Assembly (NCBI GenBank): GCA_025353105.1
Contig: JANXRG010000018.1
Coordinates: 1 to 50,245 of the forward strand
From: Verrucomicrobiota bacterium
Lineage (GTDB): Bacteria > Verrucomicrobiota > Verrucomicrobiia > Chthoniobacterales > SZAS-18
Direction of reading: 5' to 3'
Length of the DNA stretch: 50,245 nt
The position numbers and the translations under genes are program-made. Shown piece after piece: positions 1 to 50,245 of the stretch; the first letter of the stretch is position 1; every line of letters starts with the position of its first letter. The notes beneath the pieces were generated by a model. The model ran no database searches and was not told the origin of the DNA. It worked only from the letters and a program-made list of their open reading frames with translations.

Positions 1-1052
1 TGAGCGTACGCCTGAAGTCGGGCGTGCCGTGCGACCTGCGCCTCGTCCCCGACGCGGATTTCGGTTTCGCGCTGGCGTATTTTACCGGCAGCAAGGAGCA
101 CAACATCACATTGCGCAGCCGAGCCCAGGAGCGCGGCTGGACGCTCAACGAGTATCGCCTCGCCGCGACCACCAAGGACGCGGCGGTGATTCCAAAGATC
201 GCCGATGAGCGCGAGTTGTACCGGGCGCTCGGGCTCGATTTCATTCCGGCCGAACTGCGCGAGAACAGCGGTGAATTTGAGGCCGCCGAGGCACACACGG
301 TGCCGAAGCTTATCGAGCTCGATCAACTGCGCGGCACGTTTCACAACCACACGACGGAAAGCGACGGCCGCGATTCCCTGCGCGCGATGGCGGAAGCAGC
401 GCGCGAACTCGGCCTGCAATATTTCGGCATCGCGGACCACAGCAAGAGCTCATTCCAGGCGAACGGCCTCGATGAAAAGCGGCTCGCCCGCCAGGTGAGT
501 GAAATCGTGGAATTGAATGCGGAATTCGACGGCGCCTTTCGGGTCTTCACCGGCACCGAGTGCGACATCCTGAAGGACGGCGCGCTCGACTTCGATGACG
601 ACGTTCTCGCCACGCTCGACTACGTGGTTGCATCGGTGCACTCGAGCTTCACGGCGAGCGAGGCCGAACAAACGAAGCGCCTCATCCGGGCGATGGAGAA
701 TCCACACGTGACGATGCTTGGGCACGTCACGGGCCGTTTGCTGCTGACCCGGCACGCGTACGCGGTGGACATTCCCGCCGTGCTCGAAGCGGCCGCGGCG
801 ACCGGCACGATCATCGAATTGAATGCAAATCCCCGCCGGCTCGACCTCGACTGGCGCTGGTGGCGCCGCGCAAAGGAGCTGGGGGTCAAGTGTGCGATCA
901 ATCCCGACGCGCATCGCACGAGCGGATTGCAGGATTTGTGGTTTGGGGTGGCGGCGGCGCGCAAGGGATGGCTCACGAAGGACGAGGTGGTGAACTGCCT
1001 GCCGCTCGGACAGATCGAGAAGGCGCTCGCCAAGAAACGCGCGTCCCGCTAG
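1..1052 (+). CDS. polX: DNA polymerase X family protein with PHP domain, 5'-truncated by window edge
   Basis: This is the C-terminal ~349 residues of a PolX-type DNA polymerase/3'-5' exonuclease. The frame is open from base 3, so the true start lies outside the window; a GTG at 24 is internal. The first residues (SGVPCDLRLVP, then FGFALAYFTGSKEHN) match the end of the polymerase beta-like palm/thumb region. The PHP metal-dependent phosphoesterase domain follows, with its successive motifs HNHTTESDG, GIADHS, GTECDIL, ASVHSS, GHVTGR and NPDAH all intact, so the nuclease or phosphatase site looks functional. The family acts in base-excision repair and gap filling. The stop at 1052 is 9 bp before plsY, so the genes may be cotranscribed. 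Confidence 0.9.
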   Translation, partial: SVRLKSGVPCDLRLVPDADFGFALAYFTGSKEHNITLRSRAQERGWTLNEYRLAATTKDAAVIPKIADERELYRALGLDFIPAELRENSGEFEAAEAHTVPKLIELDQLRGTFHNHTTESDGRDSLRAMAEAARELGLQYFGIADHSKSSFQANGLDEKRLARQVSEIVELNAEFDGAFRVFTGTECDILKDGALDFDDDVLATLDYVVASVHSSFTASEAEQTKRLIRAMENPHVTMLGHVTGRLLLTRHAYAVDIPAVLEAAAATGTIIELNANPRRLDLDWRWWRRAKELGVKCAINPDAHRTSGLQDLWFGVAAARKGWLTKDEVVNCLPLGQIEKALAKKRASR

Positions 1053-1061
1053 CAAAGCGTC

Positions 1062-1670
1062 GTGATGGAGTACGCGTTCCCGCTCCTGCTTGGATTCGTG
1101 CTTGGCTCGATCCCGAGCGGCTATCTCGTCGGCCGGCTCAAAGGCATCGATATCCGGGAGCACGGCAGCGGCAACATTGGTTCGACCAACGTGCTGCGCA
1201 CCTTGGGCAAGGCTCCGGGTTATTTCGTCTTCGCGTGCGATGCGTTGAAGGGAATCATCGCGGTGCTGCTCGCGTACCGGCTGTTCCCCGCCGGGGGCGA
1301 CCTCGGCGCGATCGCCGCCGCCGTGGGCTGCATTCTCGGGCACAACTTCACCCCGTGGCTCCACTTCAAGGGCGGCAAAGGCATTGCCACCAGCCTCGGC
1401 GTTCTCATCGCGCTCCTGCCGCTGGCGAGTGTCATCGTACTCGCATTCTGGATTCTCGTGTTCGTCGTTTCGCGCTACGTTTCGCTCGCCTCCATCCTCG
1501 CGGCGTCGGTGCTGCCCGTCGTGGTGTGGTTCGTCCGGGGAATCGGGACATTGTTTTGGTTCTCCTTGTTGATCGGCGTGCTCGCTGTCGTGCGACATCG
1601 CGTCAACATCCAGCGCCTGATCCACGGCACGGAGAGCCGGTTCACGCGCGACAAGGAGGGCGGCTCGTGA
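1062..1670 (+). CDS. plsY: Glycerol-3-phosphate acyltransferase PlsY
   Basis: PlsY is an integral membrane enzyme that transfers an acyl group from acyl-phosphate to glycerol 3-phosphate, the first acylation in phospholipid synthesis. At 202 residues it has the usual family length. The three conserved cytoplasmic motifs are visible: GSIPSGYLVGR near residue 15, GSGNIGSTNVLR near residue 37, and GHNFTPWLHFKGGKG near residue 95. Hydrophobic segments separate them, consistent with about five membrane helices. The start is GTG at 1062 or the adjacent ATG at 1065. The stop overlaps the gpsA start (GTGA), which couples the enzyme that makes glycerol 3-phosphate to the enzyme that uses it. Confidence 0.95.
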   Translation: MMEYAFPLLLGFVLGSIPSGYLVGRLKGIDIREHGSGNIGSTNVLRTLGKAPGYFVFACDALKGIIAVLLAYRLFPAGGDLGAIAAAVGCILGHNFTPWLHFKGGKGIATSLGVLIALLPLASVIVLAFWILVFVVSRYVSLASILAASVLPVVVWFVRGIGTLFWFSLLIGVLAVVRHRVNIQRLIHGTESRFTRDKEGGS

Positions 1671-2677
1671 ACGACCCGATCGCCGTGCTCGGAGCCGGAA
1701 GTTGGGGTACCGCGCTCGCCGTTCTTCTCGCCGGCAAGGGCCGCCCGATACGTCTGTGGGGTCGCGACCCGCGGCACGTCGCGCAAATCGAAGCGAAACG
1801 CGAGAATTCGGATTACCTCCCCGGGGTCGCCATTCCCGCCTCGGTGACTCCGACGCCCTCGCTGGCCGACGCGCTGCGCTCCGCCGGCATCGTGCTCGTG
1901 GTGACGCCCTCGCGCGCGCTGCGCGCGCTGGCGGAGACGCTTCGAACCACGGACGGACTTTCGCCGGACGCCGTGCTGGTAAGTTGCACCAAGGGGCTTG
2001 AGCACGGAACGGGCATGCGCATGAGCGAGATCCTCGCGCAGAACCTGCCGTCCAAATCGGTGGCGGTTCTTTCCGGCCCGAGCCACGCCGAGGAGGTCGC
2101 GCGCAACGTGCCCGCCGCAGTGGTGCTCGGCTGCGCCGATCCGGCTGTCGCAAAGCACCTGCAGCAGGTCTTCAACACCCGCGCGTTCCGCACCTACACG
2201 AGCGACGACGTGGCGGGCATCGAGCTGGGTGGAGCGCTGAAGAACATTTTTGCGATCGCGGCCGGCATCTGCGACGGCCTCGAGTTGGGCGACAACACGA
2301 AGGCCGCACTCGTGACGCGGTCGCTCGCGGAGCTGATCCGGCTGGGCGTGCGGCTGGGCGGTCAGCGCGAAACATTCCAGGGCCTCAGCGGGATTGGGGA
2401 TCTCATGGTGACCTGTTTTAGTCGGCATAGCCGGAACCGGCTCGTGGGGGAGCGCGTGGGACGCGGGGAGTCACTCGCCGCGATCTCGGCGAGCATGAAA
2501 ATGGTCGCGGAGGGCGTGCCGACGACGCGCAGCGCGTGGGATTGCGCGCAAAAGGTGGGCGTCGTCACACCGGTCATCGACCAGATGCATGCGATCCTGT
2601 ACGGCCAGCAATCGCCCAAGGAGGCGCTCAACGAATTGATGCTGCGCGATCCGAAGCCGGAGCGGGAAGGTGGATAA
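1667..2677 (+). CDS. gpsA: NAD(P)H-dependent glycerol-3-phosphate dehydrogenase
   Basis: GpsA reduces dihydroxyacetone phosphate to sn-glycerol 3-phosphate for phospholipid synthesis. The 336-residue product starts with the Rossmann motif GAGSWGTALA. It later shows SGPSHAEEV, GGALKNIFAIAAG (carrying the catalytic lysine) and GLSGIGDLMVTC, all hallmarks of the family. The open frame extends far upstream across plsY, but the GTG at 1667 is preceded by a perfect AAGGAGG at 1653-1659 with 7-bp spacing and overlaps the plsY stop, so I place the start there. plsY-gpsA adjacency is a common functional pairing. Confidence 0.95.
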   Translation: MNDPIAVLGAGSWGTALAVLLAGKGRPIRLWGRDPRHVAQIEAKRENSDYLPGVAIPASVTPTPSLADALRSAGIVLVVTPSRALRALAETLRTTDGLSPDAVLVSCTKGLEHGTGMRMSEILAQNLPSKSVAVLSGPSHAEEVARNVPAAVVLGCADPAVAKHLQQVFNTRAFRTYTSDDVAGIELGGALKNIFAIAAGICDGLELGDNTKAALVTRSLAELIRLGVRLGGQRETFQGLSGIGDLMVTCFSRHSRNRLVGERVGRGESLAAISASMKMVAEGVPTTRSAWDCAQKVGVVTPVIDQMHAILYGQQSPKEALNELMLRDPKPEREGG

Positions 2678-2711
2678 GCGAATCGTTTGCGTTATCCCGA
2701 ACGCGATCCAC

Positions 2712-3659
2712 CTAGAGCTTCATTCCGGTCCCGGCGAGGACGTTTTTCGGGAGTGATGCTGTCGCGGTAAAGACCGGCGCATTGACGACCTGCGCCAATT
2801 TCAAATCCATCGTCGCGCTGCAGAGCACGTACGCATTCTCCGGCGTGAAATGATAACGCTCGACGAGGAAGTCAATGACCCGGTCCGTCGCGCGGCGGGC
2901 GGCGGCCAGCACGTCCTCGTCCGACTCGATGACGATCCAGGAACCCAAATCGGTCATCTTCGGAAACGGCACGCCGGTTTCCGCGAACGGCCCGCGCAGA
3001 TGAAAGTCGCGCCGCACCTTGAAGCGCAGTTCCACTTCGCTCGGCATCTCGATCCCGTTGATGCAAACCTCGCCGTCGCCCTGCGCGGCGTGCGCGTCTC
3101 CGCACGAAAACAGCGCTCCCGCCACTTGAACCGGCAGGTAAAGCGTTGCGCCGCGTGTGAGTTGCCGCACGTCCAGGTTGCCCCCGAAGACCCCCGGCTG
3201 GCGCGTGCGGAATTCGCCGGGTTGCGCCCGGGCCACGCCCATGATGCCGCAGAACGGGTCGAGTGGCACCACCGCCGGCGCCATGGAACGCGAGTAGTGT
3301 TCCTCAAGCTCCCAGACAAAAAAATACGGCTCGGTGAAGCGCTCGCTCAGGAACCCGAGGCCCGGGATGATGCTCGACCAGCCCCAGCCAAAATGCCGGA
3401 TGGAGCGAATCTCCACTTCGAGCACGTCACCTGGCATGGCCCCCTCGATGAACACCGGGCCGGTAAGCGCGTGGATGCGATCCTGATCGCGTCGCATCCA
3501 CTGCTCGGCGGTAGTGTCGCGCGTGGCCTGGCCATCGCTGGAGTCGCGACACTGAATCAGGACGCCGTCGCCCGGGCGAACGGTCAGGGCCGGCGCCAGG
3601 GCGTGGTTCCAACGGTGATGAATGTGCGCCGCATCGTGGGAGAGAAAATGTTCGTTCAT
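2712..3659 (-). CDS. Acetamidase/formamidase family protein
   Basis: The 315-residue protein belongs to the FmdA/AmdA acetamidase/formamidase family, cytoplasmic enzymes that hydrolyse short amides to ammonia and a carboxylate. Recognisable features are VRPGD near the N-terminus, FIEGAMPGDVLEVEI, GGNLDVRQL and the metal-binding segment GDAHAAQGDGEVC, followed by the C-terminal region with ENAYVLCSATMDLKL. It is the last gene of the run exbB-exbD-exbD-tonB-ridA-this gene, 89 bp after ridA. A RidA-family neighbour fits a nitrogen-metabolite role, but the actual amide substrate cannot be read from the sequence. It converges on gpsA with a 34-bp gap. Confidence 0.88.
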   Translation of the reverse strand: MNEHFLSHDAAHIHHRWNHALAPALTVRPGDGVLIQCRDSSDGQATRDTTAEQWMRRDQDRIHALTGPVFIEGAMPGDVLEVEIRSIRHFGWGWSSIIPGLGFLSERFTEPYFFVWELEEHYSRSMAPAVVPLDPFCGIMGVARAQPGEFRTRQPGVFGGNLDVRQLTRGATLYLPVQVAGALFSCGDAHAAQGDGEVCINGIEMPSEVELRFKVRRDFHLRGPFAETGVPFPKMTDLGSWIVIESDEDVLAAARRATDRVIDFLVERYHFTPENAYVLCSATMDLKLAQVVNAPVFTATASLPKNVLAGTGMKL

Positions 3660-3748
3660 GCCCTTGGTTTAATCATGACCACTGCCGCCCTCCGCCCGAT
3701 CCCCGACTCGCTGAAACTGGTGGAAGGCGAGAATCCGTCACCGCTTGC

Positions 3749-4213
3749 CTACGATGCGACCAGCACCGTCATCTGGACCTCGACGGCGGCGCCACGTGGC
3801 AATCCGGCAACGCCGACGGCGGCACGCACGTGTTTGCCGGCCTCGCCGAAAACAGCCAGGAGCAGCTCCGAAGAGCCGTTGAGCACCGCGGGCGAGTCCG
3901 GGAAATCGGAAACGCAATTCACGAATCCGCTCACGCTGATGACCTGGCGGACGCGATCGAGCGACCCGAGCGCCGCCTTGATCATCGCGAGGTGATTCAA
4001 CGTGCAGAGCCGGGCCGCTTCATAGGCGGTTTTCACGTCGAGGTCGCGTCCCACCTGCCCTTTGAAGCGCAGCTCGCCATTCCACGTCGGCAGCGAGCCG
4101 GCGAGATAAAGCACGTCATGGATCAGTTGCGACGGCACATACGCGCCCGCCGGAGCGGGCGCATCGGGAAGCGCCAAGCCGAGTTCAGCCAGTTTTTTTT
4201 CGGCAGCGGACAT
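3749..4213 (-). CDS. RidA family protein (YjgF/YER057c/UK114-like)
   Basis: This 154-residue protein resembles the longer RidA-like subgroup (about 150 residues) rather than canonical 125-130-residue RidA. Visible signatures are YVPSQLIHDVLYLAGSLP, the KGQVGRDLDVKTAYEAARL segment, LDRVRQVISVSGFVN, and a C-terminal part with RAAVGVAGLPRGAAVEVQMT. The last replaces the canonical R-x-x-x-x-V-x-x-LP...EIE pattern and carries the conserved arginine. Canonical RidA hydrolyses reactive enamine/imine intermediates; this subgroup's activity is less certain. It starts 3 bp after the tonB stop, so it is very probably translated from the TonB-system transcript. Confidence 0.88.
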   Translation of the reverse strand: MSAAEKKLAELGLALPDAPAPAGAYVPSQLIHDVLYLAGSLPTWNGELRFKGQVGRDLDVKTAYEAARLCTLNHLAMIKAALGSLDRVRQVISVSGFVNCVSDFPDSPAVLNGSSELLLAVFGEAGKHVRAAVGVAGLPRGAAVEVQMTVLVAS

Positions 4214-4216
4214 GCG

Positions 4217-4879
4217 CTATTCGAGCACGAAGGTGATCGGCACCGTCTTTGTCGTGTTGGGCGGTCCCTTCCAGGACGAGCGCGCGTAACTGATTGCGAC
4301 CTGATCGAGAATCGGATGAATGCTCGGGGACATCTCCGCCGAAATGACGCGGCCAGTGGCATCGGTGGTCACCCGCACGCCTCCGGAACCCGTCAGGCGC
4401 AGCTTGCGGGCCTGATAAGGATATATCGGCTTCGGCGTGGACCAGAAGCCGACGCCCGGCTTGCCCGTTCCGAGGGGCACACCGGCTTGCGGGACGAGGC
4501 CGCGCTTCGTTCCGGCTGGCACGGGTGTCAGCTTCGGCTTGGCCGCGGGTGGCCGTGGCGTGGGGGTCGGCGTGGGATCCTCAACCTTGTCCGCCATCTC
4601 CGGCGTGTTGTCGGGCATCTCCTCGGGCGTCGGCTCGGGAGTATCCTCGGGCGTCGGCTCGGGCGTGTTGTTCGGATCCTCCTCCGGTGCGTCGAAATCC
4701 GCAATCAACTCCGGCGGCTCCTCTTCCTTCACCGCTGGCCTGATGCGGGTTCTCCAGATCGCCGCGATGCCGAGGAAACTGGCGTGGATCAACAACGAAA
4801 GCACCAACATGATCGCAATCCAGCGCTTCGGCGTGGGGCGATAGATGAAGTACCGTTGTGGTTTGCGTTCTTGTTCCAT
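4217..4879 (-). CDS. tonB: Energy transducer TonB
   Basis: The 220-residue protein has the three-part TonB layout. A cytoplasmic N-terminus and one membrane anchor occupy about residues 19-40 (IAIMLVLSLLIHASFLGIAAIW). A long periplasmic Pro/Glu/Thr-rich spacer follows (about 50-128, with repeated TPEPTPED and TPTPTPRP patterns). The C-terminal TonB domain (about 145-220) contains YPYQARKLRLTGSGGVRV. The transmembrane histidine typical of TonB is present (LIHASF). It would pass proton-motive energy from ExbB/ExbD to outer-membrane receptors; no such receptor is encoded in this window. It lies downstream of two exbD genes, with a 48-bp gap, in one apparent operon. Confidence 0.92.
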   Translation of the reverse strand: MEQERKPQRYFIYRPTPKRWIAIMLVLSLLIHASFLGIAAIWRTRIRPAVKEEEPPELIADFDAPEEDPNNTPEPTPEDTPEPTPEEMPDNTPEMADKVEDPTPTPTPRPPAAKPKLTPVPAGTKRGLVPQAGVPLGTGKPGVGFWSTPKPIYPYQARKLRLTGSGGVRVTTDATGRVISAEMSPSIHPILDQVAISYARSSWKGPPNTTKTVPITFVLE

Positions 4880-4927
4880 CAGAGGAAAAGGGTTCCGGAG
4901 ATCTTGGACCGTGTTCTGCGGCCTTTG

Positions 4928-5464
4928 TTAGGGTTTCGTCGGCGGCGGCGGGGCCGGCGGTGTCGACGGCGCCGGCGGCGGGGCGCCCGGTGCGGGGGCC
5001 GGTGCGCCGGAAGTCGGCGGCGTGAAGCTGCCCGGCTTCAGTGAGAACGACACCTTCTTGATGCCGACCTGGCGAACTTTGTCGAGGATATCGATGACCA
5101 TGCCGTGCGTCGACAACTTGTCGGCATTGATAAAGACGCGGGTGTCCTTCTTATCCTTAGAGTCCGCTTCAAATTTCTTTTGCAGCATCTCAAGCAGCGC
5201 GGCCGGGGTAATGGGCACCTTTTCTACAAAATAGTCGCCCGTGGGGCCGACATCCACCCGGAGGATGTCCGGCTTTTCATCGGGGTTGGGCGGTGGCGCC
5301 ATCGTCTTCGCCGGCAGCGTCATCGCCATGCCCTGAAGCTTGATCATGCTCAGGCTGATCAGCATGAAGCTGGCGAGCAGAAAGAACATGATGTCGATCA
5401 GCGGGATGATCTCGATCCGGGCTTTCCTCCGCGGGGACGGGGCGTTGGCGGTTAGGTGCTTCAT
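4928..5464 (-). CDS. exbD: ExbD/TolR family biopolymer transport protein (second copy)
   Basis: The 178-residue inner-membrane protein has one N-terminal transmembrane helix with the proton-carrying aspartate in IPLIDIMFFLLASFM (about residues 21-35), followed by a periplasmic TolR/ExbD domain (VFINADKLSTHG, VRQVGIKKVSF). The last ~35 residues are almost pure Pro/Ala/Gly (APAPAPGAPPPAP), an unusual tail for ExbD that could span peptidoglycan or contact TonB. The start ATG overlaps the stop of the first exbD by 4 bp (ATGA), indicating translational coupling. Two non-identical ExbD subunits in tandem imply a heteromeric stator with ExbB. Confidence 0.93.
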   Translation of the reverse strand: MKHLTANAPSPRRKARIEIIPLIDIMFFLLASFMLISLSMIKLQGMAMTLPAKTMAPPPNPDEKPDILRVDVGPTGDYFVEKVPITPAALLEMLQKKFEADSKDKKDTRVFINADKLSTHGMVIDILDKVRQVGIKKVSFSLKPGSFTPPTSGAPAPAPGAPPPAPSTPPAPPPPTKP

Positions 5465-5940
5465 TTTGTTGGAGCGTCAACCGTCTTCGCGGGTTCCACC
5501 GGCCCACCGGATTGAATCGCAAATGAAATATGGGTGATCTTGGCGGTGCGCACGCGGTCGAGGGCGTCAACGACCAAGCCGTGGGGCGTGTCGCGGTCGG
5601 CATTCACGTAGACGCGCGTTTCGCGCTTCATCCTGGCGTCCTCCTCGATGCGTTTCAGCAGCCGCGGAATGAGTTCCTCGGCGCGAATTGGTTCCTTGTC
5701 GATCCCCAGGTCGCCCGTCTTCGTGATGCTGAGCGTCAGGAAATCCGGCTTGTTCTCTGGAAGCGACGTCTTGATCCCGGTCGGTAACTGGACCTTCAAG
5801 CCCTGAACCTTCAGCATGCTCATGCTCACCAGCATGAAGCTCGCGAGCAAAAAGAACATGATGTCGATCAGGGGAATGATCTCGATGCGGGCCCTCCTGC
5901 GGGCGCCCGGTTTGGTGGGTCCTGACGATCCTCCGGCCAT
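5461..5940 (-). CDS. exbD: ExbD/TolR family biopolymer transport protein (first copy)
   Basis: This 159-residue ExbD homologue keeps the membrane helix with the key aspartate (IPLIDIMFFLLASFMLVSMSM) and the periplasmic fold (VYVNADRDTPHG, TAKITHISFAIQ). It is clearly paralogous to the next gene: the helices are nearly identical while the periplasmic halves diverge. It lacks the long proline tail of its partner. It follows exbB by 131 bp and overlaps the second exbD by 4 bp. Its role is proton conduction in the ExbB-ExbD motor driving TonB. Confidence 0.93.
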   Translation of the reverse strand: MAGGSSGPTKPGARRRARIEIIPLIDIMFFLLASFMLVSMSMLKVQGLKVQLPTGIKTSLPENKPDFLTLSITKTGDLGIDKEPIRAEELIPRLLKRIEEDARMKRETRVYVNADRDTPHGLVVDALDRVRTAKITHISFAIQSGGPVEPAKTVDAPTK

Positions 5941-6071
5941 GTTAGCAAGCGTAGGTGGTGGTTCTGGTGATCACGGCGGGTCCGCGGGGACAAATTCCGG
6001 CTTCGACGGCGCGATTGCGGATGCCCGTCAGACCGGGTTGAAATTCCCGGCCGATCCGGTGCGGCGGCCAG

Positions 6072-6755
6072 CTATCCGGCATGCTGGAGTTCGCTCGCAT
6101 GCAGTTTGTCCTTGCCGAGAGCGTCGGTCATCACCACGACGTTGGTCGCGGCGGTTTCGAGTTCAAATTTCAGGCGTTCGACCTTTGACGAAAAGTAGTT
6201 GTAGGGAATGAGCGTGACCATCGCGATGCCGAGACCGGCCGCGGTAGCAATGAGTGCCTCCCCGATGCCGCCGGAAACCGCACCCGGATCGAGACCCGAC
6301 TCGCTCACCGCGCGGAACGCGCCCATGATGCCAGTCACCGTGCCGAGCAGGCCGAGCAGCGGAGCGAGCGTGATGATCGTGTCCATGACCGGCAGGAACC
6401 GGCTAGCCCGTTGCACCTCGATGCCTGAGGCGACCTGCAGGGCCCCCTCGAGGGACGCGTGGTAATGGTTGAGGCCGTGCCACATCATGCGGAGGACCGG
6501 ATCCTCCGAGCTGCGCGAAAGCGTGGAGGCCTGCTTGAGGTCGCCCGACTCGACGCACGCAAACACCTTTTCCACCTTTTCCGGCTCGCGGCGGCGCTTT
6601 TCGCGCGCCCACCACAGGATGCGCTCGACGATGACCGTGAACGCGACAATCGACACCAGCAAAATCGGCCACATGATCGGGCCGCCCTTGATAAACAAAT
6701 CAACCAAGGGGTTCGTGTGGGATGTCTGAATAAGGGAAGCTGCAAGCATCAACAT
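6072..6755 (-). CDS. exbB: MotA/TolQ/ExbB proton channel family protein
   Basis: The 227-residue membrane protein has three predicted helices in the ExbB/TolQ arrangement: an N-terminal helix at about residues 28-50 (IMWPILLVSIVAFTVIVERI), and two C-terminal helices in MDTIITLAPLLGLLGTVTGIMGAF and IGEALIATAAGLGIAMVTLIPYNYF. The LLGLLGTVTGM-like signature and GLGIA motif are conserved. It forms the pentameric core around ExbD. It is first in the exbB-exbD-exbD-tonB operon. The start used is the ATG at 6755; a second ATG two codons on is equally possible, and no clear Shine-Dalgarno is visible. Confidence 0.92.
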   Translation of the reverse strand: MLMLAASLIQTSHTNPLVDLFIKGGPIMWPILLVSIVAFTVIVERILWWAREKRRREPEKVEKVFACVESGDLKQASTLSRSSEDPVLRMMWHGLNHYHASLEGALQVASGIEVQRASRFLPVMDTIITLAPLLGLLGTVTGIMGAFRAVSESGLDPGAVSGGIGEALIATAAGLGIAMVTLIPYNYFSSKVERLKFELETAATNVVVMTDALGKDKLHASELQHAG

Positions 6756-7080
6756 GGCAATGGTGGTGTCGGGGTGAAATCAGCGTTGGTCTGTGAAGCG
6801 AAGCGCGGTTTGCAAATCAACTGCCACCATCCGCAAAATCATCAACGGCTGCAATGTGGGAACGGTTTTACTGCGGACTAAGGGCGGTTGCACGCAAATA
6901 TCCGCAAGAAGGACACGAAAAAAATTGGGTGTCAATTTTGTAACGGCACTTGACTGAGAAATTTCCGCCAGCGAATTTTGAACGGCCCGGCCCGCGATGG
7001 TCAAATTTCACCGGGATTTCCCGGCCGGCCATGCGTTGAGGCGTTGCCCCTCGGCCCGGCCCCCGTAGTTTCCAGCCTGC
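6756..7080. promoter_or_regulatory. Divergent intergenic region between exbB and ubiE with an inverted-repeat operator candidate
   Basis: This 325-bp region separates two divergently transcribed units and must hold both promoters. I see no convincing small gene in it. At 6921-6939 there is a perfect inverted repeat with 7-bp arms and a 5-bp spacer (aaaattg-ggtgt-caatttt) in an otherwise GC-rich surrounding, which is the form of a dimeric repressor site. It lies about 165 bp from the exbB start and 140 bp from the ubiE start. The element is seen directly; its regulatory role is inference. It does not resemble a Fur box. Confidence 0.3.
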
Positions 7081-7788
7081 ATGCCGCCACCCCCTGCGCC
7101 TGAACAACGCCACCAAGACCCCGCCTTTGTGCGCGGCGTTTTCGATCGGATTGCGAGCCGATACGACGTGACCAACACGCTGCTCTGCGGCGGCTGCGAT
7201 TCCGGGTGGCGGCGACGTACGGCAAAGTTGCTCGCCCGCTGGAACCCGCGCGAAATTCTCGACCTCGCCACCGGCAGCGGCGTCCTGGCCGACGTGGTAC
7301 AGCGTTGGAATCCCGAAGCACGCATCGTCGGCGCCGATTTCTCCCAGCCGATGCTGCGCCAGGCCTGGGACGTTCGCGGACAACGCCGGCTGGTCGTCGC
7401 GGACGCGCTTTCCCTGCCGTTTCGAGACGCGTCGTTCGACGTCGTCACGGTCGCTTTCGGCCTGCGGAACATGGCGTCGTGGCCCGCGGCGCTGGCGGAG
7501 ATGAAGCGTGTGCTTCGACCGGGCGGGCACGTCGTGGTGCTCGATTTCTCGTTGCCGGGCGGATGGCTGCGCGAGCCTTACCGTTTCTACCTGCACCGGA
7601 TTCTGCCGCGTCTCGCCGGCCTCATCAGCCGCGAGCGCGAGGGTTATGAGTACCTCGCCGAATCCATCGAGGGATTCCCAAGCGGAGCGGCGATGACCGC
7701 GTTGCTCGCGGCCGTGGGCTTCGAACGCGCGACCTTCGCACCGCTCACGGCGGGAATTGTCTCGCTTTACACGGCCGAAAAGATTTGA
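7081..7788 (+). CDS. ubiE: Demethylmenaquinone/ubiquinone methyltransferase (UbiE/MenG family)
   Basis: UbiE/MenG is a cytoplasmic S-adenosylmethionine-dependent C-methyltransferase for the quinone ring in menaquinone or ubiquinone synthesis. The 235-residue length is typical. Conserved pieces are FVRGVFDRIASRYDVTN at the N-terminus, the SAM-binding motif ILDLATGSGVLADV (glycine-rich loop), GADFSQPML, and FDVVTVAFGLRNM followed by EMKRVLRPGGHVVVLDFS. The C-terminus with FPSGAAMTALLAAVGFERA also fits. Verrucomicrobiota generally use menaquinone, so the MenG role is more likely, but that is inference. The gene stands alone between two minus-strand operons. Confidence 0.9.
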   Translation: MPPPPAPEQRHQDPAFVRGVFDRIASRYDVTNTLLCGGCDSGWRRRTAKLLARWNPREILDLATGSGVLADVVQRWNPEARIVGADFSQPMLRQAWDVRGQRRLVVADALSLPFRDASFDVVTVAFGLRNMASWPAALAEMKRVLRPGGHVVVLDFSLPGGWLREPYRFYLHRILPRLAGLISREREGYEYLAESIEGFPSGAAMTALLAAVGFERATFAPLTAGIVSLYTAEKI

Positions 7789-7822
7789 CGATCGCCGCGC
7801 GTAGCGTGGGCGAGTCGCCCGC

Positions 7823-7978
7823 TCATTCCATCCAATCGAGGATATTGAAGTTAAAGGTCACCATCAAAATGATGATGACGGCCAACATGATAAAAGGCAC
7901 CGCCGTCGCAATTGCCACCCAAGTCCAGACGGTTTTGGAAGTGAGCGGTTTGCCGGATTCGACAGGCGTTTCATTCAT
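7823..7978 (-). CDS. Small single-span membrane protein, 51 residues
   Basis: This short frame reads MNETPVESGKPLTSK, then a long hydrophobic stretch (WTWVAIATAVPFIMLAVIII and onward), and ends in NILDWME. One transmembrane helix covers about residues 18-42, with a short hydrophilic N-terminus carrying two lysines, so the N-terminus is probably cytoplasmic. The ATG at 7978 is preceded by GGTGAAG, a plausible ribosome site. It lies 63 bp downstream of the DUF4340 gene on the same strand and seems to be the last gene of the GldG-like ABC cluster. I do not recognise a family. It is below the usual gene-calling length, but its amphipathic layout and position make it convincing. Confidence 0.65.
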   Translation of the reverse strand: MNETPVESGKPLTSKTVWTWVAIATAVPFIMLAVIIILMVTFNFNILDWME

Positions 7979-8041
7979 ACTTCACCGAGTATGCGCAAGC
8001 CGGCGCGCGTGGCCATCGAAATTTGCGGGCGAACCCCGGCT

Positions 8042-9844
8042 TTATTGCGTCAGCGCCGTGAGGATTTGGTAATCCGGATCGCTCAGCAGAAAAACGCCGG
8101 TTCGGCCGTTCAATGTCGCCGGCCACAGGCCTTCCGGCGTGCGCCGCCCGACGCGCAGTTCCATCGCTTCACTCCCAGCCTCCGCGCGCGCGCGGACCAT
8201 CAGCGTTGGGGCATCCAACCCGTGCGCGGCGACCGCCGGGCCCACCCAGCGCACCGCTCGCAGCCGCGAGATCAGCGCGGCCGCCGATGCGATCGCGGTC
8301 GGCGCGATCGCCGACTCCGCTTCCAGCCGGCGCCAGCTTCCACCTTCGCGGCGGAACTCGCGTGACCCGCCCGCCGCTTCAACCGTCAAGGCCTCGATCG
8401 ACACGGGGGTCTCGCCAAACAATCGCAAGGGCCGCCATGCGATTGGGTCCGGCGACACGACCGAAAGGACATCGGCATCGACGCGCGCCACGACTGGTCC
8501 CCCCTGCCCTTCGACCCGCACCAGCAAAGAGCCGTCCGGTCTCGGCGCGCCGAAGGAGAGCGTCGCGATCGGCGTCTCGCCGGCGGTGGATTCGGGCGTG
8601 TTCTCGGAACTGAATGAGGCGAACGTGACCCGCAGGCGCGGTGGATCGAGCTCGGCCGTCGCGGCCGTTGCGGCGTCGGCCGTAAAAAACTCCCGCACGC
8701 GAATTTCGGGCAGTCGCTTCAACAACCGCATGACCTCCGTGGCTTCGACCTCCGCGGGAACGGGCTTTAGCATCGTCCAGTCGTCACCCCGGCGTGCCAG
8801 CACCAGCTCCTCGCGGCCGGCGGCTTGAATGCGTACCCGGTCGACCAGATCTGGATTGAGCAAAAACAACGTCCGTTCGCGCAGCGCATCCGCGTCGAGA
8901 AGCAGCGCCTCCTCGATCGTCAGCGGCACGGCCGCCACGAGACGGCGCTCCGACGCGCGCACGTACACCGAATCCGGCGCGTAACGAGGGTCCGCGCGAT
9001 TCCCAAAAGAAATCTCCACCGCCGGAACGCTCGCGTCCGTCGGCGATTCGAATTCCAGCCGGACCAAACCGCGCGGTGCGGCGAGCCCGTAGGAAATGAG
9101 ATTGCCGAGATCCGGTCCCACAAACTGTCGGATCCCAGACGCGCACAACCGATCGAGCCAGTCGTTCACGGCCTTGTCGTCCGCGCGGGCCGCGACGGGT
9201 TGAATCATTTCCCAGCGGCCGCGTTCGCGCTGCAGTTCGATCGTGCCGGAAGCGTTCCGGATCGTGATGCGCGAGACGTCGACCGGCCGAACCTTGAGGA
9301 GCTGCCCGTCGCGAAAATCGTCGGGCGAGCGACGCGCCATCTGCCGGATCTCGTCGGGAACGACCACCACGTCAGGCGATCCAGCCAGCTTTGCGTAGCC
9401 TCGTCCCTCCACGGCTGTTGGCACGCCGAGCAGCAATTCGATTGGGTCCTCTCCGCCGCGATGGATGCGCACGCTCACGGTGGGAGGGCGCAGCCCGAAT
9501 TTCTCGAGGTCGGCCGGACCCGCGGGCATCGTGTCGAATTTGAGCGCGGTTTCGAGCGCCTCCACCAGCTCGCGCACCGCTCCGAGGTCGGCCCGGTCGG
9601 CCATGGGCGCCAGCACCTGCCACTCGCGATTCGGTCCCATCGCCAGCTCGATGCGGCCATCCGGACCGACGATCTCCAGCCGGTCAATCGGCGCGGCGGC
9701 GCGTCCCCCGCGTCCTGGGGGAAGGAGCGTGCGCTGGGCCAGAGCGGCCGTCTGCGTGCCGGGACGATCGCGATCAAACCAGACAAGATACGCGACGGCC
9801 AGAGTGGCCGCGGCGATGAGTGCGAGAGTGACTTTGCCGTTCAT
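8042..9844 (-). CDS. DUF4340 domain-containing protein
   Basis: The 600-residue protein has an N-terminal signal anchor (residues 3-23, VTLALIAAATLAVAYLVWF) and a long extracytoplasmic part. That part contains repeated DUF4340-like units of the pattern 'I..P.G.I.L.R..G.W.M..P' (for example around ELAMGPNREWQVLAP, ELQRERGRWEMIQP and LVLARRGDDWTMLKP). This family is regularly encoded next to GldG-like ABC auxiliary proteins, as here, where it starts 19 bp after one. Its biochemical role is unknown; it probably works with the ABC complex in the envelope. The open frame begins with TTG at 9847, but the ATG at 9844 is the better start. Confidence 0.85.
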   Translation of the reverse strand: MNGKVTLALIAAATLAVAYLVWFDRDRPGTQTAALAQRTLLPPGRGGRAAAPIDRLEIVGPDGRIELAMGPNREWQVLAPMADRADLGAVRELVEALETALKFDTMPAGPADLEKFGLRPPTVSVRIHRGGEDPIELLLGVPTAVEGRGYAKLAGSPDVVVVPDEIRQMARRSPDDFRDGQLLKVRPVDVSRITIRNASGTIELQRERGRWEMIQPVAARADDKAVNDWLDRLCASGIRQFVGPDLGNLISYGLAAPRGLVRLEFESPTDASVPAVEISFGNRADPRYAPDSVYVRASERRLVAAVPLTIEEALLLDADALRERTLFLLNPDLVDRVRIQAAGREELVLARRGDDWTMLKPVPAEVEATEVMRLLKRLPEIRVREFFTADAATAATAELDPPRLRVTFASFSSENTPESTAGETPIATLSFGAPRPDGSLLVRVEGQGGPVVARVDADVLSVVSPDPIAWRPLRLFGETPVSIEALTVEAAGGSREFRREGGSWRRLEAESAIAPTAIASAAALISRLRAVRWVGPAVAAHGLDAPTLMVRARAEAGSEAMELRVGRRTPEGLWPATLNGRTGVFLLSDPDYQILTALTQ

Positions 9845-9862
9845 CAACCGGGAGGGCGGAAT

Positions 9863-11317
9863 CTACGCGCGCCGCCGCCGCCACACGATGCCACCGATCA
9901 GGACCGCGACCGCGGGAAGTAGAATCACCACCACGACGAACAGCCGCGAGAGCTGCGTGCTGGTGATCGAAAGCGCGAACATCCGCATGTCCCGCGGCGG
10001 AATGCCGACGAGGGCCTCGCGCCGCAGCAGCCAGTTGACCGCCGCAATCGTAAAATCGGCGCATTGACGGGTGAGATTTTCGTCCAGGATGTACTTCACG
10101 CTGCTCACGGCGATCAGGCGCGAATTCTCCGGCGCCCCGGGCTCGCCCTTTTCGACCATCGCCGCGACCACCAGATCCTTACTCCGATGCTTCTCCGGGT
10201 TGAATTCGATACCGTTGACGCCCGCCTGCCGCCAGTCGGTCTCGCCCCAGAAACCCGCCACGGCTTGCAGCAGCGGCGATACGCGAATCTTCGCCGACGC
10301 CACGCGCCCGGCCTCAAGCTTGAGCGATTGCGTGCCGCCAACGAATTGCGGGTTCACGCCCCGAAATTTTTTCGCGATCGAGGAGTCGCCGATAAATTCG
10401 GTCGGGACGTCGGCGATGATGCCAGTCACACCGCCGAGGTTTGCAAAAATTCGATCGTCCTGCACCATGACGCCAAGGCTGCCGAGCCAGCCGTGCAACT
10501 GCGGCGTCTGGGCGCCCGGGTCGAGCAACACGAGGAGTCTCCCCTGTCGCTCCCAGTATTCGCGCAGGACGCGGAACTCGCTCTCGCTTGGATCGTACTT
10601 CGCCCCCGCGATCACCACGGCCACAGCGTCGCGCGGAATCGCCTCGACGGTCGAAAGCGACAGCTCCTTGAGCACGACATTTTCGCGCTCGATCAACATC
10701 GCCAGCACGCCCAATGGCGATTTCGCACCGAGTTCGGCCTCGCCCTGGCCGCGCACAAAGTAGATCACGCCCCGCTCCGGTTCGAGCAACTCAATCAACG
10801 CGCCCGTGATCGCCGGCTCGCCCTTGAAATTGGTCGGCTGCGCCGACTGCCCGAACGTTTCCGGCGAACGGTCGAAGTCGGCCAAATCGTCTGTCGTGAT
10901 CACCTTGGCCCGGCCGTCGTATTCGACCACGATGACATTTTCGCGCTGGCCGATCTTGTATTTCTGCGCCAGCTCGCCGGCGCGGGTTTGGTCGCGGAAC
11001 GGGTTCACCATCTCGACCGAAATCCCGCGGGAGGCGGCCTCGTACTGCAGCGCGACAAGATGCACCGGATCAAAGAGGATGTTCTCCGCGGCGAAGAACA
11101 GGATGAGCTTCGCCGGCTTCGGCAGGCCCAGCAGGAAGGACTTCGTCCGGTCGGTGAGCGGCGCGACGTTGCCGCGCGTGAGGTCGACGCGGCGGTGGTA
11201 CTTGAAGGCAAGCATGTTCGCGACCGCGACGAGCGCCAACACGGCCAGCCCGCGCCCGACCGCCTGCAGGCCAAGCTGCGCGCGGCGGACGACGGGGGAT
11301 GTCGGGGAGGCAGCCAT
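9863..11317 (-). CDS. GldG-like ABC transporter auxiliary protein
   Basis: This 484-residue protein matches the GldG/ABC-type uncharacterised transport-system family. It has an N-terminal membrane helix (about residues 25-42), a large periplasmic domain beginning RVDLTRGNVAPLTDRTKSFL, and a C-terminal helix (LFVVVVILLPAVAVLIGGIVW) followed by an Arg-rich end. The region 'YFVRGQGEAELG...' and 'DPGAQTPQLHGWLGSLGV' is typical of the family. In Bacteroidota, GldG works with GldA and GldF in gliding motility and secretion, but homologues are widespread in non-gliding bacteria, so no motility function is claimed. It lies between an ABC-2 permease gene (4 bp) and the DUF4340 gene. Confidence 0.88.
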   Translation of the reverse strand: MAASPTSPVVRRAQLGLQAVGRGLAVLALVAVANMLAFKYHRRVDLTRGNVAPLTDRTKSFLLGLPKPAKLILFFAAENILFDPVHLVALQYEAASRGISVEMVNPFRDQTRAGELAQKYKIGQRENVIVVEYDGRAKVITTDDLADFDRSPETFGQSAQPTNFKGEPAITGALIELLEPERGVIYFVRGQGEAELGAKSPLGVLAMLIERENVVLKELSLSTVEAIPRDAVAVVIAGAKYDPSESEFRVLREYWERQGRLLVLLDPGAQTPQLHGWLGSLGVMVQDDRIFANLGGVTGIIADVPTEFIGDSSIAKKFRGVNPQFVGGTQSLKLEAGRVASAKIRVSPLLQAVAGFWGETDWRQAGVNGIEFNPEKHRSKDLVVAAMVEKGEPGAPENSRLIAVSSVKYILDENLTRQCADFTIAAVNWLLRREALVGIPPRDMRMFALSITSTQLSRLFVVVVILLPAVAVLIGGIVWRRRRA

Positions 11318-11321
11318 GTGC

Positions 11322-12077
11322 CTAGAACTTCCACCGCCGGTACTGGAGCACGGCGTAGGTGAGATACTGCAGCAACAGCGCCCCGCTCAAGTAGTAGACG
11401 ACCGGCCGCGTGCTGAGGATGCCGCGATTGAATTCGTACATGTGCTCGACACTCGAGAAGTACGACAGCACGCGGCGGGAGGCCGGACTCAGATTGGGCA
11501 CCACGAAACCGAGGATGCTGAAATTAAAAATCACGGCGAGCGCCACGAAGCTAAGGATCGCCGCGATAATCTGGTTCTTCGTCAAGACGGACGCCAGGCA
11601 GCCGACCGAGACAAAAAGCGCACCCATCAACGCGAGCAGCACGTAGGTTCCAAAGTAATTGCCCAGCGCCGGAGCCGCCTGCTCGCGCGCAATCCAGCGG
11701 TAGATGCCGAAATACAACGCGGTCGGCAGCCAGAGCAGCAGAAAGAAAAGGTACGCCCCCGTGAACTTTGCGAAGACGATCTGCCAGTCGCGCACCGGCG
11801 CAGTCTGCAACAGCTCATACGTACCGAGCCGGAATTCCTCCGCGTACAGCCGCATCGTGATCAGGGGGAAGATGGCGAAAAAACTGAACCAGAACGCGCC
11901 CGTATTGAAGAAGGCTTCGACCACCGTGACGGGCGTGGGCCCGGCGGAAAATGCCGACACGATCAGGTAAAAATTCAACCCGCTCAGCGCCAGCACCAGA
12001 CCGAGCACGACGTACGCGATGGGCGAGTAAAAGAGCGCCTTCAGCTCGCGCAGGATGAGGGCGGAGAGGATCCTCAT
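11322..12077 (-). CDS. ABC-2 type permease (GldF/NosY-like)
   Basis: The 251-residue integral membrane protein has about six hydrophobic segments, starting with ELKALFYSPIAYVVLGLVLALSGL and including ALMGALFVSVGCLASVLTKNQIIAAILSFVALAVIF. The pattern 'EEFRLGTYELLQTAPVRDWQIVFAKF' is the cytoplasmic loop common to the GldF/NosY group of ABC-2 permeases. The start overlaps the stop of the ATPase gene by 4 bp. Together with the ATPase and GldG-like protein it should form one ABC complex; the direction and cargo are unknown. Confidence 0.88.
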   Translation of the reverse strand: MRILSALILRELKALFYSPIAYVVLGLVLALSGLNFYLIVSAFSAGPTPVTVVEAFFNTGAFWFSFFAIFPLITMRLYAEEFRLGTYELLQTAPVRDWQIVFAKFTGAYLFFLLLWLPTALYFGIYRWIAREQAAPALGNYFGTYVLLALMGALFVSVGCLASVLTKNQIIAAILSFVALAVIFNFSILGFVVPNLSPASRRVLSYFSSVEHMYEFNRGILSTRPVVYYLSGALLLQYLTYAVLQYRRWKF

Positions 12078-13015
12078 CGGTGGTCGGCGTGAATGATGTC
12101 CACAAACACCTCCTCGAGGCTCGGCGTCCGCCGCGAAAGCTCGCGCAATTTCCAGCCTCGCGTCATCGCGAGCTGAAAGATCGCCTCGCGCGGATCCGCG
12201 CCCGCTGCCACGCCGAGATGAAAACTCATCCAGCCCTCCGCCTCCCCGGCGGACGCGACTTCACCCACGCCGGGGAGTTCGCGCAATGCGGCCGAAGCGT
12301 CGGCAGGACCGGCGTTCAACTCCACCCGCAGCACGTCCACCGAGCGCGATTGCCGAATCAGCTCGGCCGGCGTGCCGGACGCGACGATGCGTCCGCGGTT
12401 GATGATGATCACGCGGGAACACGCCGCCTCCACCTCCGGCAGGATGTGGCTCGAGAGCAGCACGGTGTGTTTGCCACCCAGCCGATGGATGAGCTCGCGC
12501 ACTTCGCGAATCTGGCCCGGGTCCAAACCAATCGTTGGTTCGTCCAGGATGAGCAGTTCGGGTTCGTGCAACAGCGCGTCCGCCAGTCCCACCCGCTGCC
12601 GGTAACCCTTCGAGAGGTGACCGATGATTCTGCGGTTCACATCGCGCAGGCTGCAAAGGTCGAGCACGTCGCCCAGCCGCCGCTGGGCTCGCGTGGAATC
12701 CAGCCCGCGCAACGCCGCGCGATAGGTCAAAAATTCCTCGACGCGCATGTCGGCATACAGCGGCGTGTTCTCCGGCATGTAGCCGACCCGCCGCCGCACC
12801 TCGAGTGATTGCGAGAAAACATCGAATCCCGCCACGCGCGCCGTGCCGGACGTCGCCGGCAAAAAGCACGAGAGAATGCGCATCGTGGTCGTCTTGCCCG
12901 CACCGTTCGGACCCAGGAAACCCACCACCTCGCCGCGCGCCACGGTAAAGGAAAGATTGTCGACCGCCGAGTGACCGGCGTACCGCTTGGTCAGCTGCTC
13001 GACTTCAATCATCAT
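12074..13015 (-). CDS. ABC transporter ATP-binding protein (GldA/NatA-like)
   Basis: This cytoplasmic ATPase of 313 residues has Walker A (GPNGAGKTT), signature (LSKGYRQRVGLADAL), Walker B (LLILDEPTIGLDP) and H-loop (LLSSHILPE). A C-terminal extension with 'MSFHLGVAAGADPREAIFQLAMTRGW' and 'LEEVFVDI' is typical of exporter-type NatA/GldA/CcmA-like ATPases. The open frame extends to 13087, but that would overlap the protease gene. I choose ATG at 13015 (MMIEVEQL), 10 bp after the protease stop. It drives the ABC-2 permease encoded next. Confidence 0.92.
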   Translation of the reverse strand: MMIEVEQLTKRYAGHSAVDNLSFTVARGEVVGFLGPNGAGKTTTMRILSCFLPATSGTARVAGFDVFSQSLEVRRRVGYMPENTPLYADMRVEEFLTYRAALRGLDSTRAQRRLGDVLDLCSLRDVNRRIIGHLSKGYRQRVGLADALLHEPELLILDEPTIGLDPGQIREVRELIHRLGGKHTVLLSSHILPEVEAACSRVIIINRGRIVASGTPAELIRQSRSVDVLRVELNAGPADASAALRELPGVGEVASAGEAEGWMSFHLGVAAGADPREAIFQLAMTRGWKLRELSRRTPSLEEVFVDIIHADHR

Positions 13016-13025
13016 GGCACGTCGC

Positions 13026-14243
13026 TCACTGGGCTGGACGCGCCACCAGCGTGACGGTGGCGAGCTGCGACGGAGCCGCGGTCCCAAACGGCGATCCGCC
13101 GCGCCGGCCGGCCACGCCCACCACGAAATCCACCTCGGTGCCGGGACGAACGTCTTTCAGCAACCGGTCGATGGCCACCGGATCCGTGACCTCATAGCGG
13201 CCGATCTTGTAAACGATTAAGCCCCGCTTGAGTCCGGCAGTCCGCGCCGGGCTGCCGAGATCGACGTCGCTGATGAGCACGCCGGCTTCCGACGAGATCC
13301 CGAGCACGCTGGCGAGCGCGGGCGTGAGCGCCTGAAATTCCACGCCGAAAAGTTTCCGTGCGAGCGGGGCATTCGGCGCGTCGTTTTTGAGGCCGCCGCT
13401 TCCGAACGGTCCCTTGGCGCCCAACTGCGGCGCGCGATTAACCTGGTCGCGGAAAACCGCAAATTTCTCCGCCACCACTTGGCCGGAGATCGCGAAGCCA
13501 ATGCCCTGCACCGGGTTTCGGTCGGGCGTGAAGGCCAGCCGCACGGAGTTCACCCCGCACAACTGGCCCGCGAGATCGATCAGCGGGCCGCCGGAATTTC
13601 CGGGGTTAATCGCCGCGTCCGTCTGCAGCAGCTTCTTGTAGCGAACGTCCTCGACGGTGATCTCGCGATCCCGGGCGCTGAGGATGCCGCGACTGACGGA
13701 ACTGTTGTAGCCAAGCGGATTGCCGAGAGCCAGCACGGTCTGGCCGAGAAGATTCGGCGAGAGTTTTTTCAAATCAATGAAGGGAAACGGACGGCCATCC
13801 TTCTTCTCGATCTTCAACAGCGCGAGATCAGTTTGCCGGTCGCCCGCCACGTACTTCGCTTCGAACGTCGAGCCATCGGGAAAGGAGATTGATATTTTCA
13901 AGTCGGCCGCGCGTCCGACCACGTGTTCATTTGTGATGATGAAGCCCTCGGGATCGACGACGAATCCCGAGCCAAGGCTCTGCTGCCGGCGCTGGACCTG
14001 CCGGCCGCCCATCGACGGCTGCCCGAAAAATTCGTTCAGGAACGAGTCGAAGGGATCATCGACGGATTGCTTGACGAGGCGCTCCGTGGCGATGTTGACG
14101 ACCGCGGGCTGGACCTTGGCGACCGCGAGCACGGTCTGCTCGCTCGCGGGGTCGTAGGAGGCGACGCGGTCCTGGCCGCGCGCCAGGCCGGACGCGGCCA
14201 GCGCGAGCGCCACGAGGAGTGCGATCGCGGGCGAGGGGTTCAT
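13026..14243 (-). CDS. HtrA/DegP-like trypsin-type serine protease with PDZ domain
   Basis: The 405-residue product begins with a signal peptide (residues 1-23, ending ASGLARGQ) and is therefore periplasmic or secreted. The catalytic triad is visible: His107 in TNEHVVG, Asp139 in QTDLALLKI, and Ser217 in NPGNSGGPL. A single PDZ domain follows (about 310-390, with GVLISDVDLGSPARTAGLKRG). DegP normally has two PDZ domains; one is typical of DegS or HtrA-like variants. The chosen start (MNPSPAIALL) gives a clean signal peptide; the frame could begin five codons earlier. It is first of the operon leading to the GldG-like ABC genes, which suggests envelope quality control connected to that complex. 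Confidence 0.9.
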   Translation of the reverse strand: MNPSPAIALLVALALAASGLARGQDRVASYDPASEQTVLAVAKVQPAVVNIATERLVKQSVDDPFDSFLNEFFGQPSMGGRQVQRRQQSLGSGFVVDPEGFIITNEHVVGRAADLKISISFPDGSTFEAKYVAGDRQTDLALLKIEKKDGRPFPFIDLKKLSPNLLGQTVLALGNPLGYNSSVSRGILSARDREITVEDVRYKKLLQTDAAINPGNSGGPLIDLAGQLCGVNSVRLAFTPDRNPVQGIGFAISGQVVAEKFAVFRDQVNRAPQLGAKGPFGSGGLKNDAPNAPLARKLFGVEFQALTPALASVLGISSEAGVLISDVDLGSPARTAGLKRGLIVYKIGRYEVTDPVAIDRLLKDVRPGTEVDFVVGVAGRRGGSPFGTAAPSQLATVTLVARPAQ

Positions 14244-14501
14244 CGGGGACACTAGCACGTGCGCAGATGGTGTTCGTTCGGCCTACCGGTGTCAAACGAG
14301 GCGGCATCGGAACTTGATTTTTCACGCTCCGCTCCTAGTTTCCCTGCCGCTTCGTGAAAGAATTCTGGCACCTCTCCACCCGGGCCTGGCCCACGGCGCG
14401 CGGCGTTTTTCCTTTCCATCCGCGGAGTGACGCGACATCGATGAAAATGTTCGGCGCGTTCCCCGACCCAACTGGGCGCGCCACCGGCCGACTGCACTGA
14501 C

Positions 14502-17285
14502 ATGAGACCTTCCTTCGCCACGCACTGGAACACCGCGCTGCTCGACGAGAATTACGAAAAGTGGCAACGCGACCCCGCGTCGGTCGATCCCGCCTGGGCG
14601 TCGTTCTTCGACGGCTTCGAACTCGGCTACACCGAGTGGCAGAAGAAACGCAACGGGGCCGCGGAGAGGTCGTCCGTCGACGGTCGACGGTCGACGGCCA
14701 GCGATTCGGACGACATCGAATTCCAATTGAAGGTGGAGAATTTGGTCCGCGCGTATCGCTCACTCGGGCACACGCTCGCGGATCTCGATCCCCTGCGCCA
14801 GAACCAGCCGGTGCAGCCGCTGCTCCAGCTCGGCGTGCTCGGATTTACCGAGACGGATCTCGGGCGCACGGTCGCAAGTCGCGACTTCGGCGGCGGCAAG
14901 CCGATGACGCTCGGTGCGATGATCGAGGCATTGAAGCGTGTCTACTGCCGCGAGATCGGCGCGGAGTTTATGCACCTCTCCGACCCGCGGCAACGCGAAT
15001 GGCTGCGCGAGCGGATCGAGAAAAACCTCAGCACGCCTCAGCCGACGGCCGGGGAGCAAAAAACCATTTTGCAGCAACTTCTCGAGGCCGAACTCTTCGA
15101 GCGCTTCCTCCACACGCGCTACGTCGGACAGAAGCGCTTTTCCATCGAGGGCAGCGAGAGCCTCATGCCGATGCTCGAGGCCGTGCTCGCCGGGTGCCCT
15201 GGCGCCGGCATCGTGGAAATCATCATGGGCATGGCCCACCGCGGACGCCTCAGCGTGCTGGCAAACTTCATGAAGAAGTCGCTCCTGACCATCTTCACCG
15301 AGTTTACGGAAAATTACGTGCCTGACACTTCGCACGGCGACGGCGACGTCAAGTACCACCTCGGCTACCAGACCACGCGCGAAATGGACGGCGGCAAGGT
15401 CGCCATCCGGCTCGCCGCAAACCCAAGCCATCTCGAAATCGTCAATGCGGTGGTCGAAGGCAAGGCCCGCGCCCGCCAGCGCGTGCATGGCGACACCGAG
15501 AAGCGCAAGAAGGTCCTGCCTTTGCTCATCCACGGTGACGCCGCCATGATCGGCCAGGGCGTGGTGGCGGAGCTCCTGAACATGTCGCAGCTGCACGGCT
15601 ACCAGACCGGCGGAACGCTGCACCTCGTGGTCAACAACCAAATCGGCTTCACCACCCTGCCGGCGGACGGCCGCTCCTCACTTTACTGCACCGACATCGC
15701 GAAGATGGTCGAGGCGCCAGTTTTCCATGTGAATGGCGACCAACCCGAGGCGGTCGTGGCCGCGACGCAGATCGCGCTGCATTACCGGCAGGAGTTTGGC
15801 CGCGACATCTTCATCGACCTCGTGTGCTACCGGAAATACGGACACAACGAGGCCGACGAGCCGGCGTTCACGCAGCCGGACATGTACGCAAAGATCAACC
15901 ACCGGCCATCGACCGCCACACTCTACGCGAAGCATCTCGTGGAAACCGGCCGCATGACGGAAGCGGAAGTCGGAGCGCTGCGCGCGGAGCTCGAGGGACA
16001 GCTCGAGACGAATTACCAAGCCGCGAAAACGGCACCCGCGAATGGCGGCGGCGGCGACCAGAAGAAGTTCGCCGGCTCCACCGCGATTTTCCAGCCGCCG
16101 TATTCGCACGCGGCGGTTCCGACCGCGATCACGATCGACCAGGTGGCAAAGGTCGGTGCGGCCCTGACATTCGTGCCGGAGAATTTCAAGGTCTTCCCGA
16201 AGTTGAAGAAGACGTTGCTCGAGCGCCGCGCGCACGTCTTCCAAAACGGCGGCCCGTTCAACTGGGCGGACGGCGAGGCCCTCGCCTTTGGTTCACTGCT
16301 GATGGAGGGCACGCCCGTGCGCCTCTCCGGCCAGGACAGCCGGCGCGGCACGTTCAGCCATCGCCTGTCGGTGCTTTACGACGTCGACAACCGCGAGCGT
16401 TACGTCCCGCTGAACAATCTCGCGCGCGACCAGGCACAGTTCTGCGTTTACAACAGCCCGCTGTCGGAGGCCGGCGTGCTCGGGTTCGACTACGGCTACT
16501 CGATGGACTACCCGCAGATGCTCTGCCTGTGGGAAGCACAGTTCGGCGACTTTGCGAACGGGGCGCAGGTCATCATCGATCAATTTATCGCCGCCGCCGA
16601 ATCGAAGTGGCAGCGGCCGACCGGAATCGTCCTGTTGCTCCCGCATGGCTACGAGGGCCAGGGGCCGGAGCATTCCAGCGCGCGGCTCGAGCGCTTCCTG
16701 CAGTCGTGCGCGGAGGACAACATGCAGGTGTGCAACCTCACGACTCCGGCCCAGTATTTTCACGCGTTGCGCCGGCAGATGAAGCGCGACTTCCGCAAGC
16801 CGCTGATCATCATGGCGCCCAAGAGCCTGCTCCGGGCCGACTTCGCCGTTTCGCAGGTCGACGACTTCACCTCCAGCTCGTTTGCGGAGGTGATTGAAAC
16901 CGCCGCGACGTCCGGCGCCGGGTCGGCCACCAAGGTCATTCTTTGCTCCGGCAAGATTTATTACGATCTCGCGGCGAAGCGCGTCGCCGACCAGATTGCC
17001 GACACGGCCATCGTACGCCTCGAGCAGCTGTACCCGCTGCACGTGGAGAAATTGAAGGGCATTCTTGCACCCTACCATAACGTGAAGAAGTGGGTGTGGT
17101 GCCAGGAGGAACCGAAGAACATGGGCGCGTGGAGCTACGTCAGCACACGCCTGGCCGAGGTGCTGCCCGCGCCGCAACCGGTCTATTATGTCGGTCGTAA
17201 GGGCAGCGCGAGCCCGGCCGTCGGCTCGCTCGCGCGCCATAAGATCGAACAAAAGGAAATTGTCGAAAAGGCGTTCTCCCTCTAG
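14502..17285 (+). CDS. sucA: 2-oxoglutarate dehydrogenase E1 component
   Basis: SucA decarboxylates 2-oxoglutarate using thiamine diphosphate and passes the succinyl group to the E2 lipoyl arm in the TCA cycle. The 927-residue length is close to E. coli SucA. Seen are the N-terminal E2-binding segment ([23 protein letters not shown]), [15 protein letters not shown], the diphosphate-binding [31 protein letters not shown] and [18 protein letters not shown]. Residues about 57-66 (SSVDGRRST) are encoded by three tandem copies of a 7-bp unit and lie in the flexible linker before the catalytic core; see the repeat entry. The start ATG lacks an obvious Shine-Dalgarno. It is followed after 17 bp by sucB. 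Confidence 0.96.
14676..14696 (+). repeat. Three tandem copies of a 7-bp unit inside sucA
   Basis: gtcgacg occurs three times head-to-tail at 14676-14682, 14683-14689 and 14690-14696, in frame within sucA, where it encodes part of SSVDGRRST. The same 7-bp periodic pattern (gtcga-g) occurs as an intergenic repeat at 47010-47044. The resemblance suggests an intergenic repeat family that has also entered a tolerant linker in this protein. Confidence 0.8.
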
Positions 17286-17302
17286 TCCTTCCCCTGCCCT
17301 TT

Positions 17303-18541
17303 ATGCTCGAAATCAAGATCCCGGCCGTCGGCGAATCCATCACGAGCGGCGTCATCGCCGCCTTCCACAAGCAGACCGGCGACTACGTCAAGGCGAACGA
17401 GCCCATCCTGACGCTCGACACGGACAAGGTTTCGACGGAAATCGTCGCCGAGACCGGCGGCGTCGTGACACTTCTTGTCAAGGAGGGGGACGAGGTGAAA
17501 ATCGGACAGGTCGTTGCGCAGATCGACACGAACGCGCCCGCGCCCGCGCCCGCTACAGCCGCGCCAGCCGCGCCAGTCGCTCCCTCTGCCCCCGCCCCCT
17601 CCGCGACCAAAGCCGCGGAGACCGTCCGAACCGCGGGCGTGGATCTCTCGCCGGCGGTCCGCCGGATTGTCGAAGAGGAGCAGGTCGATCCCAACGGCGT
17701 GGCGGGCACCGGCAAGGGCGGGCGCCTGACGAAAGGTGACGTCCTCACGCACGTGGAAAATCGCGGTTCCGCCGCCGCAGCAGTGGCGTCGGCTCCGGCA
17801 AATCCGCAATCCGAAATCCGAAATCCGCAATCAGTCGGCGAGCGCACGACGCGGCGCAAGCTCTCACCGTTGCGCAAGAAAATCGCCGCCCATCTCGTCA
17901 ACGCGCAGCACACTGCGGCCATCCTCACCACCTTCAACGAGTGCGACATGAGCGCGGTGATGGCGCTGCGCGCGAAGTTGCAGGATTGGTTCGTGAAGAA
18001 GCACGGCATCAAGCTGGGATTCATGTCGTTTTTCATCAAGGCGGTCGTGGAAGGGCTGAAGAGCGTGCCAGCCATCAACGGCCAGCTCGAGGGCGACGAC
18101 GTGTTCGTGCAGAATCATTTTTACGACATCGGCGTCGCCGTTGGCACCGAGCGCGGCCTGGTCGTGCCGGTGGTGCGCGATTGCGACACGAAATCGTTTG
18201 CCCAGATCGAGAAGGACATCGGGGAGTACGCGAAGAAGGCGCGCGACGGAAAGCTTCAGATCAGCGACCTGAGCGGTGGCGTATTCACGATTTCAAACGG
18301 CGGCACCTACGGCTCGCTGATGGGCACGCCCATCCTGAATCCACCGCAGAGCGGCATTCTCGGCATGCACAACATCGTGCAGCGGCCGGTTGCCGTGGAC
18401 GGAAAGGTCGAGATCCGGCCGATGATGTATCTCGCGCTGAGCTACGACCACCGCGTCGTGGACGGCAAGGAAGGCGTCACCTTCCTCGTCCGCGTGAAAG
18501 AGTGCATCGAAGAGCCGGCGCGAATGTTGTTCGACATGTGA
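17303..18541 (+). CDS. sucB: Dihydrolipoyllysine succinyltransferase (E2 of 2-oxoglutarate dehydrogenase)
   Basis: SucB accepts the succinyl group on its lipoyl arm and transfers it to CoA. Domains in order are: a lipoyl domain (1-75) with the lipoylated Lys42 in [10 protein letters not shown]; an Ala/Pro linker (about 78-110); the E1/E3-binding domain (about 113-150, [12 protein letters not shown]...[10 protein letters not shown]); a second linker; and the catalytic domain (about 180-412) ending in [10 protein letters not shown] with active-site His383 and Asp387. The 412-residue length is normal. The second linker contains [11 protein letters not shown], encoded by a short-period DNA repeat also found between genes at 38.6 kb. 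No lpd (E3) gene is present in the window. Confidence 0.96.
17800..17832 (+). repeat. Short-period aaatccg repeat inside the sucB linker
   Basis: A run of four to five degenerate aaatccg/aatccgc units encodes [11 protein letters not shown] in the SucB linker. The 19 bases gaaatccgaaatccgcaat at 17813-17831 recur exactly at 38580-38598 in an intergenic gap. The reading frame is preserved. Confidence 0.8.
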
Positions 18542-18555
18542 CCCGGCGCGGTCAC
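18538..18555. terminator. Hairpin spanning both convergent stop codons (sucB / methyltransferase)
   Basis: A 6-bp perfect stem (gtgacc / ggtcac) with a 6-base loop (cggcgc) covers the sucB stop and, on the other strand, the stop of the methyltransferase gene. The genes converge with only 10 bp between them, so a bidirectional hairpin is expected here. There is no T-tract, so its termination activity is uncertain. Confidence 0.35.
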
Positions 18556-19325
18556 GCGCGATACGCCACGAAGAACAGTCGCCGGAACGGGAAGATGACT
18601 TTCCCATCCGGACGCCGGGGATAGCCCGCCGTGACCCGCTCCAACAGCCGCGCGGTAAATCGCCGGCGCTGATCTTCATTTGTCAGCGCCTCGAGGAAAG
18701 GTCGCAGGCCGGTACCGCGAATCCACTCGACGATCGCCTCGGGTCCGGCCAGGACGTGCTGGTAGGTCGTTACCCACAAATCGAGGCGCGCCGCGTCGCG
18801 ACCCAGGAGATCGTAATAGAATTCCGGCGTCCCGACATTCCGCAACCAGCGCGCGGATTCCATTTGCGCGCTCCACTCGCCATCCTCGGCAATTGCCAGA
18901 ATGCCCCGGTGCACGGGCGATTCCAGATGCGCCGGAATCTGCACCGCGAGCGCACCACCCGTCGCCACCTGAGCGAATAAATGCGGAATTAGCGTGGCGT
19001 GATCCGGCACCCATTGCAGGGCCGCGTTCGTAAAAACGAGATCGAACTTCTGCGCGGGTGTCCACGTTGGAATTTCGCCCACCTCCCACGTGCCCGACGG
19101 AACATCCGCGCGCGCCTTTGCGATCATGTCGGCGGAATGATCCAGACCGACGATCTCCGCGTGGGGCCAGCGTCCGCGCAGCACGGCGGTGCTGTTGCCC
19201 GGGCCGCAGCCAAGATCGATGATGCGCCGCGGGTCCTCGATCCGGATGCGCGCCGTCAGATCGATCGACGGCTGGGTGCGTTCTGTCGCAAATTGCAGGT
19301 AGAGATCGGCGTTCCAACTCGGCAT
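18552..19325 (-). CDS. tam: Trans-aconitate 2-methyltransferase-like SAM methyltransferase
   Basis: The 257-residue protein closely follows the Tam pattern. It starts with WNADLYLQFATERTQPSIDL, then the SAM-binding IIDLGCGPGNSTAVL, IVGLDHSADMIAKAR, FDLVFTNAALQWVPDH, and a C-terminal part with WVTTYQHVLAGPEAIVEWIRGTGLRPFL and FPFRRLFFVA. Tam methylates trans-aconitate, a spontaneous inhibitor formed from cis-aconitate in the TCA cycle, which fits its position beside sucAB, although they are on opposite strands. The substrate is inferred from family resemblance. Its start is followed upstream by a long inverted repeat. Confidence 0.88.
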   Translation of the reverse strand: MPSWNADLYLQFATERTQPSIDLTARIRIEDPRRIIDLGCGPGNSTAVLRGRWPHAEIVGLDHSADMIAKARADVPSGTWEVGEIPTWTPAQKFDLVFTNAALQWVPDHATLIPHLFAQVATGGALAVQIPAHLESPVHRGILAIAEDGEWSAQMESARWLRNVGTPEFYYDLLGRDAARLDLWVTTYQHVLAGPEAIVEWIRGTGLRPFLEALTNEDQRRRFTARLLERVTAGYPRRPDGKVIFPFRRLFFVAYRA

Positions 19326-19337
19326 CCAAAAGCATCA

Positions 19338-19493
19338 GCCACGAAGGCACGAAGTCCACGAAGGAAGTAACCACCAAGGCACCGAGGACACCGAGAAATA
19401 CTCGGAAATACTCTGGCTCTCGACCCTCGGCTCTTCTTCCGCCTCGTGCCTCGGTGGCTTCTTCCCATCGCGCCCTTCGTGTCGTCGTGGTCC
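19338..19493. repeat. Long imperfect inverted repeat with short-period units
   Basis: The left arm (19338-19395) is made of degenerate units such as cacgaaggcacgaag and accaccaaggcaccgagg. The right arm (19426-19493) contains their reverse complements (gcctcgtgcctcggtgg, cgcccttcgtgtcg). The arms of about 55-65 bp pair imperfectly around a loop of about 30 bp, giving a potential long stem-loop in the 216-bp gap between the methyltransferase and glycosidase genes. No coding sequence is supported in it. Confidence 0.7.
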
Positions 19494-19541
19494 ATTCTGC
19501 GCACATTGACACGACGGACTTCCGCCTCATCATTCCCTCGC

Positions 19542-20546
19542 ATGGCCCGACGCACTTCACTGCTCATCTGCGCGCTGGTTTGTGGTGCGCTGCGGGCCGG
19601 CGCGGCCGACGCACCCTACATCCGCGGCATGACCGTGTCGTGCCAGACCGGCGGCCGCGAGTGGGGCACGCCCGGCATGGGCACGGCGCTCGACCGTTTG
19701 AAGACGATCGGCGTCAACTACGTGGCGATTCATCCCTACGCGCAGATTCGCGAGGACGGCGCGGTGAAATACCGGCCGATTGGGGAGCAGACGCACCTGG
19801 TGCGCGCGATGGCGATGGCCAAGGAGCGCGGGTTCGGAATGATGATGATTCCGCACCTTGCGTACTGGGGCACGAAGTTCAAATGGCGCGGCGAAATCTA
19901 CTTTCCGCCGGGCCCGATGTGGGACCATTTCTTCGACGAATACGAGGCGTGGATTGTCGGCCTCGCCGGCCTCGCCGCGCAGGGAGGCGCCGAGATTTTT
20001 TCCATCGGTCACGAGTACGATCACATGATGTACTACGAAGCTCAGTGGAGGCGAATCATCGCCTCGGTGCGCAAGGTATTTCCCGGGAAAATCACCTACA
20101 ACGCGAACTGGTCGGAATATGAAAAAGTGCCGTTTTGGGACGCTCTGGACTACATCGGGATCGGCGCGTATTTCCCCATCGCCTTGCAGGACGGGGCGCC
20201 GCAGGAGGAAATCGATGCAACGTGGACGAAGCTCGCCCAGGAGTTGGGTGCGTACTCGCGCGCCAAGGGCCGCCCCATTCTCTTCACCGAGATCGGTTAC
20301 ACCGAGAGCGCCGAGGCAGCGAGCCGACCGTGGAACTACGACATGGGCGGCCCGAACGCGAGGGACATCCGGCAACGCTGTACCGAAGCCGCGCTTAAGC
20401 TCGAGGGCGCGCCGTTTCCGGAGCTGGCGGGCGTCTTTTTTTGGAAATGGTTTCCCGACGTGACATTCGAAATGCACCGCGAGAACTTCGACATGCGCGA
20501 CCCGGAAATGACCGCGCTTTTGCAGCAGTGCTGGGCGCCAAACTGA
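19542..20546 (+). CDS. Secreted glycoside hydrolase, GH113-like TIM barrel
   Basis: This 334-residue protein starts with a signal peptide (MARRTSLLICALVCGALRAGAA) and so is exported. The rest resembles the GH113 beta-mannanase-like TIM barrel. It has IRGMTVSC near the start, a strand with TIGVNYVAIHPYAQ, the putative acid/base glutamate in FSIGHEYDH, YNANW, DYIGIGAYFPI, and the putative nucleophile in ILFTEIGYTESA, ending with VFFWKWFPD. The family retains activity on mannose-containing beta-glycans; the substrate here is inference. The frame extends upstream to 19446 into the repeat region, but the ATG at 19542 gives the clean signal peptide. Confidence 0.8.
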   Translation: MARRTSLLICALVCGALRAGAADAPYIRGMTVSCQTGGREWGTPGMGTALDRLKTIGVNYVAIHPYAQIREDGAVKYRPIGEQTHLVRAMAMAKERGFGMMMIPHLAYWGTKFKWRGEIYFPPGPMWDHFFDEYEAWIVGLAGLAAQGGAEIFSIGHEYDHMMYYEAQWRRIIASVRKVFPGKITYNANWSEYEKVPFWDALDYIGIGAYFPIALQDGAPQEEIDATWTKLAQELGAYSRAKGRPILFTEIGYTESAEAASRPWNYDMGGPNARDIRQRCTEAALKLEGAPFPELAGVFFWKWFPDVTFEMHRENFDMRDPEMTALLQQCWAPN

Positions 20547-20716
20547 CGCCCGGGGGGCCCCGGCGACGGGGTCATGTTCCAATCGCGTCGCGCCCGCGAC
20601 ATGAGCGCGACAAGATGGGTGGAGCAAAGACGACCAACCAGCGCGCATCGGACCCCGCGTGGAGACGACTTGGGCTCCGGTGATCGCAGCAATGGTGCCC
20701 GCGGCGCGCCCCGCCC

Positions 20717-21514
20717 TCAATCCGCCGTCGTGCCGGCGAGCTCCGCCTTTTGATGGCGACTTTGCTCTTCCATCACCATCGTGCCGAGGATGTTTTTCAG
20801 CTCATTGAACTCGGGCGACGTCGTGTGCCGCGGCCTCGGCAGATCGATCGGCACGATGGCCTTTACGGTGCCGGGGCGATAGGTCATCACCACCACGCGA
20901 TCGGACAGGTAGATCGATTCCTCGATGCCGTGGGTGACAAAGCAAATCGTCTTCTTGAACTCGCTCCAAATGCGAATGAGCTCGTCCTGCAGCGTGCGGC
21001 GCGTGAGCGCGTCCAACGCGCCGAAGGGTTCGTCCATCAGCATGATCGGTGGATCGAGCGCGAGCACACGCGCGATCGCGACGCGCTGCCGCATGCCGCC
21101 AGACAGCTCCTTTGGAAAGCGATCGCGAAAATCCTTCAGCTGCAGTTTGGTCAGCAGTTCCTCGGCCTTCGTCTTGATGAAGTCCTTCGGTTTGTCCTGG
21201 ATCTCCATCCCGAACTCGATGTTCTGCGCGACGGTCATCCACGGGAACAACGCGTATTCCTGAAACACCATCCCACGATCGGGACCGGGTTTGGTCACCG
21301 CCTTCCCGTCGACCGTCAATGTGCCGCTCGTGGGCAGCGAGAATCCGCCGATCGCATTCAACAACGTGGATTTCCCGCAGCCGGACGGCCCGAGAAAAGT
21401 GACGAATTCGCCGGCGTAAATTTCCAGGTCAATGTCCTGAAGCGCATGCACCTCGCGATTGGCCGTGCGGTAAATCTTCTGGACCTTGACGATGTGGATT
21501 TGGGGGGTGGCCAT
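20717..21514 (-). CDS. ABC transporter ATP-binding protein, nitrate/sulfonate/taurine type
   Basis: This 265-residue ATPase is of the SsuB/TauB/NrtD class. It has Walker A (GPSGCGKSTLL), the Q-loop in GMVFQEYALFPWMTVAQNI, signature (LSGGMRQRVAIARVLA), Walker B (IMLMDEPFGALD) and H-loop (CFVTHGIEES). The phrase VTKPGPDRGMVFQEYALFPW is characteristic of this importer class. It is the last of the three-gene operon substrate-binding protein - permease - ATPase. The transported compound (a sulfonate, nitrate, nitrile/amide or thiamine precursor) cannot be told from the ATPase. Confidence 0.93.
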   Translation of the reverse strand: MATPQIHIVKVQKIYRTANREVHALQDIDLEIYAGEFVTFLGPSGCGKSTLLNAIGGFSLPTSGTLTVDGKAVTKPGPDRGMVFQEYALFPWMTVAQNIEFGMEIQDKPKDFIKTKAEELLTKLQLKDFRDRFPKELSGGMRQRVAIARVLALDPPIMLMDEPFGALDALTRRTLQDELIRIWSEFKKTICFVTHGIEESIYLSDRVVVMTYRPGTVKAIVPIDLPRPRHTTSPEFNELKNILGTMVMEEQSRHQKAELAGTTAD

Positions 21515-21564
21515 GAGAAAATGAAAAAGCGAAAGCGGTCGAAGGCGAACGCGGCTGGTCGCGG

Positions 21565-22452
21565 TCAGTGTTCCATGCCCCGATGCCAGCGCAGGAGATG
21601 GTTGTTCAGCTTGGAAACGATGAGGTCGAGGATCAGGCCCAGCACGCCAATCGTCACCATGCCGACGATGATCTTATCGCTCCAAAAAAACTCGCGTGCC
21701 TCCGTGATGCGGTAGCCGAGGCCGTTGTTCACCGCGATCATCTCCGCCACGATGACGACGATGAACGCGACCCCGAGGCCGACCTTCACGCCGGTGAGAA
21801 TATAGGGCATGGCGGCGGGGATGATGACGCGCAAAAACATCGTCATCTTGCCCGCCCCGAGGTTTTGCGCCGCGCGAATGTAGATCGAGTCCACGTTGCG
21901 CACGCCGGCGATCGTGTTGATCAACACCGGGAAGAACGCCCCGAGCGCGATTAGGAAGTACGCCGGCGGATTGCCCAGGCCGAACCAGAGAATGGACAGC
22001 GGAATGTAGGCGATGGGTGGAATCGGTCGCAAGATTTGCACCAATGGATTCATCAGCTTGAACACCAAATCGCTCGCGCCCATCGCCAGGCCGAGCGGGA
22101 GCGCGAGCCCCGCGCCGATGAAGAATCCGACCAGCACCCGACCCATGCTGGAAATCGAGTCGTGGATCAATTCACCCGAGACCAGCCATTGCAGGTAATT
22201 CGTCTTCGTGGCGTCGTACGCCTCCTGCGGCTTGATGCTTTCGAGGAACTTCAAGAACACCGCGGAGGGCGGCGGTAGAATCTGCACCTTGACGTAACCA
22301 AGCCGGCTCGCGGCCTCCCAGGCGCCGAGCAGCACCACGATGACCACCGTGGAAATGGCAAACCGCTTGATGTTCGCCTCGGTTCGTGACGGCGAGGCCG
22401 GGGTCGGGGTTGCGATCTTTGGGGGCGCGGTCGCCAGGGCATCGGTGGACAT
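21565..22452 (-). CDS. ABC transporter permease, nitrate/sulfonate/taurine type
   Basis: This permease of about 295 residues of the BPD-transport (SsuC/TauC) class carries a typical first helix (FAISTVVIVVLLGAWEAAS) and LPPPSAVFLKF just after it. The EAA-loop region is 'IRAAQNLGAGKMTMFLRVIIPAAMPYILTGVKVGLGVAFIVVIVAEM'. About six membrane helices are visible. The frame extends to 22527, but the ATG at 22452 (MSTDALATAPP) fits the family better. It sits 50 bp before the ATPase gene in the same operon. Confidence 0.92.
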   Translation of the reverse strand: MSTDALATAPPKIATPTPASPSRTEANIKRFAISTVVIVVLLGAWEAASRLGYVKVQILPPPSAVFLKFLESIKPQEAYDATKTNYLQWLVSGELIHDSISSMGRVLVGFFIGAGLALPLGLAMGASDLVFKLMNPLVQILRPIPPIAYIPLSILWFGLGNPPAYFLIALGAFFPVLINTIAGVRNVDSIYIRAAQNLGAGKMTMFLRVIIPAAMPYILTGVKVGLGVAFIVVIVAEMIAVNNGLGYRITEAREFFWSDKIIVGMVTIGVLGLILDLIVSKLNNHLLRWHRGMEH

Positions 22453-22618
22453 GATTCCGGGGAGGATGGGGCCACGCGCCTCTGCCGGGATGTTACCGCC
22501 AGCGGCCCGTCGCGGGGGTGGAGACAAGGGCGATAACAGGCGGATTGCCGCTCTTCGTCAATGCAATTTCGCTCGGCGCGAGCCCGATGAAATCAGCCGC
22601 GTGCGCCCGCCGGCGCGG

Positions 22619-23614
22619 TCACTTCACGCCGAACTTTTTCTTCGCTTCGATCAACAGGTCGGTCTTCACAAAGTCCTGCCCTTTGACGTTGCCTTCAATC
22701 TTGGCGAGTCCGAATTTTTTCATCGCCAGGGCCGTCGCATCAATCTCCGCCGGCGTGGCATCGTAACTCCACTTCATGTTGCCGATTGAGTCGAAGTAGT
22801 CCTCGTGCGAGAGCTGGTTCTTGAAGACGACCTCACGCACGAATTTTTCCGCCGGCTCTGGATTCTCGAGGAGGAACTTGGTTGCCTCGACGAAGCATTC
22901 CATCAACCGTCGCGCCACGTCGGGACGCTTGTGGTAGAGATCCTCGGTGAAGAGAAGCGTGCGAATGGGTTCGCCGATCATCGTCTGATACGGCTTGATG
23001 ATTTCCTTGCCGAAGCCGAGGCGAATCGACTGTGACGCCTGTGGCTCGGGCTGGCACGCCGCGTCAATGTCCTTGCGCATCATGGCTTGGTTGATGTCGG
23101 TGTACGCCATGGTGATAATTTGCACGTCCTTGCCGCTGTTGTTCGAATAGCTCAGGCCGGCTTCATCGAGCAGGGCGTAGAGCACCGCCTCCTGCGCCCC
23201 GCCGCGGGCGACGCCGACCTTCTTGCCTTTCAAATCCCTGACCGAAGCAATGTTTAGCTCGGGCCGCCCGACCACGCGTAGGCCGCCCTTGGCGTAACCT
23301 GCGACCACGTAAATCGGAATGCCGGCGGAGCGCGCGGCGACCGCGGCATCGACCGCCGTGGTGGCCACGTCGACCTGTCCGGCGACGACCGCGGGAATGA
23401 TGTCGGCGCCCTTGGTGAAGAACTGGTAGTCGAGCTTGAGGTTGTACTTCGGGGCGAGGACGCCCATATAATATGCGGGCGCGGCGCTGACGAACTTGAA
23501 CGTGCCGACGCGGACGACGTCCGGCTCGGCGGCACGCAATGCCGGGACCGCCATGAGGACTGAAGCGATGAGAAAGGGGAGACTTTTTTTCACGTCGGAA
23601 AGGGGCGACATCAT
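22619..23614 (-). CDS. ABC transporter substrate-binding protein, NMT1/SsuA-like
   Basis: The 331-residue periplasmic protein has a signal peptide (SLPFLIASVLMAVPALRAAE). A type-2 solute-binding fold follows, with VRVGTFKFVSAAPAYYMGVLAPKYNLKLDYQFF, the FTKGADIIPAVVAGQVDVATT pattern of SsuA/TauA/NMT1 proteins, and LKGKKVGVARGGAQEAVLYALL at the second lobe. The start used is ATG at 23614 (MMSPLSDVKK). It is the first gene of the operon and would define specificity for this importer; the ligand is unknown. A tRNA-Arg gene lies 92 bp upstream on the other strand. Confidence 0.92.
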   Translation of the reverse strand: MMSPLSDVKKSLPFLIASVLMAVPALRAAEPDVVRVGTFKFVSAAPAYYMGVLAPKYNLKLDYQFFTKGADIIPAVVAGQVDVATTAVDAAVAARSAGIPIYVVAGYAKGGLRVVGRPELNIASVRDLKGKKVGVARGGAQEAVLYALLDEAGLSYSNNSGKDVQIITMAYTDINQAMMRKDIDAACQPEPQASQSIRLGFGKEIIKPYQTMIGEPIRTLLFTEDLYHKRPDVARRLMECFVEATKFLLENPEPAEKFVREVVFKNQLSHEDYFDSIGNMKWSYDATPAEIDATALAMKKFGLAKIEGNVKGQDFVKTDLLIEAKKKFGVK

Positions 23615-23705
23615 GTCCGCGGGCTCCGCCTGGCGCAAAGGATTTCCGGCGGGAAAGGATTTGCCAAGGCGCGCTTTTTCCCGATCATCATCCACGCCGG
23701 AAATC

Positions 23706-23779
23706 GCATCCGTAGCTCAATTGGATAGAGCGTCGGCCTCCGAAGCCGAAGGTTGTGGGTTCGACCCCCGCCGGATGCA
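23706..23779 (+). tRNA. tRNA-Arg, anticodon CCG
   Basis: A full cloverleaf can be drawn over 74 bases. The acceptor stem is gcatccg/cggatgc with discriminator A, the D-arm is agctcaattggatagagc, the anticodon stem is cggc/gccg around the loop ctccgaa (anticodon ccg, reading CGG arginine codons), and the T-arm is gtggg-ttcgacc-cccgc. The 3' CCA is not encoded (atg follows). The gene is flanked by the divergent importer operon and a 400-bp gap, with no adjacent integrase or duplication of its 3' end, so it does not look like an occupied attachment site here. Confidence 0.97.
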
Positions 23780-24180
23780 TGGCCAGGTCGCGCCGGGCCG
23801 GAATCCTTCGCCCTTCGCGATCGATGGAGGCTGTTCGTGAAGGACAGGCGTTCGCAATGTGAAGGCTCGTCAGAAATTCAGCCTCGCTAAAGAGTGTCAT
23901 ACGTTTACCGCGGCTGGTTTTTTTGTCGATTTCGATTTGGACATCTGTTCAACGTTGCACCAGACTCCTCTCGGAAACTTCTCATTACTCCACCCATGCG
24001 CGGGCGAGCCATGACGCACAACGAGACCATTCACGCGGGCCACCGCGAGATCCTTGCCGGTCTGGACGGAAAGACGGCCGGGTCAGGGGGAACACGTGTC
24101 CGACTCCACCGCCCGGACGGGACGATCCAGTTATCACCTTCGGATTCGCGATTTCCCAATTCAGCAAAATTCCGTCGCTT
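23780..24180. other. Gap after tRNA-Arg with no supported gene
   Basis: Two overlapping plus-strand frames run through this 401-bp region but show arginine/histidine-rich, shadow-like translations and no recognisable start context; I reject both as genes. A run of seven T at 23918-23924 follows the self-complementary ccgcgg, but no proper stem precedes it, so it is not a convincing terminator. The promoter of the next small gene probably lies at the right end. Confidence 0.4.
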
Positions 24181-24516
24181 ATGAAGACCATTTTTCACAT
24201 CCTGGTCGCGATCGCCGTACTGTTCGCGGCGGTGATCGGTTACGCGCATCTTCGGGTGCGCTGGGACGAGGAGGCGCGGATCGCGCGCATCGACCGCGTG
24301 ATTGAGGCGCGAAAAGCCCTTCTGGAGTCGGAGATCGCCTACCGGGCCCAGTTCGCCGAGAAATCACTTCAGCAGGCGATCCAGAGCGAGCGCGAATCGC
24401 AGGCGCGCTGGGAGTCGGCCAAGGATCGGGGAAAGTTACCAGGCGACAACACGGTCCCGGGGGTTACCTCGGCGACGGCCAACCGCAACTATAATCTGCC
24501 ACGCTTAAATCAATGA
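24181..24516 (+). CDS. Small membrane-anchored coiled-coil protein, unknown function
   Basis: The 111-residue product has one N-terminal membrane helix (IFHILVAIAVLFAAVIGYAHL, about residues 4-24). A highly charged alpha-helical segment follows (about 28-90, rich in E, A, R, K, Q: RIARIDRVIEARKALLESEI, EKSLQQAIQSERESQARWE) that could form a coiled coil, and the tail is Asn-rich. I do not recognise a family. The frame is open well upstream, but the ATG at 24181 immediately before the hydrophobic helix is the natural start. It converges with the aminotransferase gene. Confidence 0.6.
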   Translation: MKTIFHILVAIAVLFAAVIGYAHLRVRWDEEARIARIDRVIEARKALLESEIAYRAQFAEKSLQQAIQSERESQARWESAKDRGKLPGDNTVPGVTSATANRNYNLPRLNQ

Positions 24517-24599
24517 TTGGCATCCGCGACGCGAGAACGCGCTGCGCGGCGGGAGTTCGCTTCCGGGGCGGTAAGACACCATAATCTACGATGGCGCGG

Positions 24600-25937
24600 T
24601 CACGCCGCCAACGCGGCATCGAGCACTTCGAGGATGAAGCGCACATCGTCTTCGCCGAGGCACATCGGCGGCGTGAGGCGCAGCACGTTGCCGTAAAGTC
24701 CGCCGCGGCCAATCAGCACACCCAGCTCACGAGTCCGCTCGAGCACCCGCGTGGCCTCGTCCTTGTCCGGCGCCTTCGACGTGCGGTCGTTGACCAGCTC
24801 CACGCCCTGCAACAGCCCGAGTCCGCGCACGTCGCCAATCTTCGCGTGGCGCGTCTGCAGCTCGAGCAGCCCGACGCGCAGCTGCGATCCGAGCCGTTTT
24901 GCCCGCGCTTGGATGCCGTCGCGCTCGATCACCTCGAGCACCGCGAGTCCCTGCGCGCACGCCACCGGATTTCCGCCAAAGGTGTTGAAATGCACGCGCT
25001 GCTTGAGCGCCTCGGCGATTTTCGGCGTGGTGACAACCGCGCCGAGCGCGCAGCCGTTGCCAATGCTCTTGGCCATTGTGACGATATCCGGCACCACGCC
25101 CTGCGTTTCAAAGCCCCAGTATTTTTCGCCCGTGCGGCCAAAGCCAGACTGCACCTCATCCGCCAGGCAAAGCCCGCCCGCGGCGCGCACCGAAGCATAG
25201 ACGTCGCGCAGGTACCCCTCGGGAAAGGGCACCACTCCGCCGACCCCCTGGATGCTTTCCGCGATAAACGCCGCGACCCGTCCCGGCGTCGCGAACTCGA
25301 TCAGATTCTGCACATCCGCCGCGTACTTCCGGCCGGCATCCGGATCGTCGTAGCCGTATGGCCCGCGATACGCGTACGGCGCCTGCGCGAACTGCACGCC
25401 GAAACCCTGCGGCTGGTTGTATTTCCAATGCTGGTTGCCGGTCAGACCCATCGTCGCCTGCCCGCCGCCGTGATAGGCGTTGCGCAGCGAGATCACCTCG
25501 TAATTTCCGGTGAAGGCGCGGGCCATCATCAGCGCAAGGTCGTTCGCCTCCGACCCGGAATTCACGAAATAGCAGATCTGCAAGTCGCCTGGCAGGACCG
25601 ACGCCATCTTTTCCGCGTAGCGCCCGACCGTGGGATGGAGATACAGCGTCGTGGCGTGCTGGAGGCGGAGATTTTGCGCGTTCGCCGCCGCGACGACGTG
25701 CGGATGGCAATGCCCGACGCCGACCGTCACGATGCCGCCGAACGCATCGAGATAGCGCCGGCCCGTTTCATCCCAGACATATTGCATCCGGCCTTCCACC
25801 AGCAGGAGCGGGCGCTGGTAATACGTCAGGTACGACGGCGGCAGATATTCGCGCCGGAGTCGGAGGCACTCGTCGAAGGCGGGGCCATCATACATCGCCG
25901 GCTGATGCTCGCAGCGAGGGATTTGGGGAAGGGTCAT
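24600..25937 (-). CDS. Class III pyridoxal-phosphate aminotransferase, AGXT2-like
   Basis: This 445-residue aminotransferase resembles alanine-glyoxylate aminotransferase 2 and related omega-aminotransferases. Visible are YVWDETGRRYLDAFGGIVTVGVGHCHP, YFVNSGSEANDLA (phosphate/cofactor loop), NAYHGGG, AAFIAESIQGVGG, CLADEVQSGFGRTGEKYWGFE (cofactor-ring aspartate), the Schiff-base Lys290 in TMAKSIGNG, and HFNTFGGNPVACA. Family members transaminate alanine, beta-alanine, beta-aminoisobutyrate or dimethylarginine with glyoxylate or pyruvate; which one applies cannot be read here. It has no operon partner, with small unknown genes on each side. Confidence 0.92.
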   Translation of the reverse strand: MTLPQIPRCEHQPAMYDGPAFDECLRLRREYLPPSYLTYYQRPLLLVEGRMQYVWDETGRRYLDAFGGIVTVGVGHCHPHVVAAANAQNLRLQHATTLYLHPTVGRYAEKMASVLPGDLQICYFVNSGSEANDLALMMARAFTGNYEVISLRNAYHGGGQATMGLTGNQHWKYNQPQGFGVQFAQAPYAYRGPYGYDDPDAGRKYAADVQNLIEFATPGRVAAFIAESIQGVGGVVPFPEGYLRDVYASVRAAGGLCLADEVQSGFGRTGEKYWGFETQGVVPDIVTMAKSIGNGCALGAVVTTPKIAEALKQRVHFNTFGGNPVACAQGLAVLEVIERDGIQARAKRLGSQLRVGLLELQTRHAKIGDVRGLGLLQGVELVNDRTSKAPDKDEATRVLERTRELGVLIGRGGLYGNVLRLTPPMCLGEDDVRFILEVLDAALAA

Positions 25938-26007
25938 GCCCCACTGCTAACCGAGCCGCCGCGCAAACGAAAATGGAAACACGCGGATCCGGCGGGGTGG
26001 CGGGGCG

Positions 26008-26598
26008 CTACTGGTTGAGCGCCGTCAGCCGCATCCTAAATTTGTAGGCACCTCCACTGAAAACTACGAAGCCGTCGTCGATGGAAACAATCGTCAGCTC
26101 GGTACCGGGTCCGATGACGATTCGGTCTCCCACGCGATAGGTCGCGCGGTTGATCACGGCGTACGGGGCGCTGTCGAGCGAGGTCGAAGTGAGACGGGCT
26201 TCGGCGATGTATTTCTCGGCGGCGGGAATAATCGGTGGCACCGGCTGGCCGGGCAACGGCCCCTGGTTGATGAGAGCGGGCGGGCGCACGACGGCTTTGG
26301 CGGGGGCAACCGGCACCGGCACGGGCTTCGACGGTCCCACCACGATCGCCGTGTCGCCAGACTGGCGTTGCTGGACGTCCAGCTCGGCCACCCGGCGCGC
26401 CTGTTCCTTCTCCTTCTCTTGCAGCTTGCGAAGTTCCTCGGTGGCCTTTTTTTCCTTTTCGGCGGCCACCTTGAGCGCGGTCTCGCGGACGATGCGCTCG
26501 CGCTCCAGCTTGGCTTGATGTTGCGAATAGAAATGGTACCCCGCGCCCCCCAGGCTCACGAGGGCGCAGAGAATGACAATGATGGTGCTGCGTTGCAT
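26008..26598 (-). CDS. Membrane-anchored coiled-coil protein with GspB/PilP-like C-terminal domain
   Basis: The 196-residue protein has an N-terminal membrane helix (STIIVILCALVSLGGAGYHFY). A strongly charged coiled-coil segment follows (about 28-75, KVAAEKEKKATEELRKLQEK), then a Pro/Val/Ala-rich linker (about 82-120), and finally a small beta domain (about 140-195: VINRATYRVGDRIVIGPG, LTIVSIDDGFVVFSGGAYKF). The last part resembles the C-terminal domain of type II secretion GspB or pilus PilP-like proteins, which contact secretin; this is inference from pattern only, and no other secretion gene is nearby. The ATG at 26598 just before the helix is preferred over the longer frame. Confidence 0.6.
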   Translation of the reverse strand: MQRSTIIVILCALVSLGGAGYHFYSQHQAKLERERIVRETALKVAAEKEKKATEELRKLQEKEKEQARRVAELDVQQRQSGDTAIVVGPSKPVPVPVAPAKAVVRPPALINQGPLPGQPVPPIIPAAEKYIAEARLTSTSLDSAPYAVINRATYRVGDRIVIGPGTELTIVSIDDGFVVFSGGAYKFRMRLTALNQ

Positions 26599-26731
26599 GA
26601 TTGGTAGGGAACTGTGGGCCGGCCGAACGAAGTGAATCTGCTGGCGAATCGATTGTAAAGCGGTCCGCCACACGCTGCAGAGTTGTGGTTGTGCCCGCTT
26701 TCTGCTGCAAATTACGTGCCCAACAAAAAAT

Positions 26732-27460
26732 ATGGAGGAATTCGACGAACTTCGCCGCCGCTATGAAGCCGCTCCCCGCGAGCTCGACGAGCGACTCCGC
26801 TCCCGGCTGCGGGATCTCGGTCCCGGCACGCGTCGGACCCAAAGACACCCGATGACCCCGGGCTGGACGCTCGCCGCCATCGCCCTCGGAGCGCCGCTGG
26901 CGGGCCTGATCTTCTTCTTTCTGCTGCGGGTGGACTCTGGTTCGTCCTGGCTACTGGCCATGGCGGGAGGCTTGCTGGTCCTCGCCGGGGCCGCCGGGTT
27001 GTTCTATCTCCGCGGGCGGACCGAGACCGTCGAACCCGACTCACAGGTAAAGACCGAGGAACAGCTCATCCTTGAACAAGGGCCCCTCGTCCTCGCGCAT
27101 CTCGTCCGGGCCGACGAGCGGCTCTGGCAGCCCGGCGCGCCTCCGGGGCGCGCCCTCTTGCTTTTCAGCCTCGAGCCGAACCGACGATTCGACCGCACTT
27201 ATCTCGATCGCCTCGTCGGCGAAATTCAGGTCCTGCGCGGCGGCACCATGCCGGACATGAGCCTGATGGACTTGTGGCGAATCGTGAATAGTGACTCGAT
27301 CGACGGCAGCGTGGCCGTCCCGGCGCCTCTCGCGGGCAATCCCAACACGTTTCTCGCCGCCCTGATGGTGATGCCAAAGTGGCTTGAGCGCGGCCGTCTC
27401 ACCTCGCGATCGATCCTCTGCATCGCGCATCCCAAGGGCCGGCGCTTGATGCAGGTCTGA
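26732..27460 (+). CDS. Two-span membrane protein of unknown function
   Basis: This 242-residue protein has a charged N-terminal segment, two adjacent hydrophobic helices (about 47-67, TLAAIALGAPLAGLIFFFLL, and 73-92, WLLAMAGGLLVLAGAAGLFYL), and a cytoplasmic C-terminal domain of about 145 residues with no motif I recognise (ALLLFSLEPNRRFDRTYLDR, DLWRIVNSD, MPKWLERGRLTSRSILCIAHP). It is divergent from the coiled-coil gene (133 bp apart), and its end is 12 bp from the convergent GH26-like lipoprotein gene. A sequence or structure search of the C-terminal domain would be needed for a function. Confidence 0.65.
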   Translation: MEEFDELRRRYEAAPRELDERLRSRLRDLGPGTRRTQRHPMTPGWTLAAIALGAPLAGLIFFFLLRVDSGSSWLLAMAGGLLVLAGAAGLFYLRGRTETVEPDSQVKTEEQLILEQGPLVLAHLVRADERLWQPGAPPGRALLLFSLEPNRRFDRTYLDRLVGEIQVLRGGTMPDMSLMDLWRIVNSDSIDGSVAVPAPLAGNPNTFLAALMVMPKWLERGRLTSRSILCIAHPKGRRLMQV

Positions 27461-27472
27461 CCGCCGCGCGGA

Positions 27473-28597
27473 TTATTTCCAGATCGGACGCTCGAGCCAG
27501 TAGCGGTCCGCCACGCCGGTCCGGAACGCTTCCAGCGCCTCGGGCGAGGAATTGATGCGCAGATTGCTGTAGGTCTGATCGCTGTTCTGCCAGCGCTCGT
27601 GCCAGTACACGGCTGCCTTCACGCGCGGCATTTTATGCGCCATCGACTCGAAGGCCTCCTTGAACCATTCGGCCTTGTCGCCCGTACTCGGAAACTCGCC
27701 GACACCGAATTCCGCGAGCATGATCGGCTTGGTCGGATCGAGTTCGCAAAGCTCGCGATACGGATCCTCCATCACATCGTAGAGATCGACCCACGCTTCA
27801 TTCGGAAATTGCTTGCCGTACGCGCTCACCGCCAGCCAGTCGACGTACTCGGGGCCTGGATAATATTGTTTGAGGCGATTCCATTCCTCGAATGGCTCCG
27901 AGAAATTATTCGCATGGAAGACCCAGAGAATATTCTTTGCGCCCCGCTGGCGGGCGCGGTCGACGACATAGCGGTAGCAGCGCTTGAATTTTTCCGGACC
28001 CTCGAAGCGGGCGGGATTCGACTTTGGGATCGGCTTGTTAGCGCCGTAGAAAACGCCGGACCACGGGAACCAATTGCCGTTCATCTCGAGTCCCCACGCC
28101 ACAAAGAATGGGCGGCCGTACTCGCGCGCGCCGTCGGCCCAGCGGTCGATGTATTCGTCCCATTTCCCGTCGAGAATCGCGTCGAGCGAATATCCATCCG
28201 GTCCCTTGTTCTGTTCGTAGGGTTTGTCCCACGGCGACCAGAACAGCAGCGGCATGCTGCCGTGGCGCGAGATGATGCGCAGGTTTGCGGATGGAAAGCT
28301 CTGCTGGCCCCAATAACTGGACGAAGCGACGATCGCCTGCTTCTTGCCGGCGAGCTCCTCAAACTCGAGCAGCTTCTCCAGGCTGAGATCATCCTCGTCG
28401 TCGCCCGAATCGATGTATGCCCCGAGGTATGCACCCGTCTCCGGCACCGCGATTCCGGCGGGCACGACCACAACCACGGTCTTCGGTTCCGGCTCGGGCC
28501 CGCACCCCGCGAGCGACAAGGCCGCCGCGATCAGGACAGACACCGCAACCGCAAAGCGGGGATGGCATCCGGCGAAAAAATTCAAGGTTGATGACAT
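27473..28597 (-). CDS. GH26-like glycoside hydrolase lipoprotein (downstream module copy)
   Basis: This 374-residue protein has a lipoprotein signal with lipobox LSLAGC, so it is membrane-anchored outside the cytoplasm. The mature part resembles a GH26 TIM barrel. It starts with VPETGAYLGAYIDSGDDEDDL, then VASSSYWGQQSFP, LLFWSPWDKPYEQ, the putative acid/base Glu in WGLEMNGNWFPWSG, YRYVVDRARQRGAKNILWVFH, and the putative nucleophile Glu in PIMLAEFGVGE. GH26 contains mainly beta-mannanases; the histidine usually before the acid/base motif is replaced here (GLE). The open frame continues upstream into the GT gene, but ATG 28597 gives the lipoprotein signal. It is the last of the four-gene operon and paralogous to 32022-33140. 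Confidence 0.8.
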   Translation of the reverse strand: MSSTLNFFAGCHPRFAVAVSVLIAAALSLAGCGPEPEPKTVVVVVPAGIAVPETGAYLGAYIDSGDDEDDLSLEKLLEFEELAGKKQAIVASSSYWGQQSFPSANLRIISRHGSMPLLFWSPWDKPYEQNKGPDGYSLDAILDGKWDEYIDRWADGAREYGRPFFVAWGLEMNGNWFPWSGVFYGANKPIPKSNPARFEGPEKFKRCYRYVVDRARQRGAKNILWVFHANNFSEPFEEWNRLKQYYPGPEYVDWLAVSAYGKQFPNEAWVDLYDVMEDPYRELCELDPTKPIMLAEFGVGEFPSTGDKAEWFKEAFESMAHKMPRVKAAVYWHERWQNSDQTYSNLRINSSPEALEAFRTGVADRYWLERPIWK

Positions 28598-28620
28598 GGG
28601 ATGGCAAATTGGCCGAACGA

Positions 28621-31600
28621 TCAAATCGAAGGCGCCTGCACATTGGCGGTGCGATCCAGTTTTCCCCATCCCACCAGCACGCCCTGAAACGCGCGGCGAA
28701 TCGCCTTCCACACGACCCAACTGAGCAGGATGCGATAGATGATCCGCATCGGCAGGATAATCCAGCTCTTCCACGCCGGTTCGCCCTCGATTTGGCAGGC
28801 GAGCACGGCGAGGAGAAAATCCACGGCGAGAAAAACGAGGAAATACGGCAGGGCCGCCGCGCCATTCCCAAGCAGGAGCGAAATGAGCAGGCCGAAATCG
28901 ACCAGCGGCGTGAGCGCGACCAGAAAGATCTGAAAGAACCAGATGCTCGGCAGGCTGAAGAAACCCAGGGCGCCGAAGCGCGGGTTCAGCACCATGTCGC
29001 GGTGTTTCCACAGGCATTGCATCGTCCCGTACGCCCAGCGAAAGCGCTGCTTCGCCAGCGTCCCCAGCGTCTCCGGCGCCTCGGTGTAGGCCACGGCGTC
29101 GGGCGCGTACGCCACGCGCCACTTCGCGCGATGCAGTGAAAGCGTGAGGTCCGTGTCCTCGGCCAGCGTGTCGTGGCTCAACCCGCCCACTTCCTGGTAC
29201 GCGCTCATGCGGATTGCGCTGATCGCGCCGGGCGCAACCGTGATGCAGTTCCAGTGCGCGTACGCGCGGCGATCGAGATTGAACCCGCAGATGTATTCCA
29301 GATCCTGACAACGCGCGATGAAGGCGCGCACGTTGCCGACGCGCGCGTGGCCCGATACCGCACCGACGCGCTCATCGGCCAGCGGCTGCACCAACTCCCG
29401 CAGGGTGTCGCGTTTGAACTGCGTGTCGGCATCGAGCAGGACCACGATGCCGTGCCGGGCCTGCGCGAAGCCGTTGGTGAGCGCGCCTGCCTTGCCGCCA
29501 TTCGGTTGATCGATCAGCCGCACGCGCGCATCCGCGGCGGCGAGGCGCGCGACGATTTCCGCGGTCGCATCGCGCGAGCCGTCGTTGATCACAAGCACCT
29601 CGATGGGGCCGGGATAGTCCGTGTCGAGCACGGAGCGGACGGTTTCCGCAATGACCTTCGCCTCGTTGAAGGCGGCGATGAGGATCGTGAGCGCGGGCTG
29701 AATCTTTCGGCTCCAGGGCGGCAAGCCGCGAAAGCGCCAAGCGAGCCAGATGAGAATGATCGTCCGGACCAGCACCAGCCCCGTCGCCACGAGCAACAAG
29801 GCCCAGACGAACGTCTCGACCGAATGAAAAATCCGGAAGCCCGTCCCGCTCACGAGACGGTAATAGAGCTGTCCCCGCGTGGTCGCTGGCGGCATGACGT
29901 CATCGCGCGTCTTACCGAGCAGATCGGAAATCAGGACGACTTCATCGCCGCGGTTGCGGAGGTACTCGATGATCTCGGGAAGCGCCTCCACGGTTTGCTC
30001 GCGGTTCCCGCCTGCATCGTGCATCAGGACGACGTTTCCGCCCTCAACACGGCCGTTTCGCACGCGCTCGATGATCCCAGCCACACCCGGGCGCGACCAG
30101 TCCTCGGTGTCGACATCCTCGAGCGCGATCCAGTATCCGAGATCCTGGGCGATGAGCAGCGGCTGGATTTCCTCCGCCCTGTTTGGATTGGAATCTGCGT
30201 TGTAGGGCGGGCGAAAAAGCGTCGTCGAGCGGCCGGAAATCGCCTCGATCAATCGCTGGGTTGCGTTCAGTTCGAGCCGGACTTGCGCATCGGGAATCAG
30301 GCCGACGTTCGGGTGCGTGTAGGTGTGATTGCCGATTTCATGTCCCTCGCGCACGATGCGCCGCACAAGGTCCGGGTAGAGTTCCGCGCGACTGCCGACG
30401 AGGAAGAACGAGGCCTTTACCCCCTCGCGTTTCAGAATGTCGAGAATCTGTGGCGTGTATTTCGGGTCGGGCCCGTCGTCGAACGTCAGCACGACCTTGC
30501 GCCCGGACGGATCGCCGCCCTGCCGGTACAGCGTCGTGTAGCTCGGAAATTCCGCGTACGTGACCAGGACGTTGCCATTCTCGTCGAAGATGACGCGGCG
30601 CGCGCCCTCCTCCCGTTCATTGCCGAGGCTGACCACCGCGCCGATGCCGACGTCTCCCACTTCCTCCCCGGGGTCGATGCGCGAAAGCTTCGCCAAATCC
30701 TCGGGACGCAATTTCGCGGGCATTTTCAACGCCTGCCAAATTCCCGCGTCCTCCATGCCGAGCCGGGAAATTCCCACCCCGCCGAAGCTCTTCCCGCGCA
30801 CGGTCGCGAGTTGATGGGCAAATGTGATCGCATCGAGGAACCAGACGGTATGGGCCGCGCCGGTTTCGTCGCGAAACACAAAATTCGGCTCGTATGTCGG
30901 TGGTGCGCTCGCCAGTCCCGTGAGGCCCGCATAGTCCGCCCGACACATCGCGTCGGAGAAAGCGATCGTCTGCGCCTTACGACGACCCTCGGTCCAGTCA
31001 TACCCATAACAGCCGAGGGCGGCGATCCACTGTTCCGAATGACCGTAATCCCCCGCGGTCTCGATCCACCCCTCAAACCATTCGCGCGAGGCAATCGGTC
31101 CCGGCGAATCCGTTTCGGAATTCTCGTCGTGCAGCACGGCGACGAATCGATCAGTGAACGCCGCCAGCCGATCGAGATCGAGCGAGTCGAAATCCTCGCC
31201 CATCGGCACGCTGATCCACAGCTCGCAGCCCGCGGCGTGCAGCGCGACCGCCATCTCCTCGTAAAACTCGGAGATTGGACCGTTGTACGCGGGATCGATT
31301 TGCTCGAAGTCGACGAGCAGTCCGCCGGCTTTCGCGCGGGCGACCCGCGCAACGAGATCCTGGACGAACGCAGCGCGCCGCACCGGCTCGCCCATCGCGT
31401 AATTTTCCACCGGTTCGGCCAGCCAGCGATCCGCGCCGCCGAGATTGGTGAGTTGTACCATCAGCACCAGCCCCTTCTGCGCGGCGAATGCATCGAGGGC
31501 TGCGTCGGTTTTTTCGTCCAGCTTGCCGTCAACTTTCAGGGTAAACCGCTCGACGCAGACGTGGGTGAGCTGATCGGCGTGCTTCGCAAGCGAGACCAGG

Positions 31601-32025
31601 CTGTCGTTGTCCCAACCCACGTAATATCCGAGCCGAATCTCGCGCCGATTGGAGCCCGTGATCGGGATTCCTTCCTTTCGCGTCGAAGGCGCCGGGGGAC
31701 CGCCCGCCTTCGTGGATTGGGCCGCAAGCCGCTTGAATTTGAGCCATTTCGGCGGCCGGGCGGTAGGGGGTGGAATCGCCGCGCCCGGCAGCTGCAGCGC
31801 CTTGAGCTGGGCTTTAAGTTGGGCGACGGAAGCAGGCAGGCGGAGCCAGGGCGCAATGAAGAGCGACTGGATAAACAGCACGATGCCCACGAGCCACAGC
31901 AGGCCGCCGATCGTCAGAGCCAGCCGGATGCGCGGCCACCGGCGACCCGCGCGGTCGAGGAAGATGAACGCGCGCTGGACGGCCGGTTCCGGCACGGACG
32001 CTGGCGGCTCGGGGGGCGGATTCAT
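28621..32025 (-). CDS. GH18-like / NodB deacetylase / family-2 glycosyltransferase fusion (downstream module copy)
   Basis: This multidomain membrane protein has 1134 residues. A membrane helix lies at about 36-56. A GH18/YaaH-like barrel follows (about 130-440, starting LGYYVGWDND) whose catalytic-strand motif is reduced to GGLLVDFEQ, keeping the final D-x-E. NodB deacetylase spans about 505-700 with all motifs: LTFDDGPD, GNHTYTHPN, FRPPYNAD, DTEDW and MHDAGG. A second helix lies at about 730-755. The cytoplasmic GT2 domain (about 775-1000) has LVINDGSRD, LLDADTQF (DxD), AEDTDLTL and the processive Q-x-x-R-W motif (QRFRWAYG). Further helices follow to the end. The inferred role is synthesis plus external deacetylation/trimming of an N-acetylhexosamine polymer. 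The start overlaps the preceding gene by 4 bp. Confidence 0.88.
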   Translation of the reverse strand: MNPPPEPPASVPEPAVQRAFIFLDRAGRRWPRIRLALTIGGLLWLVGIVLFIQSLFIAPWLRLPASVAQLKAQLKALQLPGAAIPPPTARPPKWLKFKRLAAQSTKAGGPPAPSTRKEGIPITGSNRREIRLGYYVGWDNDSLVSLAKHADQLTHVCVERFTLKVDGKLDEKTDAALDAFAAQKGLVLMVQLTNLGGADRWLAEPVENYAMGEPVRRAAFVQDLVARVARAKAGGLLVDFEQIDPAYNGPISEFYEEMAVALHAAGCELWISVPMGEDFDSLDLDRLAAFTDRFVAVLHDENSETDSPGPIASREWFEGWIETAGDYGHSEQWIAALGCYGYDWTEGRRKAQTIAFSDAMCRADYAGLTGLASAPPTYEPNFVFRDETGAAHTVWFLDAITFAHQLATVRGKSFGGVGISRLGMEDAGIWQALKMPAKLRPEDLAKLSRIDPGEEVGDVGIGAVVSLGNEREEGARRVIFDENGNVLVTYAEFPSYTTLYRQGGDPSGRKVVLTFDDGPDPKYTPQILDILKREGVKASFFLVGSRAELYPDLVRRIVREGHEIGNHTYTHPNVGLIPDAQVRLELNATQRLIEAISGRSTTLFRPPYNADSNPNRAEEIQPLLIAQDLGYWIALEDVDTEDWSRPGVAGIIERVRNGRVEGGNVVLMHDAGGNREQTVEALPEIIEYLRNRGDEVVLISDLLGKTRDDVMPPATTRGQLYYRLVSGTGFRIFHSVETFVWALLLVATGLVLVRTIILIWLAWRFRGLPPWSRKIQPALTILIAAFNEAKVIAETVRSVLDTDYPGPIEVLVINDGSRDATAEIVARLAAADARVRLIDQPNGGKAGALTNGFAQARHGIVVLLDADTQFKRDTLRELVQPLADERVGAVSGHARVGNVRAFIARCQDLEYICGFNLDRRAYAHWNCITVAPGAISAIRMSAYQEVGGLSHDTLAEDTDLTLSLHRAKWRVAYAPDAVAYTEAPETLGTLAKQRFRWAYGTMQCLWKHRDMVLNPRFGALGFFSLPSIWFFQIFLVALTPLVDFGLLISLLLGNGAAALPYFLVFLAVDFLLAVLACQIEGEPAWKSWIILPMRIIYRILLSWVVWKAIRRAFQGVLVGWGKLDRTANVQAPSI

Positions 32026-33140
32026 GGCTTCCAGATCGGGCGCTCAAGCCAATGAGGATCCGCGACGCTTTCGCGATACGCCTGCAGGGACTCGGCCGAT
32101 GAATTTACGCGCAAATTGCTGTAGCTGCTGTCCTCGTTTTGCCAGCGCTCGTGCCAGAATACGATCGCCTTCAGCCGTTCGTATCTCGGATCCTTCATCG
32201 CGTCAAAGGCCTCGCGAATCCAGGCCGCCTTGCTGCCCTTGTCCTTCGCTTCCGCGACGCCCCATTCCACCGCCATAATGGGCTTCGACGGATCCAACTG
32301 GCAAAGCTGGCGGTACGGCCAGTCGAATAGCGGCGTGAACTGACCCCATTTGTCCTTGGCGTACTGGGCCCCGTAGACGCTCAGGCCGAGCCAGTCACAG
32401 TATTCCGAGCCGGGGTAATATTGATCGGCCTGGTTCCAAAGATCGGTCGGGTACGGGTAATTCATCAGGTGGAGCACCCATTTCACGTTCCGTGCGCCGC
32501 GGGCGCGCACGCGGTCCACCACGTAACGGTAGGCTCGCTTGAACGTTTCGGGACCCTCGTACCGCGGCGGTTCCAGTTCCGTGTTCGGCATGACGCGACC
32601 CCCCCCATAGAAGGAGCCGGACCAGGGGAACCAGTTGCCATTGGGTTCGTTGGCAAACGACACGATCATCGGCTCGCCAAATTCGCGCGCCTCGTCGCCC
32701 CACCGGTCGATGTAGGTGTCGTGCTTTCCCGCGAGAATGCTCGTCAGCGAATATTGATCCAGCCCGAGGTTCTCCTTGTACGGACGATCCCACGGCGACC
32801 AGAAAATGAGAGGCACCGCCCCACTGCGCGCCACGATGCGCACATTTTCGGCTGGAAACGTCTGCTCGCCCCAGTAACTGGACGAGGCGACGATCGCCTG
32901 GCGCCGACCGATCAATTTCTCGAAGTCTTCGATCGCTTCGAGCGTTACGCTGTCCTCCCGCTCGCCGAAGTCGATGTACGCCCCGCTGTACGCGCCCCGC
33001 GTCGGCACGATAAGCTCATGCGCCTTGTTCGTCCGCTCGATCTTCGGCGGGAGCCGCGGGCTCGGGCACGCCGCGAGACATAACGCGAGCAGCGCGACCG
33101 TGGGCAGGCCAATGACAACCCCCGGGCGCATACGCGTCAC
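32022..33140 (-). CDS. GH26-like glycoside hydrolase lipoprotein (upstream module copy)
   Basis: The 372-residue paralogue of the 27473-28597 product has lipobox LAAC after a hydrophobic signal. It shares GAYSGAYIDFGEREDSVTL, VASSSYWGEQTFPAENVRI, LIFWSPWDRPYKEN, and YRYVVDRVRARGARNVKWVLH. Here the putative acid/base motif is ANEPNGNWFPWSG, closer to the classical N-E-P form, and the nucleophile motif is PIMAVEWGVAE. The GTG start overlaps the upstream GT gene stop (GTGA), with an in-frame ATG three codons later as an alternative, and the stop overlaps the next GT gene (ATGA). Such tight coupling implies the hydrolase and the fusion enzymes work together. Confidence 0.8.
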   Translation of the reverse strand: MTRMRPGVVIGLPTVALLALCLAACPSPRLPPKIERTNKAHELIVPTRGAYSGAYIDFGEREDSVTLEAIEDFEKLIGRRQAIVASSSYWGEQTFPAENVRIVARSGAVPLIFWSPWDRPYKENLGLDQYSLTSILAGKHDTYIDRWGDEAREFGEPMIVSFANEPNGNWFPWSGSFYGGGRVMPNTELEPPRYEGPETFKRAYRYVVDRVRARGARNVKWVLHLMNYPYPTDLWNQADQYYPGSEYCDWLGLSVYGAQYAKDKWGQFTPLFDWPYRQLCQLDPSKPIMAVEWGVAEAKDKGSKAAWIREAFDAMKDPRYERLKAIVFWHERWQNEDSSYSNLRVNSSAESLQAYRESVADPHWLERPIWKP

Positions 33141-36100
33141 GAGCCGGCGACGACTTCATCGCGCACCGGGAACGCCAGCTCCACGCCCGCAGTCCGCTCC
33201 AGCTTTCCCCAGCCGACCAGGGCACCGCGGAGCGCGCGCAAGATGGCCTTCCAGATGACGTAACTCAACAGCACCCGGTAGATGAGGCGCATCGGCACCA
33301 TAATCCACGCACGCCACAGCGGCTCCCGCTCCAGCGCGCACGCGGCGATGGCGAGGATGACGTCGATGCCCAGGAAGGCCATGAAGTAGGGCAGGACGGC
33401 GGCGCCGTTGCCGAGCAAAAGCGAAAGGATGAGCGCAACATCTATGAACGGCATCACGGCGACGAGGAAGATCTGGAAGAACCAGATGCTTGGCAGGCTG
33501 AACAAACCAAGTGCGCCGTAGCGCGGATTGCACGTCAGGTCGCGGTGTTTCCAAAGGCATTGCATCGTGCCGAACGCCCAGCGGAACCGCTGTTTGGCCA
33601 GCCCGCTGAAGGTCTCCGGCGCCTCCGTGTATGCGAGGGCGGCGGGCGTGTACGCGATGCGGTAGCCCGCGCGCTGCAGGGAGAGCGTGAGATCCGTGTC
33701 CTCCGCGAGCGTGTCGTGGGGCATGCCGCCCAACGCGCGCAACGCGCTCATGCGCAGAGCGCTGACGGCGCCCGGCGCCACGGTGATACAATTCCACGTG
33801 GCATAAGCGCGTCGATCGAGATTGAAGCCGCAGATGTACTCGAGCGCCTGGCATTTCGCAATGAGCGAGCGTGGATTGCCCACCTTCGCGTGACCGGAAA
33901 CCGCCGCCACCTTCGCGTCGCGCAGCGGCTGCACCAGCTGGCCAATCGTGTCGCTCCGGAATTTTGTGTCCGCGTCCAGCAACACCGCAATTTCGTGGCG
34001 CGCCTCGCGCAAGCCATGCGCGAGGGCCATCGATTTCCCGACGTTCGCCTGCGCCACAAGCCGCACGCGCCCATCACCCGCCGCGATTTCATTCACGATG
34101 GCTGAGGTCCCGTCGATCGAACCGTCGTCCACCACGATCACCTCAATCCCGCCTTCATAAACGCTCGCGAGCACAGAGCGAACGGTCGCGGCGATGACCT
34201 TGCCCTCGTTAAAGGCGGGAATCACCACCGAGACCGCGGGCGAAAATCCGGCCGTTTCCGCCTTGCGCCACGGGAAGCGCGCGGCGAGCCACAGCACGAG
34301 TAACGTGCGCGCGAGCACCAGTCCTGTGGCGGTCAGCAGCACCGCCCAGACGACCGACTCAATCGCGTGGATGACGCGGAAGCCAACGCCCGCCACCCGC
34401 TGCGCGAGGGATAGTTGCTCGGGCGCCACGCGGGGCATGACGTCGGCATACGTCTTGCCCAACATTCCGTGCAATGGCACCAGCTGATCCCCGCGACGCT
34501 GGAAATAGTCGATTAATTTCGGGAGGGCCTCGAGCGTCTCCGCGCGGTTGCCACCGGCATCATGCAACAGGACGACGTTTCCGCCCGCCTGCCGACCATG
34601 CCGCACCCGTGCCAGAATCTGGTCTACGCCCTGTCGCGTCCAGTCGAGCGAGTCGATGTCCTCGAGCGCAATCATGTATCCCATGCTCTGCGCGACGTTG
34701 AGCGGCCCAAGATCGTCGAACCGCGTAGGACCGGCGTCCGCGTTGTACGGTGGTCGGAAGAGCAGCGTTGAACGCCCCGTGATCGTCTCGATTAGCCGCT
34801 GCGTCGCGTTCAGCTCGAGCCGCAACTGCTGCTCCGAAGACGACGCAATGTTGGAATGCGTGTAGGTGTGGTTGCCCAGCTCGTGGCCTTCTTCGACGAT
34901 CCGCCGCACGATGCCCGGATAAAGTTCCGCACGGCTTCCCACGATGAAGAACGTGGCCTTCACGTTCTCGCGCTTCAACACATCCAGGATCAGCGGCGTC
35001 CAGGTCGGATCCGGCCCGTCGTCGAACGTCAGCGAGACCGCGTGCGGGTCCCCGTCGCCGCCCTGGCGAAAGAGCGTGGCAAAGCTGCCAAAATTTGTGT
35101 ACGTGCCCATCACGCGGCCATCGGGCGCCACTTCGACATTCCGGTTTCCGTCCTCGCGCTCGACGTTGATGCCGACGATGGCCCCGCGTCCGATGCCCGC
35201 GACGGATTCGCCCGATGGAATGCTGCGCAACGAGTGCAGCTCCTCCGCGGTCGGCGGCGCCGCCATTTTCAACGCGGCCCAGACTCCGGGATCCTCGCCG
35301 CCGATGCGATCAATGCCGATGCCCCCAAAGCCGCGGCGGCGCGTCACCTGGATTTGATTCAGAAACGTGATCGCATCCTGAAACCAGACGCGGTGCTTGA
35401 TGCCCTTTTGATCGTGAAAACAAAAATGCGGTTCGAACGTCGGGGCCTCCGCGCGGAATCCGTCGCGCTTGATTTCGTCGAGGCCCGCGTAATCCGCTCG
35501 GCTCATCGCCTCGGAAAACGTGATCGACTCGCCCGCGCCCCGACTTTCCGACCAGTCGTAACCGCCGGTCCCGAGCGTTGCGATCCATTGCGACGGTTCG
35601 CCGTAACCCAACGCCGTCTCGAGCCAGCCCTCGAACCATTCCTTTGAGGCCGTCGGCCCCGCTGGATCCTCACCGGAATTTTCGCCGTGCAGCACGGCCA
35701 CGAACCGGTCCACCACGCCCGCCAGTCGATCGAGCTGGAAGCTCACGAGGTCTTCACCCATGGGCACCGTGAGCCAGAGTTGGAGGCCATGTTCGCGCAG
35801 CGCGACCGACATCTCCATGTAAAACGCCGTCAGCGCGTCGTTGAAGGTCGGATCCATTCCCTCGAAATCCACGAGGACGCCGCCTGCCTTCGTGGCGGCC
35901 ACGCGCTCGATGAGGTGTTCGATGAATTCGCGCCGAAGCTCGGGCGTGCCGTTCGCGAGGAATTCCACCGGCTCCGCGATGCGCGTGCCGTCTTCACCCG
36001 CGTTGCTCAGCACCGGCATGACCACGAGGCCTTTGGCCGCGGCCAAACCGTCCAGCGCCGTGTCCGCCACTTCGTCCAGCCGGGGATGGGCGTCCGAGTC

Positions 36101-36586
36101 GAGGGCGACGCTGAATCGATCTACCGCCACGTGCGTGAGCTGATCCGCGTGCGCCACCAGCGATTGGAGGCTGGCAGCGTCGCCGTCGGAATAATACGCG
36201 AGTCGGATTTCCGGCAGACCCGTGCCAGGCTGGGCGATGCTGCCGCGAGTCTCCGCTGCGACCGCCCGCCGCGCGGGCGCGCGCGTTTTTTCCACGAGGC
36301 GCTTGAATTTGAGCCAGGTCGGCACCGAGCTGGGGGGAATCGTGCCCGCGATTTCAGCCGGCCGCTGCAGCGCCTTGAGCTGCTCCTTGAGGATTTGGTT
36401 AGACATCGGTTTCTGCAACCACGGGGTGACAAGCAGGGATTGCGCAAACCAAGCCATCGAGGCGAGTACGAGACTGCCCGTCAGCACCAGAGCCACGCGA
36501 ATGCGCGGCCAGCGGCGTCCCGCCGGGTCGAGAAAGACAAACGGCGCGGGACGTCCACCGGGTTGAGTGAAAGTCGGCTCAGGCAT
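33137..36586 (-). CDS. GH18-like / NodB deacetylase / family-2 glycosyltransferase fusion (upstream module copy)
   Basis: This 1149-residue protein is colinear with the 28621-32025 product. A helix lies at about 31-52. The GH18-like barrel (about 122-440) has the residual motif GGVLVDFEGMD. NodB (about 515-705) has LTFDDGPD, GNHTYTHSN, FRPPYNAD, DSLDW and LHDAGG. A helix lies at about 735-760. GT2 (about 780-1000) has VVDDGSIDG, LLDADTKF, AEDTDLTL and QRFRWAFG, and helices follow (VALILSLLLGNGAAVLPYFMAFL and others). It is the first gene of the operon, 117 bp after rarD on the same strand, so a promoter or read-through from rarD is possible. The two copies differ throughout while keeping every motif, indicating an old duplication. 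Confidence 0.88.
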   Translation of the reverse strand: MPEPTFTQPGGRPAPFVFLDPAGRRWPRIRVALVLTGSLVLASMAWFAQSLLVTPWLQKPMSNQILKEQLKALQRPAEIAGTIPPSSVPTWLKFKRLVEKTRAPARRAVAAETRGSIAQPGTGLPEIRLAYYSDGDAASLQSLVAHADQLTHVAVDRFSVALDSDAHPRLDEVADTALDGLAAAKGLVVMPVLSNAGEDGTRIAEPVEFLANGTPELRREFIEHLIERVAATKAGGVLVDFEGMDPTFNDALTAFYMEMSVALREHGLQLWLTVPMGEDLVSFQLDRLAGVVDRFVAVLHGENSGEDPAGPTASKEWFEGWLETALGYGEPSQWIATLGTGGYDWSESRGAGESITFSEAMSRADYAGLDEIKRDGFRAEAPTFEPHFCFHDQKGIKHRVWFQDAITFLNQIQVTRRRGFGGIGIDRIGGEDPGVWAALKMAAPPTAEELHSLRSIPSGESVAGIGRGAIVGINVEREDGNRNVEVAPDGRVMGTYTNFGSFATLFRQGGDGDPHAVSLTFDDGPDPTWTPLILDVLKRENVKATFFIVGSRAELYPGIVRRIVEEGHELGNHTYTHSNIASSSEQQLRLELNATQRLIETITGRSTLLFRPPYNADAGPTRFDDLGPLNVAQSMGYMIALEDIDSLDWTRQGVDQILARVRHGRQAGGNVVLLHDAGGNRAETLEALPKLIDYFQRRGDQLVPLHGMLGKTYADVMPRVAPEQLSLAQRVAGVGFRVIHAIESVVWAVLLTATGLVLARTLLVLWLAARFPWRKAETAGFSPAVSVVIPAFNEGKVIAATVRSVLASVYEGGIEVIVVDDGSIDGTSAIVNEIAAGDGRVRLVAQANVGKSMALAHGLREARHEIAVLLDADTKFRSDTIGQLVQPLRDAKVAAVSGHAKVGNPRSLIAKCQALEYICGFNLDRRAYATWNCITVAPGAVSALRMSALRALGGMPHDTLAEDTDLTLSLQRAGYRIAYTPAALAYTEAPETFSGLAKQRFRWAFGTMQCLWKHRDLTCNPRYGALGLFSLPSIWFFQIFLVAVMPFIDVALILSLLLGNGAAVLPYFMAFLGIDVILAIAACALEREPLWRAWIMVPMRLIYRVLLSYVIWKAILRALRGALVGWGKLERTAGVELAFPVRDEVVAGS

Positions 36587-36703
36587 GGATGAAGAGGCTA
36601 CGCAGCCCCCCGACAGACGCAGCGCTGGTCGGAAAATTCAGGCCCCTCGCGCCTTCAGACTCAGATGACGCTCCTTTGCTTCCCCAAGGCCTTCTCGTTC
36701 AGA

Positions 36704-37657
36704 CTATCGCGATTCCACGGAGGACGTCGAATAGAGCACGAGTCCTGCCCAAATGCACCCAAATGTGAAAAGGTCCCGCGCCACAAAGGGCTCGCGATAA
36801 AGGAAGACCCCCAGCAGGAGCGTCATCGTCGGGGTTAAATACTGCATCAGCCCCAGTGTGGCCAGGGTGAGCCGGCGCGTCGCAAAGGCGTAACAAAGCA
36901 GCGGAACCGCCGTGATGAGCCCGCCCCCGATCAGCAACATCGGAACCCTCGGCCACCCCGCCGCGAAGCCCGGCCCGCTGTCCGGGCCCACCGCGAACAA
37001 AAGGTAAAGCATGGCCGGCGGCAAAATGGAGGCGCTCTCGACGATGAGTCCGCTGATGGAATCGAGGCCCGCGAGTTTTTTCACCAGCGCGTAGCAGCCC
37101 CACGTCAAACAGAGACTCAATGCAATCCATGGCACGGTGCCCAACAGGACCACCTTCAGCAGCACGCCGACGCTCGCGAGGCTGACCGCCACCCAGCGCA
37201 GGGCCGGCAGCCGCTCCCCGAGCACCAGTGCCCCCATCGCCACCGTCACGAGCGGGGAAAGAAAATACCCAAGGCTAGCCTCGATGACGTACCCGTGGAT
37301 GACCGCCCAAATGTAGATGAACCAGTTGATGCCGATCAGCCAGCCCGCGAGGGCCGAGAAGGCCACGCTGCGCGGACTCTTCATCGCCTCGCGCAACGCC
37401 GTCCGTCGCGTCGCACTAACGATCACGACAATCGCCAGGAACGCGAGACACCAGATCGCGCGGTGCGCGACAATCCGGTCCGCGGAGACATCATCGATCA
37501 ACTTCCAATAAAGCGGGACCAGACCCCAGGTGACAAAGGCGATCAGCCCGACCAGCACTCCGGATCTGGCGCGGGTGGAGTCGGGGGCGTGCACGAGGGG
37601 AAGCGCACCGGTGTCCCGGCGGACGCGCATCATCGCACGGAATCGCGCGGTTTCCAC
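36704..37657 (-). CDS. rarD: RarD/EamA family transporter
   Basis: This membrane protein of about 317 residues has roughly ten helices in two EamA halves. Its first helix region (GVLVGLIAFVTWGLVPLYWK) and the following HRAIWCLAFLAI match the RarD subgroup ('chloramphenicol-sensitive protein'), as do LIGINWFIYIWAVIHGYVIEASLGYFLSPLV, LGERL and ALVKKLAGLDSISGL. RarD function is not established beyond metabolite transport. A later start at MMRVRRDTG (37633) is possible. It is divergent from the ABC ATPase gene with 84 bp between starts, and its stop is 117 bp before the polysaccharide operon. Confidence 0.9.
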   Translation of the reverse strand: METARFRAMMRVRRDTGALPLVHAPDSTRARSGVLVGLIAFVTWGLVPLYWKLIDDVSADRIVAHRAIWCLAFLAIVVIVSATRRTALREAMKSPRSVAFSALAGWLIGINWFIYIWAVIHGYVIEASLGYFLSPLVTVAMGALVLGERLPALRWVAVSLASVGVLLKVVLLGTVPWIALSLCLTWGCYALVKKLAGLDSISGLIVESASILPPAMLYLLFAVGPDSGPGFAAGWPRVPMLLIGGGLITAVPLLCYAFATRRLTLATLGLMQYLTPTMTLLLGVFLYREPFVARDLFTFGCIWAGLVLYSTSSVESR

Positions 37658-37741
37658 CGACCGGCTCGCGCCGCGATCGCACTCCCAACGGCGCGGGAAT
37701 TTTCTGGCATCGCGCTAGCGCGTCCCATACGCTCCGCCCCG

Positions 37742-38563
37742 ATGGCGTCCCCCAGCGCTTCAATCTCACCGGTCGCCTCCTCCGCCCAGGACACCGCGCC
37801 TTTGCTCGATGTCCAAGGCGTGACGTTGCAATACAAGACGAAGGAGTCGCTCGTGACGGCGACTTTTCGCGTCAGCTTTAACGTCTTCAAGTCGGACCGC
37901 TTTGTCCTGCTCGGGCCGTCGGGCTGCGGGAAATCCACGTTGCTCAAGGCGATCGGAGGTTACTTGCATCCAACCGAGGGGGAGATGCGGCTGAAGAATC
38001 GCGTCATCACCAAGCCCGGACCGGATCGCATGATGGTGTTCCAGGAATTTGATCAGCTCCTGCCGTGGAAAACGGTGAAGCAGAACGTCACCTTCGCGCT
38101 CACCTCGAGCGGCCGGATGAGCGGCGCGGAGGCCGAAACGCGCGCGCTCAGTTATCTCAACAAGGTCAACCTGACGAAATTCGTCGACAGCTATCCGCAC
38201 ACCCTTTCCGGCGGGATGAAACAGCGTGTCGCGATCGCCCGCGGCATGGCGATGGAGCCCGACGTGTTGTTGATGGACGAACCCTTCGCCGCGCTCGACG
38301 CCCTCACGCGTCGCAAGATGCAGGACGAGCTGCTGCAGCTCTGGGCGGACACGCGATTCACCGTGCTTTTCGTGACGCATTCCATTCCCGAGGCCGTGAA
38401 GATCGGCAGCCGCATTCTGCTGCTCTCGCCGCATCCAGGTCAGGTCAAGGCCGAGGTCAACAGCGTCGCCCCCGACGATGCCGCCGGCGCCCGCGCGCTC
38501 GAACGCAAGATTCACAACGCCCTCTTTGCCGACGAGGTCGAGGAGGACGCCCTGCACCACTAG
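37742..38563 (+). CDS. ABC transporter ATP-binding protein, nitrate/sulfonate/taurine type (second system)
   Basis: This 273-residue ATPase has Walker A (GPSGCGKSTLL), MMVFQEFDQLLPWKTVKQNV, signature (LSGGMKQRVAIARGMA), Walker B (VLLMDEPFAALD) and H-loop (FVTHSIPEA). It is the same transporter class as the 20.7 kb ATPase but not a near copy: the segment after the Q-loop and the C-terminus differ. The frame is open far upstream; the ATG at 37742 (MASPSASISP) leads directly into the conserved domain. The permease follows after 41 bp, part of which is repeat DNA. No substrate-binding protein gene accompanies the pair. Confidence 0.92.
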   Translation: MASPSASISPVASSAQDTAPLLDVQGVTLQYKTKESLVTATFRVSFNVFKSDRFVLLGPSGCGKSTLLKAIGGYLHPTEGEMRLKNRVITKPGPDRMMVFQEFDQLLPWKTVKQNVTFALTSSGRMSGAEAETRALSYLNKVNLTKFVDSYPHTLSGGMKQRVAIARGMAMEPDVLLMDEPFAALDALTRRKMQDELLQLWADTRFTVLFVTHSIPEAVKIGSRILLLSPHPGQVKAEVNSVAPDDAAGARALERKIHNALFADEVEEDALHH

Positions 38564-38579
38564 CCAGAGTCGACAGTCA

Positions 38580-38598
38580 GAAATCCGAAATCCGCAAT
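38580..38598 (+). repeat. Intergenic copy of the aaatccg short-period repeat
   Basis: gaaatccgaaatccgcaat at this site is identical to 17813-17831 in sucB. It lies in the 41-bp gap between the ATPase and permease genes, just before the permease start, preceded by agtcgacagtc, which recalls the 7-bp family seen in sucA. Confidence 0.8.
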
Positions 38599-38604
38599 TC
38601 CCCG

Positions 38605-39477
38605 ATGTCCGCCATCCTTCCCTGCACCCGGCCCGAGCGCGCTTGCGACACGCTTGATTCGTCGACGATTGGCGTGATCGAGAAACCGATCTCGACCTTC
38701 GAACGCGTGTGGAATCAGGACTGGGTGCGTAAGGCGTTCATCATCATCTTCCTGGCTTTGCTTTGGCAATTCTATGCCGCCTGGAAAAACAATCAGCTCG
38801 TCTTCCCAACCTTTGTCGACACGGTCAAAGCCTTCGTCGATTCCTGCAAAGAGGGCGTGTTGCCCGCGCGCATCGTTGGCTCGCTCAAACTGCTCGTGGG
38901 CGGGTACGGCATTGGCCTCGCGCTGGCCGGGGTGATGACCGTACTCGCGATTTCGACACGCTTCGGCAACGATCTGCTCGAGACGCTGACCTCGATGTTC
39001 AATCCGCTGCCCGCGATCGCGCTGCTGCCGCTGGCGATGCTGTGGTTCGGCCTCGGCAACCTCAGCATCATCTTTGTCACGGTGCATTCGGTGCTGTGGC
39101 CGGTCGCTCTCAACACGCACTCGGGCTTCCGCTCCGTCAGCACCACAATGCGCATGGTGGGAAAAAATTACGGCCTCGGAGGCCTCAACTACGTCTTTAA
39201 GATTTTGATTCCCGGCGCGTTCCCGAGCATCCTGGCGGGCATGAAGATTGGCTGGGCGTTTGCGTGGCGCACGCTCATCGCCGCCGAACTCGTCTACGGC
39301 GCGAACAAGGGCGGCGGCGGCTTGGGCTGGTATATCTTCGAGAACAAGAACACGCTCGAGATTCCCGCCGTCTTCGCCGGCCTCCTCACTGTCATCATCA
39401 TCGGTCTGATCGTTGAGAATCTCGTCTTCCGCGTCATCGAGCGCCGCACCGTGCGGAAGTGGGGTATGCAGGCGTGA
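38605..39477 (+). CDS. ABC transporter permease, nitrate/sulfonate/taurine type (second system)
   Basis: The 290-residue permease has a hydrophilic N-terminus of about 45 residues, a first helix (AFIIIFLALLWQFYAAW), VFPTFVDTVKAF, and the EAA-loop region 'MRMVGKNYGLGGLNYVFKILIPGAFPSILAGMKIGWAFAWRTLIAAELVYG', then GGLGWYIF and a final helix (VIIIGLIVENLVFRVIE). It partners the ATPase just upstream. The ATG at 38605 follows the repeat directly, and no Shine-Dalgarno is visible. The lack of a binding protein means that it either uses the protein of the 22.6 kb operon or one encoded elsewhere. Confidence 0.92.
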   Translation: MSAILPCTRPERACDTLDSSTIGVIEKPISTFERVWNQDWVRKAFIIIFLALLWQFYAAWKNNQLVFPTFVDTVKAFVDSCKEGVLPARIVGSLKLLVGGYGIGLALAGVMTVLAISTRFGNDLLETLTSMFNPLPAIALLPLAMLWFGLGNLSIIFVTVHSVLWPVALNTHSGFRSVSTTMRMVGKNYGLGGLNYVFKILIPGAFPSILAGMKIGWAFAWRTLIAAELVYGANKGGGGLGWYIFENKNTLEIPAVFAGLLTVIIIGLIVENLVFRVIERRTVRKWGMQA

Positions 39478-39485
39478 GGGAATTT

Positions 39486-39600
39486 TAAATATCAGATTTC
39501 AGATTTTCAGATTTGAGCATCCAGCGGTCGGCCTTTTCTGTTCGGCATTGGAATTTCTAAATTTCTTCGTTTACTTCGAATTTCGAATTTCGAGGTTCTC
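39486..39600. repeat. Short-period AT-rich repeats after the second importer
   Basis: Two clusters of periodic units fill most of the gap between the permease and the minus-strand gene at 39617: tcagatttcagattttcagattt (39493-39515 approximately) and cttcgaatttcgaatttcgag (about 39576-39596). They are related to each other (tcagattt/tcgaattt) and to the arms of the inverted repeat at 41.5 kb. No gene is supported here. Confidence 0.65.
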
Positions 39601-39616
39601 ACGGGGGGCGCGCGGA

Positions 39617-40783
39617 CTATTTTGTCGCTTCGGCTTCGACGTCCACATTCCGGCCGTTGACCTGCGCGCGACCGACCACCCGCGCTCGCGAACGCGCCTG
39701 CTGCGCTTGCGCGCGACCCGACTCCGCCGCGTCTTGGCTTGCCATCCCACCGCCGGCCGACGCCCCGGGCGCATTTTGCACGGGCACCGCAGACGCCTGG
39801 TACACACCCTCAATGGTCACCTTTTGGCGGAGCGTGTTGCTCACGCCGCTCGCCCGGAAATTGAACTGCGCGACAACGGCGGAACCCTGGCTCTCCACGA
39901 GCGCCCCGGCTTTGTCCTTCATCGCGGCGACCGGCGGACGGGCTGCGGCGTTGGCGCGATCCTTCGGCACGAACGCGTCCTTCTTCGCGACATCGATTTC
40001 GCCCGCGTACACCGAGCCGTCGGCTTCGACGATCTCCACGCGATTGCCGGACTGTCGGAATTCAAATTGATTCAGGAGCTGCGAAGTTCGCTTGTCGACC
40101 GACGCGGCCTTTCGAGCGCGATCCAGAACTTGCGCCGGGGTCTGCGCGAAATTCTGGCGCAGTCGCGCCGTCGTCTCCGTCTTGCTCTCGAACGCCTCGG
40201 AGCGCGGTTCCGCCGCGGCCGGCGCGGAGGCGGTCGCGGTCGCGCCAGTTGGGGCTTCGGCCGCTGGCTTCGGTGCTGCGGCGATCTTGCCCGCCGCAAG
40301 ACTGTCCATGGGAGGCGCGGCCGCGACGGCGACCGGCGCCTTCTCCTGCTCCTTTGCATCGCGGTCGACAACCGGTGCGTCGCTCCGCTTCGCGATCGCG
40401 TCCGACCCCTGGGCCGACTGTGCCGCCCGTTCACGGACCGCCGTCGTCGGCGCTGTCTCGTTGAGCACGACTTGCTTTGTTTTCGACGCGGGCGCAGGGG
40501 AAAACCACCCGCCGTTCCACGCGAACAGGCCAATCATCAACAGGGCCACGGCGACGGTCCCCAACGCGCGCTGCCATTGGAATAACCACGTGAGGAAACC
40601 CGGATGATCTTCGTACGGTCGGCTCGCGTTCTCGAACTGCCGCGCCACCTCCGCCTGCATTTGTGTGCGCATCGGGCCCGGCATCTTCGGGTCCTCCACG
40701 CCAAGCTCCGCCCGCCGGCGCGCGGCCTGCGCGCGCAGTCCCGCGTCGAGCGGATGCGGTGGCTCTAGTGGATCAGTTGGCAT
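39617..40783 (-). CDS. Single-span membrane protein next to ECF sigma factor, putative anti-sigma-like
   Basis: This protein of 388 residues has a cytoplasmic N-terminus (about 1-70, with LRAQAARRRAELG and MRTQMQAEVARQFE) and one membrane helix (about 73-92, ALGTVAVALLMIGLFAWNGGWF). A long Ala/Pro-rich low-complexity region follows (about 95-200), then a C-terminal domain with QLLNQFEFRQSGNRVEIVEADGSVYAGEID and AVVAQFNFRASGVSNTLRQKVTIEGVYQA. No zinc-binding HxxxCxxC anti-sigma motif is present. Because the ECF sigma gene lies 114 bp upstream on the same strand and the topology (N-terminus in, large outer domain) suits a membrane regulator, an anti-sigma or signal-sensing role is inferred, not shown. 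Confidence 0.6.
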   Translation of the reverse strand: MPTDPLEPPHPLDAGLRAQAARRRAELGVEDPKMPGPMRTQMQAEVARQFENASRPYEDHPGFLTWLFQWQRALGTVAVALLMIGLFAWNGGWFSPAPASKTKQVVLNETAPTTAVRERAAQSAQGSDAIAKRSDAPVVDRDAKEQEKAPVAVAAAPPMDSLAAGKIAAAPKPAAEAPTGATATASAPAAAEPRSEAFESKTETTARLRQNFAQTPAQVLDRARKAASVDKRTSQLLNQFEFRQSGNRVEIVEADGSVYAGEIDVAKKDAFVPKDRANAAARPPVAAMKDKAGALVESQGSAVVAQFNFRASGVSNTLRQKVTIEGVYQASAVPVQNAPGASAGGGMASQDAAESGRAQAQQARSRARVVGRAQVNGRNVDVEAEATK

Positions 40784-40897
40784 TTAAGTAACGATCGTTG
40801 GAGCCGGTCTCGCTGGGGCCGGAGCGGATATCACTTCGCTCCCGACCAAAACCAGCGTCCCGACCACCATGATTCTGCTTCGTGTGCTTCATGATCA

Positions 40898-41512
40898 TTA
40901 GACGGGAAAACGAGGCGGATTGCCCGCGGTAAAAACCTTGCACGCAATTTCGCCGAGTCGATCGAGGCATTTGCTCAAGCGTGAGCTGACCGTCTTCACG
41001 TTCAGCGCGAGCGCCGCGGCAATCTCATCGTAGCTCAGATCGGCGTAGTAACGCAGTTCGATAATTTCCCGGCACGGGTCGCCGAGCGCATCCAGGCACT
41101 GGCGCATCAACGCCGCGTTTTCCGTCCGCAGCAAAGCCGCGTCCGGCGACGGCGAATCGCTGGCCGGTTCGAAACCTGGGGCCGTCCCATCCGTGGTTGC
41201 GTCCAACGAGAGCGGCGTCAGTCCCCCACCCCGCTTGGCGGCCACCATCTTCGACCGAAAGTCGAAAGCTTTGTTCGATGCGATGCGCAGCAGCCACGTC
41301 TGGAAAGCGCTCCGTCCATCGAAAGTGTTCAGGCTGCGCACGACCGCGACAAACGTCTCCTGGCAGATTTCCTCCGCGTCCTCGCGCGAGAAGTCGCCCG
41401 AGAGCTGAAACACGAAGCGGAACGCCACGGGATAGTAGCGATCAAAGAGACCATCCCAAGCGGGCCCGTCGCCGGCGCGACAGCGCTGAAGGAGGGCGGC
41501 ATCGTCGGTCAT
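40898..41512 (-). CDS. ECF-family RNA polymerase sigma factor
   Basis: This sigma-70 family protein has 204 residues (211 if the ATG at 41533 is used). Region 2 is clear: DGLFDRYYPVAFRFVFQLSGDFSREDAEEICQETFVAVVRSL, with AFQTWLLRIASNKAFDFRSK for regions 2.3-2.4. A linker of about 30 residues with TTDGTAPGFEPAS follows, then region 4: CLDALGDPCREIIELRYYADLSYDEIAAALALNVKTVSSRLSKCLDRL, with the helix-turn-helix. It is divergent from the VIT-VWA gene and followed by a membrane protein gene, which suggests that it controls this envelope-protein cluster. The frame extends far upstream across the VIT-VWA gene, which is a shadow. Confidence 0.93.
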   Translation of the reverse strand: MTDDAALLQRCRAGDGPAWDGLFDRYYPVAFRFVFQLSGDFSREDAEEICQETFVAVVRSLNTFDGRSAFQTWLLRIASNKAFDFRSKMVAAKRGGGLTPLSLDATTDGTAPGFEPASDSPSPDAALLRTENAALMRQCLDALGDPCREIIELRYYADLSYDEIAAALALNVKTVSSRLSKCLDRLGEIACKVFTAGNPPRFPV

Positions 41513-41545
41513 TGTGGCATCCGAATGGGCCATCAGGCCCGCGAC

Positions 41546-41702
41546 GGGAAACTCGAAGTACGAAACTCGAAACTCGAAGAAAGTTAAAGTCTGAAGCGCA
41601 GAAAGCTCAAAGGGCGAGTGACCGCGACACGCCGTTTTGGAGGCTTTCGCCTCAAACCTTGGAGTTTTCTTCGAGTTTCGAACTTCGAATTTCGAGTTTC
41701 CC
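41546..41702. repeat. Inverted repeat with 34-37 bp arms made of gaaactcgaa-type units
   Basis: The left arm (41546-41579) and the reverse complement of the right arm (41669-41702) agree at 30 of 34 positions, and three more pairs extend inward. Both arms are built from degenerate cgaaactcgaa units. The loop of about 83-89 bp contains a small stem (gaggc-tttc-gcctc). It occupies most of the divergent region between the ECF sigma gene and the VIT-VWA gene. No transposase is present. Confidence 0.8.
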
Positions 41703-41727
41703 GAAGAATGCCGGAGCATTCTTCGGG
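41700..41727 (+). promoter_or_regulatory. Perfect 12-bp hairpin upstream of the VIT-VWA gene
   Basis: cccgaagaatgc and gcattcttcggg form a perfect 12-bp stem with a 4-base loop (cgga). It ends 19 bp before the ATG at 41747 and abuts the right arm of the inverted repeat. There is no T-run after it. In the RNA it would sit over the translation start region, where no Shine-Dalgarno is visible, so it could affect translation or transcript stability; this is inference. Confidence 0.6.
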
Positions 41728-41746
41728 CGTTGCCGACCAATCCGGT

Positions 41747-44062
41747 ATGCACTCGATCCTTCGCTCGTTCCTGCTCTTCCTGCTCCTCACCCTCGCCCCG
41801 GCCCTCGCCCGGGCTGATGGTTTCATCGTGGTCACGGAAACCTCGCACTTCCGCCCGATCCCCCATCACCCCGCCTTTCTCCCGCTCGAGGTCACCACCC
41901 ACAAGGTGAATGTCCGGATCGACGGACAAATCGCCACCACCAGCGTCGATCAGGAATTCTACAACCCGTCCGATCGCACGGTCGAAGGCACGTACTTTTT
42001 CCCCGTGCCGAAGGACGCGCAGATCGACAAGTTTCAGATGCAGATCGGCGACAAGCTGGCCGAGGCCGAGCTCCTCGACGCCGCCAGGGCCCGCGGCATC
42101 TACGAGGAAATCGTGCGCCAGGTGAAGGATCCAGCGCTGCTCGAGTACGCCGGCCGGCAGCTCTTCAAGGCGCGGGTGTTCCCGATCGAAGGAAAATCGA
42201 CGAAGCGACTCCGAATCACCTACACCGAACTCCTTCGGACGGACTCCGGCGCCTTGACCTATCGCTATCCGCTCGCGACGGAGAAATTCTCGGCGAAGCC
42301 GGTCAAGACCGTCGCCATCGAGGTCGAAGTCAAATCCGACAAGCCGTTCGCGTCGCTCTACTCGCCCAGCCACAAAATCGCGATCAAGCGCGATGATTCC
42401 GGCCGTCGCGCCACGATCAACTACGAAGCCCGGGACGAGAGGCCAGACAGCGACTTCGAGCTCGTCTGCACGGGCGAGTCCCGTGCCGCGGACGAGGTTC
42501 CGATCAACCTGCTCACCTACCGCGAGCCGAATGCGCCGGCCGACGAGGACGGCTACTTCCTGCTCCTCGCTGCACCCGCACCGGAGATGAAGACCACGGA
42601 GCGCAAACTCTCGGCCAAGGATGTGACTTTTGTGCTCGATACCTCGGGCTCGATGCAGGGGGTGAAGATGGACCAGGCCCGGAAGGCGCTCGCGTTCTGC
42701 GTTGGCCAGTTGAATCCCGAGGATCGCTTCGAGATCATCCGCTTCTCGTCCTCGACGGAGCCTCTCTTCGGCAAGCTCACCGAGGCAACCGCGGCCAATC
42801 GCAAGCGGGCGGATGATTTCATCACGCAACTCCGCGCGATGGGCGGCACCGCGATTCACGAGGCGCTCAAGACGGCCCTCTCCGCCCGGCCCACGCCCGC
42901 GGACCGTCCGTACATCGTCATCTTTCTCACCGACGGACTCGCCAACATCGGTCCTTCGCGCAATGAGGAAATCCTCGACATGGTGCAGAAGTCAATCGGC
43001 AGCTCCAGCGGCGTGCGGGTTTTCTCGTTCGGCGTCGGCACCGACGTGAACACGCACCTGCTCGACCAGCTCGCGCAGCAGACCCGGGCGTTTAGCACCT
43101 ACGTGTTCCCGAACGAGGATCTCGAGATCAAGCTCTCGAACTTCTTCGCGAAGATGACCGAGCCGGCGCTCACCGATCTTCGCGTCGAATTCAGCGGTGG
43201 CGAGGGCGCACGTTTCTCGCAGCGTTCGCCCAGCGATTTGCCGGATCTCTTCCAGGGCGACCAGCTCGCCGTCGTGGGCCGGTATCGCGGTAGCGGCGAG
43301 GCCGAGGTAAGACTCACCGGCAAACGCACCGGCGTGGAAAAAAGTTTCACGGTGAAGGTGAAGTTGGATCCGGACAAAGATTCCAGCGCCGCGCGCGAAT
43401 TCATCCCGCGCCTCTGGGCCACGCGTCGCGTCGCGTTCCTGCTCGACGAGATCCGACTGCGGGGCGAAAACGCCGAGATCCGCGACGAGGTTACAAAGGT
43501 CGCGCGCAAATTCGGGATCGTCACGCCCTACACGGCGTTCCTCATCCTCGAGGACGAGGCGAAGAAAAATGTTCCAACCGAGCGCCGCCTGCTCGGAAAG
43601 CTCGACGGCGATCGTGGCGCGCGCGATGTCGCCGCCACCGCTTACAACGATTTGAAGGAGCAAACCGGCTCCGCCGCGGTCGGCGGCGCCGAGAGCCAGA
43701 ACCACGCCCGCCGCGCGATGCAGGCGACCGACGCGCTGCGCTCGGCCAACGAGTACGCCCTTGCCGCGCCGAAGTCCGCGTCGGCGCCCGTCGCAGTCCG
43801 CGAGGCCGCCGGCCGGGTGGAGCAATTCGCGCAGCAGGGCTCGCGCTACGTGAACGGCCGCGCCTTCTTCCAGAACGGATCGCAGTGGGTCGACAGCACC
43901 ATGCAGAATCACAAAGACGGAGCCGCCGCGCAGCGCGTCCAGTTCAACTCGACGGCATACTTCGCCCTCCTCAAGAAGCATCCCGAAGCCACCGCGTGGT
44001 TCGCCCTTGGCTCGAACATCGCCCTCTCCCTCGGTGGCACCGACTACGAGATCTACAACTGA
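41747..44062 (+). CDS. VIT and VWA domain-containing protein
   Basis: The 771-residue secreted or envelope protein resembles inter-alpha-trypsin inhibitor heavy chains. The signal peptide is residues 1-23 (LLFLLLTLAPALARA). The VIT domain (about 40-165) has TTSVDQEFYNPSDRTVEGTYFFPVP and ARGIYEEIVRQVKDPALLEY. The VWA domain (about 293-470) has the MIDAS set D298-x-S-x-S (DTSGSMQG), the Thr in GGTAIHEAL and the Asp in FLTDGLAN. A C-terminal region of about 290 residues follows, including VARKFGIVTPYTAFLILEDE, common in this family, then AVPTERR-type charged sequence and a VNGRAFFQNGSQWVD segment. It likely binds a protein partner through metal. It is 48 bp before another VWA gene and divergent from the ECF sigma factor. 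Confidence 0.9.
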   Translation: MHSILRSFLLFLLLTLAPALARADGFIVVTETSHFRPIPHHPAFLPLEVTTHKVNVRIDGQIATTSVDQEFYNPSDRTVEGTYFFPVPKDAQIDKFQMQIGDKLAEAELLDAARARGIYEEIVRQVKDPALLEYAGRQLFKARVFPIEGKSTKRLRITYTELLRTDSGALTYRYPLATEKFSAKPVKTVAIEVEVKSDKPFASLYSPSHKIAIKRDDSGRRATINYEARDERPDSDFELVCTGESRAADEVPINLLTYREPNAPADEDGYFLLLAAPAPEMKTTERKLSAKDVTFVLDTSGSMQGVKMDQARKALAFCVGQLNPEDRFEIIRFSSSTEPLFGKLTEATAANRKRADDFITQLRAMGGTAIHEALKTALSARPTPADRPYIVIFLTDGLANIGPSRNEEILDMVQKSIGSSSGVRVFSFGVGTDVNTHLLDQLAQQTRAFSTYVFPNEDLEIKLSNFFAKMTEPALTDLRVEFSGGEGARFSQRSPSDLPDLFQGDQLAVVGRYRGSGEAEVRLTGKRTGVEKSFTVKVKLDPDKDSSAAREFIPRLWATRRVAFLLDEIRLRGENAEIRDEVTKVARKFGIVTPYTAFLILEDEAKKNVPTERRLLGKLDGDRGARDVAATAYNDLKEQTGSAAVGGAESQNHARRAMQATDALRSANEYALAAPKSASAPVAVREAAGRVEQFAQQGSRYVNGRAFFQNGSQWVDSTMQNHKDGAAAQRVQFNSTAYFALLKKHPEATAWFALGSNIALSLGGTDYEIYN

Positions 44063-44110
44063 CCATCGCTTCCCCTAACTCAGAGCCCTTACCTCCTCAT
44101 CACCACTCCG

Positions 44111-45247
44111 ATGCGCCTCCCGTCCCTCATCCTCGCATCCCTCCTCGCGGTTACGATCTGCCTCTCCGCCAAAGAGACCGCCGCGCCACCGTTGCCGTCT
44201 CCCCTCAAGCCCCGCATCGAAGTCTGCTTCGTGCTCGACACCACCAGCTCGATGACCGGGTTAATCGAGGGCGCGAAACAGAAAATCTGGTCGATCGCGA
44301 ATCAGTTCATCACCGCGAAACCAGCGCCGGAGCTGAAGTTTGGCCTCGTTGCGTTTCGCGATCGCGGTGACGAGTACGTCGTTCGCTCCCACGCTCTCAC
44401 CGACGACATCGATTCCATCTATGCGAAGCTGCGCGAATTTCGCGCCGAAGGCGGCGGCGACACGCCGGAATCCGTCAACGAGGGCCTCGACGCGGCCGTG
44501 CGCGAGATGGCCTGGAGCAAGGATGGCAGCGTACTGAAGATTATCTTCCTCGTCGGCGACGCGCCGCCGCACATGGATTACAAAGACGGTCCGAAGTATC
44601 CCGACATCTGCCGCGAAGCGTTGCGCCGCGGGATCGTGATCAACACGGTGCAATGCGGCGACCTGGCCGAGACCACGCCCTTCTGGAAAGAGATCGCAAA
44701 GCTCGGCGAGGGCGAATACATGGCGATCGCGCAGGATGGCGGCATGCAGGCCACGAGCACACCGATGGACGAAAAGCTCGCAGACCTGAACCGGCGTCTT
44801 GGCCGCACGCTGGTCCCCTACGGCGAAGAGAAGGACCGCGACGTGGTCCGTGGCAAGCAGGCCCTGGCCGAGGCCGCGCCGGCCGCGGCGGCGGCGGATC
44901 GTCTGCGGTTCAACGCGGCGACGGGCAAGAGTGTGCAGGGCGGCGGCGAACTGCTCGACGAACTGGCGGCTGGCCGAATCAAGCCGGGCGAGATCGACGC
45001 CGCGAAGCTTCCGGCAGAAATCAGCAAGCTGCCCGCCGAGGCGCGTCAGGCGGAGATTGAAAAATTGAAGAAGGAACGAAACGAAGTGCAGTCCGAAATC
45101 GCGCAGGTCGCACAGCAACGCGTCGACTACATCGCAAAGGAACAGTCTCGCCTTGCCGCCGAGGGCAAGGCCGATGCCTTTGACTCGAAGGTCGGCGCGA
45201 CGCTCCGCACGCAAGCCGGCAAAAAGGGTATTGCACTCGAGAAGTAA
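44111..45247 (+). CDS. Secreted VWA domain protein
   Basis: The 378-residue protein has a signal peptide (LPSLILASLLAVTICLSAKE). The VWA domain (about 36-230) has the MIDAS D43-x-T-x-S variant (VLDTTSSMTG) and the pattern KFGLVAFRDRGDEYVV, GGGDTPESVNEGLDAAV (MIDAS Thr) and FLVGDAPPHMDY (MIDAS Asp), like other 'VWA with DAPPH' proteins. The C-terminal half has a helical, Lys/Glu/Gln-rich region (about 310-360, AEIEKLKKERNEVQSEIAQVAQQR) that could be a coiled coil. It is probably cotranscribed with the VIT-VWA gene, and the two might form one surface assembly. The stop is followed within 1 bp by repeat DNA. Confidence 0.88.
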   Translation: MRLPSLILASLLAVTICLSAKETAAPPLPSPLKPRIEVCFVLDTTSSMTGLIEGAKQKIWSIANQFITAKPAPELKFGLVAFRDRGDEYVVRSHALTDDIDSIYAKLREFRAEGGGDTPESVNEGLDAAVREMAWSKDGSVLKIIFLVGDAPPHMDYKDGPKYPDICREALRRGIVINTVQCGDLAETTPFWKEIAKLGEGEYMAIAQDGGMQATSTPMDEKLADLNRRLGRTLVPYGEEKDRDVVRGKQALAEAAPAAAAADRLRFNAATGKSVQGGGELLDELAAGRIKPGEIDAAKLPAEISKLPAEARQAEIEKLKKERNEVQSEIAQVAQQRVDYIAKEQSRLAAEGKADAFDSKVGATLRTQAGKKGIALEK

Positions 45248-45650
45248 GGTGGAACGCGATCTCCGAGCGCGTTGGCAAAAACAAATGCAGCCCGCACCCG
45301 CGGGCGGCCAAGCCCCTTGCCATCGTGCCCGGAGGTCACGATCCACCTCGGTTGCATGCCATGCGACGTCGTGTCCCGAGCGCAGCCTGTGATTTGGTCG
45401 CGCATGGTGGAACGCGATCTCCGAGCGCGTTGGCGATTGGTAGGGACGTTTCGCCGAAACATCCCAAGACTTGCGAACGGTACCTCCAACCCGGATCGCA
45501 GTCGGGCGTCAGACCTAAGCCCCGTCGCGCGGTCAACTCTTCTTCCGAAATCTAGGACGTTTCAGCGAAACGTCCGTACCACCACTTCGCTTTCGCATTG
45601 CTTTCAGGCGCCGCGCCCGCCACCCTCGCAAACTTCCCCAAGGAGACCCA
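45248..45650. repeat. REP-like intergenic region: exact 29-bp direct repeat and two related hairpins
   Basis: This 403-bp gap holds no supported gene. A 29-bp sequence beginning ggtggaacgcgatctccg occurs at 45248-45276 and again, identically, at 45406-45434; each copy contains the palindromic arms aacgcg/cgcgtt. Two hairpins with a shared core follow: gggacgtttc-gcc-gaaacatccc at 45443-45465 (one mismatch) and ggacgtttc-agc-gaaacgtcc at 45555-45575 (perfect). The organisation resembles repetitive extragenic palindromes. The rpiA promoter and ribosome site lie at the right end. Confidence 0.75.
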
Positions 45651-46364
45651 ATGTCGAATGTTTCAAACGATCCCGCGGTGCTCTCGGTCGCCGCGTATGT
45701 GCTGGACCTCATTAAAGACGGCGCGCGCATCGGACTCGGCTCCGGCCGCGCCTCGGCCGCCTTCATCGCCAAGCTCGGCGAGCGCGTGAAAGCCGGGCTG
45801 AAAATCACCGGCGTGCCCACCTCCAATGCGTCCGAAAAGCAGGCCCTCGAGCTGGGCATCCCCCTCGTGCCACTAACCGAAGATCTCGAACTTGATCTCA
45901 CGGTTGATGGCGCCGACGAAGTCGCGCCGAATCTCGACCTCGTGAAGGGCTGGGGTGGCGCGCTCGTGCGCGAACGCATCGTCGCGGCGGCATCCAAGCG
46001 GCAGATCATTCTCGTCGGCGAGGAGAAACTCGTGAAGACGCTCGGCGAGCGCGGGCGAATCCCGGTCGAAGTCATTCCCCTCGCCCATGGTTACGTCGTG
46101 CGGAAGTTGAAGGCGCTCGGACTCACGCCCGTGACGCGGCCAGTGACCGGCGGCACGGCGCCATTCATCACCGACAACGGAAATCTGACGCTCGATTGTG
46201 CCACCAGGGATCCGCTGCGCGACGGCGTCTCCGCGCGCGCCCTGGAAAAAGCCGTGCTCGAAATTGCAGGCGTGGTCGACACCGGCCTCTTTCTCGGGAC
46301 GGCCGAAAGGGTGCTCATCGGTTATGCCGACGGCCGCGTCGATGTGCGTGAGACGGGAAAGTAG
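45651..46364 (+). CDS. rpiA: Ribose-5-phosphate isomerase A
   Basis: RpiA interconverts ribose 5-phosphate and ribulose 5-phosphate in the pentose phosphate pathway. The 237-residue length is typical. Seen are the phosphate loop GLGSGRASAAFI (usually GLGTGST), GVPTSNASEKQALELGIPLV, the catalytic region LDLTVDGADEVAPNLDLVKGWGGALVRERIVA with the D-G-A-D and K-G-x-G-A-L signatures, and the C-terminal VDTGLFLG-type ending. The RASAAF replacement of the usual STA(A/K) is slightly unusual. The start is supported by AAGGAG at 45640-45645. Confidence 0.93.
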   Translation: MSNVSNDPAVLSVAAYVLDLIKDGARIGLGSGRASAAFIAKLGERVKAGLKITGVPTSNASEKQALELGIPLVPLTEDLELDLTVDGADEVAPNLDLVKGWGGALVRERIVAAASKRQIILVGEEKLVKTLGERGRIPVEVIPLAHGYVVRKLKALGLTPVTRPVTGGTAPFITDNGNLTLDCATRDPLRDGVSARALEKAVLEIAGVVDTGLFLGTAERVLIGYADGRVDVRETGK

Positions 46365-46394
46365 GAAGGCCGCAGAGAACAGCTGCGTCCTCGT

Positions 46395-47003
46395 CTAGAC
46401 TGGCCGGTTCATTTCAAACTGGTCCTCAGTTCGCGTGTACCAGCCGCGGCCGTGCATGCGACCCAGCGGGTAAAACGCGCCGTCGATGACGTGCTGATTG
46501 GCCGGATCCATGATTCCCTCCCGGACGTGGGCCATGAGCACGCGACCAATGATGAGGCGGTTGTTGCCGATCACGAGGCGTTGGTCCTCGACGCATTCAA
46601 AATGGACGGCTGATTCCGCGATGCGTGGCGGCTTGACCACGACCGATGCGAGCGGGGTAAACCCCGCCTGCTCGATTTCATTCACACCATGCGGAAATTC
46701 CGTCGAGCAGACATTCATCTGCTGGGCGATCGCCTCGTCCACCAGATGCACCACAAATTCGTGCGTCGCGGCGATGTTCGCCGCCGTGTCTTTTGCAACC
46801 TTGGTCCCGGGCCGGTTGCCGACGCCAAGCACAACGATCGCCGGGTCCGTTCCGAACGCATTGAAATAGCTGAAGGGCGCCGCGTTCACCCGGCCGTCGA
46901 CATCGAGCGAAGTGACCAGCGCGATCGGTCGCGGGGTGATGAGCCCCGTCATGATCTTGTAATTGAGCGTGGGCGCCGAGGTCCGGAGATCGAAGGAGAG
47001 CAT
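46395..47003 (-). CDS. Flavin reductase-like FMN-binding protein
   Basis: This 202-residue protein belongs to the flavin reductase-like/DIM6-NTAB family. Visible features are YKIMTGLITPRPIALVTSLDVDGRVNAAPFSYFNAFGTDPAIVVLGVG (FMN-binding core), KDTAANIAATHEFVVHLVDEAIAQQMN, and the C-terminal RMHGRGWYTRTEDQFEM. The family binds FMN and includes reductase components of two-component monooxygenases, but many members are of unknown partner. The open frame reaches 47081 through repeat DNA; ATG 47003 is the better start. It converges with rpiA and is not evidently in an operon. Confidence 0.88.
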   Translation of the reverse strand: MLSFDLRTSAPTLNYKIMTGLITPRPIALVTSLDVDGRVNAAPFSYFNAFGTDPAIVVLGVGNRPGTKVAKDTAANIAATHEFVVHLVDEAIAQQMNVCSTEFPHGVNEIEQAGFTPLASVVVKPPRIAESAVHFECVEDQRLVIGNNRLIIGRVLMAHVREGIMDPANQHVIDGAFYPLGRMHGRGWYTRTEDQFEMNRPV

Positions 47004-47009
47004 GGGGGA

Positions 47010-47156
47010 GGAAGAGTCGAGGGTCGATCGTCGGGAGTCGAGGGCCAAAACGTCGTTCCAAATCGTGGTCGAATTCGCCACTCACCCGGTTGGCAGTGGG
47101 CGTTTCGTTCCAGAATTTAGACGAGATGCGTGGCACTCGACCATCGACTCTCTTCC
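47010..47156. repeat. Inverted short-period repeat between flavin reductase and MocR genes
   Basis: The left cluster (47010-47044) is made of 7-bp-periodic gtcgagg units; the right cluster (47132-47156) holds accatcgactctcttcc. Read on the opposite strand the right cluster is ggaagagagtcgatggtcga, pairing with ggaagagtcgagggtcga on the left apart from a 2-base gap and one mismatch. The loop is about 90 bp. It fills the gap between the start of one gene and the stop of the next and overlaps the end of the MocR frame at its last bases. Confidence 0.65.
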
Positions 47157-48604
47157 TACGCCTGTGCCAGCCGTCCCAGCGTCATCATCGCGTGCTCCAG
47201 ACGCGTCGTCCACGGGTAGCCGCAGCTCAGGCGGATGAAATTCTGGTAGCGCTGCCCCGCGGAAAAGATAGGACCCGGCGCGATGCTGATGCCCTCCGCC
47301 AACGCGCGCTGGTGGAGTCGCAATGCGTTCGCGTTCCCCGGCAACTCCAGCCACAAGACAAACCCGCCCGCGGGCCGGGTGACGCGCGTGCCCGCCGGAA
47401 AATATTCGGCCACCGCCTCGGACACGCGCGCGACCTGCTCGCGCATCCGCTTGCGCAAGCTCCGCATGTGATGATCGAACGCTCCGCTCTTCATGAAGTC
47501 CGCGATAGCCGCCTGCGGATGCGTCGCGGTGGCCAGCGTGTTCATGAACTTGAGCAACTGCACGCGCTGGCCGAAACGTCCCGGCACGATCCAGCCCACG
47601 CGATAGCCCGGGGCCAGGCACTTTGAAAACGACGAGCAGACGAGCACCAAGCCCTCGGTGTCGAATGCGCGGCAGGATTTCGGGCGCGCCAGGCCATGGT
47701 AGAGGTCCGCGTAAATCTCATCCTCGATCAACGGAATCCCGCGCGGCGCGAGAATGTCCTGCACCAGCGCCCGCCGGTTTTCCTCCGGCATGCAGCTGCC
47801 GAGCGGATTGTTGTAGCTCGTCGCGAACAGGCACGCCGCGACCTTTCGCTTCGCCAGCGTGGCCTCAAGCGCGAGGAGGTCGACCCCGTTTTGCGGATGC
47901 GTCGGAATTTCAATCGCGGAAAGCCCCAGACTTTCCAGGGCCTGGAGCAGGCCGTAATAGGTCGGCGATTCGATCGCCACGCAGTCACCCGGATGGCAGG
48001 TCGCGCGCAACGCAAGATTGAGCGATTCCATGCAGCCAAACGTCGTGACGATTTCGTCCATTGCGAGCTGGTATCCCGCATCCGGCGCGCGTAATGCAAT
48101 CTGCCGGCGCAATTCCACATGGCCCGGTGGGAAGTCATAATTGTTGCCCGCGTCGCCGGCCTGCCGGGCGGTGGCCGCGAGCACGCGATTCAACGCGCGG
48201 TTCGGCAAAATCTGCGGACTCGGCGTCGCGACGCCAAACGGCGCATATTCCGGATGATGGCGGAAGGACACGATGACTTCCGCCACCTTTGCCGCCGTGC
48301 CTTCCAGCTCGATTTGGTCATACGTGTCCGGCTCATGCGAATGCTCCGGCTCGGGCAGCAGGTGCTCGCGCTGCGGTTTCACGTAATAGCCGGATTGCGG
48401 TCGCGCTTCGACCAGTCCACGGCCTTCGAGCAATTGAAAGGCTTGCAGGGCCGTCGACCGGCTCACACCCTTTTGCGCCATTAACTTCCGGACCGACGGC
48501 ACCCGATCACCCGCCCGCAGAATGCGCTGGCCAATCAGTTGCGCGACCTCCTCGGCCACCTGTTCATAGAGGTGCGTGCGCGGAGCGGCAATCTCGGTCT
48601 TCAT
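47156..48604 (-). CDS. MocR-type GntR/aminotransferase transcriptional regulator
   Basis: The 482-residue protein fuses an N-terminal GntR winged helix (about 10-80: YEQVAEEVAQLIGQRILRAGDRVPSVRKLMAQKGVSRSTALQAFQLLEGRGLVEARPQSGYYV is the classical pattern) to a fold-type I aminotransferase domain (about 130-480). The latter has EIVTTFGCMESLNLALRATCHPGDCVAIESPTYYGLL, TSYNNPLGSCMPEENRR, EDEIYADL and the cofactor lysine in CSSFSKCLAPGYRVGWIVPG. MocR proteins use the aminotransferase part as an effector sensor and typically regulate a divergent neighbour. Here that would be the small DUF2917-like gene or the EamA transporter gene. Paired 8-bp direct repeats lie in the divergent region. Confidence 0.93.
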   Translation of the reverse strand: MKTEIAAPRTHLYEQVAEEVAQLIGQRILRAGDRVPSVRKLMAQKGVSRSTALQAFQLLEGRGLVEARPQSGYYVKPQREHLLPEPEHSHEPDTYDQIELEGTAAKVAEVIVSFRHHPEYAPFGVATPSPQILPNRALNRVLAATARQAGDAGNNYDFPPGHVELRRQIALRAPDAGYQLAMDEIVTTFGCMESLNLALRATCHPGDCVAIESPTYYGLLQALESLGLSAIEIPTHPQNGVDLLALEATLAKRKVAACLFATSYNNPLGSCMPEENRRALVQDILAPRGIPLIEDEIYADLYHGLARPKSCRAFDTEGLVLVCSSFSKCLAPGYRVGWIVPGRFGQRVQLLKFMNTLATATHPQAAIADFMKSGAFDHHMRSLRKRMREQVARVSEAVAEYFPAGTRVTRPAGGFVLWLELPGNANALRLHQRALAEGISIAPGPIFSAGQRYQNFIRLSCGYPWTTRLEHAMMTLGRLAQA

Positions 48605-48649
48605 GGAATTTCCAGAGTAAATCGCGGCGATACGGCAGCGAAACAGCCC

Positions 48650-48700
48650 TTTATTTCAGATAACTGTTCCGGTTGCAAATGGAATCTACTGAAACTGTTC
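48650..48700. promoter_or_regulatory. Candidate MocR operator and promoter
   Basis: The 8-bp sequence aactgttc occurs at 48662-48669 and again at 48693-48700 in the same orientation, 31 bp apart (close to three helical turns). Between them is ttgcaa (48673-48678), which read on the minus strand is a -35-like box, followed with 17-bp spacing by aataaa (-10-like, 48655-48650), placing a possible start about 40 bases before the MocR ATG. Paired direct repeats at whole-turn spacing match the general mode of MocR regulators such as GabR and PdxR. The repeats are seen; the function is inferred. Confidence 0.4.
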
Positions 48701-48736
48701 TTAGCCCCTGCCCGTGCGAGTTTCGGTTTGTAAACT

Positions 48737-49108
48737 ATGAAAAACAACCTCACTCAGAGCCTCGGCCAATGGGAAAACGCCTTGGCGCAAACGGTTCTTC
48801 AAAACATCGAACGCAACCTGCCGGTCAATCCGCGGCACGCGCACGATGTCACTCTGGCGGAAAATCAGCGCATGGCCGGCTTGGTCACGCTCGACAAAGG
48901 CGATTTCTGGAGCGGCGACGAAGCGCTCATCGACAGTTTTGCGATCGAATGCTTGAGCGGTACGCTGTGGATGACACTCGGGACGGAATTGCGAAATGAC
49001 ATCTTGCTGATGCCGGGTCAAACCTACATCAGTCATTCGGACGACAACATCCTCATCGAAGCGCTGGAGGACAGTCGATTCCGCGTCATCGAATCCATCC
49101 GCAAGTAA
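48737..49108 (+). CDS. Small protein, DUF2917-like
   Basis: This 123-residue cytoplasmic protein has a helical N-terminus (QSLGQWENALAQTVLQNIERN) and a C-terminal small beta domain with IECLSGTLWMTLGTELRNDILLMPGQTY and ILIEALEDSRFRVIE. The segment 'GTLW-TLG...D--L-PGQ' resembles DUF2917, a short cupin-like domain. The function is unknown. It is divergent from the MocR regulator (132 bp) and upstream of an EamA transporter, so it is a likely MocR target. A stem-loop follows the stop. Confidence 0.65.
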   Translation: MKNNLTQSLGQWENALAQTVLQNIERNLPVNPRHAHDVTLAENQRMAGLVTLDKGDFWSGDEALIDSFAIECLSGTLWMTLGTELRNDILLMPGQTYISHSDDNILIEALEDSRFRVIESIRK

Positions 49109-49133
49109 GCCAGGAAAACATTCGCCTCTTTCG

Positions 49134-49167
49134 AAGGACCGCTCGATCCAAAGTCGCAGCGGTCCTT
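49134..49167 (+). terminator. Stem-loop after the DUF2917-like gene
   Basis: aaggaccgct (49134-49143) and agcggtcctt (49158-49167) form a perfect 10-bp stem with a 14-base loop. The right arm ends in ctttgct, a weak T-rich tail. It lies 26 bp after the stop and 21 bp before the EamA start, so it may reduce read-through rather than fully terminate. Confidence 0.55.
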
Positions 49168-49188
49168 TGCTAGAACCGCCCTTTCGAA

Positions 49189-50169
49189 ATGTCCGAAAGA
49201 TCCGCACCGGTCCTGACTCGCCACCGCGGGGAGACGCTCGGTTACATTTTCGGATTTCTGGGCGTCGCCTCATTTAGTCTCACGCTTCCCGCCACTCGCG
49301 TCGCGGTCCAGTCGATCGATCCCATGCTCGTGGCGTCCGGCCGCGCGGTCAGCGCGGCCATGCTCGGCGCGCTGTGCCTGCTCATCGCGCGCGCCCGGCG
49401 TCCGCGCGGATCGCAATGGGGCAGCGTCGCGGTCGTCGCGCTGTGCCTCGGCTGCCTCTTCCCGTATTTCGCGAGCATCGGATCGGTCTACGCGCCGTCG
49501 TCGCATGGCGCAGTGATTCTCGGGTTGCTGCCGATCTTCACTTCGCTGGCCGGCATGCTGCGCGTGGGCGAGCGACCCTCCCGAGGATTCTGGCTGGCCG
49601 GCGCGCTGGGCAGCGCTGTGGTGGTCGCCTTCGCGGTCTGGCAAAATCAGGGCCACGGCCTGCAGATCGCTGACCTCGCCCTCTTCGCCGCCGCCATTGT
49701 CGCAAGCTTTGGTTACGCGGAGGCGGCGCGCGTGGCGCCCTTCCTCGGGAGCTGGCAGGTCGTCTGCTGGGCGCTGATCCTCGCGTTGCCCGCGACTATC
49801 TCGATCACGATCTTCCGCTGGTCGACGCATCCGCCGCAGGACGTTCCCGCGATGGCATGGGGCGCGTTCGCCTATGTGGCGACCATCAGCCAGCTCTTCG
49901 GCATCATGCTCTGGACGCACGGACTCAAACTCGGCGGCGTGGCGCGGGTCGGCCAGCTGCAGTTGCTCATGCCGTTTATGACCTTCGTCGCGGCCGCGTG
50001 GTGGCTCGGCGAATTCGTCGGGCCTGCGACCTGGCTTGCGGCGGGCGCCGTGCTCATTTCGATCCTGCTGTCCGGAAACGCCACCGTGACCCGGCGGGAA
50101 CCGCAGGCACCGCCGGCCGCGGACCGGGCCACGCCCTCTCAACCACGCGAGCCCGCGGCCAGTTGCTGA
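49189..50169 (+). CDS. EamA/DMT family transporter
   Basis: The 326-residue membrane protein has about ten hydrophobic helices in two EamA repeats. The first is GYIFGFLGVASFSLTLPATRVAV with IDPMLVASGRAVSAAMLGALCLLIARARRP, and the first half contains YAPSSHGAVILGLLPIFTSLAGMLRVGERPS. The second half has LFAAAIVASFGYAEAARVAP, WGAFAYVATISQLFGIMLWTHGLKLGGVARVGQLQLLMPFMTFVAAAWWLGE. The Pro/Ala-rich hydrophilic C-terminus is about 30 residues. It is likely a metabolite or amino-acid exporter. Its position downstream of a MocR regulator suggests regulated export of an amine or amino acid. Confidence 0.9.
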   Translation: MSERSAPVLTRHRGETLGYIFGFLGVASFSLTLPATRVAVQSIDPMLVASGRAVSAAMLGALCLLIARARRPRGSQWGSVAVVALCLGCLFPYFASIGSVYAPSSHGAVILGLLPIFTSLAGMLRVGERPSRGFWLAGALGSAVVVAFAVWQNQGHGLQIADLALFAAAIVASFGYAEAARVAPFLGSWQVVCWALILALPATISITIFRWSTHPPQDVPAMAWGAFAYVATISQLFGIMLWTHGLKLGGVARVGQLQLLMPFMTFVAAAWWLGEFVGPATWLAAGAVLISILLSGNATVTRREPQAPPAADRATPSQPREPAASC

Positions 50170-50245
50170 TCCATCCGCTCACTGCGCGCGTCGAGCAGCA
50201 CGCGTCGCGGTGGCTCCGCCGGCATGGGATCGTCCCGGAGCAGGT
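50139..50245 (-). CDS. Possible 3' end of a minus-strand gene running off the window
   Basis: Reading inward from the window edge on the minus strand, one frame is open and ends with LLRDDPMPAEPPRRVLLD and then ARSERMDQQLAAGSRG before a stop at 50139-50141. It overlaps the EamA C-terminus by 31 bp. The composition is protein-like (charged, mixed), but only about 34 residues are visible and no family can be named. Confidence 0.3.
   Translation of the reverse strand, partial: LLRDDPMPAEPPRRVLLDARSERMDQQLAAGSRG

Follow-up and report, generated by a model that had tools for sequence, protein, structure and literature searches.

Gram-negative PNAG systems split their functions among PgaC, PgaB, PgaA and PgaD, with PgaB combining a CE4 domain and a GH153 domain whose probable catalytic residue in Bordetella is Asp474 (PMC5933820). 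In Streptomyces, MatB, which is required for PNAG, joins an extracellular CE4 domain to a cytoplasmic GT2 domain by a membrane helix (PMC5972031). Bundalovic-Torma et al. also described GT-deacetylase fusions, in pga-like operons without pgaA, and proposed that deacetylation takes place at the inner membrane (PMC7112194). The longer GH18-CE4-GT2 architecture is already known and uncharacterised: it is listed for Acetivibrio cellulolyticus ZP_09465738, with no function given (PMC3413522). A literature search conducted without preprints or subscription papers found no characterised GH18-CE4-GT2 or GT2-GH26 system, no known product and, for Verrucomicrobiota, no characterised surface polymer of this synthase type. 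Members of this phylum are abundant in soil, and the host of the locus presented here is a soil-type bacterium.

The locus lies in a window of 50,245 nucleotides, the whole stretch of DNA analysed. Two fusion genes, each followed by a GH26 lipoprotein gene, are arranged head to tail as four minus-strand open reading frames (Table 1), all found at the positions given by the original prediction. The same prediction had the junctions partly right: fusion 1/lipoprotein 1 and lipoprotein 1/fusion 2 are indeed 4-bp stop/start overlaps, but the last junction, from fusion 2 to lipoprotein 2, is a 23-bp gap and not a 24-bp overlap. The fusions share 58% identity over 1146 columns and the lipoproteins 57% over 329 columns, and the two pairs of fusion and GH26 genes are paralogous. 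A role in anti-phage defence was rejected, PADLOC giving no match for fusion 1, fusion 2 or lipoprotein 1. Elsewhere in the window, a DUF4340 protein adjoins an ABC_transp_aux protein (8042-11317), a pair that we take to resemble a gliding-type ABC export cluster. A 653-aa ORF with an assumed GTG start (40898-42859) has an ECF sigma-70 domain confined to its final third, its first 450 residues having no Pfam match at E<=1e-5.

Table 1. Features of the two fusion and GH26 gene pairs, in coordinates of the window
Feature	Position	Strand	Basis or remark
Fusion copy 1 (GH18-like / NodB-CE4 / GT2), 1149 aa	33137..36586	-	orthologous to the one copy present in each of the two other genus genomes
GH18-like domain, copy 1, ~aa 126-444	35255..36211	-	alignment to copy 2 (predicted GH18 fold) and motifs; no Pfam match
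NodB/CE4 deacetylase domain, copy 1, ~aa 509-711	34454..35062	-	Pfam; five motifs intact
GT2 synthase domain, copy 1, ~aa 780-1016	33539..34249	-	Pfam; DDG, DAD, ED, QRFRW
GH26 lipoprotein 1, 372 aa, GTG start, lipobox LAAC, both catalytic Glu present	32022..33140	-	
Fusion copy 2, 1134 aa	28621..32025	-	tree position outside the genus orthologues
N-terminal transmembrane helix, copy 2, aa 39-57	31855..31911	-	hydropathy; helix in predicted model
GH18-like domain, copy 2, aa 128-438	30712..31644	-	predicted fold, phmmer, motifs
Catalytic-position Glu241 codon, GH18-like domain of copy 2	31303-31305	-	
NodB/CE4 domain, copy 2, aa 503-705	29911..30519	-	Pfam, motifs
GT2 synthase domain, copy 2, aa 774-1010	28996..29706	-	Pfam, motifs, fold
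C-terminal transmembrane helices, copy 2, aa 1015-1118	28672..28983	-	hydropathy, predicted model
GH26 lipoprotein 2, 374 aa, ATG at 28597, lipobox LAGC, (beta/alpha)8 barrel closest to Lic26A lichenase	27473..28597	-	

The NodB domain (PF01522) scores 120 and 124 bits in the two fusions against a Pfam cut-off of 23.1, and the GT2 domain is far above its own cut-off in both. A motif check found the five NodB motifs and the processive-synthase motifs of GT2 all intact in both copies, as had been claimed. The base Asp, metal D/H/H and catalytic His of CE4 are present in 62/62 fusions of the GH26-linked family, and the DDG, DxD, ED and QxxRW motifs of GT2 are likewise invariant in all 62. Within NodB and GT2, both window copies carry every residue that at least 92% of the family shares, and both are therefore without sign of decay or of new specificity. 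Hydropathy and a predicted model of copy 2 give an N-terminal transmembrane helix, about 650 outer residues with the GH18-like and NodB domains, a further transmembrane helix, the GT2 domain and C-terminal transmembrane helices. The predicted topology places the GH18-like and NodB domains on the outer side of the membrane and the synthase on the inner side. With a mean pLDDT of 78.6 and a pTM of 0.53, the relative placement of the domains in this model is unreliable; its GT2 and membrane part matches hyaluronan synthase (Z 32.8, rmsd 3.2, 376 aligned).

Among NCBIfam models, both copies score best with PgaC/IcaA (TIGR03937), at 173 and 180 bits, far below the equivalog cut-off of 422 bits. A GT2 tree built to assign the domain to one synthase family does not separate the PgaC, MatB-like and fusion branches. 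With a best score so far below its cut-off and a tree without resolution, the polymer is likely, though not certain, to be an N-acetylhexosamine glycan. The fusions also match NodB and NodC models, and the SleL-type GH18 and PdaA/PgdA-type CE4 relatives act on peptidoglycan. Both observations would suit a NodC/NodB-like system making short de-N-acetylated chito-oligosaccharides, or modifying an envelope glycan, instead of a long exopolysaccharide. We regard such a product as very unlikely, as NodC is a poorer match than PgaC and long-chain synthase systems typically have a secreted glycanase linked to them (BcsZ, PgaB).

The association of the fusion with GH26 extends far beyond the window. 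Among 57 related genomes of the same genus, family and order, the fusion occurs in 32 and GH26 in exactly the same 32. In a class-wide sample of 286 genomes, which overlaps the former, the fusion (E<=1e-90) and GH26 (E<=1e-40) were each found in 49 genomes and together in 48 (Fisher p ~2e-52, a value that ignores relatedness). One exception, G523, is 73% complete with its fusion at a contig end, and the other, G453, has GH26 and only a NodB-like match. The two genes are usually adjacent and often overlapping; in genomes such as G030, G050, G446 and G459 they are unlinked yet both present. Co-occurrence even when the genes are apart argues for a functional tie and not for hitch-hiking. The proposal of a GH26 dedicated to the fusion, for which co-occurrence elsewhere was the suggested test, is thus supported by 48 of the 49 fusion-bearing genomes.

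All matches at E<=1e-150 in a phylum-wide sample fall within the class of the window. In two further phylum-level groups, GH26 was adjacent in 7/7 full-length close relatives read; these other-phylum genomes are MAGs, so that mis-binning is possible for single cases. The two-gene unit is conserved across the whole class and beyond. Linkage to a wider EPS cluster was rejected, since the neighbourhoods of relatives show no third gene conserved beside the unit beyond local synteny. They show no linked outer-membrane exporter and no PgaA/PgaD-like conserved neighbour, and E. coli PgaA, a single distant query, had no match in the genome. The fusion of G022 is broken near the GT2 start into two overlapping ORFs (L028:7986-11328 / L076:6682-10024), whether by frameshift, by sequencing error or by natural splitting.

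Both lipoproteins pass the Pfam cut-off for GH26 (PF02156; 42.6 and 44.8 bits against 20.2), and the acid/base and nucleophile Glu are both present in 62/62 proteins. Together with a GH26 barrel fold, these results uphold the GH26-like assignment made from the DNA alone. The model of lipoprotein 2 (mean pLDDT 87.6) is closest to the lichenase CtLic26A, with Z 35.8, rmsd 1.9, 271 aligned residues and 32% identity, against Z of about 27 for mannanases and other GH26. Lipid anchoring is common, not universal: by a rough pattern match, some relatives carry nothing more than a signal-peptide-like N-terminus. The genome also has, outside the window, a third and more distant GH26 gene (G000:C8:31943-32926, L007; 30-38% identity to the window lipoproteins), and several relatives of the order have similar second GH26 genes at 33-39% identity.

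To our knowledge, no GH26 cuts amino-sugar polymers. The modelled likeness of the window GH26 to a beta-1,3-1,4-glucanase counts as genuine evidence against PNAG and poses the chief question about the unit. It lends weight to a beta-glucan, neutral or mixed and resembling cellulose or a mixed-linkage glucan, from which NodB would remove O-acetyl groups or in which it would act on only a few amino sugars. A plasmid of Deinococcus taeanensis (L107:4585-8666) points the same way, with a GT2 gene that overlaps a GH26 gene by 4 bp, a GH16 gene nearby and no NodB or GH18. The beta-glucan is nevertheless hard to reconcile with the deacetylase domain, whose matches are GlcNAc-polymer and peptidoglycan deacetylases and whose CE4 catalytic residues are all invariant, or with a GT2 that scores best with PgaC and much better than with BcsA. 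We therefore hold it to be quite unlikely. Should the GH26 act on an N-acetylhexosamine product, it would represent a new specificity for its family.

The GH18-like domain was not detected by Pfam (PF00704) in the window fusions, even at E<=1. By phmmer it clearly matches 5jh8, YdhD and SleL, and the predicted model of copy 2 has a (beta/alpha)8 GH18 fold (Z 35.6, rmsd 2.0 and 305 aligned residues with chitinase 5jh8). Both by sequence and by fold it is closest to SleL/chitinase-type GH18; GH153, not compared directly, is absent among the fold matches listed for the fusion, which is not evidence of absence. In both window copies the D-x-E motif survives as VDFE, in register with 5jh8 and further GH18 proteins, but the MxYD Tyr is replaced, copy 1 reading VLHGE. 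Across the 62 distinct fusions of the GH26-linked family, this Tyr is kept in 14 and its position is His in half, as in copy 2. The catalytic position is E in 30, Q in 18, S in 5, N in 3, G in 3, D in 2 and R in 1, with an entropy at the median of the columns of the domain and a minimum of 10 changes along the tree. Across the family, the GH18 domain is not preserved as an enzyme, and constraint on its catalytic Glu has been lost. It is better read as a pseudo-chitinase that would guide the chain, although both window copies still have the Glu. The original prediction of a working editing and release enzyme sits poorly with a catalytic Glu in only 30/62 relatives.

The VDFE motif would be expected if GH18, NodB and GT2 were all working enzymes in one chain, the GH26 being an additional release enzyme. 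So would the GH26-less relatives in Sphingomonas, Sphingobium, Novosphingobium, Deinococcus and Prevotella, whose GH18 domains keep both the Glu and the MxYD Tyr. Such an arrangement seems unlikely to us: the Glu is lost in 32/62 of the GH26-linked family, among them the nearest orthologue, G001, which has Q; the MxYD Tyr is so often replaced by His; and PF00704, blind to the domain here, recognises those of the Sphingomonas, Deinococcus and Prevotella fusions. The synthase-borne 'scissors' seem instead to be decaying while a separate secreted GH26 is always kept. The sphingomonad fusions have VirJ/AcvB-like and lysyl-phosphatidylglycerol synthase (MprF-like) genes nearby (L051:11105-14450, L047:6822-16595), which hints at a connection to envelope charge.

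Two Rhodobacterales fusions have also lost the GH18 Glu. In Sulfitobacter and Limimaricola (L050:10949-13486; L109:8490-10979), a DUF3131 gene, possibly a parallel partner hydrolase, comes after the GH18-NodB-GT2 gene. A strict rule by which loss of the Glu goes with a neighbouring hydrolase fails for the divergent fusions L143 and L144, which have lost it with no linked GH26 (their neighbours were listed, not scanned against Pfam). Loss of GH18 activity therefore does not require GH26, and the link between Glu loss and a hydrolase partner is suggestive, not a rule.

The unit is single-copy among relatives, and two copies occur only in the genome of the window. In a reduced tree, fusion 1 forms a clade with the sole fusions of the two other genomes in the genus (support 100/99), while fusion 2 branches outside the genus orthologues and fusion 1. 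Per-domain trees agree on the four-member clade, NodB with weak support. A sister relationship of the window fusions, and with it a recent tandem duplication, was rejected by the AU test (p-AU 0.00014). GH26 1 groups with the genus orthologues and GH26 2 does not; a genus clade was rejected for GH26 (p-AU 0.0009; p 0.009 with the family included), and with it a duplication of the whole two-gene unit with a shared history. On these trees, the GH26 genes have different histories, with at least one GH26 exchanged. Since copy 1 falls with the genus orthologues and copy 2 outside, the duplication or the gain of a second copy predates the genus, with later loss in the two relatives, or transfer. In the stretches read, the flanks of the window have no synteny with genus relatives. 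The description as a tandem duplication with divergence thus holds for the adjacent paralogous pairs and not for a recent event; because the copies are older than the genus, 'tandem-duplicated' is loose wording. The added suggestion of two polymers or two conditions found no support, there being no active-site difference between the copies.

Taken together, these data make it probable, if only just, that the locus encodes a membrane synthase-deacetylase of a PNAG- or chitin-like glycan with a near-obligate secreted GH26 partner. A one-chain synthase and deacetylase with its own GH26, as first proposed, is supported by the 48-genome co-occurrence and by the invariant GH26 Glu. A processive GT2 would sit in the inner membrane, its catalytic domain cytoplasmic, with the NodB N-deacetylase and the GH18-fold domain of the same chain on the outer face. 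The synthase would most likely polymerise a beta-linked N-acetylhexosamine glycan. The emerging chain would be bound and guided by the GH18-fold domain, and NodB would take off some acetyl groups as the chain leaves the membrane, presumably in that order. The separate secreted, here lipid-anchored, GH26 glycanase would cut or clear the chain and thus take the role played by the hydrolase half of PgaB, or by BcsZ, in other synthase systems.

More tentatively, and with less probability than the preceding reading, a class-wide envelope-polymer system may be undergoing a hydrolase swap. The GH18 of the synthase would be turning into a non-catalytic chain-guiding lectin, and a GH26 with a specificity new to its family, for a partially de-N-acetylated amino-sugar polymer, would now be the obligate processor. 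The Rhodobacterales fusions may be a parallel case. The near-obligate pairing provides a minimal test case for the cooperation of synthase, deacetylase and hydrolase. The natural loss and retention of the GH18 Glu among close relatives would allow a test of whether the hydrolase half of such systems has to cut or only to bind, as has also been asked of PgaB in export.

Among characterised proteins, the closest is Streptomyces MatB (CE4-GT2, PNAG). Its layout, with CE4 outside and GT2 inside in one membrane protein, is present in the window fusion according to hydropathy and the predicted model, and the PgaC-like GT2 and PgdA/NodB-like CE4 are further points of likeness. However, MatB has neither a GH18 domain nor a GH26 partner, needs MatA and belongs to a Gram-positive bacterium. 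PgaABCD of E. coli likewise brings a GT2, a NodB-type deacetylase and a TIM-barrel glycan-binding or -cleaving domain to one polymer, but as separate proteins, with a PgaA porin, a PgaD subunit and the order CE4 then GH153 in PgaB. The domain order is reversed in the window fusions, and the analogy drawn originally with PgaB is one of function only, the hydrolase being GH153 in PgaB and a SleL/chitinase-type GH18 fold here. The sphingomonad, Deinococcus and Prevotella fusions have the same domain order and align over their full length at ~35-38% identity; these plasmid-borne genes differ from the window unit in their intact GH18 Glu and in having no neighbouring GH26. CtLic26A of Clostridium thermocellum (PDB 2bv9/2cip) shares the fold and both catalytic Glu with the window lipoproteins, but is a degradative cellulosomal module, whereas these are secreted single-domain lipoproteins tied to a synthase. 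Finally, chitinase-like proteins (YKL-40-type, IDGF, SI-CLP, AgBR1) appear among the fold matches of the GH18-like domain and resemble it in keeping the GH18 fold with a catalytic Glu free to change; they are secreted, lectin-like animal proteins, whereas the domain described here is tethered to a synthase.
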